NCBI GenBank assembly: GCA_016937695.1
Contig: JAFGWC010000119.1
Location: 1 to 64,000 of the forward strand
Direction of reading: 5' to 3'
From: Bacteroidales bacterium
Lineage (GTDB): Bacteria; Bacteroidota; Bacteroidia; Bacteroidales; NBLH01
DNA: 64,000 bases
Part shown: positions 1 through 64,000 of the stretch, in pieces
Numbering within the stretch: position 1 is the first letter of the stretch
How the letters are laid out: each line of letters begins with the position of its first letter
Program-made: the position numbers and the translations under genes
The notes under the pieces: generated by a model
What the model saw: the letters and a program-made list of their open reading frames with translations, nothing else
The model's database searches: none
Told to the model about the DNA's origin: nothing

Positions 1-53
1 AACATCTGTGTAACTCTATTGTGTTTATTTCCAATTTAGCTACAACTATTTTT

Positions 54-1160
54 TTATCCTGCTAATGTACTGTTTTCAAAAAGATTATCCAAAGGACTTT
101 TAATCTTTTTATTATTTATTTCTATAGTTTTTGTATAAATTTCTGTAGTTTTCGGATTATTATGGCCCAACATATTTTGTATATGTCGTAAATTAATGTT
201 GTTTTGCAAACAATGTGTTGCAAACGAATGCCTTAATGTATGTACTGTTGCCCACGGATTTGAGTTTGTTTCTTTTACTGCTCGTCTAAATATGGCTCTA
301 ATACTGGTAACACTATATTTTCCGCCTGTTTGTCCTTCAAATAGCCAGTAGCTTGGCTTATACATCCTGTAATAAATTCTTAATAAGCGAATTAAATGCT
401 CCGATAAAATTGTCTTTCTGTCTTTTTTCCCTTTTGCTCCTTTTACAAATATATAACCATCATCAGAATGTATATCAGCAATTCGTAAATTTACCAGCTC
501 CGAAATTCTTAAACCTGCACTGTAAATAGTCCATAATATCGCCTTATGCTTTAGGTTTTCAGGATATTGAATTATTTTAAGTACTTCGTTTTCACTCAAA
601 ACATTTGGAATGCTTACACTTTTTCTAGGTCTTTTTATTTCATAATATTCTCTTGGCATACCTAAAACATGCTCGTAATATGCTTTAATTGCATTAATCA
701 TCTGGTTTTGATAGCTTTCGCTAATTTTATTTTCTTTAATAAGTTGATATATAAACCCTTCTATTTGTTCTTTTGTAATTTGTTTTATTTCGTAATTCAT
801 AAATCTTGAAAAAAACACAGTTAACATGTTTTTATATGTCTTTATTGTTGATTGACTATGTGCTGTTAATGTTAAAGTTTTTTCTAATTCATCAATTTCA
901 TCTAGCAGAGCTTTAGTTAATAATCTTTTTTTAACAGGTTTTGGGGCATCATTTTGTTCAATTATGTATTCATTTCCAAAAATCGATTTTAAAGAATTCA
1001 AATTTTCTTTTGTATTTACAATAGACCACAACTTTTGATTATTATGCCAAAAGGTAGAATTTAAACGCTTTATTTTTTCTCTAAAATCAATCCGTTTATA
1101 CGGAATATAAAATTTAATTCTTTTATCATTGCTTTTAGATAGATATATTATTGCTTTCAT
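54..1160 (-). CDS. Tyrosine recombinase / phage-type integrase (XerD-like)
   Basis: C-terminal catalytic motifs SAGLRISEL, HTLRHSFATH, LGHNNPKTTEIYTK (R..HxxR..H..Y) after a SAM-like core-binding domain. Confidence 0.93.
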   Translation of the reverse strand: MKAIIYLSKSNDKRIKFYIPYKRIDFREKIKRLNSTFWHNNQKLWSIVNTKENLNSLKSIFGNEYIIEQNDAPKPVKKRLLTKALLDEIDELEKTLTLTAHSQSTIKTYKNMLTVFFSRFMNYEIKQITKEQIEGFIYQLIKENKISESYQNQMINAIKAYYEHVLGMPREYYEIKRPRKSVSIPNVLSENEVLKIIQYPENLKHKAILWTIYSAGLRISELVNLRIADIHSDDGYIFVKGAKGKKDRKTILSEHLIRLLRIYYRMYKPSYWLFEGQTGGKYSVTSIRAIFRRAVKETNSNPWATVHTLRHSFATHCLQNNINLRHIQNMLGHNNPKTTEIYTKTIEINNKKIKSPLDNLFENSTLAG

Positions 1161-1325
1161 TCAATAAAATTTAATAAATTTAGTTAAATTTACAATATTT
1201 AATCGATATTTAAGTGCTGATAATCAAGCTTTAATAAAATTAATCGAACATATCGGTTATTAACCGATAATAACCGTTGCACTATGTTTTTGCAGAAAAG
1301 TTATTACTTATATAAAAAATAAATT

Positions 1326-1682
1326 ATGTCTCGTAAATGCAAAATGTGTCAAAAAGAATTTCATGGAAGAAGCGATAAAGTATTTTGCTCGATTCATTGT
1401 AAATCAGAATATCATCTTAAATTAAGAAGAGCCACAGCAAAAGAAGTAAATGAAATAAACAAAATTTTAGCTCGCAACCGGTCAATATTATTAGAGATAC
1501 TTGGAAAAAATGCAGTCCAAAAAAAATTTGAACGCTTACTGCTCGATAAAAAGAAATTTAACTATAAATATCATACCCATATTTTACGAAATAGTAAAGG
1601 AAAACTATATTTTTATGTTTATGATATTGCATGGATGGAATTTTCTGATAATGAAATACTTATAGCAAGAAAAAAGAAATAA
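1326..1682 (+). CDS. Small zinc-ribbon protein of unknown function
   Basis: N-terminal CKMCxxxF...KVFCSIHC four-Cys ribbon; basic C-terminus; divergent from the integrase. Confidence 0.65.
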   Translation: MSRKCKMCQKEFHGRSDKVFCSIHCKSEYHLKLRRATAKEVNEINKILARNRSILLEILGKNAVQKKFERLLLDKKKFNYKYHTHILRNSKGKLYFYVYDIAWMEFSDNEILIARKKK

Positions 1683-2126
1683 ATAGTGCCTATAAATACA
1701 AATAAACTAAGTTCGATTTTTAATTTATAGGATAAAATAATTTTTAAACAGTTAATGTTTAAATGTAAATTTTATAATAAACTTATTTTGCAAGTAAGAT
1801 TCGCTTACGGCAGTTTTCAACGGCCAAGCGTAGAATTTTTAATTCATCACACACAATATTAATCTTTTATTAGTTTTTTTTGTAAAATGTTTGGATGTTT
1901 TATTTTGTATTATTTTGTATTATTTTAGCTTTTTGCGTTAATAATTTACTATTTTATATTTACTAATTACAAATTTCTATTTACTAATTTCTAATTCCCC
2001 AACTACCAACTTTACCTATACATTAAGTTATTTTAACATTTATTGCATTTACTTTACAAATATGTCGGTTATTTTTATAGAGCTATAATTAAACAAACAT
2101 TTTTTTAAACACTAAAATTTTTAATT

Positions 2127-2828
2127 ATGAAAATTAATTATGTTCTTCACAAAAACCCAATAACCCCCGATCCTGACGATTGCAGGGCAGTTGTTGTAAA
2201 CACACAAATTTATTCAATTGCTGATATTATTAAGCAAATAACAGGCGAAGGCTCTATATTAAAAGAAACCGAGTGTATGGCAGTTACCGAAGCTTTTTTA
2301 AAGAAAATAGGTTCAAATTTAGCCGAAGGCATTGGTTTTCAAAGCAATTATTTTTCGGTAGGTATTGATATGCAAGGTGTATTTATTAACGAAAATGATA
2401 GATATGACAGCAATCGGCATAGTGTTTATGCTAATCTTTCGGCAGGTAAGCCTTGGAAAGAAAATCTGGCCAAAGCCACATTTGAAAAAGTAACTACCGA
2501 CGAAAATAAGCCTAAGTTGAATAATATTTTTGATATAAAATCAAAAACTAATAATCAAACGCTTACACCTGGAAGTATGGCAGAGTTACAAGGCAATTTA
2601 TTAAAAACCGACGAATCAGTTGATGATGAAGGTCTTTATTTTATATCTGAAAATGGAGGAGGCGAAATTAAGGTCGCATACATTTATCAGAATTTTCCAA
2701 AAACTATTCAATTTGAAATTCCTGAAACATTAAGCGCAGGTAGTTATAGGCTTGAAGTAAGAAATCGTGCACACAACGGTAAAAGCGTAAGAAAAGGATT
2801 GCTTGAGCAAAGCTTAACAGTTGTTTAA
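2127..2828 (+). CDS. HU/IHF-like DNA-binding protein with C-terminal DUF4469-type beta domain
   Basis: N-terminal MKINYVLHKNPITPDPDDCRAVV...SIADIIKQI and C-terminal SYRLEVRNRAHNGKSVRKGLL typical of Bacteroidota HU-like DUF4469 proteins. Confidence 0.7.
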   Translation: MKINYVLHKNPITPDPDDCRAVVVNTQIYSIADIIKQITGEGSILKETECMAVTEAFLKKIGSNLAEGIGFQSNYFSVGIDMQGVFINENDRYDSNRHSVYANLSAGKPWKENLAKATFEKVTTDENKPKLNNIFDIKSKTNNQTLTPGSMAELQGNLLKTDESVDDEGLYFISENGGGEIKVAYIYQNFPKTIQFEIPETLSAGSYRLEVRNRAHNGKSVRKGLLEQSLTVV

Positions 2829-2869
2829 CAGCACTTTACATGTTTAACATATTAAAATTTAATTATAGT

Positions 2870-2900
2870 ATAAGTCCGGCCGTGTCGGACTTATTATTTT
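2870..2900 (+). terminator. Rho-independent-like terminator after the HU-like gene
   Basis: ATAAGTCCG (2870-2878) / CGGACTTAT (2886-2894) stem followed by T-rich tract. Confidence 0.7.
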
Positions 2901-2969
2901 GACAAAATACATCTAAATATGCATCATTTTCACGCTTCTATAACTAGCTGATTATCATACATCTTGCCT

Positions 2970-3107
2970 TTGGGTAAGTAATCACATAGGCAAATACACG
3001 TATTGCACAACGACATTGGGTAAGTAATCACATAGCCTATGTAAGCTACTAGATGTTGTTGTTGGGTAAGTAATAACATAGACACGCACACGTATTACCC
3101 AAGGCCA
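2970..3107. repeat. Three-unit 46-bp periodic repeat array with conserved 20-bp core TTGGGTAAGTAATMACATAG
   Basis: Cores at 2970-2989, 3016-3035 and 3062-3081, exactly 46 bp apart; third core has one substitution; several inverted-repeat arms. Confidence 0.85.
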
Positions 3108-3196
3108 CAGCTCAAATTATATATAAACAATAAACAATTTACAATTCAGCTACACGTTTTTTATTTATTTTTTATTTAAAGCCTAAAACTAGTTAA

Positions 3197-3224
3197 AAAA
3201 AGCTTTAATCAACAAAATAAATAG
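3197..3224. repeat. 28-bp direct repeat, copy 1 (AAAAAGCTTTAATCAACAAAATAAATAG)
   Basis: Identical to 4274-4301. Confidence 0.9.
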
Positions 3225-3286
3225 TATATACTAAATAGTAAGTTTAAAAATATGCTTTTAAAGATTGCCGGTTTCTATATAAAAAA

Positions 3287-3317
3287 AACTAAGCAAGTCT
3301 TAAAGACTTACTTAGTT
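3287..3317. terminator. Hairpin terminator downstream of the enoyl-CoA hydratase gene
   Basis: AACTAAGCAAGTCTT / AAGACTTACTTAGTT near-perfect inverted repeat, one mismatch, flanked by an A run. Confidence 0.7.
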
Positions 3318-3374
3318 GCTTAATAACTTTTAGCTTAAAGTTAACTGAAAAGATTATTGATTTATTTTTAATCT

Positions 3375-4187
3375 TTAATCTTTAAATTTAGCTTGTCGTT
3401 TTTCGATTGTAGCTTTAAATGCTTCTGTTAAATCTTCAGATAATAACATTGCTGCATTCCATGTGGTCATATAATTTAAAGCATCATCAACAGAATGATC
3501 TCTGGTATAACGCAATACATCTTTAGTTCCACGAATAGATAAAGGAGATTTAGAGGCAATTGTTGTGGCAATTTGCATAACATTTTCCATTAATGTTTCT
3601 TTTGAAGTATAACAATTATTTACCAAACCAATGCTTTGTGCTTCTTGTCCGTGTACTTTTCTGCCGGTATAAGCCATTTCAGCAGCCATTCCCGGCGATA
3701 TAATTTTTGGTAAACGTTGTAATGTACCAATATCGGCAACCATTCCTAAATCAATTTCCTTAATAGTAAAATATGCATCTTGGCTGCAATAACGCATATC
3801 GCAAGCCGAAACAATATCTACCCCGCCACCAATACATCCATTATGAATAGCTGCAAGCACAGGTTTCGAACATTTTTCGATAGCTGTAATTGTATTTTGA
3901 AGTTTTTGAATTAAAGCTCTTATCTTTTCACTTCGTTTGCCTGAACAAGAAATATCTTTAAAACTACCAATCGACATTAATAATTCTAAATCAATTCCGG
4001 AACAAAAATGTTTTCCTTCGCCCGAAAGAATAATAACTCTCACTTCATCAGAATTACTAAGAGTTTCAAAAATAGTTTGCATTTCAATCCATGCATCCAT
4101 ATTTAGTGCATTAGCTTTTTCGGGTCTGTTAAAAGCAACATTAGCAATTTTGTTTTCTATTTCAACTTTAAAATGATTATAACTCAT
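3375..4187 (-). CDS. Enoyl-CoA hydratase/isomerase (crotonase) family protein
   Basis: Crotonase motifs GKHFCSGIDLELL and KPVLAAIHNGCIGGGVDIVSACDMRY. Confidence 0.93.
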   Translation of the reverse strand: MSYNHFKVEIENKIANVAFNRPEKANALNMDAWIEMQTIFETLSNSDEVRVIILSGEGKHFCSGIDLELLMSIGSFKDISCSGKRSEKIRALIQKLQNTITAIEKCSKPVLAAIHNGCIGGGVDIVSACDMRYCSQDAYFTIKEIDLGMVADIGTLQRLPKIISPGMAAEMAYTGRKVHGQEAQSIGLVNNCYTSKETLMENVMQIATTIASKSPLSIRGTKDVLRYTRDHSVDDALNYMTTWNAAMLLSEDLTEAFKATIEKRQAKFKD

Positions 4188-4273
4188 TGCATTTATATTA
4201 AATATGATTAAACTTTTATTTATTCAATTTAAAATATTGATATTTTCATTTATTAAACAGTCAAAATTAATTT

Positions 4274-4301
4274 AAAAAGCTTTAATCAACAAAATAAATA
4301 G
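4274..4301. repeat. 28-bp direct repeat, copy 2
   Basis: Identical to 3197-3224. Confidence 0.9.
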
Positions 4302-4330
4302 AATAAGGCTGTATAAAAATAAAAACATAA

Positions 4331-4407
4331 TCATCTGATGAATTTTCAATTAGCTGTTTTTAAGGATAATAAAATTCAAAATTTTACTAAAGTTATTCAT
4401 CAGATGA
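4331..4407. promoter_or_regulatory. Pair of palindromes TCATC-N-GATGA upstream of the AAA+ gene
   Basis: TCATCTGATGA at 4331-4341 and TCATCAGATGA at 4397-4407; together a perfect 13-bp inverted repeat TCATCTGATGAAT / ATTCATCAGATGA. Confidence 0.6.
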
Positions 4408-4471
4408 CTTTTTAGAAAAAAATGATTATTTTTACTTTAAAAACATTTATTAATGTAAATAATGATAAGGT

Positions 4472-7093
4472 ATGGGAAAAATTGATTACAAATATGGAGA
4501 TCCTTATAAATTTAAATCACTAAAAATTTATTCTTCGGCCGAATGGATGGTAAATTCCACAAAAAAATATCGAAGAGTTTTTGATAAATCAGAAGTTACG
4601 TACATAAGGTCTGAATTTACATTTTACAATAAACTTTTTGATGAAGATGATTGGGACGCAAAAATCAATATAAAAACATTTGAAATACAAAGAGGCAAAA
4701 GAAAAGAGATTTGCAATCTTGAAGAAAAAATGAATATAAGCAAAGATAATCCTGAAGTTCAGGTTTACAAAAGTTGGGGCGTTGATGACGAAGGTGGATT
4801 TTGGGATAAAGGCGATTACATTTGCGAAGCTTATATTGATGATAAATTAGTAGGCAGTGAAAAGTTTTATATAGAAGATGTTGGAAGAGTTTCTATAAAC
4901 AATAATCCGTTTTTTGATATAGAATCAATAAAACTTTATTCAGGTTCTTCTACTTCCTGGGAAGAAAAAGACCATAAATATTTAATAGCTTTTAACAAAA
5001 CAGAAACTCAATATGTTTGGGTAGAAATAAAAATCAAAAATAAAACAGAAAAAGATTGGAATTTTGAGTTCTTCATAAACTTTTATGATGACGCCGGACA
5101 ATTTAAAGCTCAAATATCAAGCTTATATTTTATCGACAGTAAAACTAAAAATACAGTATATACATATCACAGAGGTTGGGGAAACGACGACAAAGGCTCG
5201 TGGAAAGACGATAAATACACAGTAGAAATAGTATTTATGGATAATCTGGTTGCAGCATTACCATTTACAATGGGCAATTCAGACATTGAAGGCGATAACA
5301 TAATAAGCAAAGTAAGTCATTCATTATTATCAGATTCAATGTTTAAAACTCAAGAAGAAAATGAAAAAACTCTTGAGGAATTAATGGCAGAGTTAAATAA
5401 TCTTATCGGCCTTGAAAATATCAAAAAGCAAATTACAGAACATATTGAATATATAGAGTTTTTAAAGCTTAGAAAAGAAAAAGGCCTAAAAGATGAAGAA
5501 AAAATAAGCCTGCACAGTATTTTTACAGGAAATCCCGGAACAGGAAAAACCACTGTTGTAAAATTGCTAGGCAAAATATATAATAAAATGGGTCTTTTAT
5601 CAAAAGGACATATCCATGAAGTAGACAGAGTAGATTTAGTTGGTGAATATATTGGTCAAACAGCACCAAAAGTAAAAAAAGCTATAGAAGCAGCAAGAGG
5701 CGGTGTGCTTTTTATTGATGAAGCATATGCACTTATGCGCTCGAAAGACGACTCGAAAGATTACGGAAGAGAAGTAATTGAAATATTAATAAAAGAAATG
5801 TCTGACGGACCTGGCGATATTGCAATAATGGCTGCCGGATATCCAAAAGAAATGGATAATTTTATAGAATTTAATCCGGGACTTAAATCTAGATTCAAAT
5901 ATTATTTTCATTTTGATGATTATACACCAGACGAATTATTAAATATAGCAAAATATGCAGCCAATAAAAGAGCCGTTTTGGTTGAAGAAAAAGCAATTGA
6001 ATTAATTCAGAAAATCTTAATTGAAGCATATAGAAACAGAGATAAATCATTTGGAAATGCGAGATATGCTTATTCATTAATAGATGAAGCTAAAATGAAT
6101 TTAGGCCTTAGGCTTATTAAACATCCAAATGTAAAAAAACTATCAGACAAGCATTTATCAACAATATTATTAGAAGATGTTGAAAAATTAAAATCAATAT
6201 CAGATAAAAAGCACATAAATATCCCAATTGATGAAGAATTATTGAAATTTACAGTTGAAGAGCTAAATACATTGGTTGGTATGAATCACATAAAAACTGA
6301 AATAAATGATTTAATTAAACTGGTTAGATATTATCGCGAAACTGGAAAAGAAGTGTTAAACATAATGTCTATGCATACAGTATTTACAGGAAATCCGGGA
6401 ACGGGCAAAACAACCGTTGCAAGAATAATAGGAAAAATATTTAAAGCACTTGGTTTGCTTGAAAGAGGCCATTTAGTTGAAACAGGGCGCGAAGGACTTG
6501 TTGCAGGATATATAGGACAAACTGCCATTAAAACTAAAGATAAAATTGATGAATCTATGGGCGGTGTTTTATTTATAGACGAAGCCTATGCACTTTCAGA
6601 CGGTTCCGGCGAAAATTCTTTCGGAAAAGAAGCTATTGAAGTGATTTTGAAAATCATGGAAGATAAAAGAGGCAAGTTTTCAATAATTGCAGCAGGTTAT
6701 CCGGGAAATATGCAAATGTTTTTAGAATCTAACCCTGGATTAAAATCAAGATTTGACAGAGTTTGGCATTTTAATGATTATTCGCCTGAAACACTTTATA
6801 ATATTGCACTTTCGATGTTTGCAAAAGAAAAATTAGAACCAGACACTCAAGCATCAGAGTTTCTGATAAACTATATGAATCAGCTATATCAAAAACGAGA
6901 TAAATTTTTCGGAAATGCAAGAACAGTAAGAAAAATTGTAGAACAATCTGTTCAAAAACAGAATTTAAGAATGGCATCATTACCTTCGGAAGAAAGAACA
7001 ACCGCAATGATGGCAACTATCACAATGCAAGATTTAGCCGAAATTAAAATAGATTCGAATAAAGAAGAAAGAAAATCTATGGGATTTAGATAA
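4472..7093 (+). CDS. AAA+ ATPase with two CbxX/CfxQ/SpoVK-like AAA domains and a duplicated N-terminal domain
   Basis: Two Walker A motifs GNPGTGKTTV, two Walker B motifs GGVLFIDEAYAL, two NPGLKSRF blocks; internal N-terminal repeat. Confidence 0.88.
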   Translation: MGKIDYKYGDPYKFKSLKIYSSAEWMVNSTKKYRRVFDKSEVTYIRSEFTFYNKLFDEDDWDAKINIKTFEIQRGKRKEICNLEEKMNISKDNPEVQVYKSWGVDDEGGFWDKGDYICEAYIDDKLVGSEKFYIEDVGRVSINNNPFFDIESIKLYSGSSTSWEEKDHKYLIAFNKTETQYVWVEIKIKNKTEKDWNFEFFINFYDDAGQFKAQISSLYFIDSKTKNTVYTYHRGWGNDDKGSWKDDKYTVEIVFMDNLVAALPFTMGNSDIEGDNIISKVSHSLLSDSMFKTQEENEKTLEELMAELNNLIGLENIKKQITEHIEYIEFLKLRKEKGLKDEEKISLHSIFTGNPGTGKTTVVKLLGKIYNKMGLLSKGHIHEVDRVDLVGEYIGQTAPKVKKAIEAARGGVLFIDEAYALMRSKDDSKDYGREVIEILIKEMSDGPGDIAIMAAGYPKEMDNFIEFNPGLKSRFKYYFHFDDYTPDELLNIAKYAANKRAVLVEEKAIELIQKILIEAYRNRDKSFGNARYAYSLIDEAKMNLGLRLIKHPNVKKLSDKHLSTILLEDVEKLKSISDKKHINIPIDEELLKFTVEELNTLVGMNHIKTEINDLIKLVRYYRETGKEVLNIMSMHTVFTGNPGTGKTTVARIIGKIFKALGLLERGHLVETGREGLVAGYIGQTAIKTKDKIDESMGGVLFIDEAYALSDGSGENSFGKEAIEVILKIMEDKRGKFSIIAAGYPGNMQMFLESNPGLKSRFDRVWHFNDYSPETLYNIALSMFAKEKLEPDTQASEFLINYMNQLYQKRDKFFGNARTVRKIVEQSVQKQNLRMASLPSEERTTAMMATITMQDLAEIKIDSNKEERKSMGFR

Positions 7094-7185
7094 ATTTTGT
7101 TACTACAAAAATGTTAAATTGCTAAATTGCTAGAAGTATTTATTCCGGCAATTTAGCAAATAAACATGTAACAATAAAAATTTGC
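7091..7185. terminator. Probable bidirectional terminator between convergent genes
   Basis: GCTAAATTGC (7121-7130) / GCAATTTAGC (7148-7157) within a longer imperfect inverted repeat (TGTTAC...GTAACA). Confidence 0.55.
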
Positions 7186-7204
7186 TTTATTTATATTTTA
7201 AAAA

Positions 7205-8833
7205 TTAAAAAACTTTTTCGCCGCCAATATAAGTTTCAAGCACTTTTACTTTTGTGATTTCAATTAAATCAATTTTCATTATATCGTCTTGAGTTACAAC
7301 AAAATCGGCAAATTTTCCGGCTTCAATACTTCCTTTCTCATTTTCTTCAAAATTAGATTTTGCAGCCCAAATTGTAATTGCTCTTAAAGCTTCTTCTCTG
7401 CTTAAAGCATTTTCTATTTGAAATCCTTCATCAGGATAATTATTAACATCTTTTCTGGCTACTGCCGCGTAAAAAGTCAATAATGGATTTATACTTTCAA
7501 TCGGAAAATCAGTGCCGGCAGGTAACCAACCATTTTGGTTTAAAAGCTTTTTATAAGCATAAGCATTTTTTATTCTTTCGTTTCCAAGCCTTTTTTCTGC
7601 CCAATACATATCAGAAGTTGCATGAGTTGGTTGAACAGATGGGATAATTGAGTATTGAGCAAACATCTGAAAATCAACACTATCAACAACTTGTGCATGT
7701 TCTATTCTCCATCTTTTATCGTTTTTTTCTTTTAAATATTTTGCATATATATTAAGCATTAAGCAATTTGCCGAATCGCCAATTGCATGTGTTGCTACTT
7801 GATAATCATTATCATAAGCCAGTTTACAGAATTTCTCTAAAAATGCTAATTCTGATAATAAAATTCCCGAATTATTTTCATCATCAGTATAAGATTTTTT
7901 AAGCTTTGCTCCTCTTGAGCCTAAAGCTCCGTCGGAATATAATTTTATTGCTCTAACACTTAATTTATCTGTTTTATATATTCCTTTTTTAATAAAATAT
8001 TCTACATTTTCGTCGGTTGGACTTAACATTGCATAAATTCTCATTTTCAATTGCTTGCTTTTCTGTAAACTATCAATCAGCAAAACAATATTTTTATCTA
8101 AACCGGCATCGCTAACAGTAGTTAAACCAACCGCAAAACAATCATTTTGTGCATATTTAAAAGCATCTATATTGTCTTTTTCAGATGTTTTAGGAATTAC
8201 ATTATATACTAAATCCACAGCATTATCAATAAGAACTCCTGTTAATTTACCTTCTTTTATAATTATTTTTCCGCCATTTATTTTTGTGTTGATATCTATT
8301 CCTGCTCTTTTCAAAGCTTCGGCATTTGCAATTGCTGCATGTCCGTCAATTCTGGTTAAAACCACAGGTTTCTCTGGAAAAAGCTCATTAAGCACTTTAT
8401 TATCAGGAAATTCTTGATTTATCCAATCGTTTTGATCCCAACCTCTTCCTAAAATCCATTCATGATTATATTTTTGATCATGATTTTTAACTATTTCTAT
8501 AACTTTGTTATAAGATTTTGTTCCTGTAAGATTTGCTTTTTGCAAACTTAAACCATAACCGTAAAAATGACAATGAGCATCTATAAATCCGGGATAAACA
8601 TTTCTTCCTTCCAAATTAATTATAGAATCGGATTTATAGTTTTTTAAAACTTCTAAGTTATTACCAACAGCAACAAATTTTCCATCTTTAACGGCAAAAC
8701 TTTCTGCTTTGTTAAAACTACTGTCAACAGTATAAACATTTGCATTTATTACAATATAATCAACATCCATTTTATTATTACACGCAAGTAAAAAGTTAAT
8801 ACTAAGAGCTAAAATATAAGTTATTTTTTTCAT
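7205..8833 (-). CDS. Amidohydrolase family lipoprotein (YtcJ-like)
   Basis: Lipobox-like LLAC; VYPGFIDAHCHFYG metal-binding motif; C-terminal GSIEAGKFADFVV. Confidence 0.88.
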   Translation of the reverse strand: MKKITYILALSINFLLACNNKMDVDYIVINANVYTVDSSFNKAESFAVKDGKFVAVGNNLEVLKNYKSDSIINLEGRNVYPGFIDAHCHFYGYGLSLQKANLTGTKSYNKVIEIVKNHDQKYNHEWILGRGWDQNDWINQEFPDNKVLNELFPEKPVVLTRIDGHAAIANAEALKRAGIDINTKINGGKIIIKEGKLTGVLIDNAVDLVYNVIPKTSEKDNIDAFKYAQNDCFAVGLTTVSDAGLDKNIVLLIDSLQKSKQLKMRIYAMLSPTDENVEYFIKKGIYKTDKLSVRAIKLYSDGALGSRGAKLKKSYTDDENNSGILLSELAFLEKFCKLAYDNDYQVATHAIGDSANCLMLNIYAKYLKEKNDKRWRIEHAQVVDSVDFQMFAQYSIIPSVQPTHATSDMYWAEKRLGNERIKNAYAYKKLLNQNGWLPAGTDFPIESINPLLTFYAAVARKDVNNYPDEGFQIENALSREEALRAITIWAAKSNFEENEKGSIEAGKFADFVVTQDDIMKIDLIEITKVKVLETYIGGEKVF

Positions 8834-8975
8834 TTGTTTATTTTTTTTATTTCAATATTCGATGAAATATGAAATCTTACATCATTAAAAAAGCTAATTC
8901 AATCAAAAATATCAGCCAATTTACAAATAAATATCCTTAATATTATATAGTTTATTAAAGTAAAAATATTCTAGT

Positions 8976-8983
8976 TATATTTG
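8976..8983 (+). promoter_or_regulatory. Bacteroidota-type -7 element TATATTTG
   Basis: TATATTTG just upstream of the rfaE1 TTG start. Confidence 0.5.
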
Positions 8984-8996
8984 CAAAAAAAAAAAA

Positions 8997-10004
8997 TTGA
9001 AAGTGGAAATATCAGAAATAAAAAAAGCCTTTGAAGATTTTAACAGATTTAATGTATTAATAGTTGGTGATGTAATGATTGACACATACTTCTGGGGAAA
9101 AGTAGATAGAATATCTCCGGAAGCTCCTGTTCCAATTATTGCTCGTTCAAAAGTTGAAAGCAGACTTGGCGGAGCAGGAAACGTTGTTATAAATATTAAA
9201 TCTTTAGGCGCAAACCCTATTTTATGCTCTGTGATTGGAAATGACGATAAATCTAAAGTGCTGTTAGAACTTTTAGATAAAAGAGAAGTCAGCAAAGAAG
9301 GCATTATTTGTCATGATTCAAGAATAACAACTGTAAAAACAAGAATAATAAGCGACAACCACCATTTACTAAGAGTTGACGAAGAAATAAATACAAACAT
9401 AAATCAAGAACTTGAAAATGAGCTAATTGCAAGAATTAAAAATATAATAAGCAACAATAAAATTGATGCAATTATTTTTGAAGATTACGACAAAGGAGTT
9501 ATAACAGCTAAAATAATTGAAAAAGTAGTTGAATTTGCAAAATCAGGAAATATTCCTACACTAGTTGACCCCAAAAAGCGCAACTTTATGCAATATAAAG
9601 GAGTAACTTTATTTAAGCCAAATTTTAAAGAGCTTGTAGAAGGCTTAAAATTAGATATTGTAAAAAAAGACTTTGAAGGCTTACATAATGCAGCAAAAAA
9701 ATTACAAAAAGAGCTTGATATACAGATAGTTATGACAACACTTTCTGAATTAGGAGTTTATATTAGCGATAATGGCGATTATTATCATGTTCCGGCTGAA
9801 GTACGTGATATTGCTGATGTTTCTGGTGCTGGCGATACTGTTATTAGTACTGCAAGCCTTTGTTTAGCTGCAGGATTTTCGGCAAATGACATTGCAAAAA
9901 TTTCTAACCTCGCAGGCGGAATTGTTTGCGAAAAAGTTGGTGTTGTTCCAATTGACAAACACGTTTTATTAACAGAATGTATTAAAAGCTATCAAGCATT
10001 GTAA
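8997..10004 (+). CDS. rfaE1: D-glycero-beta-D-manno-heptose-7-phosphate kinase (PfkB family)
   Basis: VGDVMIDTYFWGKVDRISPEAPVPI and DVSGAGDTVIS motifs. Confidence 0.88.
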   Translation: MKVEISEIKKAFEDFNRFNVLIVGDVMIDTYFWGKVDRISPEAPVPIIARSKVESRLGGAGNVVINIKSLGANPILCSVIGNDDKSKVLLELLDKREVSKEGIICHDSRITTVKTRIISDNHHLLRVDEEINTNINQELENELIARIKNIISNNKIDAIIFEDYDKGVITAKIIEKVVEFAKSGNIPTLVDPKKRNFMQYKGVTLFKPNFKELVEGLKLDIVKKDFEGLHNAAKKLQKELDIQIVMTTLSELGVYISDNGDYYHVPAEVRDIADVSGAGDTVISTASLCLAAGFSANDIAKISNLAGGIVCEKVGVVPIDKHVLLTECIKSYQAL

Positions 10005-10032
10005 GTTTAAATAATAATTTTTAAAAACATTA

Positions 10033-10641
10033 ATGAAAGAAGTTGCTCTCGAAAAAGATTATAATTCAGATTATTGGGAAAATAAATATCTAAATAATAA
10101 AACTGGTTGGGATATTGGATATATTGCAACACCAATAAAAGAATATTTTGATCAAATAGAAGAGAAATCTGTAAAGATTTTGGTTCCCGGTGCAGGAAAC
10201 GGATATGAAGTAGAATATTTATTTAACAATGGTTTTAAAAATGTTTTTTTTCTTGATTACTCAGATTTTGCAACACAAAATTTCAAGAAAAGAATTCCAT
10301 CTTTTCCTGATAATCAAATAATTAACGAAAATTTCTTTTCACACAAAGGCAATTATAACATAATTGTTGAATTAGCCTTTTTTAGCTCAATTAAAAGAGA
10401 AATAAGAAAAAATTATGCATCTAAAATGCATGATTTATTAAGCGAAAAAGGCAAATTAATAGGGTTACTGTTTAATCATGAGTTTGAAAATGATTTTCCT
10501 CCTTTTGGCGGCACAGCAAAAGAATACAAAAATCTGTTTTCGCCTTATTTCAATATAAAATCAATGGAAATAGCTTATAATTCGATAAAGCCAAGAGCAA
10601 ACAGAGAGCTTTTTTTACATCTTATCAAAAAGCAGATTTAA
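10033..10641 (+). CDS. TPMT-family SAM-dependent methyltransferase
   Basis: YWENKYLNNKTGWDIG and ILVPGAGNGYEVEYL motifs. Confidence 0.85.
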   Translation: MKEVALEKDYNSDYWENKYLNNKTGWDIGYIATPIKEYFDQIEEKSVKILVPGAGNGYEVEYLFNNGFKNVFFLDYSDFATQNFKKRIPSFPDNQIINENFFSHKGNYNIIVELAFFSSIKREIRKNYASKMHDLLSEKGKLIGLLFNHEFENDFPPFGGTAKEYKNLFSPYFNIKSMEIAYNSIKPRANRELFLHLIKKQI

Positions 10642-11141
10642 AATCTTATCCTATCTAAAATAGTATCCAAATTTATATCTTTAGCTTCAGCAATTAAGTT
10701 TGCTTGTAAATAAAAACTTTCTCTTTCAGATAATAAATTATCAATATATATTTCTAAATCTTCCGATTTTTTGTTTTTCAATAAAGGCCTTTCTTCTTTA
10801 GCATTCAAAAGCCTATTTATTAGCGTTTTACTATCCGCTTTTAAATAAATACTAAATCCATTTTCATTAATTTCATTAATATTATCGAAAAAACAAGGAG
10901 TTCCTCCGCCTGTTGCAATAACCGTTTTTGAAAGTCTAAAAGTATCTCTTAATATTTTCTGTTCAATTATTCTAAATCTTTCTTCGCCGTATTTATCAAA
11001 ATACTCTGAAACAGACTGATTTACATATTTTTGAATTTCACTATCTAAATCAATAAAATCATATTCTAGTTTTCGGGCTAATTTTTTTCCCACAGAAGTT
11101 TTTCCACTTCCCATAAAACCTATTAAATAAATTTTATCCAT
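10638..11141 (-). CDS. aroK: Shikimate kinase
   Basis: IGFMGSGKTSVGKKLA, DLDSEIQ, VIATGGGTPC. Confidence 0.95.
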   Translation of the reverse strand: MDKIYLIGFMGSGKTSVGKKLARKLEYDFIDLDSEIQKYVNQSVSEYFDKYGEERFRIIEQKILRDTFRLSKTVIATGGGTPCFFDNINEINENGFSIYLKADSKTLINRLLNAKEERPLLKNKKSEDLEIYIDNLLSERESFYLQANLIAEAKDINLDTILDRIRF

Positions 11142-11195
11142 AACAATTCAAATAACATTTATTCCAGATTTACATTTTCTTGAATTTTAAAAATA

Positions 11196-13811
11196 CTAAA
11201 ATAAACTTGTTTGAGAATCACTTTCGTCGTTTATTTCGAAATCATTTTCATCTTCATTTTCATCTTCACTATTATCAACAAAATCAGGAAAATCAGCCTT
11301 AATAGGCTCAATAAAACTTAATTTACTGATATTAAAAGTGCTAATCCTTTTTCCTTTTGCTTTATATCCTTTAACACCAATAAATTCTGCGACATTAATT
11401 ATTTCTTCAGGTCTTCCAAGATGTTTACCGCCAAATTCAATTTTAAGCTGAGGAATATAATCTTCTGAAATTGAAATTAATTTCGAATCGCTATCGTCAG
11501 GAATAAAAATTGCATTTTCAGAAGGCTCAATTTCAAAGCGTTTTAAATAATAAAAACTCTTCTCAGCATCAAAATAAATTGCAGAAAACACTTTTGAAGG
11601 CACAAATTTTTCAATAATCAATAAATCATCTTCAAAATGATTAGAAATATCATAATCAGTTAATCTGTATGAGCCATTTTTATTGATTACCAGTATTTTT
11701 TCGTCAGCTTTAAATTCACCAATCAAATCTCCTCTGCCTTCGCCATTTAGTCTAAAAACATCTCTGTCGAACCAAATTTTTTGTCCGGTTAAAGTAGAAA
11801 TACCTTTTTCTTTGATTTGAATTTTATGAACCATATGTTTGGTAAGTATATTACCCATTGAACCTCTTCCCTTTATATCCAAAGTAGCAAAGTCCAATTC
11901 CCATGATAGTTTTTTTAATCTTGGTCTTGGTTTAAGCATAATTTTAACAACTTCAGCTTCACCATTTGGATTTGCAGAAAAGTACAGTATTCTGGAATTT
12001 TCATTTCCTTGAGAAGCAAAATACTCTTTGTCTCTGGTAACTCCTTTAACTCCAAATCTTTTCATATATGTGTTTCCTGATTTTCCATCTCTGTAAATCA
12101 AATTATAAATTGTTCTGGAATCATTTTTATTGAAAACTGCAACATGAATTACATTTGCACCAATAAATACTTTTGATGATACTTTAGTTACAAAATAAGT
12201 TCCATCTCTTCTAAAAACTATAATATCATCAATATCAGAACAATCTGAAATAAATTCATCTTTTTTTAATGAAGTTCCGGCAAAACCTTCTTCGTAATTT
12301 ACATAAAGTTTTTCATTTGCTACAACAACTTTTGTTGCAACAATTACATCAAAATTTCTAATTTCTGTTTTTCTTTCTCGTCCTTTTCCGTATTTCTTTT
12401 TTATGTTTGTGTAATAATCAATAGTAAAGTCAATAATATTATTTAGATTAAAATTAACAGATTCCATTTCTTCTTCTATAGATTTGATGTATTCATCAGA
12501 TTTGAAAGCATCAAATTTAGAAATCCTCTTAATTTTAATTTCTGTTAATCTTACAATATCATCATATACTACTTCTTTTCTCAATAGCATTTTAAATGGC
12601 TCAAGTCCTTTATCAATAGCTTCAACAATAGCTTCCCATGTTTCGCATTCTTCAATTTTTTGATAAATTTTATTTTCAATAAAGATTTTTTCCAAAGACG
12701 ACAAATGCCAAGAATTATCTAATTCTTGCATTCTTATTTCAAGTTCAAGTTTAAGAAGAGCCACTGTATTTTGAACAGAAAGCTTTAAAATTTCTTTAAC
12801 ACCGTAAAATTGAGGTTTATCTTCAAAAATTACAGTTGAATTTGGTGATATTGAGATTTCACAATCAGTAAAAGCATATAATGCATCAATCATTTTATCA
12901 GGTGAAGTATCATTTAATAAATGCACTAAAATTTCAACTTTATCTGATGTGTTATCATCAATTTTTTTAATTTTTATTTTACCTTTATCATTAGCTGCAA
13001 GTATAGACTCAATAAGGCTTGTGGTAGTTTTTCCAAACGGAAGTTCTGATATTATAAGAGATTTTTTATCTATTTTTTCAATTTTTGCTCTAATTCTAAC
13101 TTTACCACCTCTTAAACCATCATTATATCTTGAAAAGTCGGCCATTCCACCAGTAGGAAAATCTGGTAAAATTTCATAATCCAAACCTTTTAAATGTTTA
13201 ATAGAAGCGTCTATTAATTCATTAAAGTTATGAGGTAAAATTTTTGATGCAAGACCAACCGCAATTCCTTCTACACCTTGTGTTAATAAAAGAGGAAATT
13301 TTACAGGTAAATGAAATGGTTCTTTATTTCTGCCATCATAAGAAAGTTTCCATTTAGTAGTTTTTGGATTAAAAACAACTTCCAGAGCAAATTTTGATAA
13401 TCTGGCTTCGATATATCTTGGCGCAGCAGCACTATCTCCGGTATAGATATTTCCCCAGTTTCCTTGAGCATCAATCAACAAATCCTTTTGTCCTAACTGA
13501 ACCAGAGCATCACCAATTGAAGCGTCGCCATGAGGATGAAATTGCATTGTATGGCCAATAATGTTTGCAACTTTATTATATCTGCCATCATCCAACTTTT
13601 TCATCGAATGTAAAATTCTGCGATGCACAGGTTTTAAACCATCTAAAATGTGAGGCACTGCTCTTTCAAGAATTACATAAGATGCGTATTCTAAAAACCA
13701 GTTCTCATACATTCCTGATACATACTTAACATCTTGCATTTCACCATTTTCGTTAAGCAAATCATTCTCTTTTTCTATCGTTTTGTCTTTATTTGGATTG
13801 TCTATTGACAT
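11196..13811 (-). CDS. parC: DNA topoisomerase IV/gyrase-type subunit A
   Basis: RAVPHILDGLKPVHRRILHSM; active-site region AAPRYIEARLS; acidic C-terminus; adjacent to the ATPase subunit. Confidence 0.9.
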   Translation of the reverse strand: MSIDNPNKDKTIEKENDLLNENGEMQDVKYVSGMYENWFLEYASYVILERAVPHILDGLKPVHRRILHSMKKLDDGRYNKVANIIGHTMQFHPHGDASIGDALVQLGQKDLLIDAQGNWGNIYTGDSAAAPRYIEARLSKFALEVVFNPKTTKWKLSYDGRNKEPFHLPVKFPLLLTQGVEGIAVGLASKILPHNFNELIDASIKHLKGLDYEILPDFPTGGMADFSRYNDGLRGGKVRIRAKIEKIDKKSLIISELPFGKTTTSLIESILAANDKGKIKIKKIDDNTSDKVEILVHLLNDTSPDKMIDALYAFTDCEISISPNSTVIFEDKPQFYGVKEILKLSVQNTVALLKLELEIRMQELDNSWHLSSLEKIFIENKIYQKIEECETWEAIVEAIDKGLEPFKMLLRKEVVYDDIVRLTEIKIKRISKFDAFKSDEYIKSIEEEMESVNFNLNNIIDFTIDYYTNIKKKYGKGRERKTEIRNFDVIVATKVVVANEKLYVNYEEGFAGTSLKKDEFISDCSDIDDIIVFRRDGTYFVTKVSSKVFIGANVIHVAVFNKNDSRTIYNLIYRDGKSGNTYMKRFGVKGVTRDKEYFASQGNENSRILYFSANPNGEAEVVKIMLKPRPRLKKLSWELDFATLDIKGRGSMGNILTKHMVHKIQIKEKGISTLTGQKIWFDRDVFRLNGEGRGDLIGEFKADEKILVINKNGSYRLTDYDISNHFEDDLLIIEKFVPSKVFSAIYFDAEKSFYYLKRFEIEPSENAIFIPDDSDSKLISISEDYIPQLKIEFGGKHLGRPEEIINVAEFIGVKGYKAKGKRISTFNISKLSFIEPIKADFPDFVDNSEDENEDENDFEINDESDSQTSLF

Positions 13812-13838
13812 AAAATTTGTTCCTTTTTTATTATATAT

Positions 13839-15677
13839 TTATTGTTCAATAAGGTCTTCTTCAAATCTCAAATTTTCAATTATAAAATCTTGTCTTTCTG
13901 GCGTGTTCTTTCCCATATAAAAGTCAAGAAGTTCAGAACTTGATTCGTCTCTTTTAAATAAAACAGGTTCAAGTCTTATTTTTTTACCTATAAAATATTT
14001 AAATTCATCAGGTGATATTTCACCAAGTCCTTTAAACCTTGTTATTTCATGATTTTTTCCCAATTTCTCAATAGCTTCAGTTTTTTCCTGTTCTGAATAA
14101 CAATAAATAGTGTCTTTTGTGTTTCTAACTCTAAACAAAGGAGTTTGAAGTATGTATAAATGTTTCTTTTTTAAAACTTCAGGAAAAAATTTAATGAAGA
14201 AAGTAATCAACAAAAGTCTTATGTGCATTCCATCAACATCAGCATCTGTAGCTATAACAATATTATTATATCTGATATTTTCAATTCCTTCTTCAATATT
14301 TAAAGCAGCTTGTAATAAATTAAATTCTTCGTTTTCGTAAACAACTTTTTTAGTAAGCCCATATGTATTTAAAGGTTTTCCTTTTAAACTAAAAACAGCC
14401 TGAGTATTAACATCTCTTGATTTAGTTATTGAACCACTAGCAGAGTCGCCCTCAGTAATAAAGATTGTTGATTCATAACGTCTATCATCATTTGAATGAT
14501 AATGAATTCTACAATCTCTTAATTTTTTATTATGCAGGCTAACTTTTTTTGCTCTTTCTCTTGCAAGTTTTTGAATTCCTGAAATTGCTTTTCTCTCTTT
14601 CTCAGATTCCTGAATTTTCTTAAGCAGTATTTGTGCAGTTTCAGAGTTTCTATGCAAATAATTATCTAAAGCTGTTGTGATAAAATCCATTATAAAATTT
14701 CTGACCGAAATACCATCAGGAGACATGTTTTTAGACCCAAGTTTTGTTTTAGTTTGAGATTCAAAAACAGGTTCTTCAATTTTAACACTAACAGCAGCAA
14801 TTATTGCAGATCTAATATCAGAAACATCAAAATCTTTATTATAAAAATCTCTTATTGTTTTTGCAACAGCTTCTCTAAAAGCCAATAAATGGCTTCCGCC
14901 TTGAGCAGTTTGTTGACCATTTACAAATGAGTAGTATTCTTCGCCGTATTGATCGCCATGAGTAATTGCAACTTCAATATCTTCCCCTTTTAAGTGTATT
15001 ATCGGATATAACGGTTCGCTATTCATATTCTCCTGTAGCAAATCTAAAAGACCGTTTTTCGAATAAAAAGACTGCCCATTAAAGTTTATCGTAAGCCCAG
15101 AATTAAGATAAACATAATTTCTGAGCATTGTCTCAACGTAATTAGAAATAAAATGATAATCGCCAAAAAGACTTTTATCAGGAACAAAAATTACTTCAGT
15201 TCCATTTGTTTCATCTGTCTTAACAATTTCAAATTCTTCTACTAGATTTCCTTCAGAAAAATGTATTTCCTTTAACTGATTTTCTCTAAATGATTTGATT
15301 ATGAATTTATGAGACAGTGCATTAACAGCCTTAATACCAACGCCATTTAGGCCTACAGATTTTTTAAATACTTTGGAATCATATTTCGCACCTGTATTCA
15401 TTTTTGAAGCAACATCAATTAATTTGCCTAAAGGTACTCCTCTACCAAAATCTCTAATATTAACTTTATGATCAGAAATATTAACCATGATTTTTTTTCC
15501 GAAGCCCATCATATACTCATCCACAGAATTATCAAAAACTTCTTTTAATAATATGTAGATTCCATCATCTTGAGAAGTACCATCACCAAGTTTTCCGATG
15601 TACATTCCGGGTCTTTTTCTAATGTGTTCTTTCCAATCAAGAGTTCTAATTGTATCTTCTGAATATTTTTCAATCAT
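13839..15677 (-). CDS. parE: DNA topoisomerase IV/gyrase-type subunit B
   Basis: [46 protein letters not shown]. Confidence 0.92.
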
Positions 15678-15691
15678 TTTATAAATTTTTG

Positions 15692-15699
15692 CAAATATA
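15692..15699 (-). promoter_or_regulatory. Bacteroidota-type -7 element TATATTTG upstream of parE
   Basis: CAAATATA on the + strand, so TATATTTG reading toward parE. Confidence 0.5.
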
Positions 15700-15849
15700 T
15701 AAAATCCAATAAATGTATTATTAGCCTAATTAACAAAGTTATTAACATCACTAATGTTAATCAGGAATAAAATATTTATAACTAATTGAAATTTAAAATA
15801 TTTTGTATGATAAGATATTAAGATATGTGTATTATGAAAAAATTAAGAA

Positions 15850-18138
15850 TTAGAATAATTCTACTTCAATTTTTTGGATAAATGCAGTAAGGCTATATCT
15901 TTTACCTATTTGTGCTTCTGAAAGAGTTAATAAAACAGAAATTTGATCGCCAAATTTATCAACTATAAATACTTCTGTTCTAGTATTTAAAAGTGTATCA
16001 TCGCCATATTTAAAATATCGACCCATATAATCTTCATCTTTATATTCTTCATTTTCAGGAAGTAACTCAGTTATATGCCTGTTTATAACTTTTTTACCAT
16101 CAATTGACCATAAATCTTCGGCAGCCTTATTGAAAAACTGGATAATATTATCTTGATTAATTGTTACAACAGCATCTAACATTCCAGCCATAGTTTTCTC
16201 ATTAAGAAGTTTAACAGTTTCAATTTCTCTAAACTGTGCTCTCATTTCTTCTCTGGCTTCTCTAAGTTTTTTTGTTAATTCTTCTTGTGATTGTTGTAAT
16301 TTTTCTTCTTGAGCTCTTAATTTTTGGGTTTGTATTTTATTTTCTTCTTCAAATTTAATTTGATTAGTAATCTCATATCCTATATAAACAATTTTCGCAA
16401 TGTCTCCATACATATCTCTAACAATAGAATATGTTCCATGAAACCATTTTTCACCGCCACTTTCAGCAATCATTTTCAATCTTCCTTCGAAAGAAGCTCC
16501 TGCAACAACGTTTTTCCAAATAATTGTAAATTCATTTATTTCAGAAGAATCAATAAAATCAAAAATTGTTTTATCTCTTAACTCATTTCTCTTATATTCA
16601 AGAGCATTTTCAAATTTATCGTTAAAATCAAGCATTTTACCTCCTGGCGAAAATTCAGCTTTTATTGTAGATCTGTTAAGAGCATCAATTTGTCCAGTAT
16701 AATCAAGACTTTGTTTTTTCGCATCAGTTGTATCTATTCCAAGGAAAAGTATTTTTTCAGGATTTCCTTCATGATCTCTAACACTAACATATGTAGCCAT
16801 AGTCCATACATCAGTTCCTTGTTTGGAAACGTGTTTCATGTCGCCTTCAAAATGTTTTCCGCCTTCATTTAGTCTTGCCCAAATATCTTCAAACCATTCA
16901 CGGTCTTTTTCGTTAATAAACATTGAAATATGTTGTCCTTCTACTTCTTTATTTGAGCTATATCCTAATTTTTTTAAAAATTTTGTATTTGCATAAAGCA
17001 AAATTCCTTCAATGGTATATTCAGCTCTAATCATTGTATGATTAACCGAATTCGTGAAGCTTATAAATTGTTCGCTTTGTTTGGCCGCTTCTATCTGAGT
17101 TTTCTTGAGTTTTTCCATACTCTCAAGCATCTCTTTTTCCTGCATTGCCATTTTCTCTTGAGTTCCTCTGGAATCATAAAGCAACTGAGATGTTTGCATA
17201 TTAATTTTCAAACTTGAAATAGTAGATGCGATACTTTCTGCAACTTTTTCAACAAGTTCTATTTCAAATGATTCGAAAGTTTTAAAAGATGCAAGTTCTA
17301 CAGCTCCAAAAACCTTTTCGTTTACTAGAAGTGGAACAATTAGCATACTTCTTGGATTGGATTTACCAAGTCCTGAAGTTATTTCGACATAGCTTTCATT
17401 AACCTCGTCTAAAAAAATTGTTTTTTTCTCTAATATACATGCTCCAACTAGACCTTCTCCCCATTCAAAAACTTTATCGCTAAATTTATTACGTCCATAT
17501 GCAAAAGCTCCTGTTTGTTCAATAATGAGATTTTCAGGTTCAGAATCATTTACAACATATATTCCAACAACTTGAGATTCAAGATATTGTGAAAGATTGC
17601 TAACAACGCTGTAAGAAAGGGCTTCTAAATCGTTACTTGTTTCTCGTAAGATTGCACCAAATTTTGCAATTCCTTCTGTAATCCAATGTCTTTGATCGTC
17701 TTCTTTCTTTCTGAAATTGGCTTCTTCTTCTTTCTGCTTTAATTCATTTCTAAGGTTTACCAATGATTTGGAAAGTTCATTATTCATTCCAAGCACATCA
17801 TCCTCTACAAAATTTCCTTTTCTAAGCTCTTCTGTAAATCTAAAAACACTTTTTGTTTTATCTTTTTCTTGACTTAGTTCTTCAAGCAATTTTTCTTTTG
17901 TGTCGGAATATAATCTTCCAACAAAATAACCAATTATTGTAAATGCAGCGATAACAGAAAAGTCAAAAAGTAAATTTACGGGATTATCTTTATAATATTG
18001 ATATACACCATATAATGAAAAGCGATAAGAATTGTTCAATAATCCGTTGATTATAAAAATTATTCTAATCAGCACTCCAAGTACTAATCCATTTATACTA
18101 TTTCTAATTATATAATCTTTATTTTCGGATTTATTCAT
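15850..18138 (-). CDS. Membrane-anchored GAF/multi-PAS protein without a recognisable kinase or cyclase output domain
   Basis: Two N-terminal hydrophobic segments, GAF-like region (VVGIYVVNDSEPENLIIEQTGAFAYG), then repeated PAS blocks; ends IQKIEVELF. Confidence 0.75.
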   Translation of the reverse strand: MNKSENKDYIIRNSINGLVLGVLIRIIFIINGLLNNSYRFSLYGVYQYYKDNPVNLLFDFSVIAAFTIIGYFVGRLYSDTKEKLLEELSQEKDKTKSVFRFTEELRKGNFVEDDVLGMNNELSKSLVNLRNELKQKEEEANFRKKEDDQRHWITEGIAKFGAILRETSNDLEALSYSVVSNLSQYLESQVVGIYVVNDSEPENLIIEQTGAFAYGRNKFSDKVFEWGEGLVGACILEKKTIFLDEVNESYVEITSGLGKSNPRSMLIVPLLVNEKVFGAVELASFKTFESFEIELVEKVAESIASTISSLKINMQTSQLLYDSRGTQEKMAMQEKEMLESMEKLKKTQIEAAKQSEQFISFTNSVNHTMIRAEYTIEGILLYANTKFLKKLGYSSNKEVEGQHISMFINEKDREWFEDIWARLNEGGKHFEGDMKHVSKQGTDVWTMATYVSVRDHEGNPEKILFLGIDTTDAKKQSLDYTGQIDALNRSTIKAEFSPGGKMLDFNDKFENALEYKRNELRDKTIFDFIDSSEINEFTIIWKNVVAGASFEGRLKMIAESGGEKWFHGTYSIVRDMYGDIAKIVYIGYEITNQIKFEEENKIQTQKLRAQEEKLQQSQEELTKKLREAREEMRAQFREIETVKLLNEKTMAGMLDAVVTINQDNIIQFFNKAAEDLWSIDGKKVINRHITELLPENEEYKDEDYMGRYFKYGDDTLLNTRTEVFIVDKFGDQISVLLTLSEAQIGKRYSLTAFIQKIEVELF

Positions 18139-18335
18139 GTTTTTTTATTATTGCATTTATCAAAATAATAAGAAATGATATACTTTTTTAATTATTTTAC
18201 AAATACTGTACAAATTAGTAATAATAATAAAAAAAAATGATTTTTTAAACATAACTTTAAAAAAATCACAAATAGTTTACTTTTACAAATATTAATAAAA
18301 ATTTTCAGAAAGATAAATTTTTAACAAACAAAAAG

Positions 18336-18713
18336 TTAATGTTTTAGATATTTATCAATAAGTTTACTAAGTTTATCCACAGAATAAGGTTTCGAAACAA
18401 TTTCATTAAATCCTGCAGTATTAATATCGTCGCCATAGTCGGTAGGATTATGTGCGGTTAGTGCAATAACCGGAAGTTGACTTGTATTACTTTGCATCTC
18501 TTTTCTTATGTATCTTACTGTTTCTATACCATTCATTACAGGCATTTCTATATCAAGAAAAACCATCCCAAATACTTCAGTTTCTAATAATTTTATTGCT
18601 TTTTGTCCATCAGCAGCAGACTCAGAGTCAATTCCCAAGCTTTCCAGAGTTGAGCTTAATAGAAGTCTATTTGAAAATATATCATCAACGATTAATATTT
18701 TATTAGTTTTCAT
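18336..18713 (-). CDS. Single-domain response regulator
   Basis: ILIVDD, FLDIEMPVMNG, ALTAHN, KPYSVDKL. Confidence 0.92.
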   Translation of the reverse strand: MKTNKILIVDDIFSNRLLLSSTLESLGIDSESAADGQKAIKLLETEVFGMVFLDIEMPVMNGIETVRYIRKEMQSNTSQLPVIALTAHNPTDYGDDINTAGFNEIVSKPYSVDKLSKLIDKYLKH

Positions 18714-18736
18714 CTCAAAATTATTAAAAATAATAA

Positions 18737-20005
18737 TTATTCTTCTCTTACATCAATTTTTTCAATATTCTCTTCAACTTTATCGTCAATGTTTTCTTGT
18801 TCAATTATCTCTTCTAAGTATAAAGTTTTAATTTCTTTTTGTTTCCAAAGCTTTATAGCTTCTTGATTTATTTCTTCTTTTGCATCTTCAATTTGTTTAA
18901 TTAAACTTTCATTGTTTCTTTTCTCAGAATCAACTTGAAGGATGTTTTTTTGTTGAAGTAGTTCTATATAATTATTAGCTAATGTTTTAGCTTTTATCTT
19001 TTGCTTTTTGTATTCAACCATTTTTTCATACTCTTCTTTTTCTATAAGCTCATCATAAGCTCCTCTTCTTGATAATAATTTAACTAATACTGGTGCTGAT
19101 TCAATTAAAACAAAAAGCAAGAATATAAACCAACTAGCATATTTAACAGTACTACTTTTATTGCTTAACACCGACATTGCTTCTAATCTGGCTAAAAGTC
19201 CATCTGCATTTTTTATTTCAGTTTCACTTAATTTTAGTTGCTGATTTTTTATTTTAGAAAGTTCATCTATTTGTTTATTGTTTTTTTCTATTAATAAATT
19301 GTTTCTTTTACTTAATTGTGTCAATTCATAGTCGATTTTGTCATATTCTTGTTTTTTTTCTATATAAACAGGTCCTTTTCCAATTACACCGGTTGGGCTT
19401 TTCCCTTCTGCTTCGACTATAATCATATCAAATAACTTCTTACGAAATTCTTCTTTTACTATTATTTCATTTTTTAATTTAAGATTTTCGTTTTTTAAAA
19501 CATCTATTTCATTAAATTCCTGTCCTACTAAATCACTGTATTTAAGCGTATTCTCAACTGTTAAGTTTTGTAATACTCCATTAATTTCTTTTTCAAAAAG
19601 TTTTAATTCTAATGGTTTTGAAATAACAACTGCAAGTAAAACAGCAAGCAATAATCTGGGTATTGAAAATAATAATTCAGAAAAAACTTTTTCTTCTTTT
19701 TTAAGACTAGAAACAATAAACCAATCAAGAAAAAATATCAAAATTCCCCAAAAGACACCAAATATAATTGAAATTGCGAGAGAATTAAAAATCATGAATA
19801 ACGCATAAAATCCTGTAATAGATGCCATTATGCCTGTTAGAAAGATAATTACGCCAATCCCCAAAAACTTATTATAATCGGTAGGGCAACTTTTTAATAA
19901 ATACAATCTGGCTCCTGAGCACCAACTAAAGAATCTGTAAAAAAATCCCATTTTTATATTACCTATATACATTGTATCAGGCTCACTGTTAATAGTTTCT
20001 TCCAT
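18737..20005 (-). CDS. DUF4407-like membrane protein
   Basis: N-terminal SGARLYLLKSCPTDYNKFLGIGVIIFLTGIMASITGFYALF, four hydrophobic segments and a central coiled coil. Confidence 0.75.
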   Translation of the reverse strand: MEETINSEPDTMYIGNIKMGFFYRFFSWCSGARLYLLKSCPTDYNKFLGIGVIIFLTGIMASITGFYALFMIFNSLAISIIFGVFWGILIFFLDWFIVSSLKKEEKVFSELLFSIPRLLLAVLLAVVISKPLELKLFEKEINGVLQNLTVENTLKYSDLVGQEFNEIDVLKNENLKLKNEIIVKEEFRKKLFDMIIVEAEGKSPTGVIGKGPVYIEKKQEYDKIDYELTQLSKRNNLLIEKNNKQIDELSKIKNQQLKLSETEIKNADGLLARLEAMSVLSNKSSTVKYASWFIFLLFVLIESAPVLVKLLSRRGAYDELIEKEEYEKMVEYKKQKIKAKTLANNYIELLQQKNILQVDSEKRNNESLIKQIEDAKEEINQEAIKLWKQKEIKTLYLEEIIEQENIDDKVEENIEKIDVREE

Positions 20006-20047
20006 AAATATTACTTTTGAAGAACAAATTTAATAAAATTAAACTAA

Positions 20048-21130
<1,083 letters not shown>

Positions 21131-21203
21131 CTAAATTATCCCTTTCTACAACAAATCTATAAAATTTTAAGCTATTTTGCAATTGATGATTCTTGTTTTT
21201 TGA

Positions 21204-21680
21204 TTATTTCTTTTCACCAACATATTTCTGTCTTACTTCACCAGTATAGGTATCAAAAATAATTTTTCTTCCTAGTTTTCCGCCTAAACTTGAACTTAGA
21301 ATCTGTATATTTTCTTCGTGAAGTATGTCTTTTGCAATACGAATATTTCTTTCGCCAATCATAAACTGGTTTATGTTTGTGGCAATTATCTCGGCACCTC
21401 CAAAAATTTTAGCTTTAATGTTAGATCTAGAGCTACCAAGAGCTTCCAACTTTTCAATTATTTTTTTTATTGCAATATTTCCATATCGTGGAGAAGCAAG
21501 TCCTTGTCCATTCCATAGAGGTAACATAAAATGATTCATTCCACCAATTTTTATAACAGGGTCGTATAAACAAACAGCAACACATGAACCTAATATTGTA
21601 GTAATATAGTAAGGTTCTGTATTTGCAAAAATTGCGCCCGGATATAAAAAATGTTTTGGTCTTTCCATATTATGAAACAT
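21204..21680 (-). CDS. cheD: Chemotaxis receptor glutamine deamidase CheD
   Basis: LGSCVAVCLYDP...GGMNHFMLP and GGKLGRKIIFDTYTGEV. Confidence 0.95.
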   Translation of the reverse strand: MFHNMERPKHFLYPGAIFANTEPYYITTILGSCVAVCLYDPVIKIGGMNHFMLPLWNGQGLASPRYGNIAIKKIIEKLEALGSSRSNIKAKIFGGAEIIATNINQFMIGERNIRIAKDILHEENIQILSSSLGGKLGRKIIFDTYTGEVRQKYVGEKK

Positions 21681-22573
21681 TAAAAAATTTCATCATCACC
21701 AAAAATCATTTCATTTCCATCTGCAGAGAAAGAACCTGTTTCTTGATCAGGTTCGGGTATTGATACTGTGAAGACAGTGCCTGAATTTTTTTCGCTTTTT
21801 ATTTTTATATCTCCATCTAAAAAATCTAATATGGCTTTATTAATAGATAAACCTAGACCATGTCCTCTATTTAAAGAATTAATACCACTATCTAATCTTT
21901 TAAATCTATCAAAAATTACTTGCTGATTTTTTTCGGAAATACCAATTCCAAAATCTTGAACTGAAATAAATAACTCTTTTCCTTCGAGCCATCTTCTTAT
22001 AATAATTTTATTGTTTTTACTGAATTTTACAGCATTATCAACCAAATTAGATAAAATAATTCTAAGTTTTTCTGAATCTGTTTTAAATGTAAAACTTCGG
22101 TCTTCACCGTTATCAGTAATAAATTCAAATTTCAATTGTTTTTTTTCAGTTTCAGGAGTGAAAGACTCAATAACAGATTCAATAAGTTGATCGACTTTTA
22201 CATTTGAAACTTCCATAAATAATTCACCTGATTCAATTTCAGCAGCGACAAAAATATTTTTTAGCTGAAAATCAAGATTAAAAGCTTCTGAATGTATTAA
22301 TCTAGCCATTCTATTAACTTTTTCCCAGTCGCCTTCTTTTACAAGCGTGATATTTTTTGAAAGAACAACAATTGAAGTAAAAGGATTAACTATTTCATTC
22401 GTTATATTTGAAATAAAATGGCTTTTAAGTGCTTCAGATTCACCTAGTTTTTTATTAACTTCCTTGAGTTCTTTTGTCAGCTTTTCTAATTTCTCCAATG
22501 AGTTTTTCTTTTCTTCAAACCTAATCTTTAACTCTTCGATTAAAAGTTCGTCAGTTATTTTTATATTACTCAT
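21680..22573 (-). CDS. Histidine-kinase-like protein with Asn replacing the H-box His
   Basis: SHFISNITNEIVNPF in place of the usual S/NxSHEIRTP; HATPase_c boxes LSNLVDNAVKFS, DFGIGIS and GHGLGLS retained. Confidence 0.88.
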   Translation of the reverse strand: MSNIKITDELLIEELKIRFEEKKNSLEKLEKLTKELKEVNKKLGESEALKSHFISNITNEIVNPFTSIVVLSKNITLVKEGDWEKVNRMARLIHSEAFNLDFQLKNIFVAAEIESGELFMEVSNVKVDQLIESVIESFTPETEKKQLKFEFITDNGEDRSFTFKTDSEKLRIILSNLVDNAVKFSKNNKIIIRRWLEGKELFISVQDFGIGISEKNQQVIFDRFKRLDSGINSLNRGHGLGLSINKAILDFLDGDIKIKSEKNSGTVFTVSIPEPDQETGSFSADGNEMIFGDDEIF

Positions 22574-22593
22574 TTTATAATGTTTTAAATATA

Positions 22594-23439
22594 TTATTCT
22601 CTTATATAAATTGTTGGTTTAACTTGCTTTAAAGGAGCTTCAATATTTGTAATTGACTCTGAATGCCCTAAGAAAAAATATCCTCCTGGTTTTAAATTAT
22701 TACATAATTTATTAATAACTTTTTCTTGAGTTTCTCTATCGAAATAAATAAGTACATTTCGGCAAAAAATTATATCAAACTTTTCATTTACAGCATAATG
22801 GTCATCCATAAAATTTAATCTTTGATATTTTGTCTTTTTTCTGAGATTAGCATTAACTTTTACAAGTTTCTTTGATTTATCTTTGCTTTTCATTAAATAC
22901 TTTCTCTTTATATCTATAGGAATCATGGAAACAGCTTCCTCCGGATATACTGCATCAAATGCTTTTTTTAGCACAATTGTTGACAAATCTGTTCCAAAAA
23001 TTGAAAAATCGAATCCTGGATTTTTCGATGCGAATTCGCTTAAAACGATTGCAAGTGTATATACTTCTTGACCGCTGGAACAACCGGCACTCCATAGTTT
23101 AACAAATTTATTTTCCTTATATATTTTAGAAAGCACTTCATTTGTCAAATAATCAAAATGTGTTGCTTCTCTATAAAAATCCGTTTTATTAGTAGAAACA
23201 ACATCCATCATATGAACTACTTCTTCTTGTCCATCTTTACTGAAAACAAAATCTACATATTCCTTAAAAGTATATATTTTTAAAGCTCTAAGTCTTTTCT
23301 GCAACCTACTTTGAAGCATAATTCTTTTAGCAGGAGGCATTTTTATACCATATCTAGTATATATAAATTTACTTAATTTATCAAACTCAATATCAGTAAG
23401 TTTTGCTGCAAATATTTTCTGTAGGTCTATTTCTTCCAT
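22594..23439 (-). CDS. cheR: Chemotaxis protein methyltransferase
   Basis: LWSAGCSSGQEVYTLAI, FDIIFCRNVLIYFD, LGHSESI. Confidence 0.96.
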   Translation of the reverse strand: MEEIDLQKIFAAKLTDIEFDKLSKFIYTRYGIKMPPAKRIMLQSRLQKRLRALKIYTFKEYVDFVFSKDGQEEVVHMMDVVSTNKTDFYREATHFDYLTNEVLSKIYKENKFVKLWSAGCSSGQEVYTLAIVLSEFASKNPGFDFSIFGTDLSTIVLKKAFDAVYPEEAVSMIPIDIKRKYLMKSKDKSKKLVKVNANLRKKTKYQRLNFMDDHYAVNEKFDIIFCRNVLIYFDRETQEKVINKLCNNLKPGGYFFLGHSESITNIEAPLKQVKPTIYIRE

Positions 23440-23457
23440 AAAGAAAAAAAATATTCA

Positions 23458-25638
23458 TTAAAACTTTTCAAATTCATCATCACTATCTTCATTCCCAAGA
23501 TTAAAATTGAATCCTCTTTTTATGTCTTTAGGTTCTTTCGGCAATATTTCTTGCGTTTTAGAAATTTTCTTTTCTATTTTGGATTCAAAATCTATTTTAA
23601 AATCTTTATTTTCTTTTTGTTCCAATTTTTCATCATATTCATTGTCATCTTCAATTTCTTTCATATCAGATTCAAAATCAGAAAAATCATTAATTTCTTC
23701 TTTGTATTTATAATTAGAATTATCTATATCATCTTCATTTTGGGCAAAATCATTATTTTCTTTTTCATTATTTTCTTTATCTAAATTGAAAAACCCAATG
23801 AGCTTAGTTAATTCATCGGCATATGAATTAAGAGCTTCAACGTTCATTGCAAGTTGTTCTGCACTGGCTGCATTTTGTTGAGTAACATTGTTTAATTGTT
23901 GTAAAGCATTGTTAATCTGATCAGTACCAGCTCTTTGCTCAAGACTTGCATTTGTGATTTCTTGAACTAAAAGTGCTGTTTTTTTAATATCCGGTACGAT
24001 TTGGTCTAATAATTCTCCTGATTTTTTTGCACTTATAAAGCTTTTACTTGTTATATCATTAATATCGGCAGCAGCAACTTTTGAATTATCTGCTAATTTA
24101 CCAACTTCTTTAGCAACTACTCCAAAACCTTTTCCATATTGTCCAGCTCTAGCAGCTTCAACAGAAGCATTAAGAGCAAGTATATTTGTTTGAAAAGCAA
24201 TATCTCCAATTATAGATATTTTTTTTGCTATATCACCCATTGCACTGGTTGTAGCAATAACATTTTTACTACTAATTTCAATACCTGTTGCTGATTTTTG
24301 TGCCATAGCATCTGCTAGTTTTGAATTTTCAGCATTTTGTTCGATATTAGCATTAAGCTGCTCCATAGAGGCAGAAACCTCTTCGGTAGAGGAAGCTTGT
24401 TCTGATGCACCTTCGGATAATTTTATTGCTGTTTCAGATAAGGCATTACCAGATTTATATAAGTCTTCTGTTGTTTTTTTAATGTTTTTTATTATTTCAA
24501 AAAACTTATCAACCATTGTTTGCAAGGATTGGCTTAAATCTTCAATTTCATCATTACCGACAACTTCAAAACTCACGTCTAAATTTCCTTGTGCTACTTT
24601 TTCTGCAATTTTGGATAATTTAAAAATTCTGGTTATAATTTTATTTGTATATATATATGCAATTGATAGCGCAAGAAGTAAAATTAATGAAACTAACCCT
24701 ATTCTTTTTCCAAGTAACCAATTTGTGTCTTTAAGTACTGATTTTTCAGGTACTTTTATTATAACATACCACGCTTTGTCAACTCCTTCAAAATTAACAG
24801 GAACTGTAAATTTAAAATCTCCTTCTTCGAGAACTTCAATTTCATTAAAGTTCTCGAATAAATCATCTTTTTGATATCCATTTATGATATCAGTGATATT
24901 TTTTCCAACATTGGCTTTATTTTTATTATCTGCATTTATAATTCCACCGTCAGAAACAATAAATATTTGGGCTGCTCCATTAAATAGTTCAGTGTTTGAA
25001 ATATAGTTTTGAATCCAATCAATTGAAATATCAACACCTAATACTCCTGAAATTTCATTGTTACTATATATAGCCTTGCCGTATGAAATCATTAGTAAAG
25101 AATCTCCTTCAAGAAAATCTTTATAGGGCTCAGTAAAAATTTGTCCATTATGTTGTTTTAAATAAGAAACAACATCAGATTTAAAATTGTAGTTCCATCT
25201 ATCTAAATATGAATAAACACCTTTTTTATTTATATATTTAAATGAAGTTAAAGTTTCATTAGTTCCACTATTATCAATTTTATTAAAATGATTAGGTAAA
25301 AAATTCAAAAAAACTGTCAGGACTTGTTTGTTTTCAATCAAAAATTTATTTTCCATTTGGTGTATTTGTTCTAAATCAAAATTACTTACACCATTTTCAT
25401 CCATTGTAGAAGACAATATATCTGTAAAAGTATTTAGTGCTTTAAAAACCTGATTTAAGTCTTGTCCAATGCCTTTAGAATAAATTTCAGCATTAGTTTT
25501 TGCATTAGTTTTTGCAAGTATTATTGCATCATCTCTCAACTTTAATGAAGAAATAATTATAACAATTATTATTGGAACTAAAACACTTAAGCCTATTATT
25601 GATATTAATTTCGTTCTTATTGAACCTGTATTTTTCAT
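23458..25638 (-). CDS. Methyl-accepting chemotaxis protein (Cache-type sensor, HAMP, signalling domain)
   Basis: Two TM segments; HAMP; hairpin tip IGDIAFQTNILALNASVEAARAGQYGKGFGVVAKEV; long acidic tail ending DDEFEKF. Confidence 0.95.
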   Translation of the reverse strand: MKNTGSIRTKLISIIGLSVLVPIIIVIIISSLKLRDDAIILAKTNAKTNAEIYSKGIGQDLNQVFKALNTFTDILSSTMDENGVSNFDLEQIHQMENKFLIENKQVLTVFLNFLPNHFNKIDNSGTNETLTSFKYINKKGVYSYLDRWNYNFKSDVVSYLKQHNGQIFTEPYKDFLEGDSLLMISYGKAIYSNNEISGVLGVDISIDWIQNYISNTELFNGAAQIFIVSDGGIINADNKNKANVGKNITDIINGYQKDDLFENFNEIEVLEEGDFKFTVPVNFEGVDKAWYVIIKVPEKSVLKDTNWLLGKRIGLVSLILLLALSIAYIYTNKIITRIFKLSKIAEKVAQGNLDVSFEVVGNDEIEDLSQSLQTMVDKFFEIIKNIKKTTEDLYKSGNALSETAIKLSEGASEQASSTEEVSASMEQLNANIEQNAENSKLADAMAQKSATGIEISSKNVIATTSAMGDIAKKISIIGDIAFQTNILALNASVEAARAGQYGKGFGVVAKEVGKLADNSKVAAADINDITSKSFISAKKSGELLDQIVPDIKKTALLVQEITNASLEQRAGTDQINNALQQLNNVTQQNAASAEQLAMNVEALNSYADELTKLIGFFNLDKENNEKENNDFAQNEDDIDNSNYKYKEEINDFSDFESDMKEIEDDNEYDEKLEQKENKDFKIDFESKIEKKISKTQEILPKEPKDIKRGFNFNLGNEDSDDEFEKF

Positions 25639-25687
25639 TATATTTTTTTGTTAAATTTTTGTTTCAAATATCATCCTTGTTAATTCA

Positions 25688-26182
25688 CTATGTTTCAGGC
25701 ATATCATCAAGAAGCATAGATGCATGATCGAATGCAAAAATTTTATCCATATCAAGAATCATTATAAATTTATCTTTTGATTTTAAAAGTCCTGTAATAA
25801 ATTCTGATTTATATTTAGTTCCTACACTTAACGGCGGTTGAATTTCATTTTCTTTAACTTCTATTACTTCCTCAACAGAGTCAACTATTGCACCAACTTC
25901 AACCATTTCATTATCGATAAGTACTTCTAAAACAAGAATACATGTTTCTTTTGTATTTTCAGATATAATTTCATTAAATTTCATTCTTATATCGATAACA
26001 CCAAGAACACTACCTCTAAGGTTAATAACGCCTTTTAGAACATCACTAGATTTAGGGACTTTAGTTATAGGCACTAATTCCAAAATATTTAAAACCTTAC
26101 TAACATGTACAGCAAAAAACTCATCGCTTAATTTAAACGAAAGGTAAGAATTCGTTAATTGATCAATATCTTCATCTATCAT
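25688..26182 (-). CDS. cheW: Chemotaxis coupling protein
   Basis: CheW motifs VPITKVPKSSDVLKGVINLRGSVLGVIDIR. Confidence 0.93.
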   Translation of the reverse strand: MIDEDIDQLTNSYLSFKLSDEFFAVHVSKVLNILELVPITKVPKSSDVLKGVINLRGSVLGVIDIRMKFNEIISENTKETCILVLEVLIDNEMVEVGAIVDSVEEVIEVKENEIQPPLSVGTKYKSEFITGLLKSKDKFIMILDMDKIFAFDHASMLLDDMPET

Positions 26183-26193
26183 AATACTAATAT

Positions 26194-28218
26194 CTAATTT
26201 TTAAATGAAAATTCATGTATAATTTTATTTGTGTCTAAAACTAAAGCAATAGTTCCATCACCAAGAATAGTTGCACCAGAAATTATTTCATGGTTTTTGT
26301 ATAATTTCCCAAGAGGTTTAAGCACTGCCTGATATTCACCTATAACATCATCAACGGCTAATCCTATTTTTTTATCTTCATATTTTACAATAACCATTTG
26401 CTCAACTTCAAGAGGTTCTGTGTCAATTTCAAATTCATCTCTTAAATAATAAAAAGGTATTTGTTCGCCATCGATAATAATTATATTATTGTATGCTTTT
26501 TTAAAATCTTGATGATTAACTGCATAAATTTTATTTACAAGATTTAAAGGCATAACATATTTGGTATTTCCTATCATAACTAACAAACCATCAATAATTG
26601 AAAGCGTTAATGGAAGTTTTATAGTAATAGTTGTCCCTACGTTTGTTTTTGAATCTAATTCTACAGTGCCTCTAATTTCTTCAATTTTTCTTTTAACTAC
26701 ATCCATTCCAACTCCTCTTCCTGACACATCGGTAACATTTTCAGCAGTTGAAAATCCGGGCAGAAAAATAATATCTAAAAGTTCTCTTTCTGTTAATTTG
26801 CTATCATGCTGAATTAATTCTTTGCTTATTGCTTTTTGCCTTACTTTGGCTAGGTCAATTCCTTTTCCATCGTCTTGAATTTTAATAACTACATTTGCTC
26901 CGGAATAATATGCTTTTAAATATATCATTCCTTTAAGTGTTTTCCCTAATTTCACTCTTTCTTTTTCAGATTCAATTCCGTGATCTACACTGTTTCTGAT
27001 TATATGCATTAATGGGTCTGTAAGGCCTTGTATTAATGTTTTATCTAGCTCTGTTTCAGCGCCTTCTGTAATAAAATCTATGTTTTTACCAAATTCTGTA
27101 GATAAATCTCTAATTAACCTATGGAAACGCGTTAACATTGTTTCTATTGGGATAAGAGATATATTGAAAGCGGTGTCTCTTAATTGTCTTGTAATATTTT
27201 CAATATTTTCGGCAAGTTGATTAAGTTCTTGAACTTTATTTTCTTCAACAAAAAGGCTCAAACTTGCTTGTGAAGTAACTAGTTCACTAACTAAATTCAT
27301 TAACTCATCTATTTTATCGGATGAAACTCTGATGCTTGAAATTACATTTTCTTTTGTAAATGTACTCAGTTTTTCAGTAACTGTATCTATTTTATTTTTT
27401 TTCTCTTTTTCGTAATTATTAATAAAGGGACTTAATATACTTAAATCAAAATGAGATTTTTCATCAAAAAGGTCTTCTATTTTATCTAAAATTTCACTTT
27501 CAGATAAAATATCAAAATTTGCAATATTTGAAATTTCTAGTTCACTTTCGTCTTCAACAAAAATAAAAACATCTTGAATTGATGCAACTGGTTCTTTAGT
27601 AACTAAAAATACTTCCCATGAAGTGTAGCATTTACTGAAATTAAATTTTGAAAGAAGAGGGATTTTTTGAGTTCGAGTATATACATTACAATTTCCAATA
27701 GTATTTAATTCATCTAAAAGATATAAAGGGTTGGTTCCGTTATCCATAATGGATTCATTGGGTCCAAAATAAATATAGAATGTTTGAACACTTTCTTCTT
27801 TTTCGGTTTCAGGGATTTGTGTTTCAATAATTTTTTTATCGTGTTTTTTTAAAATTCCTTCAACTTTGCTCAATAAAATATTATGATTTTTACTAATTTG
27901 TTCATTTTTTAAAGCTTCAGGATCTAGTAAATTTCTTAAATGGTCTACCGATGAGAAAGTAATACTGAGTAATTCTTCAGTTACTAATAAATTCCCATTT
28001 CTGATTTCATCATAAATTGTTTCAAGATTGTGTGTAAAATTACTGATTTCATCAAATCCAAACATTCCTCCTCCTCCTTTTAAAGAGTGCATAATCCTAA
28101 AAACAGAGGCAACTATCTCTGTATCTTTAGGTTGTTTTTCAAGAGAAAGTAAAGCTTGTTCCAAATCATTAATTAAATCGGTAGCTTCTTCAATAAATTT
28201 TTTTTGAAAATTATCCAT
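26194..28218 (-). CDS. cheA: Chemotaxis histidine kinase
   Basis: Hpt RIMHSLKGGGGMFGFDEI; HATPase HIIRNSVDHGIE, DDGKGID, GRGVGMDVVK; C-terminal CheW-like domain. Confidence 0.97.
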   Translation of the reverse strand: MDNFQKKFIEEATDLINDLEQALLSLEKQPKDTEIVASVFRIMHSLKGGGGMFGFDEISNFTHNLETIYDEIRNGNLLVTEELLSITFSSVDHLRNLLDPEALKNEQISKNHNILLSKVEGILKKHDKKIIETQIPETEKEESVQTFYIYFGPNESIMDNGTNPLYLLDELNTIGNCNVYTRTQKIPLLSKFNFSKCYTSWEVFLVTKEPVASIQDVFIFVEDESELEISNIANFDILSESEILDKIEDLFDEKSHFDLSILSPFINNYEKEKKNKIDTVTEKLSTFTKENVISSIRVSSDKIDELMNLVSELVTSQASLSLFVEENKVQELNQLAENIENITRQLRDTAFNISLIPIETMLTRFHRLIRDLSTEFGKNIDFITEGAETELDKTLIQGLTDPLMHIIRNSVDHGIESEKERVKLGKTLKGMIYLKAYYSGANVVIKIQDDGKGIDLAKVRQKAISKELIQHDSKLTERELLDIIFLPGFSTAENVTDVSGRGVGMDVVKRKIEEIRGTVELDSKTNVGTTITIKLPLTLSIIDGLLVMIGNTKYVMPLNLVNKIYAVNHQDFKKAYNNIIIIDGEQIPFYYLRDEFEIDTEPLEVEQMVIVKYEDKKIGLAVDDVIGEYQAVLKPLGKLYKNHEIISGATILGDGTIALVLDTNKIIHEFSFKN

Positions 28219-28307
28219 TTTAGATAAATTTAACTTAACTGAAAATAAATTAGGTTTTTACACCTTTAAAATTAATAACACTCTTAAAAAAGTTACAATT
28301 AATAAAG

Positions 28308-28673
28308 TTATCTCATAACTTTATTAATTGCAGCTAAAAGTTTGGCTGGCACAAAAGGTTTAATAATCCAACCGGTAGCACCTGCATCTTTAGCTTCCAT
28401 TTTTTTATCACGTTGCGATTCTGTTGTTAAAAATAATATAGGAATTCTTGTATAATCATTAATTTTCCTTACTTCTCGAATAAGTTCTATGCCATTCATA
28501 TTTGGCATATGCAAGTCTGTAAGTAATAAATCAATAATTTGTCCATCGAAATGCTTTATTGCATCTTGTCCATCGATTGCAACAATTATATTATAACCTG
28601 CATTTTCTAAAGTAAAACTTACTACTTCGCGAATACTTTCTGAATCATCAACAATTAAAATAGTTTTAGCCAT
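28308..28673 (-). CDS. cheY: Chemotaxis response regulator
   Basis: ILIVDDSESIRE, LLTDLHMPNMNG, FLTTES, GWIIKPF. Confidence 0.93.
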   Translation of the reverse strand: MAKTILIVDDSESIREVVSFTLENAGYNIIVAIDGQDAIKHFDGQIIDLLLTDLHMPNMNGIELIREVRKINDYTRIPILFLTTESQRDKKMEAKDAGATGWIIKPFVPAKLLAAINKVMR

Positions 28674-28707
28674 GATTAATTAAATTAAATGTTTTTACAG
28701 CTATATA

Positions 28708-29028
28708 TTATAGAGATTTTATAATACTTGTTAAGCCTGAAATTTGTAATAGTTCTAATATATCTTTTGATAGATCAATATTAAATGAAATCTTTTTATT
28801 GTGTGAAATACAAGTGTTTTTTAATGAAACAAGAAGTTGAATTGTTGCCAAATCGCAAACAGTAACATCATTAATATTTATCACAAGATTTTCATAATCT
28901 TTTTCTGCAGTTTTCAGATTTTTAACTACTTCTTTTAAATTATTAACACCCAAATCTCCACCCATAAAAATTTGTACTTTTTTATCTCCTTTTTTTGGCG
29001 CTTGAATTCTAAAATTAATATCTTTCAT
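28708..29028 (-). CDS. STAS-domain protein in the chemotaxis operon
   Basis: Fold-typical pattern VININDVTVCDLATIQLLVSLKNTC...LLQISGLTSIIK. Confidence 0.75.
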   Translation of the reverse strand: MKDINFRIQAPKKGDKKVQIFMGGDLGVNNLKEVVKNLKTAEKDYENLVININDVTVCDLATIQLLVSLKNTCISHNKKISFNIDLSKDILELLQISGLTSIIKSL

Positions 29029-29148
29029 TTGTTATATTTTATTTATATATAATGTCAAATGGAACATTCAAATTATTAAAATAAAAAACTCAACTCTTAT
29101 TTTTTCATCACTTAAAATTTTTTAAATATATTAACTTAAAATATATTT

Positions 29149-30945
29149 TCAAAAAAATTCAATTTCATCATCATTTTCAGAGTCAAGATCTTCGTTTAAT
29201 ACATTACCATGAATAATCCTTTGGCTTTCCATAGTATATCTTTCTTTTATTTTATCAAGACTTTCATGTGACTCTTCTAGTTTTGTAACTGAAGCGTCAT
29301 CTCTTATAGTCAAATATATATTATTTAATTCAAGTATTATTTCTTCAATAACTTTTTCAAAAAAGTCATAATATTTTACTTTTTCTATTGAACTTTGTAT
29401 GTCTAGTGCTAATTTACTACCTAATTGTCCGTTTTGTTTTAAGATATTTTCAATGCTCGAGTTATTTTCATTTAAAATATTTACAATAGAATATATATTT
29501 TCAGATAATTGCTTTAAATTAGATTTAAAATTATTTTCTTTATAAGCATTACTTAAAGTTTCTAATAGATATAATTCATCATAATTTTTCTCAAAATATT
29601 TTTTTGTTTGACTTAATTCTTCCTCGATGTTAAGATTAATTTCAACGATTTGTTTTTTTAATTTTTTCAATTCAGGATATACACTAGCATCTCTGCATAA
29701 TTCTTCAATTATTTCATCGAAATTAGTCTTGAAATTTTTTCTGCTTTCACAAGTTTTTTCCAGATCATTTTTTATATCAATAAAAGTATCTTTTACATTA
29801 CTGATTTTTATATCAAATTCTTCACCATTAATTGCAAATTGATTAATTAATTCTACTGATTTTTCTAATTTGTTTTCAATTTCTCTAAAATGTGTTATTC
29901 CAAAAATAGGATTATGCCCTGAAAAAGAAGTGCACATTGATGAAATTACTTTCATATCTTCACCAATTTCCATAAAATTTTTAGTGATTTTTTCAATTGC
30001 ATCCTGATATTCTTGATTTGTGTATATAAGTTGAGCAACTTGTATTCCGGCGATATCTCTAATTTTTAAAAATTTCTTAGTTTGCTCAGTAAGTTCAGTT
30101 TTTTTATCTTTATAATCAAAGTCGTTGAGTTCATCAATTATCTCTTTATGAGTTTGCTGAACATGTTCCATTTTTTGTCTGATAATATCATGAAATTGTA
30201 AATTTGTAATAATTTTGCTTACATTTTCAAAATAGTTTTCAGTTTTTTTTGCTAAAATAGGCATTTGAACAGATGCTTCCTGATGTTTAGCTGTTAAAAT
30301 TGTAACACTTGATTTAATTTGCTCTAAAATTGCTTCAAGAGTATAGTTTTGTTGCTCTTTAAACTCATTAAAAAAATTCAGAACTGACTTAACAATTACT
30401 TTTACTTTATTATTCTTTTCATTAAAAGAATCATATGTATCTTTTATTATTTTAATTTCTATAATTACTTTATCAATTTTTTGAATTATTTCTGTTTTAT
30501 CAGGATTGTAAGAAAGATTTAACTTTAAGTTTGCAAACAAAAAATTAAGAGTCATCAAGTTTTGATTGAAGTTCTTAACCGGGATAAACATGGCGTTAAG
30601 AGTGACTTGCATTGAATCTAATATTTTAGCCGCTTTTATAACGCTATTTAAAAAATCATCAATTTGAAGTTTTAAACCTAAATGAAATGAATCTAGCTTT
30701 TTCAATAAGTAATTTCTATCTTTTCCAGCTAATATTTCAAAAAGTTTATTTGCGTTTCCTGAAATATCATTGGCAATTTTAGAATTATCTTTCAAATTTG
30801 AATTTAATAGTAAGAAATCCTTTGAAGAGGATTCGTTTAATGCAGTAATCTTAACATCAATGTCTGATAATAGAATAATGATTTCTTTTATCGAATCCCT
30901 ATTGAGAGAAAATCTATAATTACTAGTCTTCATATCATCGCCCAT
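29149..30945 (-). CDS. Helical chemotaxis-operon protein; candidate CheZ-like CheY-P phosphatase
   Basis: Soluble helical protein; motif LQFHDIIRQKMEHV (Asp253-xxx-Gln257) resembles the CheZ FQDLTGQ motif; acidic C-terminus NDDEIEFF. Confidence 0.5.
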   Translation of the reverse strand: MGDDMKTSNYRFSLNRDSIKEIIILLSDIDVKITALNESSSKDFLLLNSNLKDNSKIANDISGNANKLFEILAGKDRNYLLKKLDSFHLGLKLQIDDFLNSVIKAAKILDSMQVTLNAMFIPVKNFNQNLMTLNFLFANLKLNLSYNPDKTEIIQKIDKVIIEIKIIKDTYDSFNEKNNKVKVIVKSVLNFFNEFKEQQNYTLEAILEQIKSSVTILTAKHQEASVQMPILAKKTENYFENVSKIITNLQFHDIIRQKMEHVQQTHKEIIDELNDFDYKDKKTELTEQTKKFLKIRDIAGIQVAQLIYTNQEYQDAIEKITKNFMEIGEDMKVISSMCTSFSGHNPIFGITHFREIENKLEKSVELINQFAINGEEFDIKISNVKDTFIDIKNDLEKTCESRKNFKTNFDEIIEELCRDASVYPELKKLKKQIVEINLNIEEELSQTKKYFEKNYDELYLLETLSNAYKENNFKSNLKQLSENIYSIVNILNENNSSIENILKQNGQLGSKLALDIQSSIEKVKYYDFFEKVIEEIILELNNIYLTIRDDASVTKLEESHESLDKIKERYTMESQRIIHGNVLNEDLDSENDDEIEFF

Positions 30946-31078
30946 CTATATATTTTTAACAAAAAAAATTATTTTGATAAATATACAAATATTTTTTTCA
31001 TTTTACGAAATTCATTAATATTTATAAATAATTATTCACTTTTTTTAAATAAGCTAGCAAAGTTTTAATTTATTAAAT

Positions 31079-31086
31079 TATATTTG
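31079..31086 (+). promoter_or_regulatory. Bacteroidota-type -7 element TATATTTG
   Basis: TATATTTG 31-38 bp upstream of the ATG at 31117. Confidence 0.55.
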
Positions 31087-31116
31087 CGCAATTTTAAAAA
31101 CTCAATAAAATCTATT

Positions 31117-31743
31117 ATGAAAAATATTTCTTTGTACTTGAATATTGTATTAATTATAGCAGTTACTTTGCTTTATATCGATCGTTTTTCAGGAAAAAGC
31201 GAAAAAGCTGATGAAAATTCAAATGAAATCTCAAACTCCGTTTCAACTGAAATTGTTTATCTAAATATTGATTCATTATTAAACGGTTATGATTATTACA
31301 ATGATCTTAAAACTGAATTAATAAAAGAGCAAAAGAAGTTAGAATCTGATTTAAATTCTAAGTCAAAATCTCTTGAAAGAAAAGCAATGGAATTTCAGCA
31401 AAAGGTTGAAAAGCATTTAGTAACAAACGATCAAGCTCAAGGAATGCAGCAACAATTAATGCAAGAGCAACAAAATTTACTTCGCTTAAAAGAGCAAATG
31501 CAAATGCAACTTATGGAAAAAGAACAAAATATGAATAAAAATATTTATACTACTTTAAATGAATATTTAACAAAATATAATAAAGATTTAAATCATAAAT
31601 TAATATTAAGTAATACTTATGGTGGAAATGTTTTATTAGCTCAAGAAAATTTAAATATCACTGAAAAAATATTAGCCGGTTTAAATCAAGAATATCAAAA
31701 TAAACCTGTTACTGAAGAAAAAACCAATGATGAAAATAAATAA
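31117..31743 (+). CDS. OmpH/Skp-family periplasmic chaperone-like protein
   Basis: N-terminal hydrophobic segment, IVYLNIDSLL and long Gln-rich coiled coil; start moved from 31084 because 31084 overlaps the promoter element. Confidence 0.8.
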   Translation: MKNISLYLNIVLIIAVTLLYIDRFSGKSEKADENSNEISNSVSTEIVYLNIDSLLNGYDYYNDLKTELIKEQKKLESDLNSKSKSLERKAMEFQQKVEKHLVTNDQAQGMQQQLMQEQQNLLRLKEQMQMQLMEKEQNMNKNIYTTLNEYLTKYNKDLNHKLILSNTYGGNVLLAQENLNITEKILAGLNQEYQNKPVTEEKTNDENK

Positions 31744-31876
31744 ATAAATAAATATTTTTCATTTATTTTTATAAAGGTATAGGATAAATTAATCTTATAC
31801 CTTTTTTCATTTTATAGCTTAATACTTGTTTTATTCCACAAAGTATTGTTAATAAATAAATTACAACTATTGACTT

Positions 31877-33139
31877 ATGAAAATATTTGAAGATTATAAA
31901 TCGAAATATATAAAAACAAATAATTTTATACATCAAAAACCGAAATTAGATACGAATAATATAATTGTAATTCCGGCATATAACGAACCAAATATTATTA
32001 ATGCACTAAATTCAATAAAAGAATGTACACTTCCCGAAAAAAGTACTGAAGTAATTATAATTATCAATTCATCGATAAATTCACCTCAATATGTGATTGA
32101 ACAGAATAAAAAAACAGAAACTGAGATTAATAATTGGTCAAAAATAAACAATAATGAAAAAATAGTTTATCATCCAATTCTATTAGAGAAAATTCCATCA
32201 AAAACGGCAGGCGTAGGATATGCAAGAAAAGTCGGAATGGATGAAGCTATAAACAGATTTATTTTAATAAAAAACACTTTTGGATTTATTACAAATCTTG
32301 ATGCTGACTCATTAGTAAAAAAAAATTATTTAGTTGAATTAGAAAATCTATTTTTAACAAAACCGAAAACAAAAGCATGTTCTATTTATTTTGAACATCC
32401 AATAAAAGGAGTCGAATTTCCGGAAGTAATTTACAAGAAAATAATAGAATATGAACTTTACCTTAGATATTATTCACTGTCTTTAAAATATACTGGTTTC
32501 CCAAATTATTATCACACAGTGGGTTCAAGTTTTGCAGTTAAAGCTGAAACTTATTGCAAACAAGGCGGAATGAATACAAAACAAGCCGGCGAAGACTTTT
32601 ATTTTTTACAAAAACTTATGCCTTTAGGCAGATATGAATATTTAAAATCAACAACTGTTTATCCGTCGCCTCGTTCTTCAGACAGAGTAATTTTTGGAAC
32701 AGGTGCTTATATTAAATCATCAATAGAAAATCCTAAAACTAATTTTTTCACTTATAATTTTAATGCTTTTAAAACTTTAAAAAACTTTTTCTCGCAAATA
32801 GATAAATTTTATAAACTTGATGCTTTTAATTACGAATTATTTAATCTCCATGAATCGATAAATAAATATTTAAAAGAAAATGAATTTGAAAAAGCTTTAA
32901 AAGAAATAAACTCAAACACATCAAATTTACAAACTTTTAGAAAAAGATTTTTTAGATGGTTTGACGCTTTAAAAATATTAAAATACCTGAATTATAGTCA
33001 TAATATTTTTTTTGAAAAACAACAATTAATCGAAGTTTTAAATGATTATTTAACATCTTCTAAAATAAAAAATATTAATATTTCAGATAATAAAAGTCTA
33101 CTCATATACATTAGAAATTTAGAAAAAAGATTGACCTGA
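31877..33139 (+). CDS. Family 2-like glycosyltransferase
   Basis: IIVIPAYNEPN and ITNLDADSLV (DxD) motifs. Confidence 0.8.
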   Translation: MKIFEDYKSKYIKTNNFIHQKPKLDTNNIIVIPAYNEPNIINALNSIKECTLPEKSTEVIIIINSSINSPQYVIEQNKKTETEINNWSKINNNEKIVYHPILLEKIPSKTAGVGYARKVGMDEAINRFILIKNTFGFITNLDADSLVKKNYLVELENLFLTKPKTKACSIYFEHPIKGVEFPEVIYKKIIEYELYLRYYSLSLKYTGFPNYYHTVGSSFAVKAETYCKQGGMNTKQAGEDFYFLQKLMPLGRYEYLKSTTVYPSPRSSDRVIFGTGAYIKSSIENPKTNFFTYNFNAFKTLKNFFSQIDKFYKLDAFNYELFNLHESINKYLKENEFEKALKEINSNTSNLQTFRKRFFRWFDALKILKYLNYSHNIFFEKQQLIEVLNDYLTSSKIKNINISDNKSLLIYIRNLEKRLT

Positions 33140-33159
33140 AAAATGATAAAGCTTGAACA

Positions 33160-33196
33160 TGTACGTTTTCGTACACATTTTTCCATTTTCGTACAC
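33160..33196. promoter_or_regulatory. Palindromic activator-type site TGTACGTTTTCGTACA plus a second half-site 20 bp downstream
   Basis: TGTACG-TTTT-CGTACA at 33160-33175 and TTTTCGTACAC at 33186-33196. Confidence 0.55.
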
Positions 33197-33259
33197 TAAT
33201 TTAAAAGCACAAAGTCAATAACGTCAGTATTGTTCTAATTATCAACACTTTAATTTTTA

Positions 33260-33274
33260 TGGTATCTAAATTGT
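33260..33274 (+). promoter_or_regulatory. Candidate sigma-54-like -24/-12 promoter
   Basis: TGG-TATCTAAATT-GT: GG and G separated by 10 nt; about 50 bp upstream of the ATG at 33325. Confidence 0.4.
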
Positions 33275-33324
33275 TTAGTATAAATTCTTAAATAAATTAT
33301 TATTAACAACCAAAATAAAACACA

Positions 33325-34086
33325 ATGAAAAAAACAATTTTAATTTTAGTTACAGTAATTTTTTCAACATTAGGTTTAAAAGCGCAAGACATGACGATTG
33401 ATCAAGTTTTAGAAACTTATTTCGAAACTTTAGGTCAAGAAAAATTAAGTGCAGTTACTTCAATTACAATGACAGGAAAACAAATGGCTCAAGGAATGGA
33501 GTTTCCTTTTAAAGTTACTATAAAAAGACCAAACAAGCTTAGATTAGAAGCAACAGTTCAAGGAAACACAATGGTACAAGCATTTGATGGCGAAAAAGGA
33601 TGGATGATTGCACCATGGCTTGGAACTTCTGATCCTCAAGATGTTGGCGAAGACCAAATAAAAGGTTTCAAAGAACAAGCTGATATCGATGGTAAACTTT
33701 TTAACTGGAAAGAAAAAGGATATACAGTTGAATTAATTGGCAAAGAAGATATGGAAGGAACCGAAGTTTATAAAATTAAATTAACCGAAAAGCCAGAAAA
33801 AGAAGGCGAAGCAGGCGATGTTACTTTTTATTTTGTTGATGCTGAAAATTTTGTTGTTTTAAAAACTACAGCAAAAAGAATTTTGAGAGGAACTGAAGTT
33901 TCATCAGACAGCTATTCAAGTAATTACAAAGAAGTTGAAGGAATTATTTTTCCTTTTTCAATCGAAACAAAAATGGATGGAAATTCGGTTTCTCAAATTG
34001 TTATAGAAGAAGTTAAATTTAATGAAGATATTGACGATACAATTTTTAGCAGGCCTGAAAAAAATGATGAAAGTAAATCAGAATAA
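33325..34086 (+). CDS. Outer-membrane lipoprotein-sorting (LolA/LolB-like fold) protein
   Basis: Signal peptide; ITMTGKQMAQGMEFPFKVTIKRPNKLRLEATVQG...AFDGEKGWMI pattern. Confidence 0.75.
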   Translation: MKKTILILVTVIFSTLGLKAQDMTIDQVLETYFETLGQEKLSAVTSITMTGKQMAQGMEFPFKVTIKRPNKLRLEATVQGNTMVQAFDGEKGWMIAPWLGTSDPQDVGEDQIKGFKEQADIDGKLFNWKEKGYTVELIGKEDMEGTEVYKIKLTEKPEKEGEAGDVTFYFVDAENFVVLKTTAKRILRGTEVSSDSYSSNYKEVEGIIFPFSIETKMDGNSVSQIVIEEVKFNEDIDDTIFSRPEKNDESKSE

Positions 34087-34094
34087 TTAAAATT

Positions 34095-37000
34095 ATGAAA
34101 AGTAAAAATTTAAAATTTTGGATTTTAATTTTAGGGCTTCATCTAATTTTTATTAATCAAATATTATCTCAAAATAAAGTAAAAATTGATTACAATACAT
34201 TTGGAGCACTAAATGCAAGGCATATTGGTCCTGCAGGAATGAGCGGAAGAGTATCTGCACTTGATGCAGTAGATACTGATCCAAGGATTATATATATAGG
34301 CTCGGCAAGTGGCGGACTATGGAAAACAAAAAACGGCGGAACTACTTTTAAGCCAATTTTTGATGAATATACTCAATCGATTGGTGCTGTTAAAATAGAC
34401 CAAAAAAATCCGGATACAGTTTGGGTTGGAACCGGCGAAACTTGGGTAAGAAACAGTGTATCAATAGGAAACGGCATTTACAAAACAACAGATGGTGGCG
34501 AAAACTGGAAATTTCTCGGATTAAAAGAAACAGAAAGAATTGCCAGAATTGCTATTGATAAAAATAATTCTGATGTAGTTTATGTAGCTGCACTTGGTCA
34601 TTTATGGGGACCAAATAAAGAAAGAGGTCTTTACAAAACATCTGATGGTGGAAAAACTTGGGAAAATATTTTATATGTAGATGAAAATACTGGTTGTACT
34701 GATATTGCAATAGATACTGAAAATCCAAATATTTTATATGCCGCAATGTGGGAATTTCAGCGAAAAGCATATACTTTTAATTCAGGCGGAAAAGGAAGCG
34801 CACTTTACAAATCAATTGATGCCGGAAAAACATGGGAAAAATTAACAAAAGACCTTCCAACTGGCATTCTTGGCAGAATTGCAATTAGTGTTTCCTCAGT
34901 TAATCCAAATATTGTTTATGCATTAATTGAATCAGAAAAAACAGCACTTTATCGCTCAAAAGATAAAGGTATAAGTTGGGAAGAAATGAACAAAACAAGA
35001 GCTGTTTCTGAACGTCCATTCTATTTTTCAAATATTTTTGCCGATCCAATTGATACAAACAGAGTTTATAAACCCGGTTTTGGAATAACAGTTAGCGATA
35101 ATGGCGGTAAAAACTTTAGCGGAACATCAATTGAAGGCGGAAACTTCCACAGCGATTTGCATGCAATGTATATTGGCAAAAAAGATAATAATCTGATTTA
35201 CATTGGCACAGATGGCGGTTTATATATTTCTGCAGATAAAGGAAATACATGGCGAATTGCTAGAAACCTTCCATTATCTCAATTTTATCATGTAAGCGCT
35301 GATATGCAATCTCCTTACAATGTTTATGGCGGTTTACAAGACAATGGTTCGTGGTATGGCCCTTCAAAAAGCCCTGGAGGAATTACAAATTATGATTGGA
35401 AAAGCATTGGTTTTGGCGATGGTTTTTGTGTTTATTCTGATCCAAAAGATAATAATATAATTTTTTGGCAATATCAAGGAGGCGAAATTGCCAGAGCTTA
35501 CGCTAAAACAAACGAATTTAAATCTATAAAACCATACAAAACAGCAGAAATCGAAGATTTAAGATTTAACTGGAATACTCCGGTTATTTTTAGCCGAGAT
35601 GGAGAAAGAATGTATGTTGGCTCACAATATCTTTATGTAACTGAGAATAAAGGAGATAGCTGGAAAAGAATATCACCTGATTTAACAACAGATAATCCGC
35701 AAAAGCAAATGCAAGAAAAATCCGGCGGTTTAACAATTGATAATTCAACAGCAGAAAATCATTGTACAATTATTACTATAAACGAATCGCCTTTAGATAA
35801 AAATATTATTTGGGTTGGCACCGATGATGGCAATATTCAAGTTACTAAAGATGGTGGAAAAACTTGGGCAAATGTTATTCAAAATATTAGTGAACTGCCT
35901 GTAAATACATGGTGTTCATATATTGAACCTAGTAATTTCGATAAATCTACTGCATACGCCACTTTTGACGGTCATTATAATAACGACATGAATCCATATA
36001 TTTATAAAACAACAGATTTTGGTAAAACATGGATTTCATTATCAGACAATAACTTAAACACAAATAATCATATTATTAAACAAGACTTTATAAATAAAAA
36101 CTTATTGTTTTTAGGTACTGAATTTGGATTATATGTTTCTATAAACGACGGTAAATTATGGTCGAAATTTAAAGGTAATGTTCCAAATGTATCAATAAGA
36201 GACATGGTTATTCATCCTCGCGAAAATGATTTAATTTTAGCAACTCATGGTCGCGGCATATTAATTATTGATGATATAAGCCCGTTAAGAAACTTAAAAG
36301 AAGAAACCTTAAATTCAGATTTAACGTTCTTAAAATCAAACGATTATATTATAAATGATTTAGGAATGACCCAAAATTTTGAAGGCGATGATGAGTTTAG
36401 AGGTCAAAATCCACCTGAAGCAGCTACAATTACATATTACATGAAAAAACGCCATATTTTTGGTGAAATGTATATTGAAATTTTTGATAAAGATGGAAAT
36501 AATATAAAAAAATTACCTGCAGGAAACAGAAAAGGAATAAATAAAGTTGTTTGGCGATTAAGGAAAAAACCGCCAAAAGTTCCTGCATCGCCTCAATTAG
36601 CTGGCTTTGCAATGCAAGGTCCACTTTATCCGGCAGGCGAATATACTGTAAAACTTACAAAAGGTGAAGATGTTTATGAATCAAAAATAAATATAAAACT
36701 TAATCCAAATTCGCCACATTCAGAATCAGATCGAATATTTAGGGCAAAAGTTGTAAATCAGGCCTACGATTTATTAGAAAAATTAGCTTTTATAGATGCT
36801 CAAATAACTGATATTAGAGATAAATCTAAAACTGAAGCAAAAACAGCTTCAAAAAGCTTAAGTAAAAAGCTAAATACTCTTTACGATAAAATGGAAACAC
36901 TTCATAAAGAGTTAGTTGCAACCAAAGAAGGAGATATTACAGGCGAAGAAAAGTTAAGAGAAAAAATATCTCAACTTTACGGTTACATAATGTTTTACAA

Positions 37001-37184
37001 AGGCAAACCAACTGATTCTCAGGTTCAAAGACTTAAAGATTTAGAGAAAATCATTGAACAAAAAAATAATTATTTGAATGATTTGATTAATAATGATTTA
37101 GCCAAAATTAACAAGTCATTATTAAACGAAAAAAAATCAGAAATAAAAATTATTTCTAAAGAAGATTACTTTAAAGAAGATTAA
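34095..37184 (+). CDS. Secreted BNR/VPS10 (sortilin)-like beta-propeller protein
   Basis: Signal peptide; repeated YKTTDGGENW / YKTSDGGKTW / VTKDGGKTW Asp-box motifs. Confidence 0.88.
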   Translation: MKSKNLKFWILILGLHLIFINQILSQNKVKIDYNTFGALNARHIGPAGMSGRVSALDAVDTDPRIIYIGSASGGLWKTKNGGTTFKPIFDEYTQSIGAVKIDQKNPDTVWVGTGETWVRNSVSIGNGIYKTTDGGENWKFLGLKETERIARIAIDKNNSDVVYVAALGHLWGPNKERGLYKTSDGGKTWENILYVDENTGCTDIAIDTENPNILYAAMWEFQRKAYTFNSGGKGSALYKSIDAGKTWEKLTKDLPTGILGRIAISVSSVNPNIVYALIESEKTALYRSKDKGISWEEMNKTRAVSERPFYFSNIFADPIDTNRVYKPGFGITVSDNGGKNFSGTSIEGGNFHSDLHAMYIGKKDNNLIYIGTDGGLYISADKGNTWRIARNLPLSQFYHVSADMQSPYNVYGGLQDNGSWYGPSKSPGGITNYDWKSIGFGDGFCVYSDPKDNNIIFWQYQGGEIARAYAKTNEFKSIKPYKTAEIEDLRFNWNTPVIFSRDGERMYVGSQYLYVTENKGDSWKRISPDLTTDNPQKQMQEKSGGLTIDNSTAENHCTIITINESPLDKNIIWVGTDDGNIQVTKDGGKTWANVIQNISELPVNTWCSYIEPSNFDKSTAYATFDGHYNNDMNPYIYKTTDFGKTWISLSDNNLNTNNHIIKQDFINKNLLFLGTEFGLYVSINDGKLWSKFKGNVPNVSIRDMVIHPRENDLILATHGRGILIIDDISPLRNLKEETLNSDLTFLKSNDYIINDLGMTQNFEGDDEFRGQNPPEAATITYYMKKRHIFGEMYIEIFDKDGNNIKKLPAGNRKGINKVVWRLRKKPPKVPASPQLAGFAMQGPLYPAGEYTVKLTKGEDVYESKINIKLNPNSPHSESDRIFRAKVVNQAYDLLEKLAFIDAQITDIRDKSKTEAKTASKSLSKKLNTLYDKMETLHKELVATKEGDITGEEKLREKISQLYGYIMFYKGKPTDSQVQRLKDLEKIIEQKNNYLNDLINNDLAKINKSLLNEKKSEIKIISKEDYFKED

Positions 37185-37185
37185 T

Positions 37186-37221
37186 AAAAAGAGGCTGCCT
37201 TATTTTGGCAGCCTCTTTTTT
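37186..37221. terminator. Strong bidirectional terminator
   Basis: AAAAAGAGGCTGCC / GGCAGCCTCTTTTT perfect inverted repeat, 7-nt loop. Confidence 0.92.
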
Positions 37222-37225
37222 AAAT

Positions 37226-37660
37226 TTACATAATCTCAATTTTTCTTTGAGCTTTTATTTTTGCCTCTTCTTTTTTAGGAATTTCAATTTGCAAAATTCC
37301 ATTTATATATTCTGCTTTTATTTCTTCGCTATTAGCAGAATCGGGCAAAGTGAAAGAACGTTGAAACGAAGTGTAATTAAACTCTCTTCGAGTAAAATTT
37401 TTGTTTTTTTCTTCATTTTTTTGTTCTTTTTCCGATTTTACTGTTAAAACATTATTGTCCAAATTAATATTAAATTCATTTTTTTCCATTCCCGGAACTG
37501 CAAATTCAATTTTAAATAAATTTTCTTCTTCAGCAATATTTACCGATGGCAATGTTGAATTTCTATTAATATTTATTCCTGCTTCAACATTACCGAAAAT
37601 GTCTTCCAATAAATTTGTAAAATTTGGATAATTGTGATTTACTCTTCTAATTAATGTCAT
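37226..37660 (-). CDS. Hsp20/alpha-crystallin small heat-shock protein
   Basis: EFAVPGMEKNEFNINLDNNVLTVKSEKE...YINGILQIEIPKKEE. Confidence 0.94.
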   Translation of the reverse strand: MTLIRRVNHNYPNFTNLLEDIFGNVEAGININRNSTLPSVNIAEEENLFKIEFAVPGMEKNEFNINLDNNVLTVKSEKEQKNEEKNKNFTRREFNYTSFQRSFTLPDSANSEEIKAEYINGILQIEIPKKEEAKIKAQRKIEIM

Positions 37661-37807
37661 TTTATTTTCCTCCTATTTTAGTTAAAAAATTAATTCGTTT
37701 TGAACTGATATTTTCAACTTTTATACCATCAATAAAATTAAGATAAAATGACTTGAAATATAAAAAATAACCGACTTTTTGTCATCATAAACAACAATTA
37801 AATGTCA

Positions 37808-39025
37808 TTATGTCTTCTTAATATTTTTTTCGTTTAATTTATAATAATAAAAGTAATAAAACGCCCTGATTGTAATTGTTAAAATTATAGGAATAAAAAC
37901 TACACTGAAAGATTGTGGTATAATAAACCAAAAAGGTAAAATCAAAAAAGCAATTAATCCGCTTGTTAAGAAATAATAATTTAAAAACACTAATTGCCTT
38001 TTAATCAGCAACATAAAAGAAATAAAAAAGTGAGTTGGGAAAGCCCAAAGTAAATTCCAATTATTTACAACTGCTGTATGATCGGTTGCAAACCAAACTA
38101 AAAATAAAATAAGACCAATAATTCCTATAAATAAAAAGAAAATAAAATCAAATATTTTAAAAATTGTATTTCTTTTTATTTCAATCATTAATAAAATTAT
38201 TGAAAATACTAAAACATATAAAAATATTGCCATCGGACTTATTAATAAACAATTTTCTGTATCAGTTTCAACTTGCTTAAATAAAATTGCATTGTGTTTT
38301 ATAAAATTTTCATCGCTCCCATTTATAGTAATTTTAGCTTTTGAAAATGCATTTCTAACATAATCCGGAATAAACATTGTTTCCGATAAATTTACATTTC
38401 TATCAGTAATATCGCCAAGAATTAATCTAATTCCAAATCTCGACCATGGATGTTCTTGTAAATAAGGCTTTAGCATATCTCTAAAAGTAAGAGTATCTTT
38501 ATAATCCGAATCAAATTTTAAATCTTCAGCAAGATTAATTTCCATAACATCTCTAATACGTGTTGCACAATTATCAAAAAAGAAATCGTATAAATAATAT
38601 TTATTTTCGGGTTTTCTGTTGTTTTCTAAATATTCAAAAATCTTCTGTTTTTGTTCTTGATTTAAATTTAAAACCTGTTCGTAAACCGATCTATTTTCTA
38701 ATATGTACGAATAAAGAAAATTTCGCATGTGGTTGACACTCAATTGATAATTAAGCTTTCCCCGAACAAATTTCACATAAAAATTTGGTTCATCGAAACT
38801 AAATGTTCCATAATTATAAACCCAATCTATTCCTTTATTAAAATCTTTTACTCTTATTGCATTATGTCCGAAAACAGAATAAAGTTCTTCGCCTGGATTA
38901 CAAGTTATAAGGCTTATTTCTGCATTTTCAGATAAATTTTGAGCCTGTAGTTTAGAATAATTAAACCCAAATATCAAAAAAATAATAAGTATTGTGAAAA
39001 ATAAATTCTGTTTCATTTTTACCAT
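37808..39025 (-). CDS. DUF4105-family membrane protein
   Basis: LITCNPGEELYSVFGHNAIRV...WVYNYGTF and YDFFFDNCATRIRD; C-terminal TM helices. Confidence 0.85.
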   Translation of the reverse strand: MVKMKQNLFFTILIIFLIFGFNYSKLQAQNLSENAEISLITCNPGEELYSVFGHNAIRVKDFNKGIDWVYNYGTFSFDEPNFYVKFVRGKLNYQLSVNHMRNFLYSYILENRSVYEQVLNLNQEQKQKIFEYLENNRKPENKYYLYDFFFDNCATRIRDVMEINLAEDLKFDSDYKDTLTFRDMLKPYLQEHPWSRFGIRLILGDITDRNVNLSETMFIPDYVRNAFSKAKITINGSDENFIKHNAILFKQVETDTENCLLISPMAIFLYVLVFSIILLMIEIKRNTIFKIFDFIFFLFIGIIGLILFLVWFATDHTAVVNNWNLLWAFPTHFFISFMLLIKRQLVFLNYYFLTSGLIAFLILPFWFIIPQSFSVVFIPIILTITIRAFYYFYYYKLNEKNIKKT

Positions 39026-39105
39026 TTTATAATTAAATTAACTCTGCAATATAATTTTTTTTATTTAAAAAAGTTATAATTATATGTAACTAAAATATTA
39101 ATTTT

Positions 39106-39640
39106 ATGAAAAGCAAAATTACATTATTATCAACCTTAATTGTTTTTTCGATATTTAATTTATCAAACAGCTATTTAGCTCAATCTCAAGGATTTACAAA
39201 AAATGCAACAATAGAATATAAAGGCGAAAGACGGAAAAAGGGTTAAAGGAAAATTTATAAGTTTTAAAGACACAAACAAAAAAACTCTTATTAGCAGTTT
39301 TACAGCATTTACAGTTCAATCAAAAGATGGAGATTATATTAAAAATATTGATGTTTTATTCAAAGATTATATAAGTCTTAGTGGTGGTAAAAATATTGGA
39401 AACAACCAATGTGAATATACATTTACTCGTAATGATAACAAATCCTTTAACGGAAGATTAATCTGTTTTTTTTTCGGCGTTGTAATTGAGGATATGGATG
39501 GATTTGGTCAAAACACTTATAATTTAAAAGATATAATTCCTTTAAGCGTTGTTTCAAAAGGAAATAATCAGAATACATCAAATGCATTTATTATTTGTCC
39601 ACATTGCGGCGAAAAAATTTATATTGATGCTCATAAATAA
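39106..39640 (+). pseudogene. Frameshifted secreted protein gene with C-terminal zinc-ribbon-like CPHCGEK
   Basis: Frame 1: MKSKITLLSTLIVFSIFNLSNSYLAQSQGFTKNATIEYKGERRKKG* (39106-39246). +1 frame is open 39215-39640: DGKRVKGKFISFKDTNKKTLISSFTAF...AFIICPHCGEKIYIDAHK*. Confidence 0.75.
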
Positions 39641-39645
39641 AGTAA

Positions 39646-39681
39646 AAAAAGATGGAAGTTAAAAAAACCTTCCATCTTTTT
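39646..39681. terminator. Terminator hairpin
   Basis: AAAAGATGGAAG...CTTCCATCTTTTTTT inverted repeat with T run. Confidence 0.85.
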
Positions 39682-39702
39682 TTAAAAATGCATTTTTTCA
39701 CA

Positions 39703-41043
39703 TTAAGCTAGTCTGTGTTTTATAGAAAAATCAGTTAAAACCATATCTAAATTAGGTTCACCAATTTCTTGTAAATCGTAATAAATACGAGTATTTGGTT
39801 TGTCTATTTTAATAATTCTATTTAAATCTATCGGAGTTCCAATAATTACAGAATCGCAATCAACATTTTTAATAGTTTGTTCCAAATCTTTAAGTTGCTG
39901 TTCGCTATATCCCATTGCAGGCAATAAATTGCCAATATTTGGATAAATTCTGTAAGTTTCGGCTAATTTACCAACAGCATTATTTCTTGGATCAATAATT
40001 TCAGCAGCACCAAATTTTTGAGCAGCAATTGTTCCTGCTCCAAGTTTCATTTCTCCATGAGTTAAAGTTGGTCCGTCTTCAACAACAAGAACTCTTTTAC
40101 CTTTAATAAGTTCAGGATTATCAACTTTAATAGGTGAAGCGCCGTCAACAACAATCGCTTTTGGATTAACCTGAGCAATACTTTCACGTACAATTTGAAT
40201 TCCTTCAGGACTAGCAGAATCCATTTTATTTATAACAATAACATCAGCTAATCTCATATTTACTTCTCCGGGATAATAGCTTAATTCATGTCCCGCACGA
40301 TGAGGATCGGCAACAGTAATAGTTAAATCAGGTTTGTAAAAAGAAAAGTCATTATTACCACCATCCCATAAAATAACATCACATCCATCAGGATCTTTTT
40401 CTGCGTCTCTTAAAATTGCTTCATAATCAACACCTGCATAAATTACATTTCCTCTAACTACATGTGGTTCATATTCTTCCATTTCTTCGATAGTGCATTT
40501 ATGTTTCTTAAGATCAGCAACTTCTGCAAATCTTTGAACTTTTTGAGCAACTAAATCGCCGTAAGGCATTGGATGACGAACAGCAACAACTTTTAAGCCT
40601 TTTGCCATTAGATATTCAATAACTTTTCGTGAGGTTTGACTTTTTCCGCATCCTGTACGAGTAGCAACAACAGCCACAACAGGTTTAGTGCTTTTTATCA
40701 TAGTATCCTTTGGACCTAACAATTCAAAATTAGCTCCGGCAGCATTAACCAAAGCACTCATTCTCATAACTCTCTCATAAGGAACATCGCTGTACGAAAA
40801 AACACAATTATCAACATTGTTTTCTTCTATTAATTTTGTAAGATCTTCTTCAGCATAAATAGGAATTCCTTGAGGATAAAGTTCGCCTGCTAATTCAGCT
40901 GGATATTTTCTGCCATCTATATCAGGAATTTGAGCTGCAGTAAAAGCAACCACATTATACAAATCATTGTTTCTAAAATAGGTATTAAAGTTATGGAAAT
41001 CTCTTCCGGCAGCACCAATAATGATAACATTCTTTTTTGCCAT
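39703..41043 (-). CDS. Cyclic 2,3-diphosphoglycerate synthetase-like predicted GTPase (COG2403 type)
   Basis: VVAVVATRTGCGKSQTSRKV P-loop, ILWDGGNNDFSFY, VINKMDSA. Confidence 0.8.
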   Translation of the reverse strand: MAKKNVIIIGAAGRDFHNFNTYFRNNDLYNVVAFTAAQIPDIDGRKYPAELAGELYPQGIPIYAEEDLTKLIEENNVDNCVFSYSDVPYERVMRMSALVNAAGANFELLGPKDTMIKSTKPVVAVVATRTGCGKSQTSRKVIEYLMAKGLKVVAVRHPMPYGDLVAQKVQRFAEVADLKKHKCTIEEMEEYEPHVVRGNVIYAGVDYEAILRDAEKDPDGCDVILWDGGNNDFSFYKPDLTITVADPHRAGHELSYYPGEVNMRLADVIVINKMDSASPEGIQIVRESIAQVNPKAIVVDGASPIKVDNPELIKGKRVLVVEDGPTLTHGEMKLGAGTIAAQKFGAAEIIDPRNNAVGKLAETYRIYPNIGNLLPAMGYSEQQLKDLEQTIKNVDCDSVIIGTPIDLNRIIKIDKPNTRIYYDLQEIGEPNLDMVLTDFSIKHRLA

Positions 41044-41088
41044 AATTGTTTAAGTTTTAAGTGTTAATTAATTTTTATTGATCATTGA

Positions 41089-41096
41089 CAAATATA
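41089..41096 (-). promoter_or_regulatory. Bacteroidota-type -7 element TATATTTG
   Basis: CAAATATA on the + strand upstream of the 41043 start. Confidence 0.5.
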
Positions 41097-41170
41097 CATT
41101 TTTAAATTCTAATAAATAATGAGTTTTATCTATGTTTAGAAAAATATTTTTTTTATAAGTTTTGGTATGA

Positions 41171-41178
41171 TAAATTTG
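41171..41178 (+). promoter_or_regulatory. Bacteroidota-type -7 element TAAATTTG
   Basis: TAAATTTG upstream of the ATG at 41207. Confidence 0.5.
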
Positions 41179-41206
41179 CATAATACTCAATTATTGATTT
41201 TTTTTA

Positions 41207-41809
41207 ATGAACTATTTAGCACATTTACTTTTATCTGGTGATAATGATGAAATTAAGCTAGGAAATTTTATTGCTGATGCAGTAAAAGGGAAAAACTATA
41301 AAGTATTTTCAACAAATATTCAAACAGGAATAATTCTGCACAGAAAAATTGATTATTTTACTGATAATCATCAAATTACCAAAGAACTATCATTTACTTT
41401 GAGAGAAAAGTACAAAAAACATTCTGGTATTGTAGTGGATATTTTTTATGATTATTTTTTAGCTAATAATTGGGAAGAGTATTCTGAACAAAAATTCGAA
41501 AACTTTATTTCAAATACGCACGCTTTATTAATCCACAATTATAAAATTTTACCTCCAAAAATAAAAAGGGTATTGCCATTTTTAATTGCAAAAAAAAGAT
41601 TATTAAGTTATAAAAAAATAATAGGAATAAGTGATGTTTTAACAGCAATGTCTAAATATACATCACTTCCATATGAAACAGATTTTGCAATAAAAATACT
41701 AACGGAAAATTATGATGAGTTCAACACGAAATTTAATCATTTTTACAAAGAGATTGATCAATATGTAAAAGAAGAATTAAGCTCTATTTCAAAGCTGCTC
41801 TATTCTTGA
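41207..41809 (+). CDS. Acyl-carrier-protein phosphodiesterase-like protein
   Basis: MNYLAHLLLSG...GNFIADAVKG...GIILHRKIDYFTD. Confidence 0.88.
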   Translation: MNYLAHLLLSGDNDEIKLGNFIADAVKGKNYKVFSTNIQTGIILHRKIDYFTDNHQITKELSFTLREKYKKHSGIVVDIFYDYFLANNWEEYSEQKFENFISNTHALLIHNYKILPPKIKRVLPFLIAKKRLLSYKKIIGISDVLTAMSKYTSLPYETDFAIKILTENYDEFNTKFNHFYKEIDQYVKEELSSISKLLYS

Positions 41810-43207
41810 AGCATCAAACCTTATAAAAATAAATAATAAAATAGTAAACGACCACAAAGAAGAACCACCATAACTAAAAAAAGGCAAAGGAATACCAATT
41901 ACAGGTACCAAACCTATTGTCATTCCAATATTTATAACAATATGAAAAAATAAAATTGATATAACGCCATAACCATAAAATTGGCTCAATCTACTCTTCT
42001 GACGTTCAGCCATATTTATCAACCTCAATAGCAAAAACATAAATAACAAAATTATTACAGAAGTTCCTATAAAACCCCATTCTTCACCAACTGTGCAAAA
42101 AATAAAATCGGTATCTTGTTCCGGTACAAAATCAAATTTTGTTTGAGTTCCTTGTAAAAAGCCTTTGCCGGAAAAACCACCTGAACCAATAGCAATTTTA
42201 GATTGATTAACATTATATTCAACTCCTGTAGGATCACTTTCAAGTCCTAAAAGAACATTAATTCTTGTTCTCTGATGTTTTTCTAAAACTTTATGAAATA
42301 AATAATCAACTGAGAATGTAAAAAACAACGAACCTATTAATATTGAAGCTATTAACGCAAAGTTTTTTATTTTATTAATATATACAGGATAAATTAAAAC
42401 TATTATTGTTGATATTATTCCGAGAAATAAAATATAGGATTTAGGTAAATTAAAAAAATAAATATTCCCTACAATAAAAACTAAATTAACCGAAATTAAA
42501 ACCAACAGTCCTACTAAGGCAGCTTTAATGTTCCTTTCAAATATATAAAATATAAGAATCGATAAAATAGGTAAAATAATAGTTAAATAATACACATCTA
42601 TCATTAATGCAGAAACAAACAAAACTCCTAAAATTGCAAATAAAGCTATAATCCATGACCATAAACCACCACGATATAGAACAATTATAAAACTAAAATA
42701 AACTAAAGCAGAACCAGTATCATTTTGTAAAATAATTAATGCTGAAGGTGTAAATATAATAACTGTTGCTTTTATTAAATCATTAATTCTAGTTATTTTA
42801 AAATTATAAGCACTCATAAATCTGGCTAAAGCCAATGCAGTAGTAAGTTTTGCAAATTCAGCCGGTTGTATTCTTATACTTCCTATTTCAAACCATGATC
42901 TTGCTCCATGTACTTTTGTTCCAAATAATAATACAGCAATTAAAATTATCAGCATAAATAAATATGCAGGATAAGCAAAAAAATCATATGCTTTTGAATC
43001 GATAATGAATATTAAAATAATCAAAACAATTGAAATCGATATCCAAATTAATTGTTTTCCATATCTTTGAGTTATATCAAATATATTTCCATGATCTTCG
43101 TTATAAACAGCCGCATATATATTTCCCCAACCTAAAATCACAAGAATGAAATATATCGCAACTGTAGTCCAATCGATATTCGAAATTACATTTGATGTTC
43201 TTCTCAC
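41789..43207 (-). CDS. rodA: Rod shape-determining protein RodA (SEDS family)
   Basis: RIQPAEFAKLTTALALAR, GFLQGTQTKFDFVPEQDTDFIFC, PLPFFSYGGSS. Confidence 0.95.
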   Translation of the reverse strand: MRRTSNVISNIDWTTVAIYFILVILGWGNIYAAVYNEDHGNIFDITQRYGKQLIWISISIVLIILIFIIDSKAYDFFAYPAYLFMLIILIAVLLFGTKVHGARSWFEIGSIRIQPAEFAKLTTALALARFMSAYNFKITRINDLIKATVIIFTPSALIILQNDTGSALVYFSFIIVLYRGGLWSWIIALFAILGVLFVSALMIDVYYLTIILPILSILIFYIFERNIKAALVGLLVLISVNLVFIVGNIYFFNLPKSYILFLGIISTIIVLIYPVYINKIKNFALIASILIGSLFFTFSVDYLFHKVLEKHQRTRINVLLGLESDPTGVEYNVNQSKIAIGSGGFSGKGFLQGTQTKFDFVPEQDTDFIFCTVGEEWGFIGTSVIILLFMFLLLRLINMAERQKSRLSQFYGYGVISILFFHIVINIGMTIGLVPVIGIPLPFFSYGGSSLWSFTILLFIFIRFDASRIEQL

Positions 43208-45024
43208 TTTGTTGGGTTCATTAGGTTTGTATTAATAATTCTATCTTCAAGATATTGTCTTGAAATAGAGTCATTTATATATTTTTCGATTATTAAACTA
43301 GACATAGGCGCAGCCCATGTGCTTCCAAAACCTGCATTTTCAACAAAAATTGCAATTGCTATTTTTGGATTATCTCTAGGCGCAAATGCAATAAATATTG
43401 AATGGTCTTTTCCATGTGGATTCTCTGCAGTACCTGTTTTTCCACAAATACTTATATTATCAAGAAATGCACTTCTTGCTGTACCAGCTTTAACAACCAA
43501 TTCCATACCTTCAATAACAGGTTCAAAATAAACAGAATCAATTCCTACATATTGTTTTTGATAAAATCTGTTATCAATACTATCATTTCTATTAATATTT
43601 TTTACAATATGTGGAATATAATAATATCCTCTGTTTGCAATTGCTGATGTAACATTTGCCATTTGTAAAGGAGTAATTCCAAGTTCACCCTGACCGATAG
43701 CCATAGAAACCAGTCTAAGAGGTTTCCATCTTCTTTCTACTTCAAAATATTTATCATAATGCTCTTTAGAATATACTAATCCACTAACTTCATTTATTAA
43801 ATCAGTGTTTAATTTTCTTCCTATTCCAAACTTTTGAAGATAATCTCGCCAACTCTTATATGCCAACCCAATTGACTCATATTTGCTATTTTTTAAAATC
43901 TTCATGAATACTTGTGAATAATATGCATTACATGAGCCTTGAATTGAATAAGTAAATGTAACAGCCGAGCCATGGTGACAATGCTGATGAAAACTTCCTA
44001 CTCTATAGCCTCCATTACAAGGCAAAACAGTTTTTGCAGTAATTACTTCTTCTTGCAAACCTATTAGTGCATTTACAGGTTTAAAAGTTGATCCGGGAGG
44101 ATACATTGCTCTTATTGCTCGATTAAATAAAGGTTTTTCATTGTCTAAAAGAAGTTTTCTGTAATTATCTGTTCTTTCTCTACCAACCAGCAAATTCGGG
44201 TCGTATGTTGGGCTTGTAGCAAGGGCTAATATTTCACCAGTTGAGGGTTCAATTGCAACAATACTCCCTTTTTTGTTTTTTAATAATAATTCGCAGTAAG
44301 CTTGCAATTTAGAGTCTATTGAAGTAACAATATTTGAACCTACTACAGCTAATGTATCAAATTTGCCATCTTTATAGCTCCCTTTTAATCTGTTATGAAC
44401 GTCAACCAGAAATATATTTATTCCTTTTCGTCCTCTTAAATTATTTTCGTATGATTTTTCTATTCCGCTAATTCCAATATAATCTCCTGATTTATAATAA
44501 GCATTTTTTTTAATCATTTTATCATCTACTTCTCCAACATATCCTAAAAGACTAGCTGCTATTGGTTTAGTATAAGATCTTATGGTTCTTGTTTGCGTGT
44601 AAAAGCCTCTAAATTTGTAAAGTTTTTCAGCGAGTAAGCCATATTTGTCAAAAGGTAAAAGTTGAATTATGATTGTTTGTTTAAATCTTGAATAACTTTT
44701 GGCTTCTTCTAATTTTTTATTAAGCTCGTCTTTTGAAATATTTACAATATTACAAAATTCTGTTGTGTCAAAAACTTCTAATTCGTTAGGAACAACAATA
44801 ACATCATAAACAGGTTGATTATAAACTAATAAATCGCCATTCCTATCAAAAATCAAACCACGTGAAGGATATTGAATAATATGTCTAAACACATTATTAT
44901 CGGCAGATCTTTTATAAGTATTTTCCATTATCTGAAGAGAAGCTAATTTAGCTATATAGATAAGCAAAATCAATATTATAAATCCGGCAATAAAATATTG
45001 TCTATTTGAATTTGTTGTTTCCAA
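43204..45024 (-). CDS. mrdA: Penicillin-binding protein 2
   Basis: PBP motifs MYPPGSTFKP (SxxK), SCN, ICGKTGTAENP (KTG). Confidence 0.95.
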   Translation of the reverse strand: METTNSNRQYFIAGFIILILLIYIAKLASLQIMENTYKRSADNNVFRHIIQYPSRGLIFDRNGDLLVYNQPVYDVIVVPNELEVFDTTEFCNIVNISKDELNKKLEEAKSYSRFKQTIIIQLLPFDKYGLLAEKLYKFRGFYTQTRTIRSYTKPIAASLLGYVGEVDDKMIKKNAYYKSGDYIGISGIEKSYENNLRGRKGINIFLVDVHNRLKGSYKDGKFDTLAVVGSNIVTSIDSKLQAYCELLLKNKKGSIVAIEPSTGEILALATSPTYDPNLLVGRERTDNYRKLLLDNEKPLFNRAIRAMYPPGSTFKPVNALIGLQEEVITAKTVLPCNGGYRVGSFHQHCHHGSAVTFTYSIQGSCNAYYSQVFMKILKNSKYESIGLAYKSWRDYLQKFGIGRKLNTDLINEVSGLVYSKEHYDKYFEVERRWKPLRLVSMAIGQGELGITPLQMANVTSAIANRGYYYIPHIVKNINRNDSIDNRFYQKQYVGIDSVYFEPVIEGMELVVKAGTARSAFLDNISICGKTGTAENPHGKDHSIFIAFAPRDNPKIAIAIFVENAGFGSTWAAPMSSLIIEKYINDSISRQYLEDRIINTNLMNPTK

Positions 45025-45036
45025 AATTGAAACTAA

Positions 45037-45549
45037 TTACTTTCTGTAAACTATATATTGACTTAAAACAATTATTGATAAAGTAATGAATGAACCAATT
45101 ATTACTTTTATTAATGTTAATCCTAAATTATCAAATCCAAAAGCATCTAAAAAATAATAGGCAATTTGATGAAATAAGATAAGAATTGCCGCATATTTTA
45201 TAAACCAAACTAATCCTTGATAATAAATTCGGGGAAAAGTTGATACTTCATATCCATCTCTTGGAGATAAAGAATTTAGTATCCAAGGCCTTATAAATGC
45301 TATTAACACTGAAGCTGATGAATTTAACCCTAATGTATCTGAAAATATATCTATAAGTAAGCCAAGAAAAAAAGCAGTTATTAATAACAACCAATTAGGA
45401 GTTTCAAAAGGTGAAAGAATAATATAAAGTATATAAACAAATGGAATTATTCCAAAACTTGTTACATTGATATTATTAAAAATAAAGATTTGTAAAAAAA
45501 TCAAAATAAAAAATCTAATGATATTTCGATAAATAATATTAATACTCAT
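45037..45549 (-). CDS. mreD: Rod shape-determining protein MreD
   Basis: Five to six TM segments; position between mreC and mrdA; FFLGLLIDIFSDTLGLNSSASVLIAFIRPW. Confidence 0.88.
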   Translation of the reverse strand: MSINIIYRNIIRFFILIFLQIFIFNNINVTSFGIIPFVYILYIILSPFETPNWLLLITAFFLGLLIDIFSDTLGLNSSASVLIAFIRPWILNSLSPRDGYEVSTFPRIYYQGLVWFIKYAAILILFHQIAYYFLDAFGFDNLGLTLIKVIIGSFITLSIIVLSQYIVYRK

Positions 45550-46363
45550 CTTCTGCTAAATTTTCGAGATTAATTTGCTCTTTTCGTTGTAAATTTTTAA
45601 TTACATACACATTTCTTATGCTTTTAAAATCGGTTGATAATTTAACTTTTAAGTCATAAAAATTATTGCTTTCACTCGTTTCAACTTTATAAATTACTCC
45701 AAGATTAATTCCTTCAGGAAAAATTGCTGAAAATCCACTTGAAACAACTGTGTCGCCAATATTTATATTAGTATGATTGGGTATTTCGGTAAACTCAGCA
45801 AATCTATAATCATCAGCATTCCATTTTAAAGTTCCAAAATAGTTGTTTTTTTTAATTTTTGCACTTAGAGCTAGTCTTTCATTTAAAAGAGATACAACAA
45901 GAGCGTATCTATTTGAAACGGCAGCTACAACACCAACAATTCCTTCATTTCCAATTATGCCACAATCTTTATCAACACCATCTAGCTTGCCTTTGTCAAT
46001 TGTCATGTAGTTTTTCCCTTTGTATACCGTGTTATTTATAACTTTTGCAGCAATATATGGATATTGAAGAGAATCTGATTTTTGAAAAGATTTATTGTCC
46101 TTATTTTTTTCTATTATCTGAATATCATTTTTTAATTTTAAATTTTCAGCTCTTAAATCTTCATTTTCTTTAGCTAAAATAAAATATGATCTCCAATTAT
46201 TAATTTTATTATAAAAATAACCCGAAACTACATTAGCAGAACTATAAACAACATTTTTTTTGTTAATATCTTCAGAAATAAAAAGGCTCAAAGATATTGT
46301 TTCAAGAATAATGAAAATTAATAGAAAGTGAAAACGTACAATTACTTTCAGTAGTGTATTCAT
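45539..46363 (-). CDS. mreC: Rod shape-determining protein MreC
   Basis: N-terminal TM, coiled coil, YMTIDKGKLDGVDKDCGIIGNEGIVGVV. Confidence 0.92.
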   Translation of the reverse strand: MNTLLKVIVRFHFLLIFIILETISLSLFISEDINKKNVVYSSANVVSGYFYNKINNWRSYFILAKENEDLRAENLKLKNDIQIIEKNKDNKSFQKSDSLQYPYIAAKVINNTVYKGKNYMTIDKGKLDGVDKDCGIIGNEGIVGVVAAVSNRYALVVSLLNERLALSAKIKKNNYFGTLKWNADDYRFAEFTEIPNHTNINIGDTVVSSGFSAIFPEGINLGVIYKVETSESNNFYDLKVKLSTDFKSIRNVYVIKNLQRKEQINLENLAEDEY

Positions 46364-46380
46364 CTATAAATAACAAAAAA

Positions 46381-47403
46381 TTATCTCATTAAGAAATGGA
46401 ATTTATCAACATTTTTAAGAGCAATTCCAGTACCTCTGGCTACTGCATGAAGAGGATCTTCTGCTATATGAACAGGAATATTAGTCTTTTCATTTAATCG
46501 TTTATCTAGTCCTCTAAGTAAAGCTCCTCCGCCAGCAAGATAGATGCCTTTATTAAAGATATCGGCATAAAGTTCAGGTGGTGTTTCTTCAAGTACACTT
46601 ATAATAGCTGTTTCAATTTTAGCTAATGATTTATCTAAACAATGTGCTATTTCTTGATATGAAACAGGTATTTCTACTGGTAAAGCAGTCATTTGATGTG
46701 GACCTCTAACCATAAAATCAGGTGGTGGATTTTCAATGTCAGGAATTGCTGCACCTGCATTTATTTTAATAGCTTCTGCTGTTCTTTCTCCAATTTTTAA
46801 ATTGTGTTGATGACGCATATATTCTTGTATTTCAAGAGTAAAATCATCACCTGCAGTTCTTATAGATTTATTAGCAACTATACCACCTAAAGATATTACC
46901 GCAATCTCTGTTGTACCTCCCCCAATATCAATAACCATACTGCCTTCTGGTGCTTGAACATCCAAACCTATTCCTAAAGCCGCAGCCATAGGTTCGTGGA
47001 TTAAGAAAACTTCTCTTGCACCTGCATGTTCAGCAGAGTCTCTTACCGCTCTAATTTCAACCTCAGTACTTCCTGATGGTATACAAATTACCATTTTTAA
47101 ATTTGCTGCAAAAACACTTTTTTTCGAGCTTGCCATTTTTATTAAACCTCTAATCATCATCTCAGCAGCATTAAAATCAGCTATAACCCCATCTCTAAGA
47201 GGACGAATAGTTCTAATGTTTTCATGTGTTTTCCCATGCATTTGTCTTGCCTGGGAACCAATAGCAATCATTTTACCTGTATTTGTATCAATGGCAACAA
47301 TGGACGGCTCGTCAACAACTATTTTATCGTTTTGAATAATAATTGTATTTGCAGTTCCTAAATCAATAGCAATTTCTTGCGATAAAAAAGAAAATAAACC
47401 CAT
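46381..47403 (-). CDS. mreB: Rod shape-determining protein MreB
   Basis: IAIDLGTANTIIIQ, EPMAAALGIGLDVQAPEGSMVIDIGGGTTEIAVISLGG. Confidence 0.97.
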   Translation of the reverse strand: MGLFSFLSQEIAIDLGTANTIIIQNDKIVVDEPSIVAIDTNTGKMIAIGSQARQMHGKTHENIRTIRPLRDGVIADFNAAEMMIRGLIKMASSKKSVFAANLKMVICIPSGSTEVEIRAVRDSAEHAGAREVFLIHEPMAAALGIGLDVQAPEGSMVIDIGGGTTEIAVISLGGIVANKSIRTAGDDFTLEIQEYMRHQHNLKIGERTAEAIKINAGAAIPDIENPPPDFMVRGPHQMTALPVEIPVSYQEIAHCLDKSLAKIETAIISVLEETPPELYADIFNKGIYLAGGGALLRGLDKRLNEKTNIPVHIAEDPLHAVARGTGIALKNVDKFHFLMR

Positions 47404-47433
47404 ATTTTATAATATCTTTTCTTGTTTGTATAA

Positions 47434-48963
47434 TTAATGTTTAAAATGTCTGATTCCTGTAAATGCCATAGACATATTGTTTTTATTACAATAATCTATA
47501 GAATCTTGATCTTTGATTGAACCTCCTGGCTGAATTACAGCATTAATACCTTCATTATTAGCAATTTCAACCGAATCGGCAAAAGGGAAAAAAGCATCAG
47601 ATGCCATAACTGCGCCCTTTAAATCAAAACCAAATTGTTTTGCTTTTTCAATTGCTTGTTTTAAGGCATCAATTCTTGATGTTTGACCAACTCCACTGGC
47701 AATTAGCTGTTTGTTCTTTGCTAAAACAATTGTATTTGACTTTGAATGCTTAACCAAAATATTTGCAAAAGCTAAATCATTATATTGCTCTTTTTTTGGG
47801 CTGTTAACCGTAACAAGTTTCATATCTTCTTTAATTTCAGTTTTTAAGTCCTTATCTTGAACTAAAACGCCATTTAATAAAGATCTAAATTGTTTTTTTG
47901 GAAGCTCAATATTATTTTTTTTAAGTATAATCCTATTCTTTTTCGATTTTAAAATAATTAAAGCTTCATTTGAATAACTTGGAGCAATAATTACTTCAAA
48001 AAACAGTTTGTTAATTTCATCTGCTGTTTCTATATCTATCTCTCTATTTGAAGCTAAAACACCTCCAAATGCTGATATTGGATCTCCTGCAAGTGCATCA
48101 TTCCATGCTTGTTTCAAATTATCTCTTGAAGCCAAACCACATGCATTATTATGTTTTAAGATTGCAAATGTTGTTTCTGTAAATTCAGAGATTAAATTAG
48201 CAGCAGCTTCGATATCAAGTAAATTATTATATGAAATTTCTTTTCCATGAATTTGTTCAAATAATTTATCGAATTCGCCGTAAAAAAATCCACTTTGATG
48301 TGGATTCTCGCCATACCTTAATTTTCTTTTTTGCGAGATATCTGTTTTAAAGCTTGATGGTTCATTTCCTGAAAAATAATTAAAAATAGCAGTATCGTAT
48401 GAAGATGAAATATCAAATGCCTGTTTTGCAAAAGTTTTCCTTGTTTCAATATCAGTAATCCCTTTGTTTTCTTTTAAAATTTTCAATAAATTTTTGTACT
48501 GATTTTTTGAAGATACGACTAAAACATCATTAAAATTTTTTGCTGCAGCACGAATTAAAGAAATACCGCCAATGTCAATTTTTTCAATAATTTCTTGCTC
48601 AGAAGCGCCTGAATTTACAGTATCAACAAAAGGATACAAATCAACAATAACCAAATCTAATTCAGGGATTTCATATTCATTTAAACTTTTCTTATCGTTT
48701 TCGTTTTCTCTTCTTGCTAAAATACCTCCAAATACTTTAGGATGAAGAGTTTTAACTCGTCCACCTAAAATTGAGGGATAAGATGTTAAGCTCTCAACAG
48801 ACTGAACATCAACATTTAAGCTTTCAATAAAAGATTTTGTTCCTCCGGTAGAAAAAATATTAACATCTAAATTTTTTAGTTCCAGAACCATTTCATCTAA
48901 ACCATCTTTATGGAAAACGGAAATTAAAGCAGATTTTATTTTTTTCAAATCACTCATTTTCAA
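47434..48963 (-). CDS. purH: Bifunctional AICAR formyltransferase/IMP cyclohydrolase
   Basis: ALISVFHKDGL, LGGRVKTLHPKVFGGILARR, KLRYGENPHQSGF, ILKHNNACGLA. Confidence 0.96.
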   Translation of the reverse strand: MKMSDLKKIKSALISVFHKDGLDEMVLELKNLDVNIFSTGGTKSFIESLNVDVQSVESLTSYPSILGGRVKTLHPKVFGGILARRENENDKKSLNEYEIPELDLVIVDLYPFVDTVNSGASEQEIIEKIDIGGISLIRAAAKNFNDVLVVSSKNQYKNLLKILKENKGITDIETRKTFAKQAFDISSSYDTAIFNYFSGNEPSSFKTDISQKRKLRYGENPHQSGFFYGEFDKLFEQIHGKEISYNNLLDIEAAANLISEFTETTFAILKHNNACGLASRDNLKQAWNDALAGDPISAFGGVLASNREIDIETADEINKLFFEVIIAPSYSNEALIILKSKKNRIILKKNNIELPKKQFRSLLNGVLVQDKDLKTEIKEDMKLVTVNSPKKEQYNDLAFANILVKHSKSNTIVLAKNKQLIASGVGQTSRIDALKQAIEKAKQFGFDLKGAVMASDAFFPFADSVEIANNEGINAVIQPGGSIKDQDSIDYCNKNNMSMAFTGIRHFKH

Positions 48964-49470
48964 GCTTTTTAAATAATCAACAAAATTAATAATTTCAAAT
49001 CATTTATCAACTTTAATTTACAAAAAATCAAATAAATTTACACACATACTTATCAACAAGGTTCTTAACATATTAAAAATAATTTTGTAAATGTAAATTA
49101 TCTAAAATATAAATATAATTGACAAAATAATGAACAAGTTAATTTAAATTTTTAAATGTAATATTTTAATAATGGAAAGCTTACTTTATTTTGTTTTTGA
49201 TATAGAATATTTTGTGTAAAATATAAAAAATCCGATTTTTAAGAATGCTGGTTTAATTGTATTGTTTTATAATGGTGCAATTATATAAAATATAACAATA
49301 TAGCTATTTGAAGTTTTTTTTATGCAAAAAGTCTCAGTTAATTTATTTTTTTCTTATATCGAACTCAGATTAATAATCATCAATAATTCTATAAATTATT
49401 ATTGAAAAAAATAATAATTTCATATTTGCATTAACATATCTCATATAATTTGCTTTTTAATTGTATTTAG

Positions 49471-49478
49471 TATCTTTG
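49471..49478 (+). promoter_or_regulatory. Bacteroidota-type promoter TATCTTTG with upstream TTTG-like -33 element
   Basis: TTG at 49450-49452, 18 nt, then TATCTTTG; ATG at 49504. Confidence 0.55.
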
Positions 49479-49503
49479 TTAAAATTATAAAAAATAAATC
49501 CTG

Positions 49504-50748
49504 ATGATAATCTTATATCTTTTAAAGGAGAGTTTTCTTTTTGCACTCAACTCGTTGGTTACAAATAAATTAAGGACTTTACTTTCTTTGCTTGGAATAA
49601 CAATTGGTATTTTTGCAATTATCACAGTATTTACAGTGATTGATTCACTTGAAAACAGCATAAGGACTAGCATTTCAAAACTTGGCGACAATGTAATTTA
49701 TGTTCAAAAATGGCCATGGGCTATGGGCGGTGATTATCCTTGGTGGAAATATTTAAACCGGCCTGTTCCAAAACTTGAAGAGGCTGGTAAAATAATGAAA
49801 AAATCGCAGTTGGCAAAAGATGCTGCTTTCATGATTTTTGCTGAAAAAAACATTCAATTTGAGGATAATTATGCAGATAACATAAATATTGTTGGAGCTT
49901 CTCATGAGTATGAAAATATAAGATCTTTTGAATTGACAGAAGGCAGATATTTTTCACTTTTTGAATCTAATAATGGAAAAAACTTTGCTCTTATAGGGAG
50001 TGAAATTGCGAAAGATTTATTCCCAAATATAAATCCAATAGGAAAAACGATAAAAATGTCAGGGAAAAAGCTCAAAGTTATTGGAGTTTTTAAAAAAGAA
50101 GGAAGCGATTTGTTTGGAATGAATATGGACAATCAAATACTTATCCCAATTAATTATGCAAAAAGTATTTTTGATTTGAGAAACGAAAGGCTAGGTCCAT
50201 TAATAATGATAAAGGCAAATGAAGGTGTGAGTTCAAATGAACTAATTGATGAATTGACAGGAATAATGCGCTCAATAAGACGCTTGAAACCCACTGAAGA
50301 TGATAACTTTGCGTTAAACCAATCGAGTCTTATTTCTCAAGGATTTGATTCACTTTTTAAAATTATTGATATTACAGGAATAATTATTGGTGGTTTTTCA
50401 ATTTTGGTTGGTGGTTTTGGTATTGCAAATATTATGTTTGTTTCTGTTAAAGAACAAACTAAATTAATTGGCATACAAAAAGCATTAGGTGCAAAAAATT
50501 ATTTTATTTTACTTCAATTTCTTTACGAATCTATTATTTTGTCGCTTATTGGAGGTGTTTTGGGTTTATTAATTATATTTATTGGCACACAAATAATTTC
50601 TAGTGTATTTGAAATGGATTTCTCTCTAAGTTTATGGAATGTTTCACTTGGCTTAATAATCTCTATATCGATAGGAATTATTTCAGGAATAATTCCTGCA
50701 TATAAAGCTGCAAAATTAAACCCTGTTGAAGCAATTGCGTCAACTTAG
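49504..50748 (+). CDS. MacB/FtsX-type ABC transporter permease
   Basis: SLVTNKLRTLLSLLGITIGIFAIITVFTV; C-terminal VKEQTKLIGIQKALGAKNYFIL...AAKLNPVEAI. Confidence 0.93.
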   Translation: MIILYLLKESFLFALNSLVTNKLRTLLSLLGITIGIFAIITVFTVIDSLENSIRTSISKLGDNVIYVQKWPWAMGGDYPWWKYLNRPVPKLEEAGKIMKKSQLAKDAAFMIFAEKNIQFEDNYADNINIVGASHEYENIRSFELTEGRYFSLFESNNGKNFALIGSEIAKDLFPNINPIGKTIKMSGKKLKVIGVFKKEGSDLFGMNMDNQILIPINYAKSIFDLRNERLGPLIMIKANEGVSSNELIDELTGIMRSIRRLKPTEDDNFALNQSSLISQGFDSLFKIIDITGIIIGGFSILVGGFGIANIMFVSVKEQTKLIGIQKALGAKNYFILLQFLYESIILSLIGGVLGLLIIFIGTQIISSVFEMDFSLSLWNVSLGLIISISIGIISGIIPAYKAAKLNPVEAIAST

Positions 50749-50754
50749 TTTAGC

Positions 50755-50777
50755 CCACATTATTCATAAAAATGTGG
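50755..50777. terminator. Hairpin downstream of the ABC permease gene
   Basis: CCACATT (50755-50761) / AATGTGG (50771-50777) with outer CAAC/GTTG pairing. Confidence 0.5.
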
Positions 50778-50930
50778 AGTTGAAAGTCAAAATTTTATGT
50801 TGATTTTTTGTTCTAATTTTATAGCCCATATCTGAGCTGTTGAAATACATCTAAATATCACATAATTTTATGAATTTTAAACATTTAACTTTATAACTCC
50901 CTAATTACGTGAATAATTCGGCTTAAGTTT

Positions 50931-52292
50931 TTAAGAGAAATTAGAAAAAATAAAGTGAGCTATGCTTAAATAAATTAGCAAACCAGTAATATCATTAACA
51001 GTTGTGATAAATGGCCCCGTTGCAAGCGCCGGATCAATATTAAATTTATCAAGAGCCAAAGGAACAAAAGTACCAAAAACTGAAGCAAAAACAACAACGA
51101 TTACTAACGAAACACTAACAGAAATTGATAAAACTATTGAATCATAAAACAAAAAGCTAAATATAAATATAAGTGCTGATAATATAATAGCATTAATAAA
51201 AGCCACCGAAAGTTCTTTTAGCAATCTTTTAAATAAACTATCATAACCAATAGTATTACTTGCTAGTGCTTGAACTATAATAGAAGATGACTGAACTCCA
51301 ACATTACCGCCCATTGCGGCAATAAGTGGGATAAAAAATATCATAGATGCATATTGTGCAAGAGCACTTTCAAAATTACCAATTACCTGAGTATCAAACA
51401 CTCCACCAACTAAGCCAATAAGCAACCAAGGCAGACGAGCTCGGGTTAATACCCAAACTCTATCTGTTGGTTCAACATCTTCAGTAATACCAGAAACCAT
51501 TTGATAATCTTTTTCGGCTTTTTCCTGAATTACTTCAATAACATCATCAATTGTAATTCTACCAATTAATCTACCAATACTATCTACAACAGGCAATGAT
51601 ACTAAATCATATTTTCCTGCTATTATTGCTGCATCTTCAGCGGGCAAATCAGCTTTTACAGAAATTATTTCTTTATTGCTAATATCAGAAACTAAGGTTG
51701 AACTTTGAGAAACAATAAGCCTTTTTAAAGATAAAGTTCCTTTTAAAATATCATCATCATCAACAACATATACATAATACACTTCATCTACTTCCTGAGC
51801 TAATTTTCTAATTTCTTTTACACATGTTTCGACATCCCACTTTTCATTAACCATGATTAACTCTTTGGCCATTAAACCTCCGGCAGTATCTTCGTGGTAA
51901 TTTAAAAGATCTACAATATCTCCTGCTTGTTCAACATCATTTATAAAAGAAAGCACTTCATCCTTTCTTTCTTCAGACATATCGCCAAGAATATCTGCAG
52001 CATCATCGGAATCCATGTGATCTATAAATTGCTTAGCAATTATATCACTTGGAAGTGAGTTTAAAAATTTAATTCTATCGTCTTCTTCTAGTTCAGCTAA
52101 AACATCAGCGGCTTTATCTCCATCTAATAATAGAAAAATAAACTTTGCTTCATCAATATTTAAGTCGTAATATATTTCAGCAATATCTGCAGCATGTAAT
52201 TTAGACATTAAATCAGTTACAGTTTTTTCATCCTGATTTGAAATAAGGTTCTTAAATTCTGCTATATATTCTTTAGTTAATTCGAAACGCAT
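50931..52292 (-). CDS. mgtE: Magnesium transporter MgtE
   Basis: LHAADIAEIYYDL, CBS pair, PLIAAMGGNVGVQSSSIIVQALA, DPALATGPFITTVNDITGLLIY. Confidence 0.95.
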   Translation of the reverse strand: MRFELTKEYIAEFKNLISNQDEKTVTDLMSKLHAADIAEIYYDLNIDEAKFIFLLLDGDKAADVLAELEEDDRIKFLNSLPSDIIAKQFIDHMDSDDAADILGDMSEERKDEVLSFINDVEQAGDIVDLLNYHEDTAGGLMAKELIMVNEKWDVETCVKEIRKLAQEVDEVYYVYVVDDDDILKGTLSLKRLIVSQSSTLVSDISNKEIISVKADLPAEDAAIIAGKYDLVSLPVVDSIGRLIGRITIDDVIEVIQEKAEKDYQMVSGITEDVEPTDRVWVLTRARLPWLLIGLVGGVFDTQVIGNFESALAQYASMIFFIPLIAAMGGNVGVQSSSIIVQALASNTIGYDSLFKRLLKELSVAFINAIILSALIFIFSFLFYDSIVLSISVSVSLVIVVVFASVFGTFVPLALDKFNIDPALATGPFITTVNDITGLLIYLSIAHFIFSNFS

Positions 52293-52343
52293 TTATTTAT
52301 ATATTTTTTAATAAGAATAAAAAGCTTTCTAAGTTCAAAATAC

Positions 52344-52892
52344 TTATTCGGAAAAGCTGATTCCTTCTTTAATAAATCTGTCAAAAATAAGCCATGCTTT
52401 TGCTGAAAATTTTTTATTCCTGTCGTTTATAAGATTTTGAATATCAGACTTATTCATTAAAAATGTTTTTATCTCTTCTGAACTTTCATTTGCTAATTGA
52501 TTTATTGTGCCGCCTGCTTTAACAAAAACAATTGAAACTACTTCGTTAGTCATTCCAGCAGTATTATATAAATAAGGACTCACAGAAATTACTTTTTCAA
52601 CATCTAAATTGGTTTCTTCTTTAAGTTCTCTTATTGCTGTTTCTTCGGGTTTTTCATTTCCATCAACTAATCCTGCTGGCAAACTCCATTCATAATCATC
52701 AATTGCAACTCTAAATTCTTTTGTAACAACAATTTTATCATCAACAGTTGCAGCAACAATTACAGTTTTTCCACTGTTTGGTCTTTCTGCCGAATACCAA
52801 AAATCATTTTCACCATTTTGATTAATAAATTCCCGCGCCACAAAATTAAGATATTTTGATTTGCTTATAATCTTCTTTCCTAAAATTTTCAT
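52344..52892 (-). CDS. NUDIX hydrolase (ADP-ribose pyrophosphatase-like)
   Basis: Nudix box GLVDGNEKPEETAIRELKEETNL. Confidence 0.92.
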   Translation of the reverse strand: MKILGKKIISKSKYLNFVAREFINQNGENDFWYSAERPNSGKTVIVAATVDDKIVVTKEFRVAIDDYEWSLPAGLVDGNEKPEETAIRELKEETNLDVEKVISVSPYLYNTAGMTNEVVSIVFVKAGGTINQLANESSEEIKTFLMNKSDIQNLINDRNKKFSAKAWLIFDRFIKEGISFSE

Positions 52893-52917
52893 AAATTGTA
52901 ATAATTAAATTACACAA

Positions 52918-53697
52918 TTATATAATTTCACTGACTTGATTTGTTAATTTAATAAACTCATCTACAGATAGTTGCTCTGGTCTTTTTCTTAAAAATTCAG
53001 AATTTAAACTATCTGTATCAACCATACTTTTTAAAGAGTTTCTAATTACTTTTCTTCTTTGATTAAAAGAAAGTTTAATGATTCTAAAAAATAATTTTTC
53101 ATCACAATCAATTTTAACTTTATTATTTCTAACAAGTCTAATTACTGATGATTTTACTTTTGGTGGTGGCGTAAAGTTTTCCGGTTCCAGAATAAGTAAT
53201 GTTTCGATATTGTAATATGCTTGTAATAAAACGCTTAATATTCCATAAACTTTATTTCCGGGTTTTGAAACAACTCTATCGGCCACTTCTTTTTGAAACA
53301 TGCCAACTAATTCATTTACTTTATCTTTATGATGATATACTTTAAATAATATTTGACTTGAAATATTATATGGGAAATTACCAATAATTCCTAATTTCCC
53401 ATTAAAGTCAGTTTCAATATCAATTTTAAGAAAATCTGCACTAATTAATTTATCAGAGATATTTGGAAAATGTTCAATTAAATAATCAACAGCCTCTTTA
53501 TCAATTTCAACATAACTTGTTTTAATGTTTTTTTTCAATAAAAATTCGGTCAAAACTCCCATTCCCGGACCAATTTCTATTAATTCATTAAAATTATCTA
53601 TGTTTATACTATTAACTATTTGTTCTGCTATAATTTTATCATTTAAAAAATGCTGACCTAAGTATTTTTTTGGTTTTACTTTTTTTATTATCATCAA
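52918..53697 (-). CDS. rsmA: 16S rRNA dimethyladenosine transferase
   Basis: KKYLGQHFLND, LIEIGPGMGVLTEFLL, GNFPYNISSQILFK, FTPPPKVKSSVIRL. Confidence 0.96.
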   Translation of the reverse strand: MMIIKKVKPKKYLGQHFLNDKIIAEQIVNSINIDNFNELIEIGPGMGVLTEFLLKKNIKTSYVEIDKEAVDYLIEHFPNISDKLISADFLKIDIETDFNGKLGIIGNFPYNISSQILFKVYHHKDKVNELVGMFQKEVADRVVSKPGNKVYGILSVLLQAYYNIETLLILEPENFTPPPKVKSSVIRLVRNNKVKIDCDEKLFFRIIKLSFNQRRKVIRNSLKSMVDTDSLNSEFLRKRPEQLSVDEFIKLTNQVSEII

Positions 53698-53762
53698 TTG
53701 TTAAATTTTCAAAAAATATTTATCTCACAATTATAATTTATCTTTAAAGATAATTATAATAT

Positions 53763-53770
53763 TATATTTG
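53763..53770 (+). promoter_or_regulatory. Bacteroidota-type -7 element TATATTTG
   Basis: TATATTTG upstream of the 53817 ORF. Confidence 0.5.
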
Positions 53771-53816
53771 CAAATTAAATTATAAAAATTAAGATAAAAT
53801 AATATTAACAAGTTTT

Positions 53817-54914
53817 TTGAATATTTTGAAAGAGAAAATATATACTATATTAAAATTTGTACTTTTTTTAAGTAATCATATTTTAATTTTTTTGAAAGAA
53901 AATATCTATACAATAATAAAATTTGTATTTTTTTTAAGTATTGGGATATTAATTTTTTGGTGGGTTTATAAAGATCAAAATGTTGGTGGAATTGTTGATG
54001 CACTTAAAGAGGCAAATTATTTTTGGATTGGGGTTTCTCTTTTTTTATCAATTTTAAGCCATTTTAGCAGAGCAGTTAGATGGCAATTACTAATTGAATC
54101 TTTAGGACATAAAGTTAGAATAATAAACGTCTTTTTTGCTGTATTAGTAATGTACATTTCAAACATGGCAATACCTCGTTCGGGTGAAATAACAAGATGC
54201 AGTATTATTAAGAAATACGAAAAAGTATCATTATCAAAGCTTTTAGGAACAGTTGTAATTGAAAGAACCTTTGATTTTATAATGCTTTTTATTTTACTTA
54301 TTGTTGTTTTGTTAACTCAATATAATGTTGTTTTAGAATTTATACATAATAATCCAGGAGTTGAGCAAAAAGTATCATCTATTTTACAAATTAAATATTT
54401 GATAGTTTTTTTAATTATAATAGCAATTACTTTAGCTAGTGCATATTTTTTTAGAAAAAAATTTAAAAAGAGTTTGATTTATATTAAAATTTCTGAATTA
54501 GCTAAAAACTTCATTTCAGGCATTGATACTGTTAGAAAAATGGATAAAAAATGGTCTTTTATTTTTCATTCTGTTTTTATATGGGTTATGTATTTTTCAA
54601 TGATATATGTAACTTTTTGGAGTTTTAAATTTACTGAACATTTATCGTTATTGTCTGGATTAACAGTTTTTGTAATGGCAAGTTTTGGAATGGTAGCGCC
54701 TTCACCAGGAGGGATTGGAACATGGCATTTTATGACTATTGAAACTTTAGCTATTTATGGCATTGCAAAAATACCTGATGCAAATGCTTTTGCGCTTGCA
54801 GCTCATGGCGCAATGAATTTATTCCTTCTTATAGTTGGTGTAATTGCTTTGATTCTTCTTCCAGTTGTTAATAATAAGAGTACTAAAGTTGTTGAAACAA
54901 AGCAAGTATTTTAA
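53817..54914 (+). CDS. Lysylphosphatidylglycerol synthase TM-region-like (UPF0104) flippase-like protein
   Basis: SHFSRAVRWQLLIESLG, VMYISNMAIPRSGEITRCSIIKKYEKVSLSKLLGTVVIERTFDF, APSPGGIGTWH. Confidence 0.85.
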   Translation: MNILKEKIYTILKFVLFLSNHILIFLKENIYTIIKFVFFLSIGILIFWWVYKDQNVGGIVDALKEANYFWIGVSLFLSILSHFSRAVRWQLLIESLGHKVRIINVFFAVLVMYISNMAIPRSGEITRCSIIKKYEKVSLSKLLGTVVIERTFDFIMLFILLIVVLLTQYNVVLEFIHNNPGVEQKVSSILQIKYLIVFLIIIAITLASAYFFRKKFKKSLIYIKISELAKNFISGIDTVRKMDKKWSFIFHSVFIWVMYFSMIYVTFWSFKFTEHLSLLSGLTVFVMASFGMVAPSPGGIGTWHFMTIETLAIYGIAKIPDANAFALAAHGAMNLFLLIVGVIALILLPVVNNKSTKVVETKQVF

Positions 54915-55866
54915 AAATAATAAAAAGCATTTATTATTTTTAAAACTGATAATTGTATTAATAAGCTATAGTTATATAGCATATAAATTACTAGAATACA
55001 GCAACTTATGGAATAAATTCAGTACTGAATTTGATATAAATACTGCTAAATATAACATCTTATTATCAGCCTTTTTGTTAATGCCTTTAAATTGGTTATT
55101 AGAATCGACTAAATGGAAAATTCTTTTAACAGATATTGAAAAAATATCAATTATAAAATCTTTAAAATCAATTTTTGTTGGTTTAAGTTTTGCAATAATA
55201 ACACCAAATAGAATAGGTGAATTTGTTGGAAGACCTGTTTTATTAAAAAAAGAAAACAGAATTTCTGCAAGTTTAGCAACTTTTGTTGGAAGCCTAAGTC
55301 AAACAATAATTACTTTAAGCTTGGGAATTTTAGCTTTAATTTTATTTTTCAGAAGTTCTTCAGCGATATTTATATCAAAAAATCAGTACATAATATTTAT
55401 TATATTTTCAATATTGCTTCTTATCTTAATAAGTTTAATATTTTTTAAACCTAAAATTTGGAAATACTTAACATCGAAAATAAATTTATTGAAAAAATGG
55501 GCATATAAATTCGACTTCGCAAGTAACTATAAATCAACAGTATTAATAAAAGTATTATCATTAAGTTTATTAAGATATTTTGTTTTCTTTTCTCAGTTTT
55601 TTTTATTGTTGAAATTTTTTGGAGTAGAAATTAGCATCACCGAAGCATTTATTTCAATAGCTTTAAATTATCTTTTTCTATTTGCAATTCCATCATTTGC
55701 TTTAGCAGAAATTGGGATTAGAGGTTCTGTTGCGATATTTTTTATAGGAATTTTCATCAATAATGATTTAGCGATACTAATTTCGTCGATTAGTTTATGG
55801 ATTATCAATCTTGCTTTACCAGCTATTATTGGAAGTATTTATTTGGTAAAAAGAAAGTTCTATTAA
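54865..55866 (+). CDS. Second lysylphosphatidylglycerol synthase TM-region-like membrane protein
   Basis: NWLLESTKWKILL, ITPNRIGEFVGRPVLLKKENRISASLATFVGS; exact start uncertain (TTG). Confidence 0.75.
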   Translation: MLIIRVLKLLKQSKYFKNNKKHLLFLKLIIVLISYSYIAYKLLEYSNLWNKFSTEFDINTAKYNILLSAFLLMPLNWLLESTKWKILLTDIEKISIIKSLKSIFVGLSFAIITPNRIGEFVGRPVLLKKENRISASLATFVGSLSQTIITLSLGILALILFFRSSSAIFISKNQYIIFIIFSILLLILISLIFFKPKIWKYLTSKINLLKKWAYKFDFASNYKSTVLIKVLSLSLLRYFVFFSQFFLLLKFFGVEISITEAFISIALNYLFLFAIPSFALAEIGIRGSVAIFFIGIFINNDLAILISSISLWIINLALPAIIGSIYLVKRKFY

Positions 55867-55963
55867 TACAATAAATTTTACTTGGAATGTCAAATAGGAG
55901 TTTTAAGTATTTTTTTTAAATTTGTTTTTTATCATTACGTAATATTAAATAAAATCAATCTAC

Positions 55964-56674
55964 ATGAAAAAATTATTTTTACTAAGTTTTATTGCAATAT
56001 TTATTTTCGCTTGTAATAATTCAACAACCGATGAAAATTCAGAAAATAACGACCAACAGTCTGATAATAAAGATTCTAACATTTCAGGTAATAATTCTTT
56101 TGTAGAATATCCTTTTGAATCTGGAATTATAGAATTTAAGAATGAAATAATGGGCGCAAGCGCAAATATGACCTTATATTTTAAAGACCATGGCAAAATT
56201 GAGTGCACAGTTTCTGAAACAGAAATGATGGGCACAAAAATGACTGTTAGAAGTATTGTAAAAGATGGATATTTTTATACATTGTCGATGGAACAAAAAA
56301 TGGGATCTAAATTTAAAGTCGATGCTGAAGTTGATAACGAAAATGTTAGTATGCACACATTTCAAGAAAAATATTTAGCAGAAGTTGGCGGCAAAAAAGA
56401 AGGAACTGAAAAAATTCTAGACAAAGAATGTCAGGTATATAGTTTTGCTCAAGATGGCGTTACATATAAAATTTGGGTTTGGAAAAATCTTATTATGAAA
56501 ATGCTTGGCGAACAAAATGGAATGCAAATGTTAAAAGAAGCAACTAAAATAGAAGAAACCAGCAGTTTCCCTGATGGAATTTTCGATATTCCTTCTGATT
56601 TTAATATTACTGAAGAAAAAGATATGAATACAGAATCTGATGATGATTTTACAGATGAGAATGCTGAAGGTTAA
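55964..56674 (+). CDS. Lipoprotein of unknown function (DUF4412-like)
   Basis: Lipobox IFACNNS; ILDKECQVYSF...TYKIWVWKNLIMKML. Confidence 0.6.
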   Translation: MKKLFLLSFIAIFIFACNNSTTDENSENNDQQSDNKDSNISGNNSFVEYPFESGIIEFKNEIMGASANMTLYFKDHGKIECTVSETEMMGTKMTVRSIVKDGYFYTLSMEQKMGSKFKVDAEVDNENVSMHTFQEKYLAEVGGKKEGTEKILDKECQVYSFAQDGVTYKIWVWKNLIMKMLGEQNGMQMLKEATKIEETSSFPDGIFDIPSDFNITEEKDMNTESDDDFTDENAEG

Positions 56675-56677
56675 TAT

Positions 56678-57793
56678 ATGATTTACTATTTCATAATAGC
56701 TTCATTTTTAGCTATTTGTTATTTTTATTTCATTATTATTCTTATAAAAGCATGGAATAAAACACAAGAATATCAAAAGGGCTGGACGAACCCTTTTGAT
56801 ATTTTAATAAGTGTTATAATTGCAGCAAGAAATGAAGAAGAAAACATAATACTTTTATTAAAATCTATTGAATATCAAGATTTTAACAAAAACAATTATG
56901 AAGTAATTATAATTGATGATTTTTCGACAGATAATACATATAATTTAGTTGAAAAATTTTGTGAAAATAAAAGCAACTTCAATATTTATAAACTTACCGA
57001 TAATTTTGGTAAAAAAAATGCCATCATAAAAGCAATTAATCTTTCAAAAGGTAATTTAATTGTAACAACAGATGCAGACTGTATAGTTAACGAAACTTGG
57101 CTTAGTACAATTGCAGGTTTTTATAAGAAATTTAAACCTAAAATGATAATTTCACCAGTTTTGCTTAATACTACAAATAAATTCAGTAAAATTCAGGCTC
57201 TTGATTTTTTGTCGTTAATTAGTTCAGCAGCTGCAACTTGCGGAATAAACAAAGCTATTTTGGCAAATGGAGCTAATTTAATTTATGAAAAAAGTGTTTT
57301 TTACGAGTTTAATAATCCTTTAAATGAATCTGTAAGTTCCGGCGATGATATTTTTCTTTTATTAAATATCAAAAAAAAATATCCAGCCAAAATTCTTTTT
57401 TTGAAATCGAATGATGCAGTTGTTAAAACAAAAGCTAAAAAAAATTTAAAAAGTTTTTTATCACAACGAAAACGTTGGGCTTCAAAAAGCAAAAGTTATA
57501 ATGATAGAGATATTATTTCGGTTTCGATATTTGTTTTTTTTGTAAATCTGTTTCTATTTATAAATTTAGTGTTGATTTCAATAAATTTAAAATTCAGTAT
57601 TGTTTTTTTTATATTTTTTGGAGTTAAAACGCTTGTTGATTTTATTTTTTTATACAAAACAAGCAGCTTTTTTAAGCAGAAAAAATTATTATGGTTTATA
57701 ATTCCTACAGAAATTTTTAATGTCGTAATAATTCCTTTTTTAGCAATTTCAGGAATATTTGGGAAGACATTTTGGAAAGGGCGTAAAATATAA
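56678..57793 (+). CDS. Family 2 glycosyltransferase (membrane-associated)
   Basis: ISVIIAARNEEENI, DDFSTDNTY, VTTDADCIV, SQRKRWASKS. Confidence 0.92.
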   Translation: MIYYFIIASFLAICYFYFIIILIKAWNKTQEYQKGWTNPFDILISVIIAARNEEENIILLLKSIEYQDFNKNNYEVIIIDDFSTDNTYNLVEKFCENKSNFNIYKLTDNFGKKNAIIKAINLSKGNLIVTTDADCIVNETWLSTIAGFYKKFKPKMIISPVLLNTTNKFSKIQALDFLSLISSAAATCGINKAILANGANLIYEKSVFYEFNNPLNESVSSGDDIFLLLNIKKKYPAKILFLKSNDAVVKTKAKKNLKSFLSQRKRWASKSKSYNDRDIISVSIFVFFVNLFLFINLVLISINLKFSIVFFIFFGVKTLVDFIFLYKTSSFFKQKKLLWFIIPTEIFNVVIIPFLAISGIFGKTFWKGRKI

Positions 57794-57794
57794 G

Positions 57795-59135
57795 CTAAAA
57801 CAAAAACAAACCTGTTGCATAAATAAAAAATCCTATTATCATTAAAAACAAAGTATACGGAATTAATTCTTTAGCTTTTAATCCGGTAATTCCAAGTAAA
57901 GGCAATGCCCAAAATGGTTGCAGCATATTTGTTAATTCATCGCCATAAGCAAGAGCCATAACTGCTTTAGAAATCGGAACTCCTAATTGTTGAGCGGCAT
58001 CTACAATTATTGGTCCTTGAACAGCCCATTGTCCACCGCCGCTAGGAACGAAAATATTAACAATTCCGGCACTAATCAATGTATAAATAGGAAAAGTAGT
58101 TGCAGTAGAAATATCAATAAAAAAATCGGTAAAAATTAAGGTTAAACCGGAATATTTCATTATTCCCATAATTCCGGCATAAAGAGGAAATTGAATTAAT
58201 ATGCCTGAACTGCCAACAATAGCTTTATTTACAGCATTTACAAAATTTGAAATATTTCCGTGAAGCAATAATCCAAAACCAAATAAAACAAAATTGATAT
58301 AATTGAGATTTAAAAAGCCAATACCATAAGAATTTAAACCTTTATAAAATGCAATAAAAATAAAAATAAACGCAAAAAATCCTGTAAAAATTCTAGAATA
58401 ATCAAGCCTTTCAGCACCATCAATTATAATATTTTTGATTTCATTTTTTTTTATAATATTGCGCAATTCAACTTTAGCGTTAACCGATTGTTTTGCAAGC
58501 AGATATATGCTAAGTGGCAAAATAATTAAAACAGCAATTGAGATAGTAATATTCATATTAGATAAAATAGTTTGATCAAGCAAAATTTGTCCTATTTTAT
58601 CAAATAAAAAATGATCTTTTTCGGCAATTTTTAAAGGTGCTGAGCCTGAAAATCCACCATGCCAAAACATTAATCCCGAATATCCTGCAGCTCCAATTAA
58701 TGGATAGTTAATTTTTAAATTATTTTGCTGAGCATATTCGCCCACTTTTCTTGCAAAAATAGCTCCGAATATTAAACCCAAACCCCAATTTAAAAAGCTT
58801 ACCGATAATGTTAGAAATGTTACTATTAATGCAGCTTTTGGCGTTGAATTACAAAATTTTACAGCAAATTGTATTATTTTATTTACGCTTTTGCTTAGTG
58901 CTAAAACATGTCCTAAAACCAACATCAACATCATTTGCATAGTAAAAGCAAGCAATTCCCAAAACCCTTTCTCCCAAAAACCAAGAATATCGACAAAATA
59001 GCTTGTGTTACTTTGTCCATGATTTGTAAAGATTAATGAAAATAATATTGCCAGAAGAGTTAATATAAGTGCAATACTAAATGGAGATGGTAAAGATTTT
59101 TTTAGAATAATAATTAATCGATTTGAAAATTGCAT
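57795..59135 (-). CDS. Short-chain fatty acid transporter (AtoE family)
   Basis: FWELLAFTMQMMLMLVLGHVLA, NWGLGLIFGAIFAR, FVPSGGGQWAVQGPII. Confidence 0.9.
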   Translation of the reverse strand: MQFSNRLIIILKKSLPSPFSIALILTLLAILFSLIFTNHGQSNTSYFVDILGFWEKGFWELLAFTMQMMLMLVLGHVLALSKSVNKIIQFAVKFCNSTPKAALIVTFLTLSVSFLNWGLGLIFGAIFARKVGEYAQQNNLKINYPLIGAAGYSGLMFWHGGFSGSAPLKIAEKDHFLFDKIGQILLDQTILSNMNITISIAVLIILPLSIYLLAKQSVNAKVELRNIIKKNEIKNIIIDGAERLDYSRIFTGFFAFIFIFIAFYKGLNSYGIGFLNLNYINFVLFGFGLLLHGNISNFVNAVNKAIVGSSGILIQFPLYAGIMGIMKYSGLTLIFTDFFIDISTATTFPIYTLISAGIVNIFVPSGGGQWAVQGPIIVDAAQQLGVPISKAVMALAYGDELTNMLQPFWALPLLGITGLKAKELIPYTLFLMIIGFFIYATGLFLF

Positions 59136-59153
59136 TATAATAATTTTAATTTA

Positions 59154-59963
59154 TTATAAATCTTTATTTTTAATTATCTGATATGATAGTAAAACAAAGA
59201 TTATCAGATATATAAATGCTACAATCAAATTTGCATTAAAACTTAACTCGGTATTTAATTGTGTATTTTTCTCAATCATGAGTTTAATATTTTCATCGGC
59301 AATTATTGTTGAAAGGCTTGTTGCAGGTGTTAAATTTGCAAAAACTTTTGCAGGTAAATAATTTGCAAAATTTAAAGAAAATATTGATAAATAAGCTCTT
59401 ATGATTAATTCAAATATAAAATATCCAATAAAAACAACAATAGAAGCTCCTACACTTTTTACTAATAAACTAATTAATAAAGCAAATGTTAAATAGGCGA
59501 TTGTCTGAATAAAAAAACTAAAAATATACTTTAATCCGGCGACATTAAAATTTATCGACAATCCTGTAAATGAAATTCCAATTATAATGGCGCTTACGAA
59601 AAGTAATATTGTAACCAATAACGATATTAGTACAATTATTAATAATTTACCATAAAAAAATTCAGTTCTTGTTAAACCATCAATTATATTTTGCCTTAAT
59701 GTTCTAAAATTAAACTCGTTTCCTAAAATTAAAATTACTACCAAGCTTAGTAATGGAAAAAACCAACTACTATAATAAGAAACTGATTGCCAGACAGTTG
59801 GAAATCGCAAAAACGCCTTTAAATCAAATTGATCTATATTTAAATTAATTTGCGTACCAGCTAGCAGAAACAAAATATAAAACCCAATTGTTAAGCCAAA
59901 TAATATTATAAATGTATTGTACGATAAAATTTTTAATAATTCAATTTTCAGCAATCTTTCCAT
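59154..59963 (-). CDS. ABC-2 type transporter permease
   Basis: Six hydrophobic segments; EFNFRTLRQNIIDGLTRTEFFYGKLL. Confidence 0.85.
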   Translation of the reverse strand: MERLLKIELLKILSYNTFIILFGLTIGFYILFLLAGTQINLNIDQFDLKAFLRFPTVWQSVSYYSSWFFPLLSLVVILILGNEFNFRTLRQNIIDGLTRTEFFYGKLLIIVLISLLVTILLFVSAIIIGISFTGLSINFNVAGLKYIFSFFIQTIAYLTFALLISLLVKSVGASIVVFIGYFIFELIIRAYLSIFSLNFANYLPAKVFANLTPATSLSTIIADENIKLMIEKNTQLNTELSFNANLIVAFIYLIIFVLLSYQIIKNKDL

Positions 59964-59989
59964 AAAAAGTTAATTATCAATTAATTAAA

Positions 59990-60880
59990 TTAATCTACGA
60001 TTTTCAAAAATTCAGATTCCAGACTGATTTTTCTCTCTTCAAACTTATTTAAAATAAAATTATTTTTAAACGCAAATTCATTTATATCTTTTGCTTGTAT
60101 TTTATCTTCAAGTGTAATTATTAATTCATTATTGATTTTTATAGTCTTTTTCGACAAACCTGATCTAACTATTAATTCATAAAGCTCATCAATATTATCA
60201 GAAGAAATGGTTATTGTTTTTTCAGATTTTAATATTTCATCTATTCTTCCTAGCTTTAATAGTTTGCCTTTTTTCAAAATTGCAATATGGCTACATGTTT
60301 TCTGAACTTCATCTAAAATATGAGATGCAATTATAATTGTTTTTCCTTTTTTTGCCTGATCAATTAATATTTCTCTAACATCCGCAATTCCTTTTGGGTC
60401 AAGTCCGTTTGTGGGTTCGTCCAGAATTAAAATTTCGGGATTTCCCAATAAAACACTGGCCAAAGCAAGTCTTTGTTTCATTCCTAAAGATAAAGTATTG
60501 TATTTCGAATATTGTCTTTCAATCAGTCCAACTTCGTTCAGTACTTTTTCTATTTCTTCATCAGGATTTTCAATTTTTTTTATTTCTGCAGAAATTCTTA
60601 GATTTTTATATAAAGATAAATAAGGATAAAAATTAGGCATTTCAAGCAAAGCGCCAATGCGTTCAGTAAGTTGTGTATTTTCCTGATTATCAAACCATTG
60701 AAAATTGCCAGAGTTTTGTTTAACTACTCCTAATATTATTGCTAATATGGTAGTTTTTCCACTTCCATTTGGACCAAGTATTCCAAAAATATTTGTTTTT
60801 TCAATATTTAATGATAGTCTGTCAAGCGCCTGGTTTTTGCCGTAACTCTTTGAAATATTATCTATTTTTAAAACTCTCAC
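59990..60880 (-). CDS. ABC transporter ATP-binding protein
   Basis: GPNGSGKTT, LSLGMKQRLALASVLLGNPEILILDEPTNGLD. Confidence 0.96.
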   Translation of the reverse strand: MRVLKIDNISKSYGKNQALDRLSLNIEKTNIFGILGPNGSGKTTILAIILGVVKQNSGNFQWFDNQENTQLTERIGALLEMPNFYPYLSLYKNLRISAEIKKIENPDEEIEKVLNEVGLIERQYSKYNTLSLGMKQRLALASVLLGNPEILILDEPTNGLDPKGIADVREILIDQAKKGKTIIIASHILDEVQKTCSHIAILKKGKLLKLGRIDEILKSEKTITISSDNIDELYELIVRSGLSKKTIKINNELIITLEDKIQAKDINEFAFKNNFILNKFEERKISLESEFLKIVD

Positions 60881-60883
60881 AAT

Positions 60884-61222
60884 TTAATTTTTTGCTTCGT
60901 TAATAGCAGCTTCAAAATCATATTCTACATTAAATAAATTAGTAAATCCAGAAAAATGAAATACATCTTTAATGTTTTTTTGCAAATTGCACAAAATAAG
61001 CTTTAAATTTTTCTTATTCATATTTTTTAATCCCATTATCAATATTCTTAAACCGGAACTATTAATATAATCAAGATTTTTACAATCAACAACTATGTTT
61101 TCTTGAGTTGCTACAATTTTTTTCGAAAAAAAATCGTCAGCTTTTTCTGTATTAGGCGCATCTAATCTACCTTCTAATTTTACAATTTGAATATTTCCTT
61201 CTGTACTTTCTAATATTTCCAT
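60884..61222 (-). CDS. STAS-domain anti-sigma factor antagonist
   Basis: VVDCKNLDYINSSGLRILIMG; canonical Ser retained. Confidence 0.9.
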   Translation of the reverse strand: MEILESTEGNIQIVKLEGRLDAPNTEKADDFFSKKIVATQENIVVDCKNLDYINSSGLRILIMGLKNMNKKNLKLILCNLQKNIKDVFHFSGFTNLFNVEYDFEAAINEAKN

Positions 61223-61638
61223 TATTCTATGTTTTTTTGTAAAGTTATAATATTTTTATTGTTGCCTCTTCGATAAGTAAAATTATCAGTAAATTTTTTA
61301 ACCAAATGTATTCCTATACCTCCTATTTCCCTTTCTTCAACAGGTGCATTAAAGTCTTTAGGTTCTTCAACATCAAAAGGATTAAATTCAGGAGATCCAT
61401 CTTTTATTTGTATCCGTAATTTATCTTTCTCTAAAGTAAATCTAATAATTATATCGTAATCTTCTACTCCTTTATAACCATGTTCTATAATATTAGTTAC
61501 AATTTCTTCAAGAGCCAAATTCATACTAAAAGCAACATCTTTAGATATTTTCCATTCTTCACAAATTTTCGCAAGTTTTTGGTTCATTATTTCTATTCCG
61601 CTTACTCGGCTTTTGATATTAATTATTTGATTTTTCAT
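61222..61638 (-). CDS. RsbW/SpoIIAB-like ATP-binding (serine kinase-type) protein
   Basis: NLALEEIVTNIIEHGYKG, KDGSPEFNPFD, REIGGIGIHLVKKFTD. Confidence 0.92.
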   Translation of the reverse strand: MKNQIINIKSRVSGIEIMNQKLAKICEEWKISKDVAFSMNLALEEIVTNIIEHGYKGVEDYDIIIRFTLEKDKLRIQIKDGSPEFNPFDVEEPKDFNAPVEEREIGGIGIHLVKKFTDNFTYRRGNNKNIITLQKNIE

Positions 61639-61664
61639 TTATGATAGTTTTTTGTTAAACCAAT

Positions 61665-63362
61665 TTACTCATTTCCATTATAAGTTATTGCTAATATAGT
61701 GATATCATCAGATTGTTCTGCATCTTTTGTGAAGTTTTTGATTTCTTTACGTATTTTTTTGACAAAATACTCACTTCCTTCATCTTTCATATTATTAACA
61801 ACTGCGAGTAAACTTTCATCAGAAAATATTTTGCCTTTTTCATCAAATGCTTCAGTAATACCATCAGTATATAATAATATTTTATCTTTTACATTAATAA
61901 TTTTTTCTTCTGCTTTAAATTTAAAATTTTCTAAAATTCCTAATGCAATATTCTGATTTACATTTAAATAAGTGTAACCAATTTCATCATTTCCCGTAAT
62001 TGGAGGATTGTGTCCGGCATTTACAAATTGCAATATTCCTGTTTTTAAATTTAAAACACCAATAAACATTGTTGCAAACATTGCTGTTTCATTATCTTTA
62101 GATAAAGCATTATTTACATTATATGCTACTTTTTCTAAAGCATATGCTCTTTGCGATTCAGTTTTTAAAAGTGTTTTTGTAATTACCATAAATAATGCTG
62201 ATGGAACACCTTTTCCTGAAACATCAGAAATAATGAAACAAAAATTATCTTCATCAATAAAGAAAAAATCATAAAAATCTCCTGCTACTTCTTTTGCAGG
62301 TTCCATAATAGCATAAATATCTATTTCGTTTCTATGAGGAAATGGTGGAAATACATGTGGCAACATTCTCTTTTGAATATCTTTTCCAACATTTAATTCG
62401 CTTTGTATTCTTTCTTTTATAGCTGTTGTTTTTTGTAGATTTTCAATATATTCATTTAAATCAGATGTCATTTTATTAAAGGCCTTAGCTAAATCGCCAA
62501 TCTCATCATCAGTTTTCACTATTATTTTAAATGATAAATCTCCTTTTGATACTCTATCAACTCCATTATTTAAATTATTCAAAGGCTTCATCATATAAGC
62601 AGTGGCTCTGTTAATAACAATTACTGTTATTAGTAACATTACTGCCATCATTATGATAAGTCTTTTGGCTAAATCATTAATTGCTTCTTCTGTTTTTTTC
62701 ATAGAAAAGCCTATTCTAAAAGAACCCCAATGTTTATTTTTAACAAACACAGGTGATGAAATTTTCCACATTTCCTCGCCTGTATCTCTTTGATAAACTT
62801 CTAACATATAGGGTTTTACAGTATTTTCAGCAACTTTATTATCATAAAAAACTCTTTTCGACCTACTTTCTTCATTATCTTTCTCATAATTGCCGGTGAG
62901 ATTTTTATTATAAATTGTGTTATGAGATGGTGTATATCCGTTATTGTCGCATAAAACAGCAAAAATTAATTGAGGGTCTTTAAAAAATTCATCTTGAATT
63001 GAAACTATTAGTGTGTCTAAATATTTATCTAAACCTGTTTTGTAATGATATTTTTGGATGTCATTAATTTTATTCAAAGGAATTTTTCGGTATGAAGCAA
63101 TTATTGATCGATCTAATGGAATAGGAACTAAGGTGTAATCGAACAATTCCTGTTCTGTAAATATCTCATTTTCAACGACATTATCTAAAATTTCGCCCAT
63201 TATTTTTGCTCCTGTTTGAGCAGCAGCAATTCCTTTTTTTAATATCATTTCTTTCATTTGTTTCGACCTGTCATTAACAAGATAAGTTGTAAATATTGTT
63301 ACAATTACACCTAAAATAATAATCAAAACAAATGAAAGTCTGAATGAGAGTTTTTTAAACAT
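61665..63362 (-). CDS. Membrane sensor with HAMP and PP2C-type SpoIIE/RsbU phosphatase domain
   Basis: Two TM, HAMP, AKEVAGDFYDFFFIDEDNFCFIISDVSGKGVPSALFM, NAGHNPPI. Confidence 0.95.
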   Translation of the reverse strand: MFKKLSFRLSFVLIIILGVIVTIFTTYLVNDRSKQMKEMILKKGIAAAQTGAKIMGEILDNVVENEIFTEQELFDYTLVPIPLDRSIIASYRKIPLNKINDIQKYHYKTGLDKYLDTLIVSIQDEFFKDPQLIFAVLCDNNGYTPSHNTIYNKNLTGNYEKDNEESRSKRVFYDNKVAENTVKPYMLEVYQRDTGEEMWKISSPVFVKNKHWGSFRIGFSMKKTEEAINDLAKRLIIMMAVMLLITVIVINRATAYMMKPLNNLNNGVDRVSKGDLSFKIIVKTDDEIGDLAKAFNKMTSDLNEYIENLQKTTAIKERIQSELNVGKDIQKRMLPHVFPPFPHRNEIDIYAIMEPAKEVAGDFYDFFFIDEDNFCFIISDVSGKGVPSALFMVITKTLLKTESQRAYALEKVAYNVNNALSKDNETAMFATMFIGVLNLKTGILQFVNAGHNPPITGNDEIGYTYLNVNQNIALGILENFKFKAEEKIINVKDKILLYTDGITEAFDEKGKIFSDESLLAVVNNMKDEGSEYFVKKIRKEIKNFTKDAEQSDDITILAITYNGNE

Positions 63363-63396
63363 ATATCTTTAAAGTATTAATATTATTTTTATAAAA

Positions 63397-64000
63397 TTAA
63401 TTACCCATATCAGACATAAATTTTATTCTCATTAAACGAATATCGCTCTCAGTATATTCATTTTCGCCAAGTTCTTCAAGCGCATCTTGAATAGATTCAC
63501 TTTCAGCTACTCTAAAATATTCGTATACTTCTTCCTGACGTTCTTCATCAAGAACTTCATTTATATAATAATCTAAATTTAGTTTTGTTCCTGAATTAAC
63601 TATTGCTTCTATTTCAGTAAGTAATTCATTCATTTCCATGCGTTTAGCTTCGGCTAAATCATCCAGCGATATTTTTCTATCAATACTTTGAATAAAATAT
63701 ACTTTGCTTTCAGATTTATTTACAACCGAACGTACTACCATGTCTTTTGGTCGTTCAATTTCATTTTCATCGACATATTTTTTAATTAGTTCCAGAAATT
63801 CTTTTCCATATCTTCTGGCTTTTCCTGAACCAACTCCAACAATTTGTTGTAGTTCATCCATTGTTATAGGATATTGAATTGCCATATCTTCAAAAGAAGA
63901 ATCTTGGAAAATCACAAATGGTGGAATTCCTTTTTTTGCAGAAATATTCTTCCTTAAATCTTTCAACATTTTAAATAATACCGGATCTGCTGCACTACTT
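63397..64000 (-). CDS. recQ: ATP-dependent DNA helicase RecQ, C-terminal part (HRDC), truncated by the window edge
   Basis: Open frame continues past 64000 (SSAADPVLFK|MLKDLRKNISAKKGIPPFVIFQDSSFEDMA). Confidence 0.88.
   Translation of the reverse strand, partial: SSAADPVLFKMLKDLRKNISAKKGIPPFVIFQDSSFEDMAIQYPITMDELQQIVGVGSGKARRYGKEFLELIKKYVDENEIERPKDMVVRSVVNKSESKVYFIQSIDRKISLDDLAEAKRMEMNELLTEIEAIVNSGTKLNLDYYINEVLDEERQEEVYEYFRVAESESIQDALEELGENEYTESDIRLMRIKFMSDMGN

Follow-up and report, generated by a model that had tools for sequence, protein, structure and literature searches.

Among the chemotaxis proteins that come closest to the one analysed here are CheZ, which is characterised by the motif context AXXFQ-DXXXQ (PMC7750401), and CheT of S. 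meliloti. PMC12654446 (citing doi 10.1111/mmi.15303) describes CheT as a CheY phosphatase of the DXXXQ type that shows no significant homology to any known protein of chemotaxis, accepts just one of two CheYs as substrate and binds CheR, and that sets a precedent for the enzyme proposed here. Many Bacteroidota possess CheA and CheY but no known CheY phosphatase. In the window, by which we mean the whole stretch of 64,000 nucleotides that was analysed, a minus-strand chemotaxis run opens with the gene of a helical protein that we call ZL (Table 1). We consider it likely that ZL is a DxxxQ CheY-P phosphatase, which would employ the CheZ mechanism on a new, receptor-derived architecture, and it is probably the missing chemotaxis switch-off enzyme of these non-flagellated Bacteroidales. 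CheC and CheX, which would fill the same role, are unlike ZL in fold and motifs, and ZL itself matches neither PF04509 nor PF13690. A literature search, thin on subscription journals, retrieved no paper describing the ZL family.

The locus and its conserved DxxxQ helix

The genes of the run follow each other in the order ZL, STAS, CheY, CheA, CheW, MCP, CheR, histidine kinase, CheD and CheB, of which CheW, CheR and CheB were assigned from their sequences and from phmmer matches in relatives. An earlier note on this DNA had proposed ZL as a divergent CheZ, and its reading frame, the codons that it gave for Asp253 and Gln257, and the C-terminal NDDEIEFF were all confirmed. So was its statement that the operon has no recognisable CheC, CheX or CheZ: Pfam searches for PF04509, PF13690 and PF04344 found none of the three in the whole genome. 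The operon also encodes a CheD, which the note left unmentioned. ZL belongs to no Pfam family and has no NCBIfam match of note.

Table 1. Coordinates of ZL, its motifs and the other genes of the chemotaxis run
Feature	Position in window	Strand	Basis or remark
ZL, 598-aa helical protein, candidate CheY-P phosphatase	29149-30945	-	ATG-start ORF
Conserved block NLQFHDIIRQKMEHVQQTHKEI, residues 248-269	30139-30204	-	contains the family's most conserved stretch
Asp253 codon	30187-30189	-	aligns to E. coli CheZ Asp143
Gln257 codon	30175-30177	-	aligns to E. coli CheZ Gln147
Second-unit motif counterpart, residues 523-545, VKYYDFFEKVIEEI...	29311-29379	-	degenerate copy; internal-repeat hhalign
C-terminal tail DDEIEFF, residues 592-598	29152-29172	-	last Phe invariant, 59/59 homologues
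STAS-domain protein, CheS-like position	28708-29028	-	PF13466 over cut-off; conserved between ZL and CheY
CheY, presumed ZL substrate	28308-28673	-	PF00072
CheA kinase	26194-28218	-	PF01627, PF02895, PF02518, PF01584
CheW, MCP, CheR, histidine kinase, CheD, CheB	20048-26182	-	

The DxxxQ motif alone is uninformative, because about 1.8 copies are expected by chance in a protein of this composition and ZL holds one; it is the conservation of the motif, and not its presence, that exceeds chance. Sixty homologous loci were collected, which left 59 after removal of one duplicate, and Asp253 and Gln257 are invariant in all of them, as is Phe598, with Glu596 kept in 58. As some of these rows are near-duplicates, the count was repeated on 39 sequences with 21-60% identity to the window protein, in which Q250, D253, I254, I255, Q257, H261, L306, N310 and F598 are invariant. 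In a further set of 26 sequences, which extends to other classes with members of only 15-19% identity, Q250, D253, Q257 and H261 are the sole invariant residues, F598 being unable to score because five rows end one residue short. No other 13-mer of ZL is as well conserved as residues 249-261, and mean pairwise identity reaches 75% in residues 245-267 vs 33% overall. The earlier note had named loss of the two residues in orthologues as a refutation of its reading; they are kept there without exception and inside the most conserved block.

We infer the binding of phosphorylated CheY, the catalysis, the roles of the second half and of the tail, and the output of the system, and picture them as follows. 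The helix L-Q-[FY]-[HQ]-D-I-I-R-Q-K is the presumed docking surface for phosphorylated CheY. Asp253 would position the complex, while Gln257 would extend into the active site of CheY and align the water for its attack, which would end the signal made by CheA. The degenerate second half, mostly with Asp and with Lys in place of Gln, probably serves dimerisation or docking to the array, and the acidic tail, flexible and closed by a Phe, may offer a peptide on which partners of the CheR/CheD type, or CheY, would dock.

Relation to CheZ and CheT

Compared directly with six proteobacterial CheZs by hhalign (all E-values given here being those of single pairs), ZL gave no significant similarity (score 14.4 vs shuffles up to 14.3), although one alignment brought D and Q into register; the wider ZL superfamily reached only a marginal result. 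CheZ is not among the Pfam families shown for 39 ZL members, and the window protein has no PF04344 match; two deep members (L064, L068) show weak, sub-threshold CheZ profile matches over the motif. The connection runs through short proteins of other Bacteroidota, here called L085-type, which are 224-238 aa long and adjoin CheY. L085 itself scores 31.3 bits with the Pfam CheZ model (cut-off 30.7) and three relatives score 22-26 bits. In hhalign, L085-type proteins match the CheZ profile with a score of 42.9 (E 8e-6; reversed control 21.4), and residues 145-345 of ZL match the L085-type proteins with a score of 52.3 (E 9e-8), compared with at most 18.5 in 40 column shuffles and 16.1 for the reversed profile, again with D and Q in register. 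Judging from these profile comparisons, ZL appears to be related to CheZ by bridged homology, both steps of which are significant.

The motifs form a graded series, from FQDLTGQ in CheZ through LQFQDITTQ (L061), LQFHDIVSQ (L085) and IQFHDITRQ (L064) to LQFHDIIRQ in the window. The AXXFQ-DXXXQ context is complete in L061 and, save for His in place of Gln, in L085; in the window protein Asn replaces Ala and His replaces Gln. ZL resembles CheZ in the register of D and Q, the aromatic residue two positions before the Asp, its all-helical nature, a gene near CheY and a tail that ends in Phe. It differs in its length (598 aa vs 206-262 aa in the CheZs fetched), its tandem units, the lack of a Pfam match, the NLQFHD that replaces the AXXFQ-D context, and a tail that is closer to those of receptors. 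L085-type proteins share the motif (ALQFHDIVSQKLVHV vs NLQFHDIIRQKMEHV) and the strong profile match with ZL, but consist of one unit in which no MCP hairpin was found, end in DDIDDLFG or DDIDDLFN, and, in L085, reach the Pfam CheZ cut-off. The short CheZ-like proteins beside CheY that lie near or just above this cut-off are L085:1282-1953 and those of L111-L113.

In CheZ, a hairpin of two helices dimerises to give a four-helix bundle. AlphaFold models of the whole ZL protein and of a fragment had mean pLDDT values of 77 and 81 and pTM values of 0.54 and 0.40; with this low pTM, the region of the motif is modelled as helices 148-274 and 287-342. Foldseek of these models against the PDB returned only generic long coiled coils and no CheZ. 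A profile search of PDB sequences, headed by designed coiled coils and then a methyl-accepting protein, was set aside as composition bias.

The CheZ-like reading of Asp253 and Gln257 is well supported by their invariance, by the CheY/CheA neighbourhood and by the homology chain via L085-type proteins. The name of divergent CheZ, however, falls short, and ZL is no classical CheZ: the kinship would run by way of the L085-type profiles, the direct comparison that the earlier note had proposed was not significant, the models gave generic coiled coils, and the protein as a whole reads as a receptor-hairpin tandem. Because the CheZ family profile does not recognise ZL and direct similarity was not significant, we do not file ZL as a CheZ member.

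For CheT, we picked a presumed ORF by its position and DxxxQ motif: 124 aa long, it lies after CheD in Sinorhizobium (L118:7505-7879), carries LQGIDLAVQK and ends in DFEAF. CheT shares with ZL the DXXXQ motif, a place in a che operon that also encodes CheD and a STAS protein, and a tail ending in Phe, to which the presumed ORF adds LQxxDxxxQK. The difference lies in the 124 aa of the ORF read and in the absence of significant profile similarity to ZL (score 9.1 vs shuffles up to 12.8), the motif alone being in register.

Receptor likeness, the tail and rival readings

The earlier note had likened the tail to the CheY-binding peptide of CheZ; its acidic, Phe-ending sequence falls only little short of the motif in conservation, and the argument for CheZ-type binding is weak, a CheY-binding role being doubtful because MCP, CheD and CheT tails are similar. 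MCPs encoded together with ZL have C-termini of the form acidic-[FY]E[KDR]F (DDEFEKF, DDYEKF, DNEYEDF), and the CheD of Sinorhizobium (L118:6923-7474) ends in SIEFF, the last four letters of which, IEFF, are those of the window's ZL. Together with the DFEAF of the presumed CheT and the binding of CheR by S. meliloti CheT (PMC12654446), these endings suggest a receptor-type pentapeptide that would dock CheR (or CheB/CheD). The tails of alphaproteobacterial relatives, DDFDDGLF or DEDLFEDALF, are closer to that of CheZ and speak against it. From the sequences we hold CheR/CheD docking and CheY binding about equal, so that docking of CheR in place of CheZ-type binding would be an even call. Such docking is compatible with ZL as a phosphatase, as it concerns the tail only.

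Several proteins of one operon share acidic tails with a final Phe. The MCP of the window (23458-25638) ends in DDEFEKF, much like ZL, and the orphan histidine kinase that comes after CheR and before CheD (21680-22573) ends in DDEIF, which is EEEIF or EEETF in the relatives compared (L032, L033, L049-L052).

ZL is internally repeated: hhalign matches its second half to its first (score 49.6, E 1e-6) and puts D527 and K531 on D253 and Q257. This second pair is D/K in 40 and D/Q in 6 of the 59 homologues, and only the first unit reliably retains DxxxQ. The MCP signalling domain of Pfam (PF00015) is recognised above its cut-off in five members outside the order (L064-L068) and not in the window protein, and in a family alignment with deep relatives both halves display the MCP hairpin pattern. 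Apparent single units occur in L069, in L080 and in a Methylobacterium protein of L116, which combine an MCP hairpin with an IQFQDVxRQ helix and an IELF tail. Because of the internal repeat, the MCP-matching relatives and these single-unit proteins, the window's ZL is best read as a putative tandem of two coiled-coil units that are related to MCP hairpins and whose signature has eroded in its clade. With MCPs it would have in common the hairpins recognisable in deeper members and the acidic Phe-ending tail; it differs from them in having no recognised sensor domain, an eroded hairpin signature in the window's clade and an added DxxxQ helix.

This likeness also lends itself to an explanation without catalysis, in which ZL would be a soluble component of the chemosensory array, receptor-like or a scaffold, and L-Q-F-x-D-x-x-R-Q a structural or docking motif for CheA, CheW or CheY. 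The MCP matches of L064-L068, the hairpin-plus-motif proteins of L069 and L116, the receptor-like tail, and a conserved block that exceeds D and Q, with Q250 and H261 invariant too, would all fit such a protein. We nevertheless regard it as unlikely, since D and Q are strictly invariant despite the eroded hairpin signature in the window's clade, and since ZL closely matches the L085-type proteins, which match CheZ and show no MCP hairpin.

A ZL that is a DxxxQ phosphatase could alternatively serve another receiver, such as the extra CheY-like proteins that are often encoded upstream or CheB, or could discriminate between two CheYs. A second CheY-like gene lies near ZL in many loci, and CheT, according to PMC12654446, is selective for one CheY out of two. 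In the window and in L031-L034, which are its closest relatives, the run holds a single CheY, two genes downstream of ZL, and we think this variant quite improbable. A DxxxQ that arose by chance in some unrelated protein of helices, as the 1.8 copies expected would allow, is refuted by the invariance of the motif in all homologues and its register with L085-type proteins and CheZ, and has next to no likelihood.

The CheYs that we presume to be the partners of a ZL phosphatase keep D13, D57, T87 and K109 (E. coli numbering) in 52 of 52 cases and D12 in 51. Lys95 is constant in all 52. Position 92, which pairs with Asp143 of CheZ in E. coli, varies and holds no conserved Lys, a point against the proposed CheZ mechanism. 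A His two residues after the phospho-Asp (43/52) and a constant Trp106 were also seen in these CheYs.

Distribution, neighbourhood and output

Within the order, 33 of 198 genomes carry ZL and 60 carry the CheA dimerisation domain (PF02895). All 33 ZL genomes fall among these 60 (hypergeometric P 2e-21, uncorrected for phylogeny). Known phosphatases are rare in the same 198 genomes, with CheZ over the cut-off in none, CheC in 2 and CheX in 3. Two genomes (G162, G176) have CheA and CheX-like proteins and no ZL, which looks like a swap of phosphatases, although these are only two cases and G035 carries both. ZL is absent from 27 of the 60 CheA genomes, 25 of which are also without a detected CheX; a phosphatase is therefore either not always needed or still unrecognised there. 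A search of the ZL-less CheA genomes with a wider profile gave no match that covers the motif block; the matches, nearly all in the MCP-hairpin region of the second half, are ordinary MCPs and were rejected.

In about 40 of 41 loci with downstream sequence (some of them duplicates, and the rumen clade left out), the next genes after ZL are those of STAS and/or CheY, usually with CheA behind them, and the order ZL-STAS-CheY-CheA recurs in the other-class relatives L064, L065, L067 and L068. In a rumen clade of Bacteroidales (L035-L048, L053, L058, L059) ZL lies away from the STAS-CheY-CheA run. It adjoins CheW in some members of this clade, and D, Q and the tail are kept.

FliG was not found in the genome of the window or in the other ZL genomes of the order, with the exception of one match in G054, which has 39.7 bits in a 517-aa frame compared with 128-141 bits for real FliG. 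GldM is present in 32 of the 33 ZL genomes of the order. Bacteroidales carriers without a normal FliG and with GldM indicate a non-flagellar output of CheY, perhaps the gliding or type 9 secretion motor; this says only that the usual flagellar switch would not be the CheY target in these carriers. ZL is not tied to gliding, because GldM is almost equally common in CheA genomes without ZL. Outside the class, FliG is present in four of five tandem-ZL carriers tested (absent in G353) and in the tested carriers of single-unit and L085-type proteins. The GldM-bearing genomes G013, G054, G073, G130 and G162 encode proteins of roughly 515-535 aa that match FliG_C with 40-57 bits and are not typical FliG.

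With the window's ZL as query, viral contigs and plasmids yielded nothing; tblastn with the deep member L068 retrieved relatives on alphaproteobacterial plasmids, which retain QxxDxxRQ and are located in che clusters. The gene of the relative in Shinella (L114:3461-5185) is oriented divergently beside STAS-CheY-CheA-CheW, and those of Methylosinus and Novosphingobium come after MCP, CheW, CheR and CheB; their motifs are QIGDITRQRIEH, QIGDNTRQRVEH and QVGDSTRQRLEH. Relatives occur in flagellated Bacteroidota and in Alphaproteobacteria. We tentatively suggest, at somewhat less than an even chance, that ZL may stand for a widespread, unrecognised CheY-P phosphatase family built from chemoreceptor hairpins, which would operate in STAS-CheY-CheA systems of Bacteroidota and Alphaproteobacteria, also where there is no flagellum, and whose single-unit proteins with MCP hairpin and DxxxQ helix suggest an evolutionary link between CheZ and receptors. 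The family offers a testable candidate for signal termination in its carriers, which make up 33 of the 60 CheA genomes sampled, and would connect CheZ-type catalysis with receptor-derived coiled coils. It would also correct the annotation of relatives as 'type VII secretion target' or 'methyl-accepting chemotaxis protein', the former of which is carried by the Shinella relative and is probably a misannotation.
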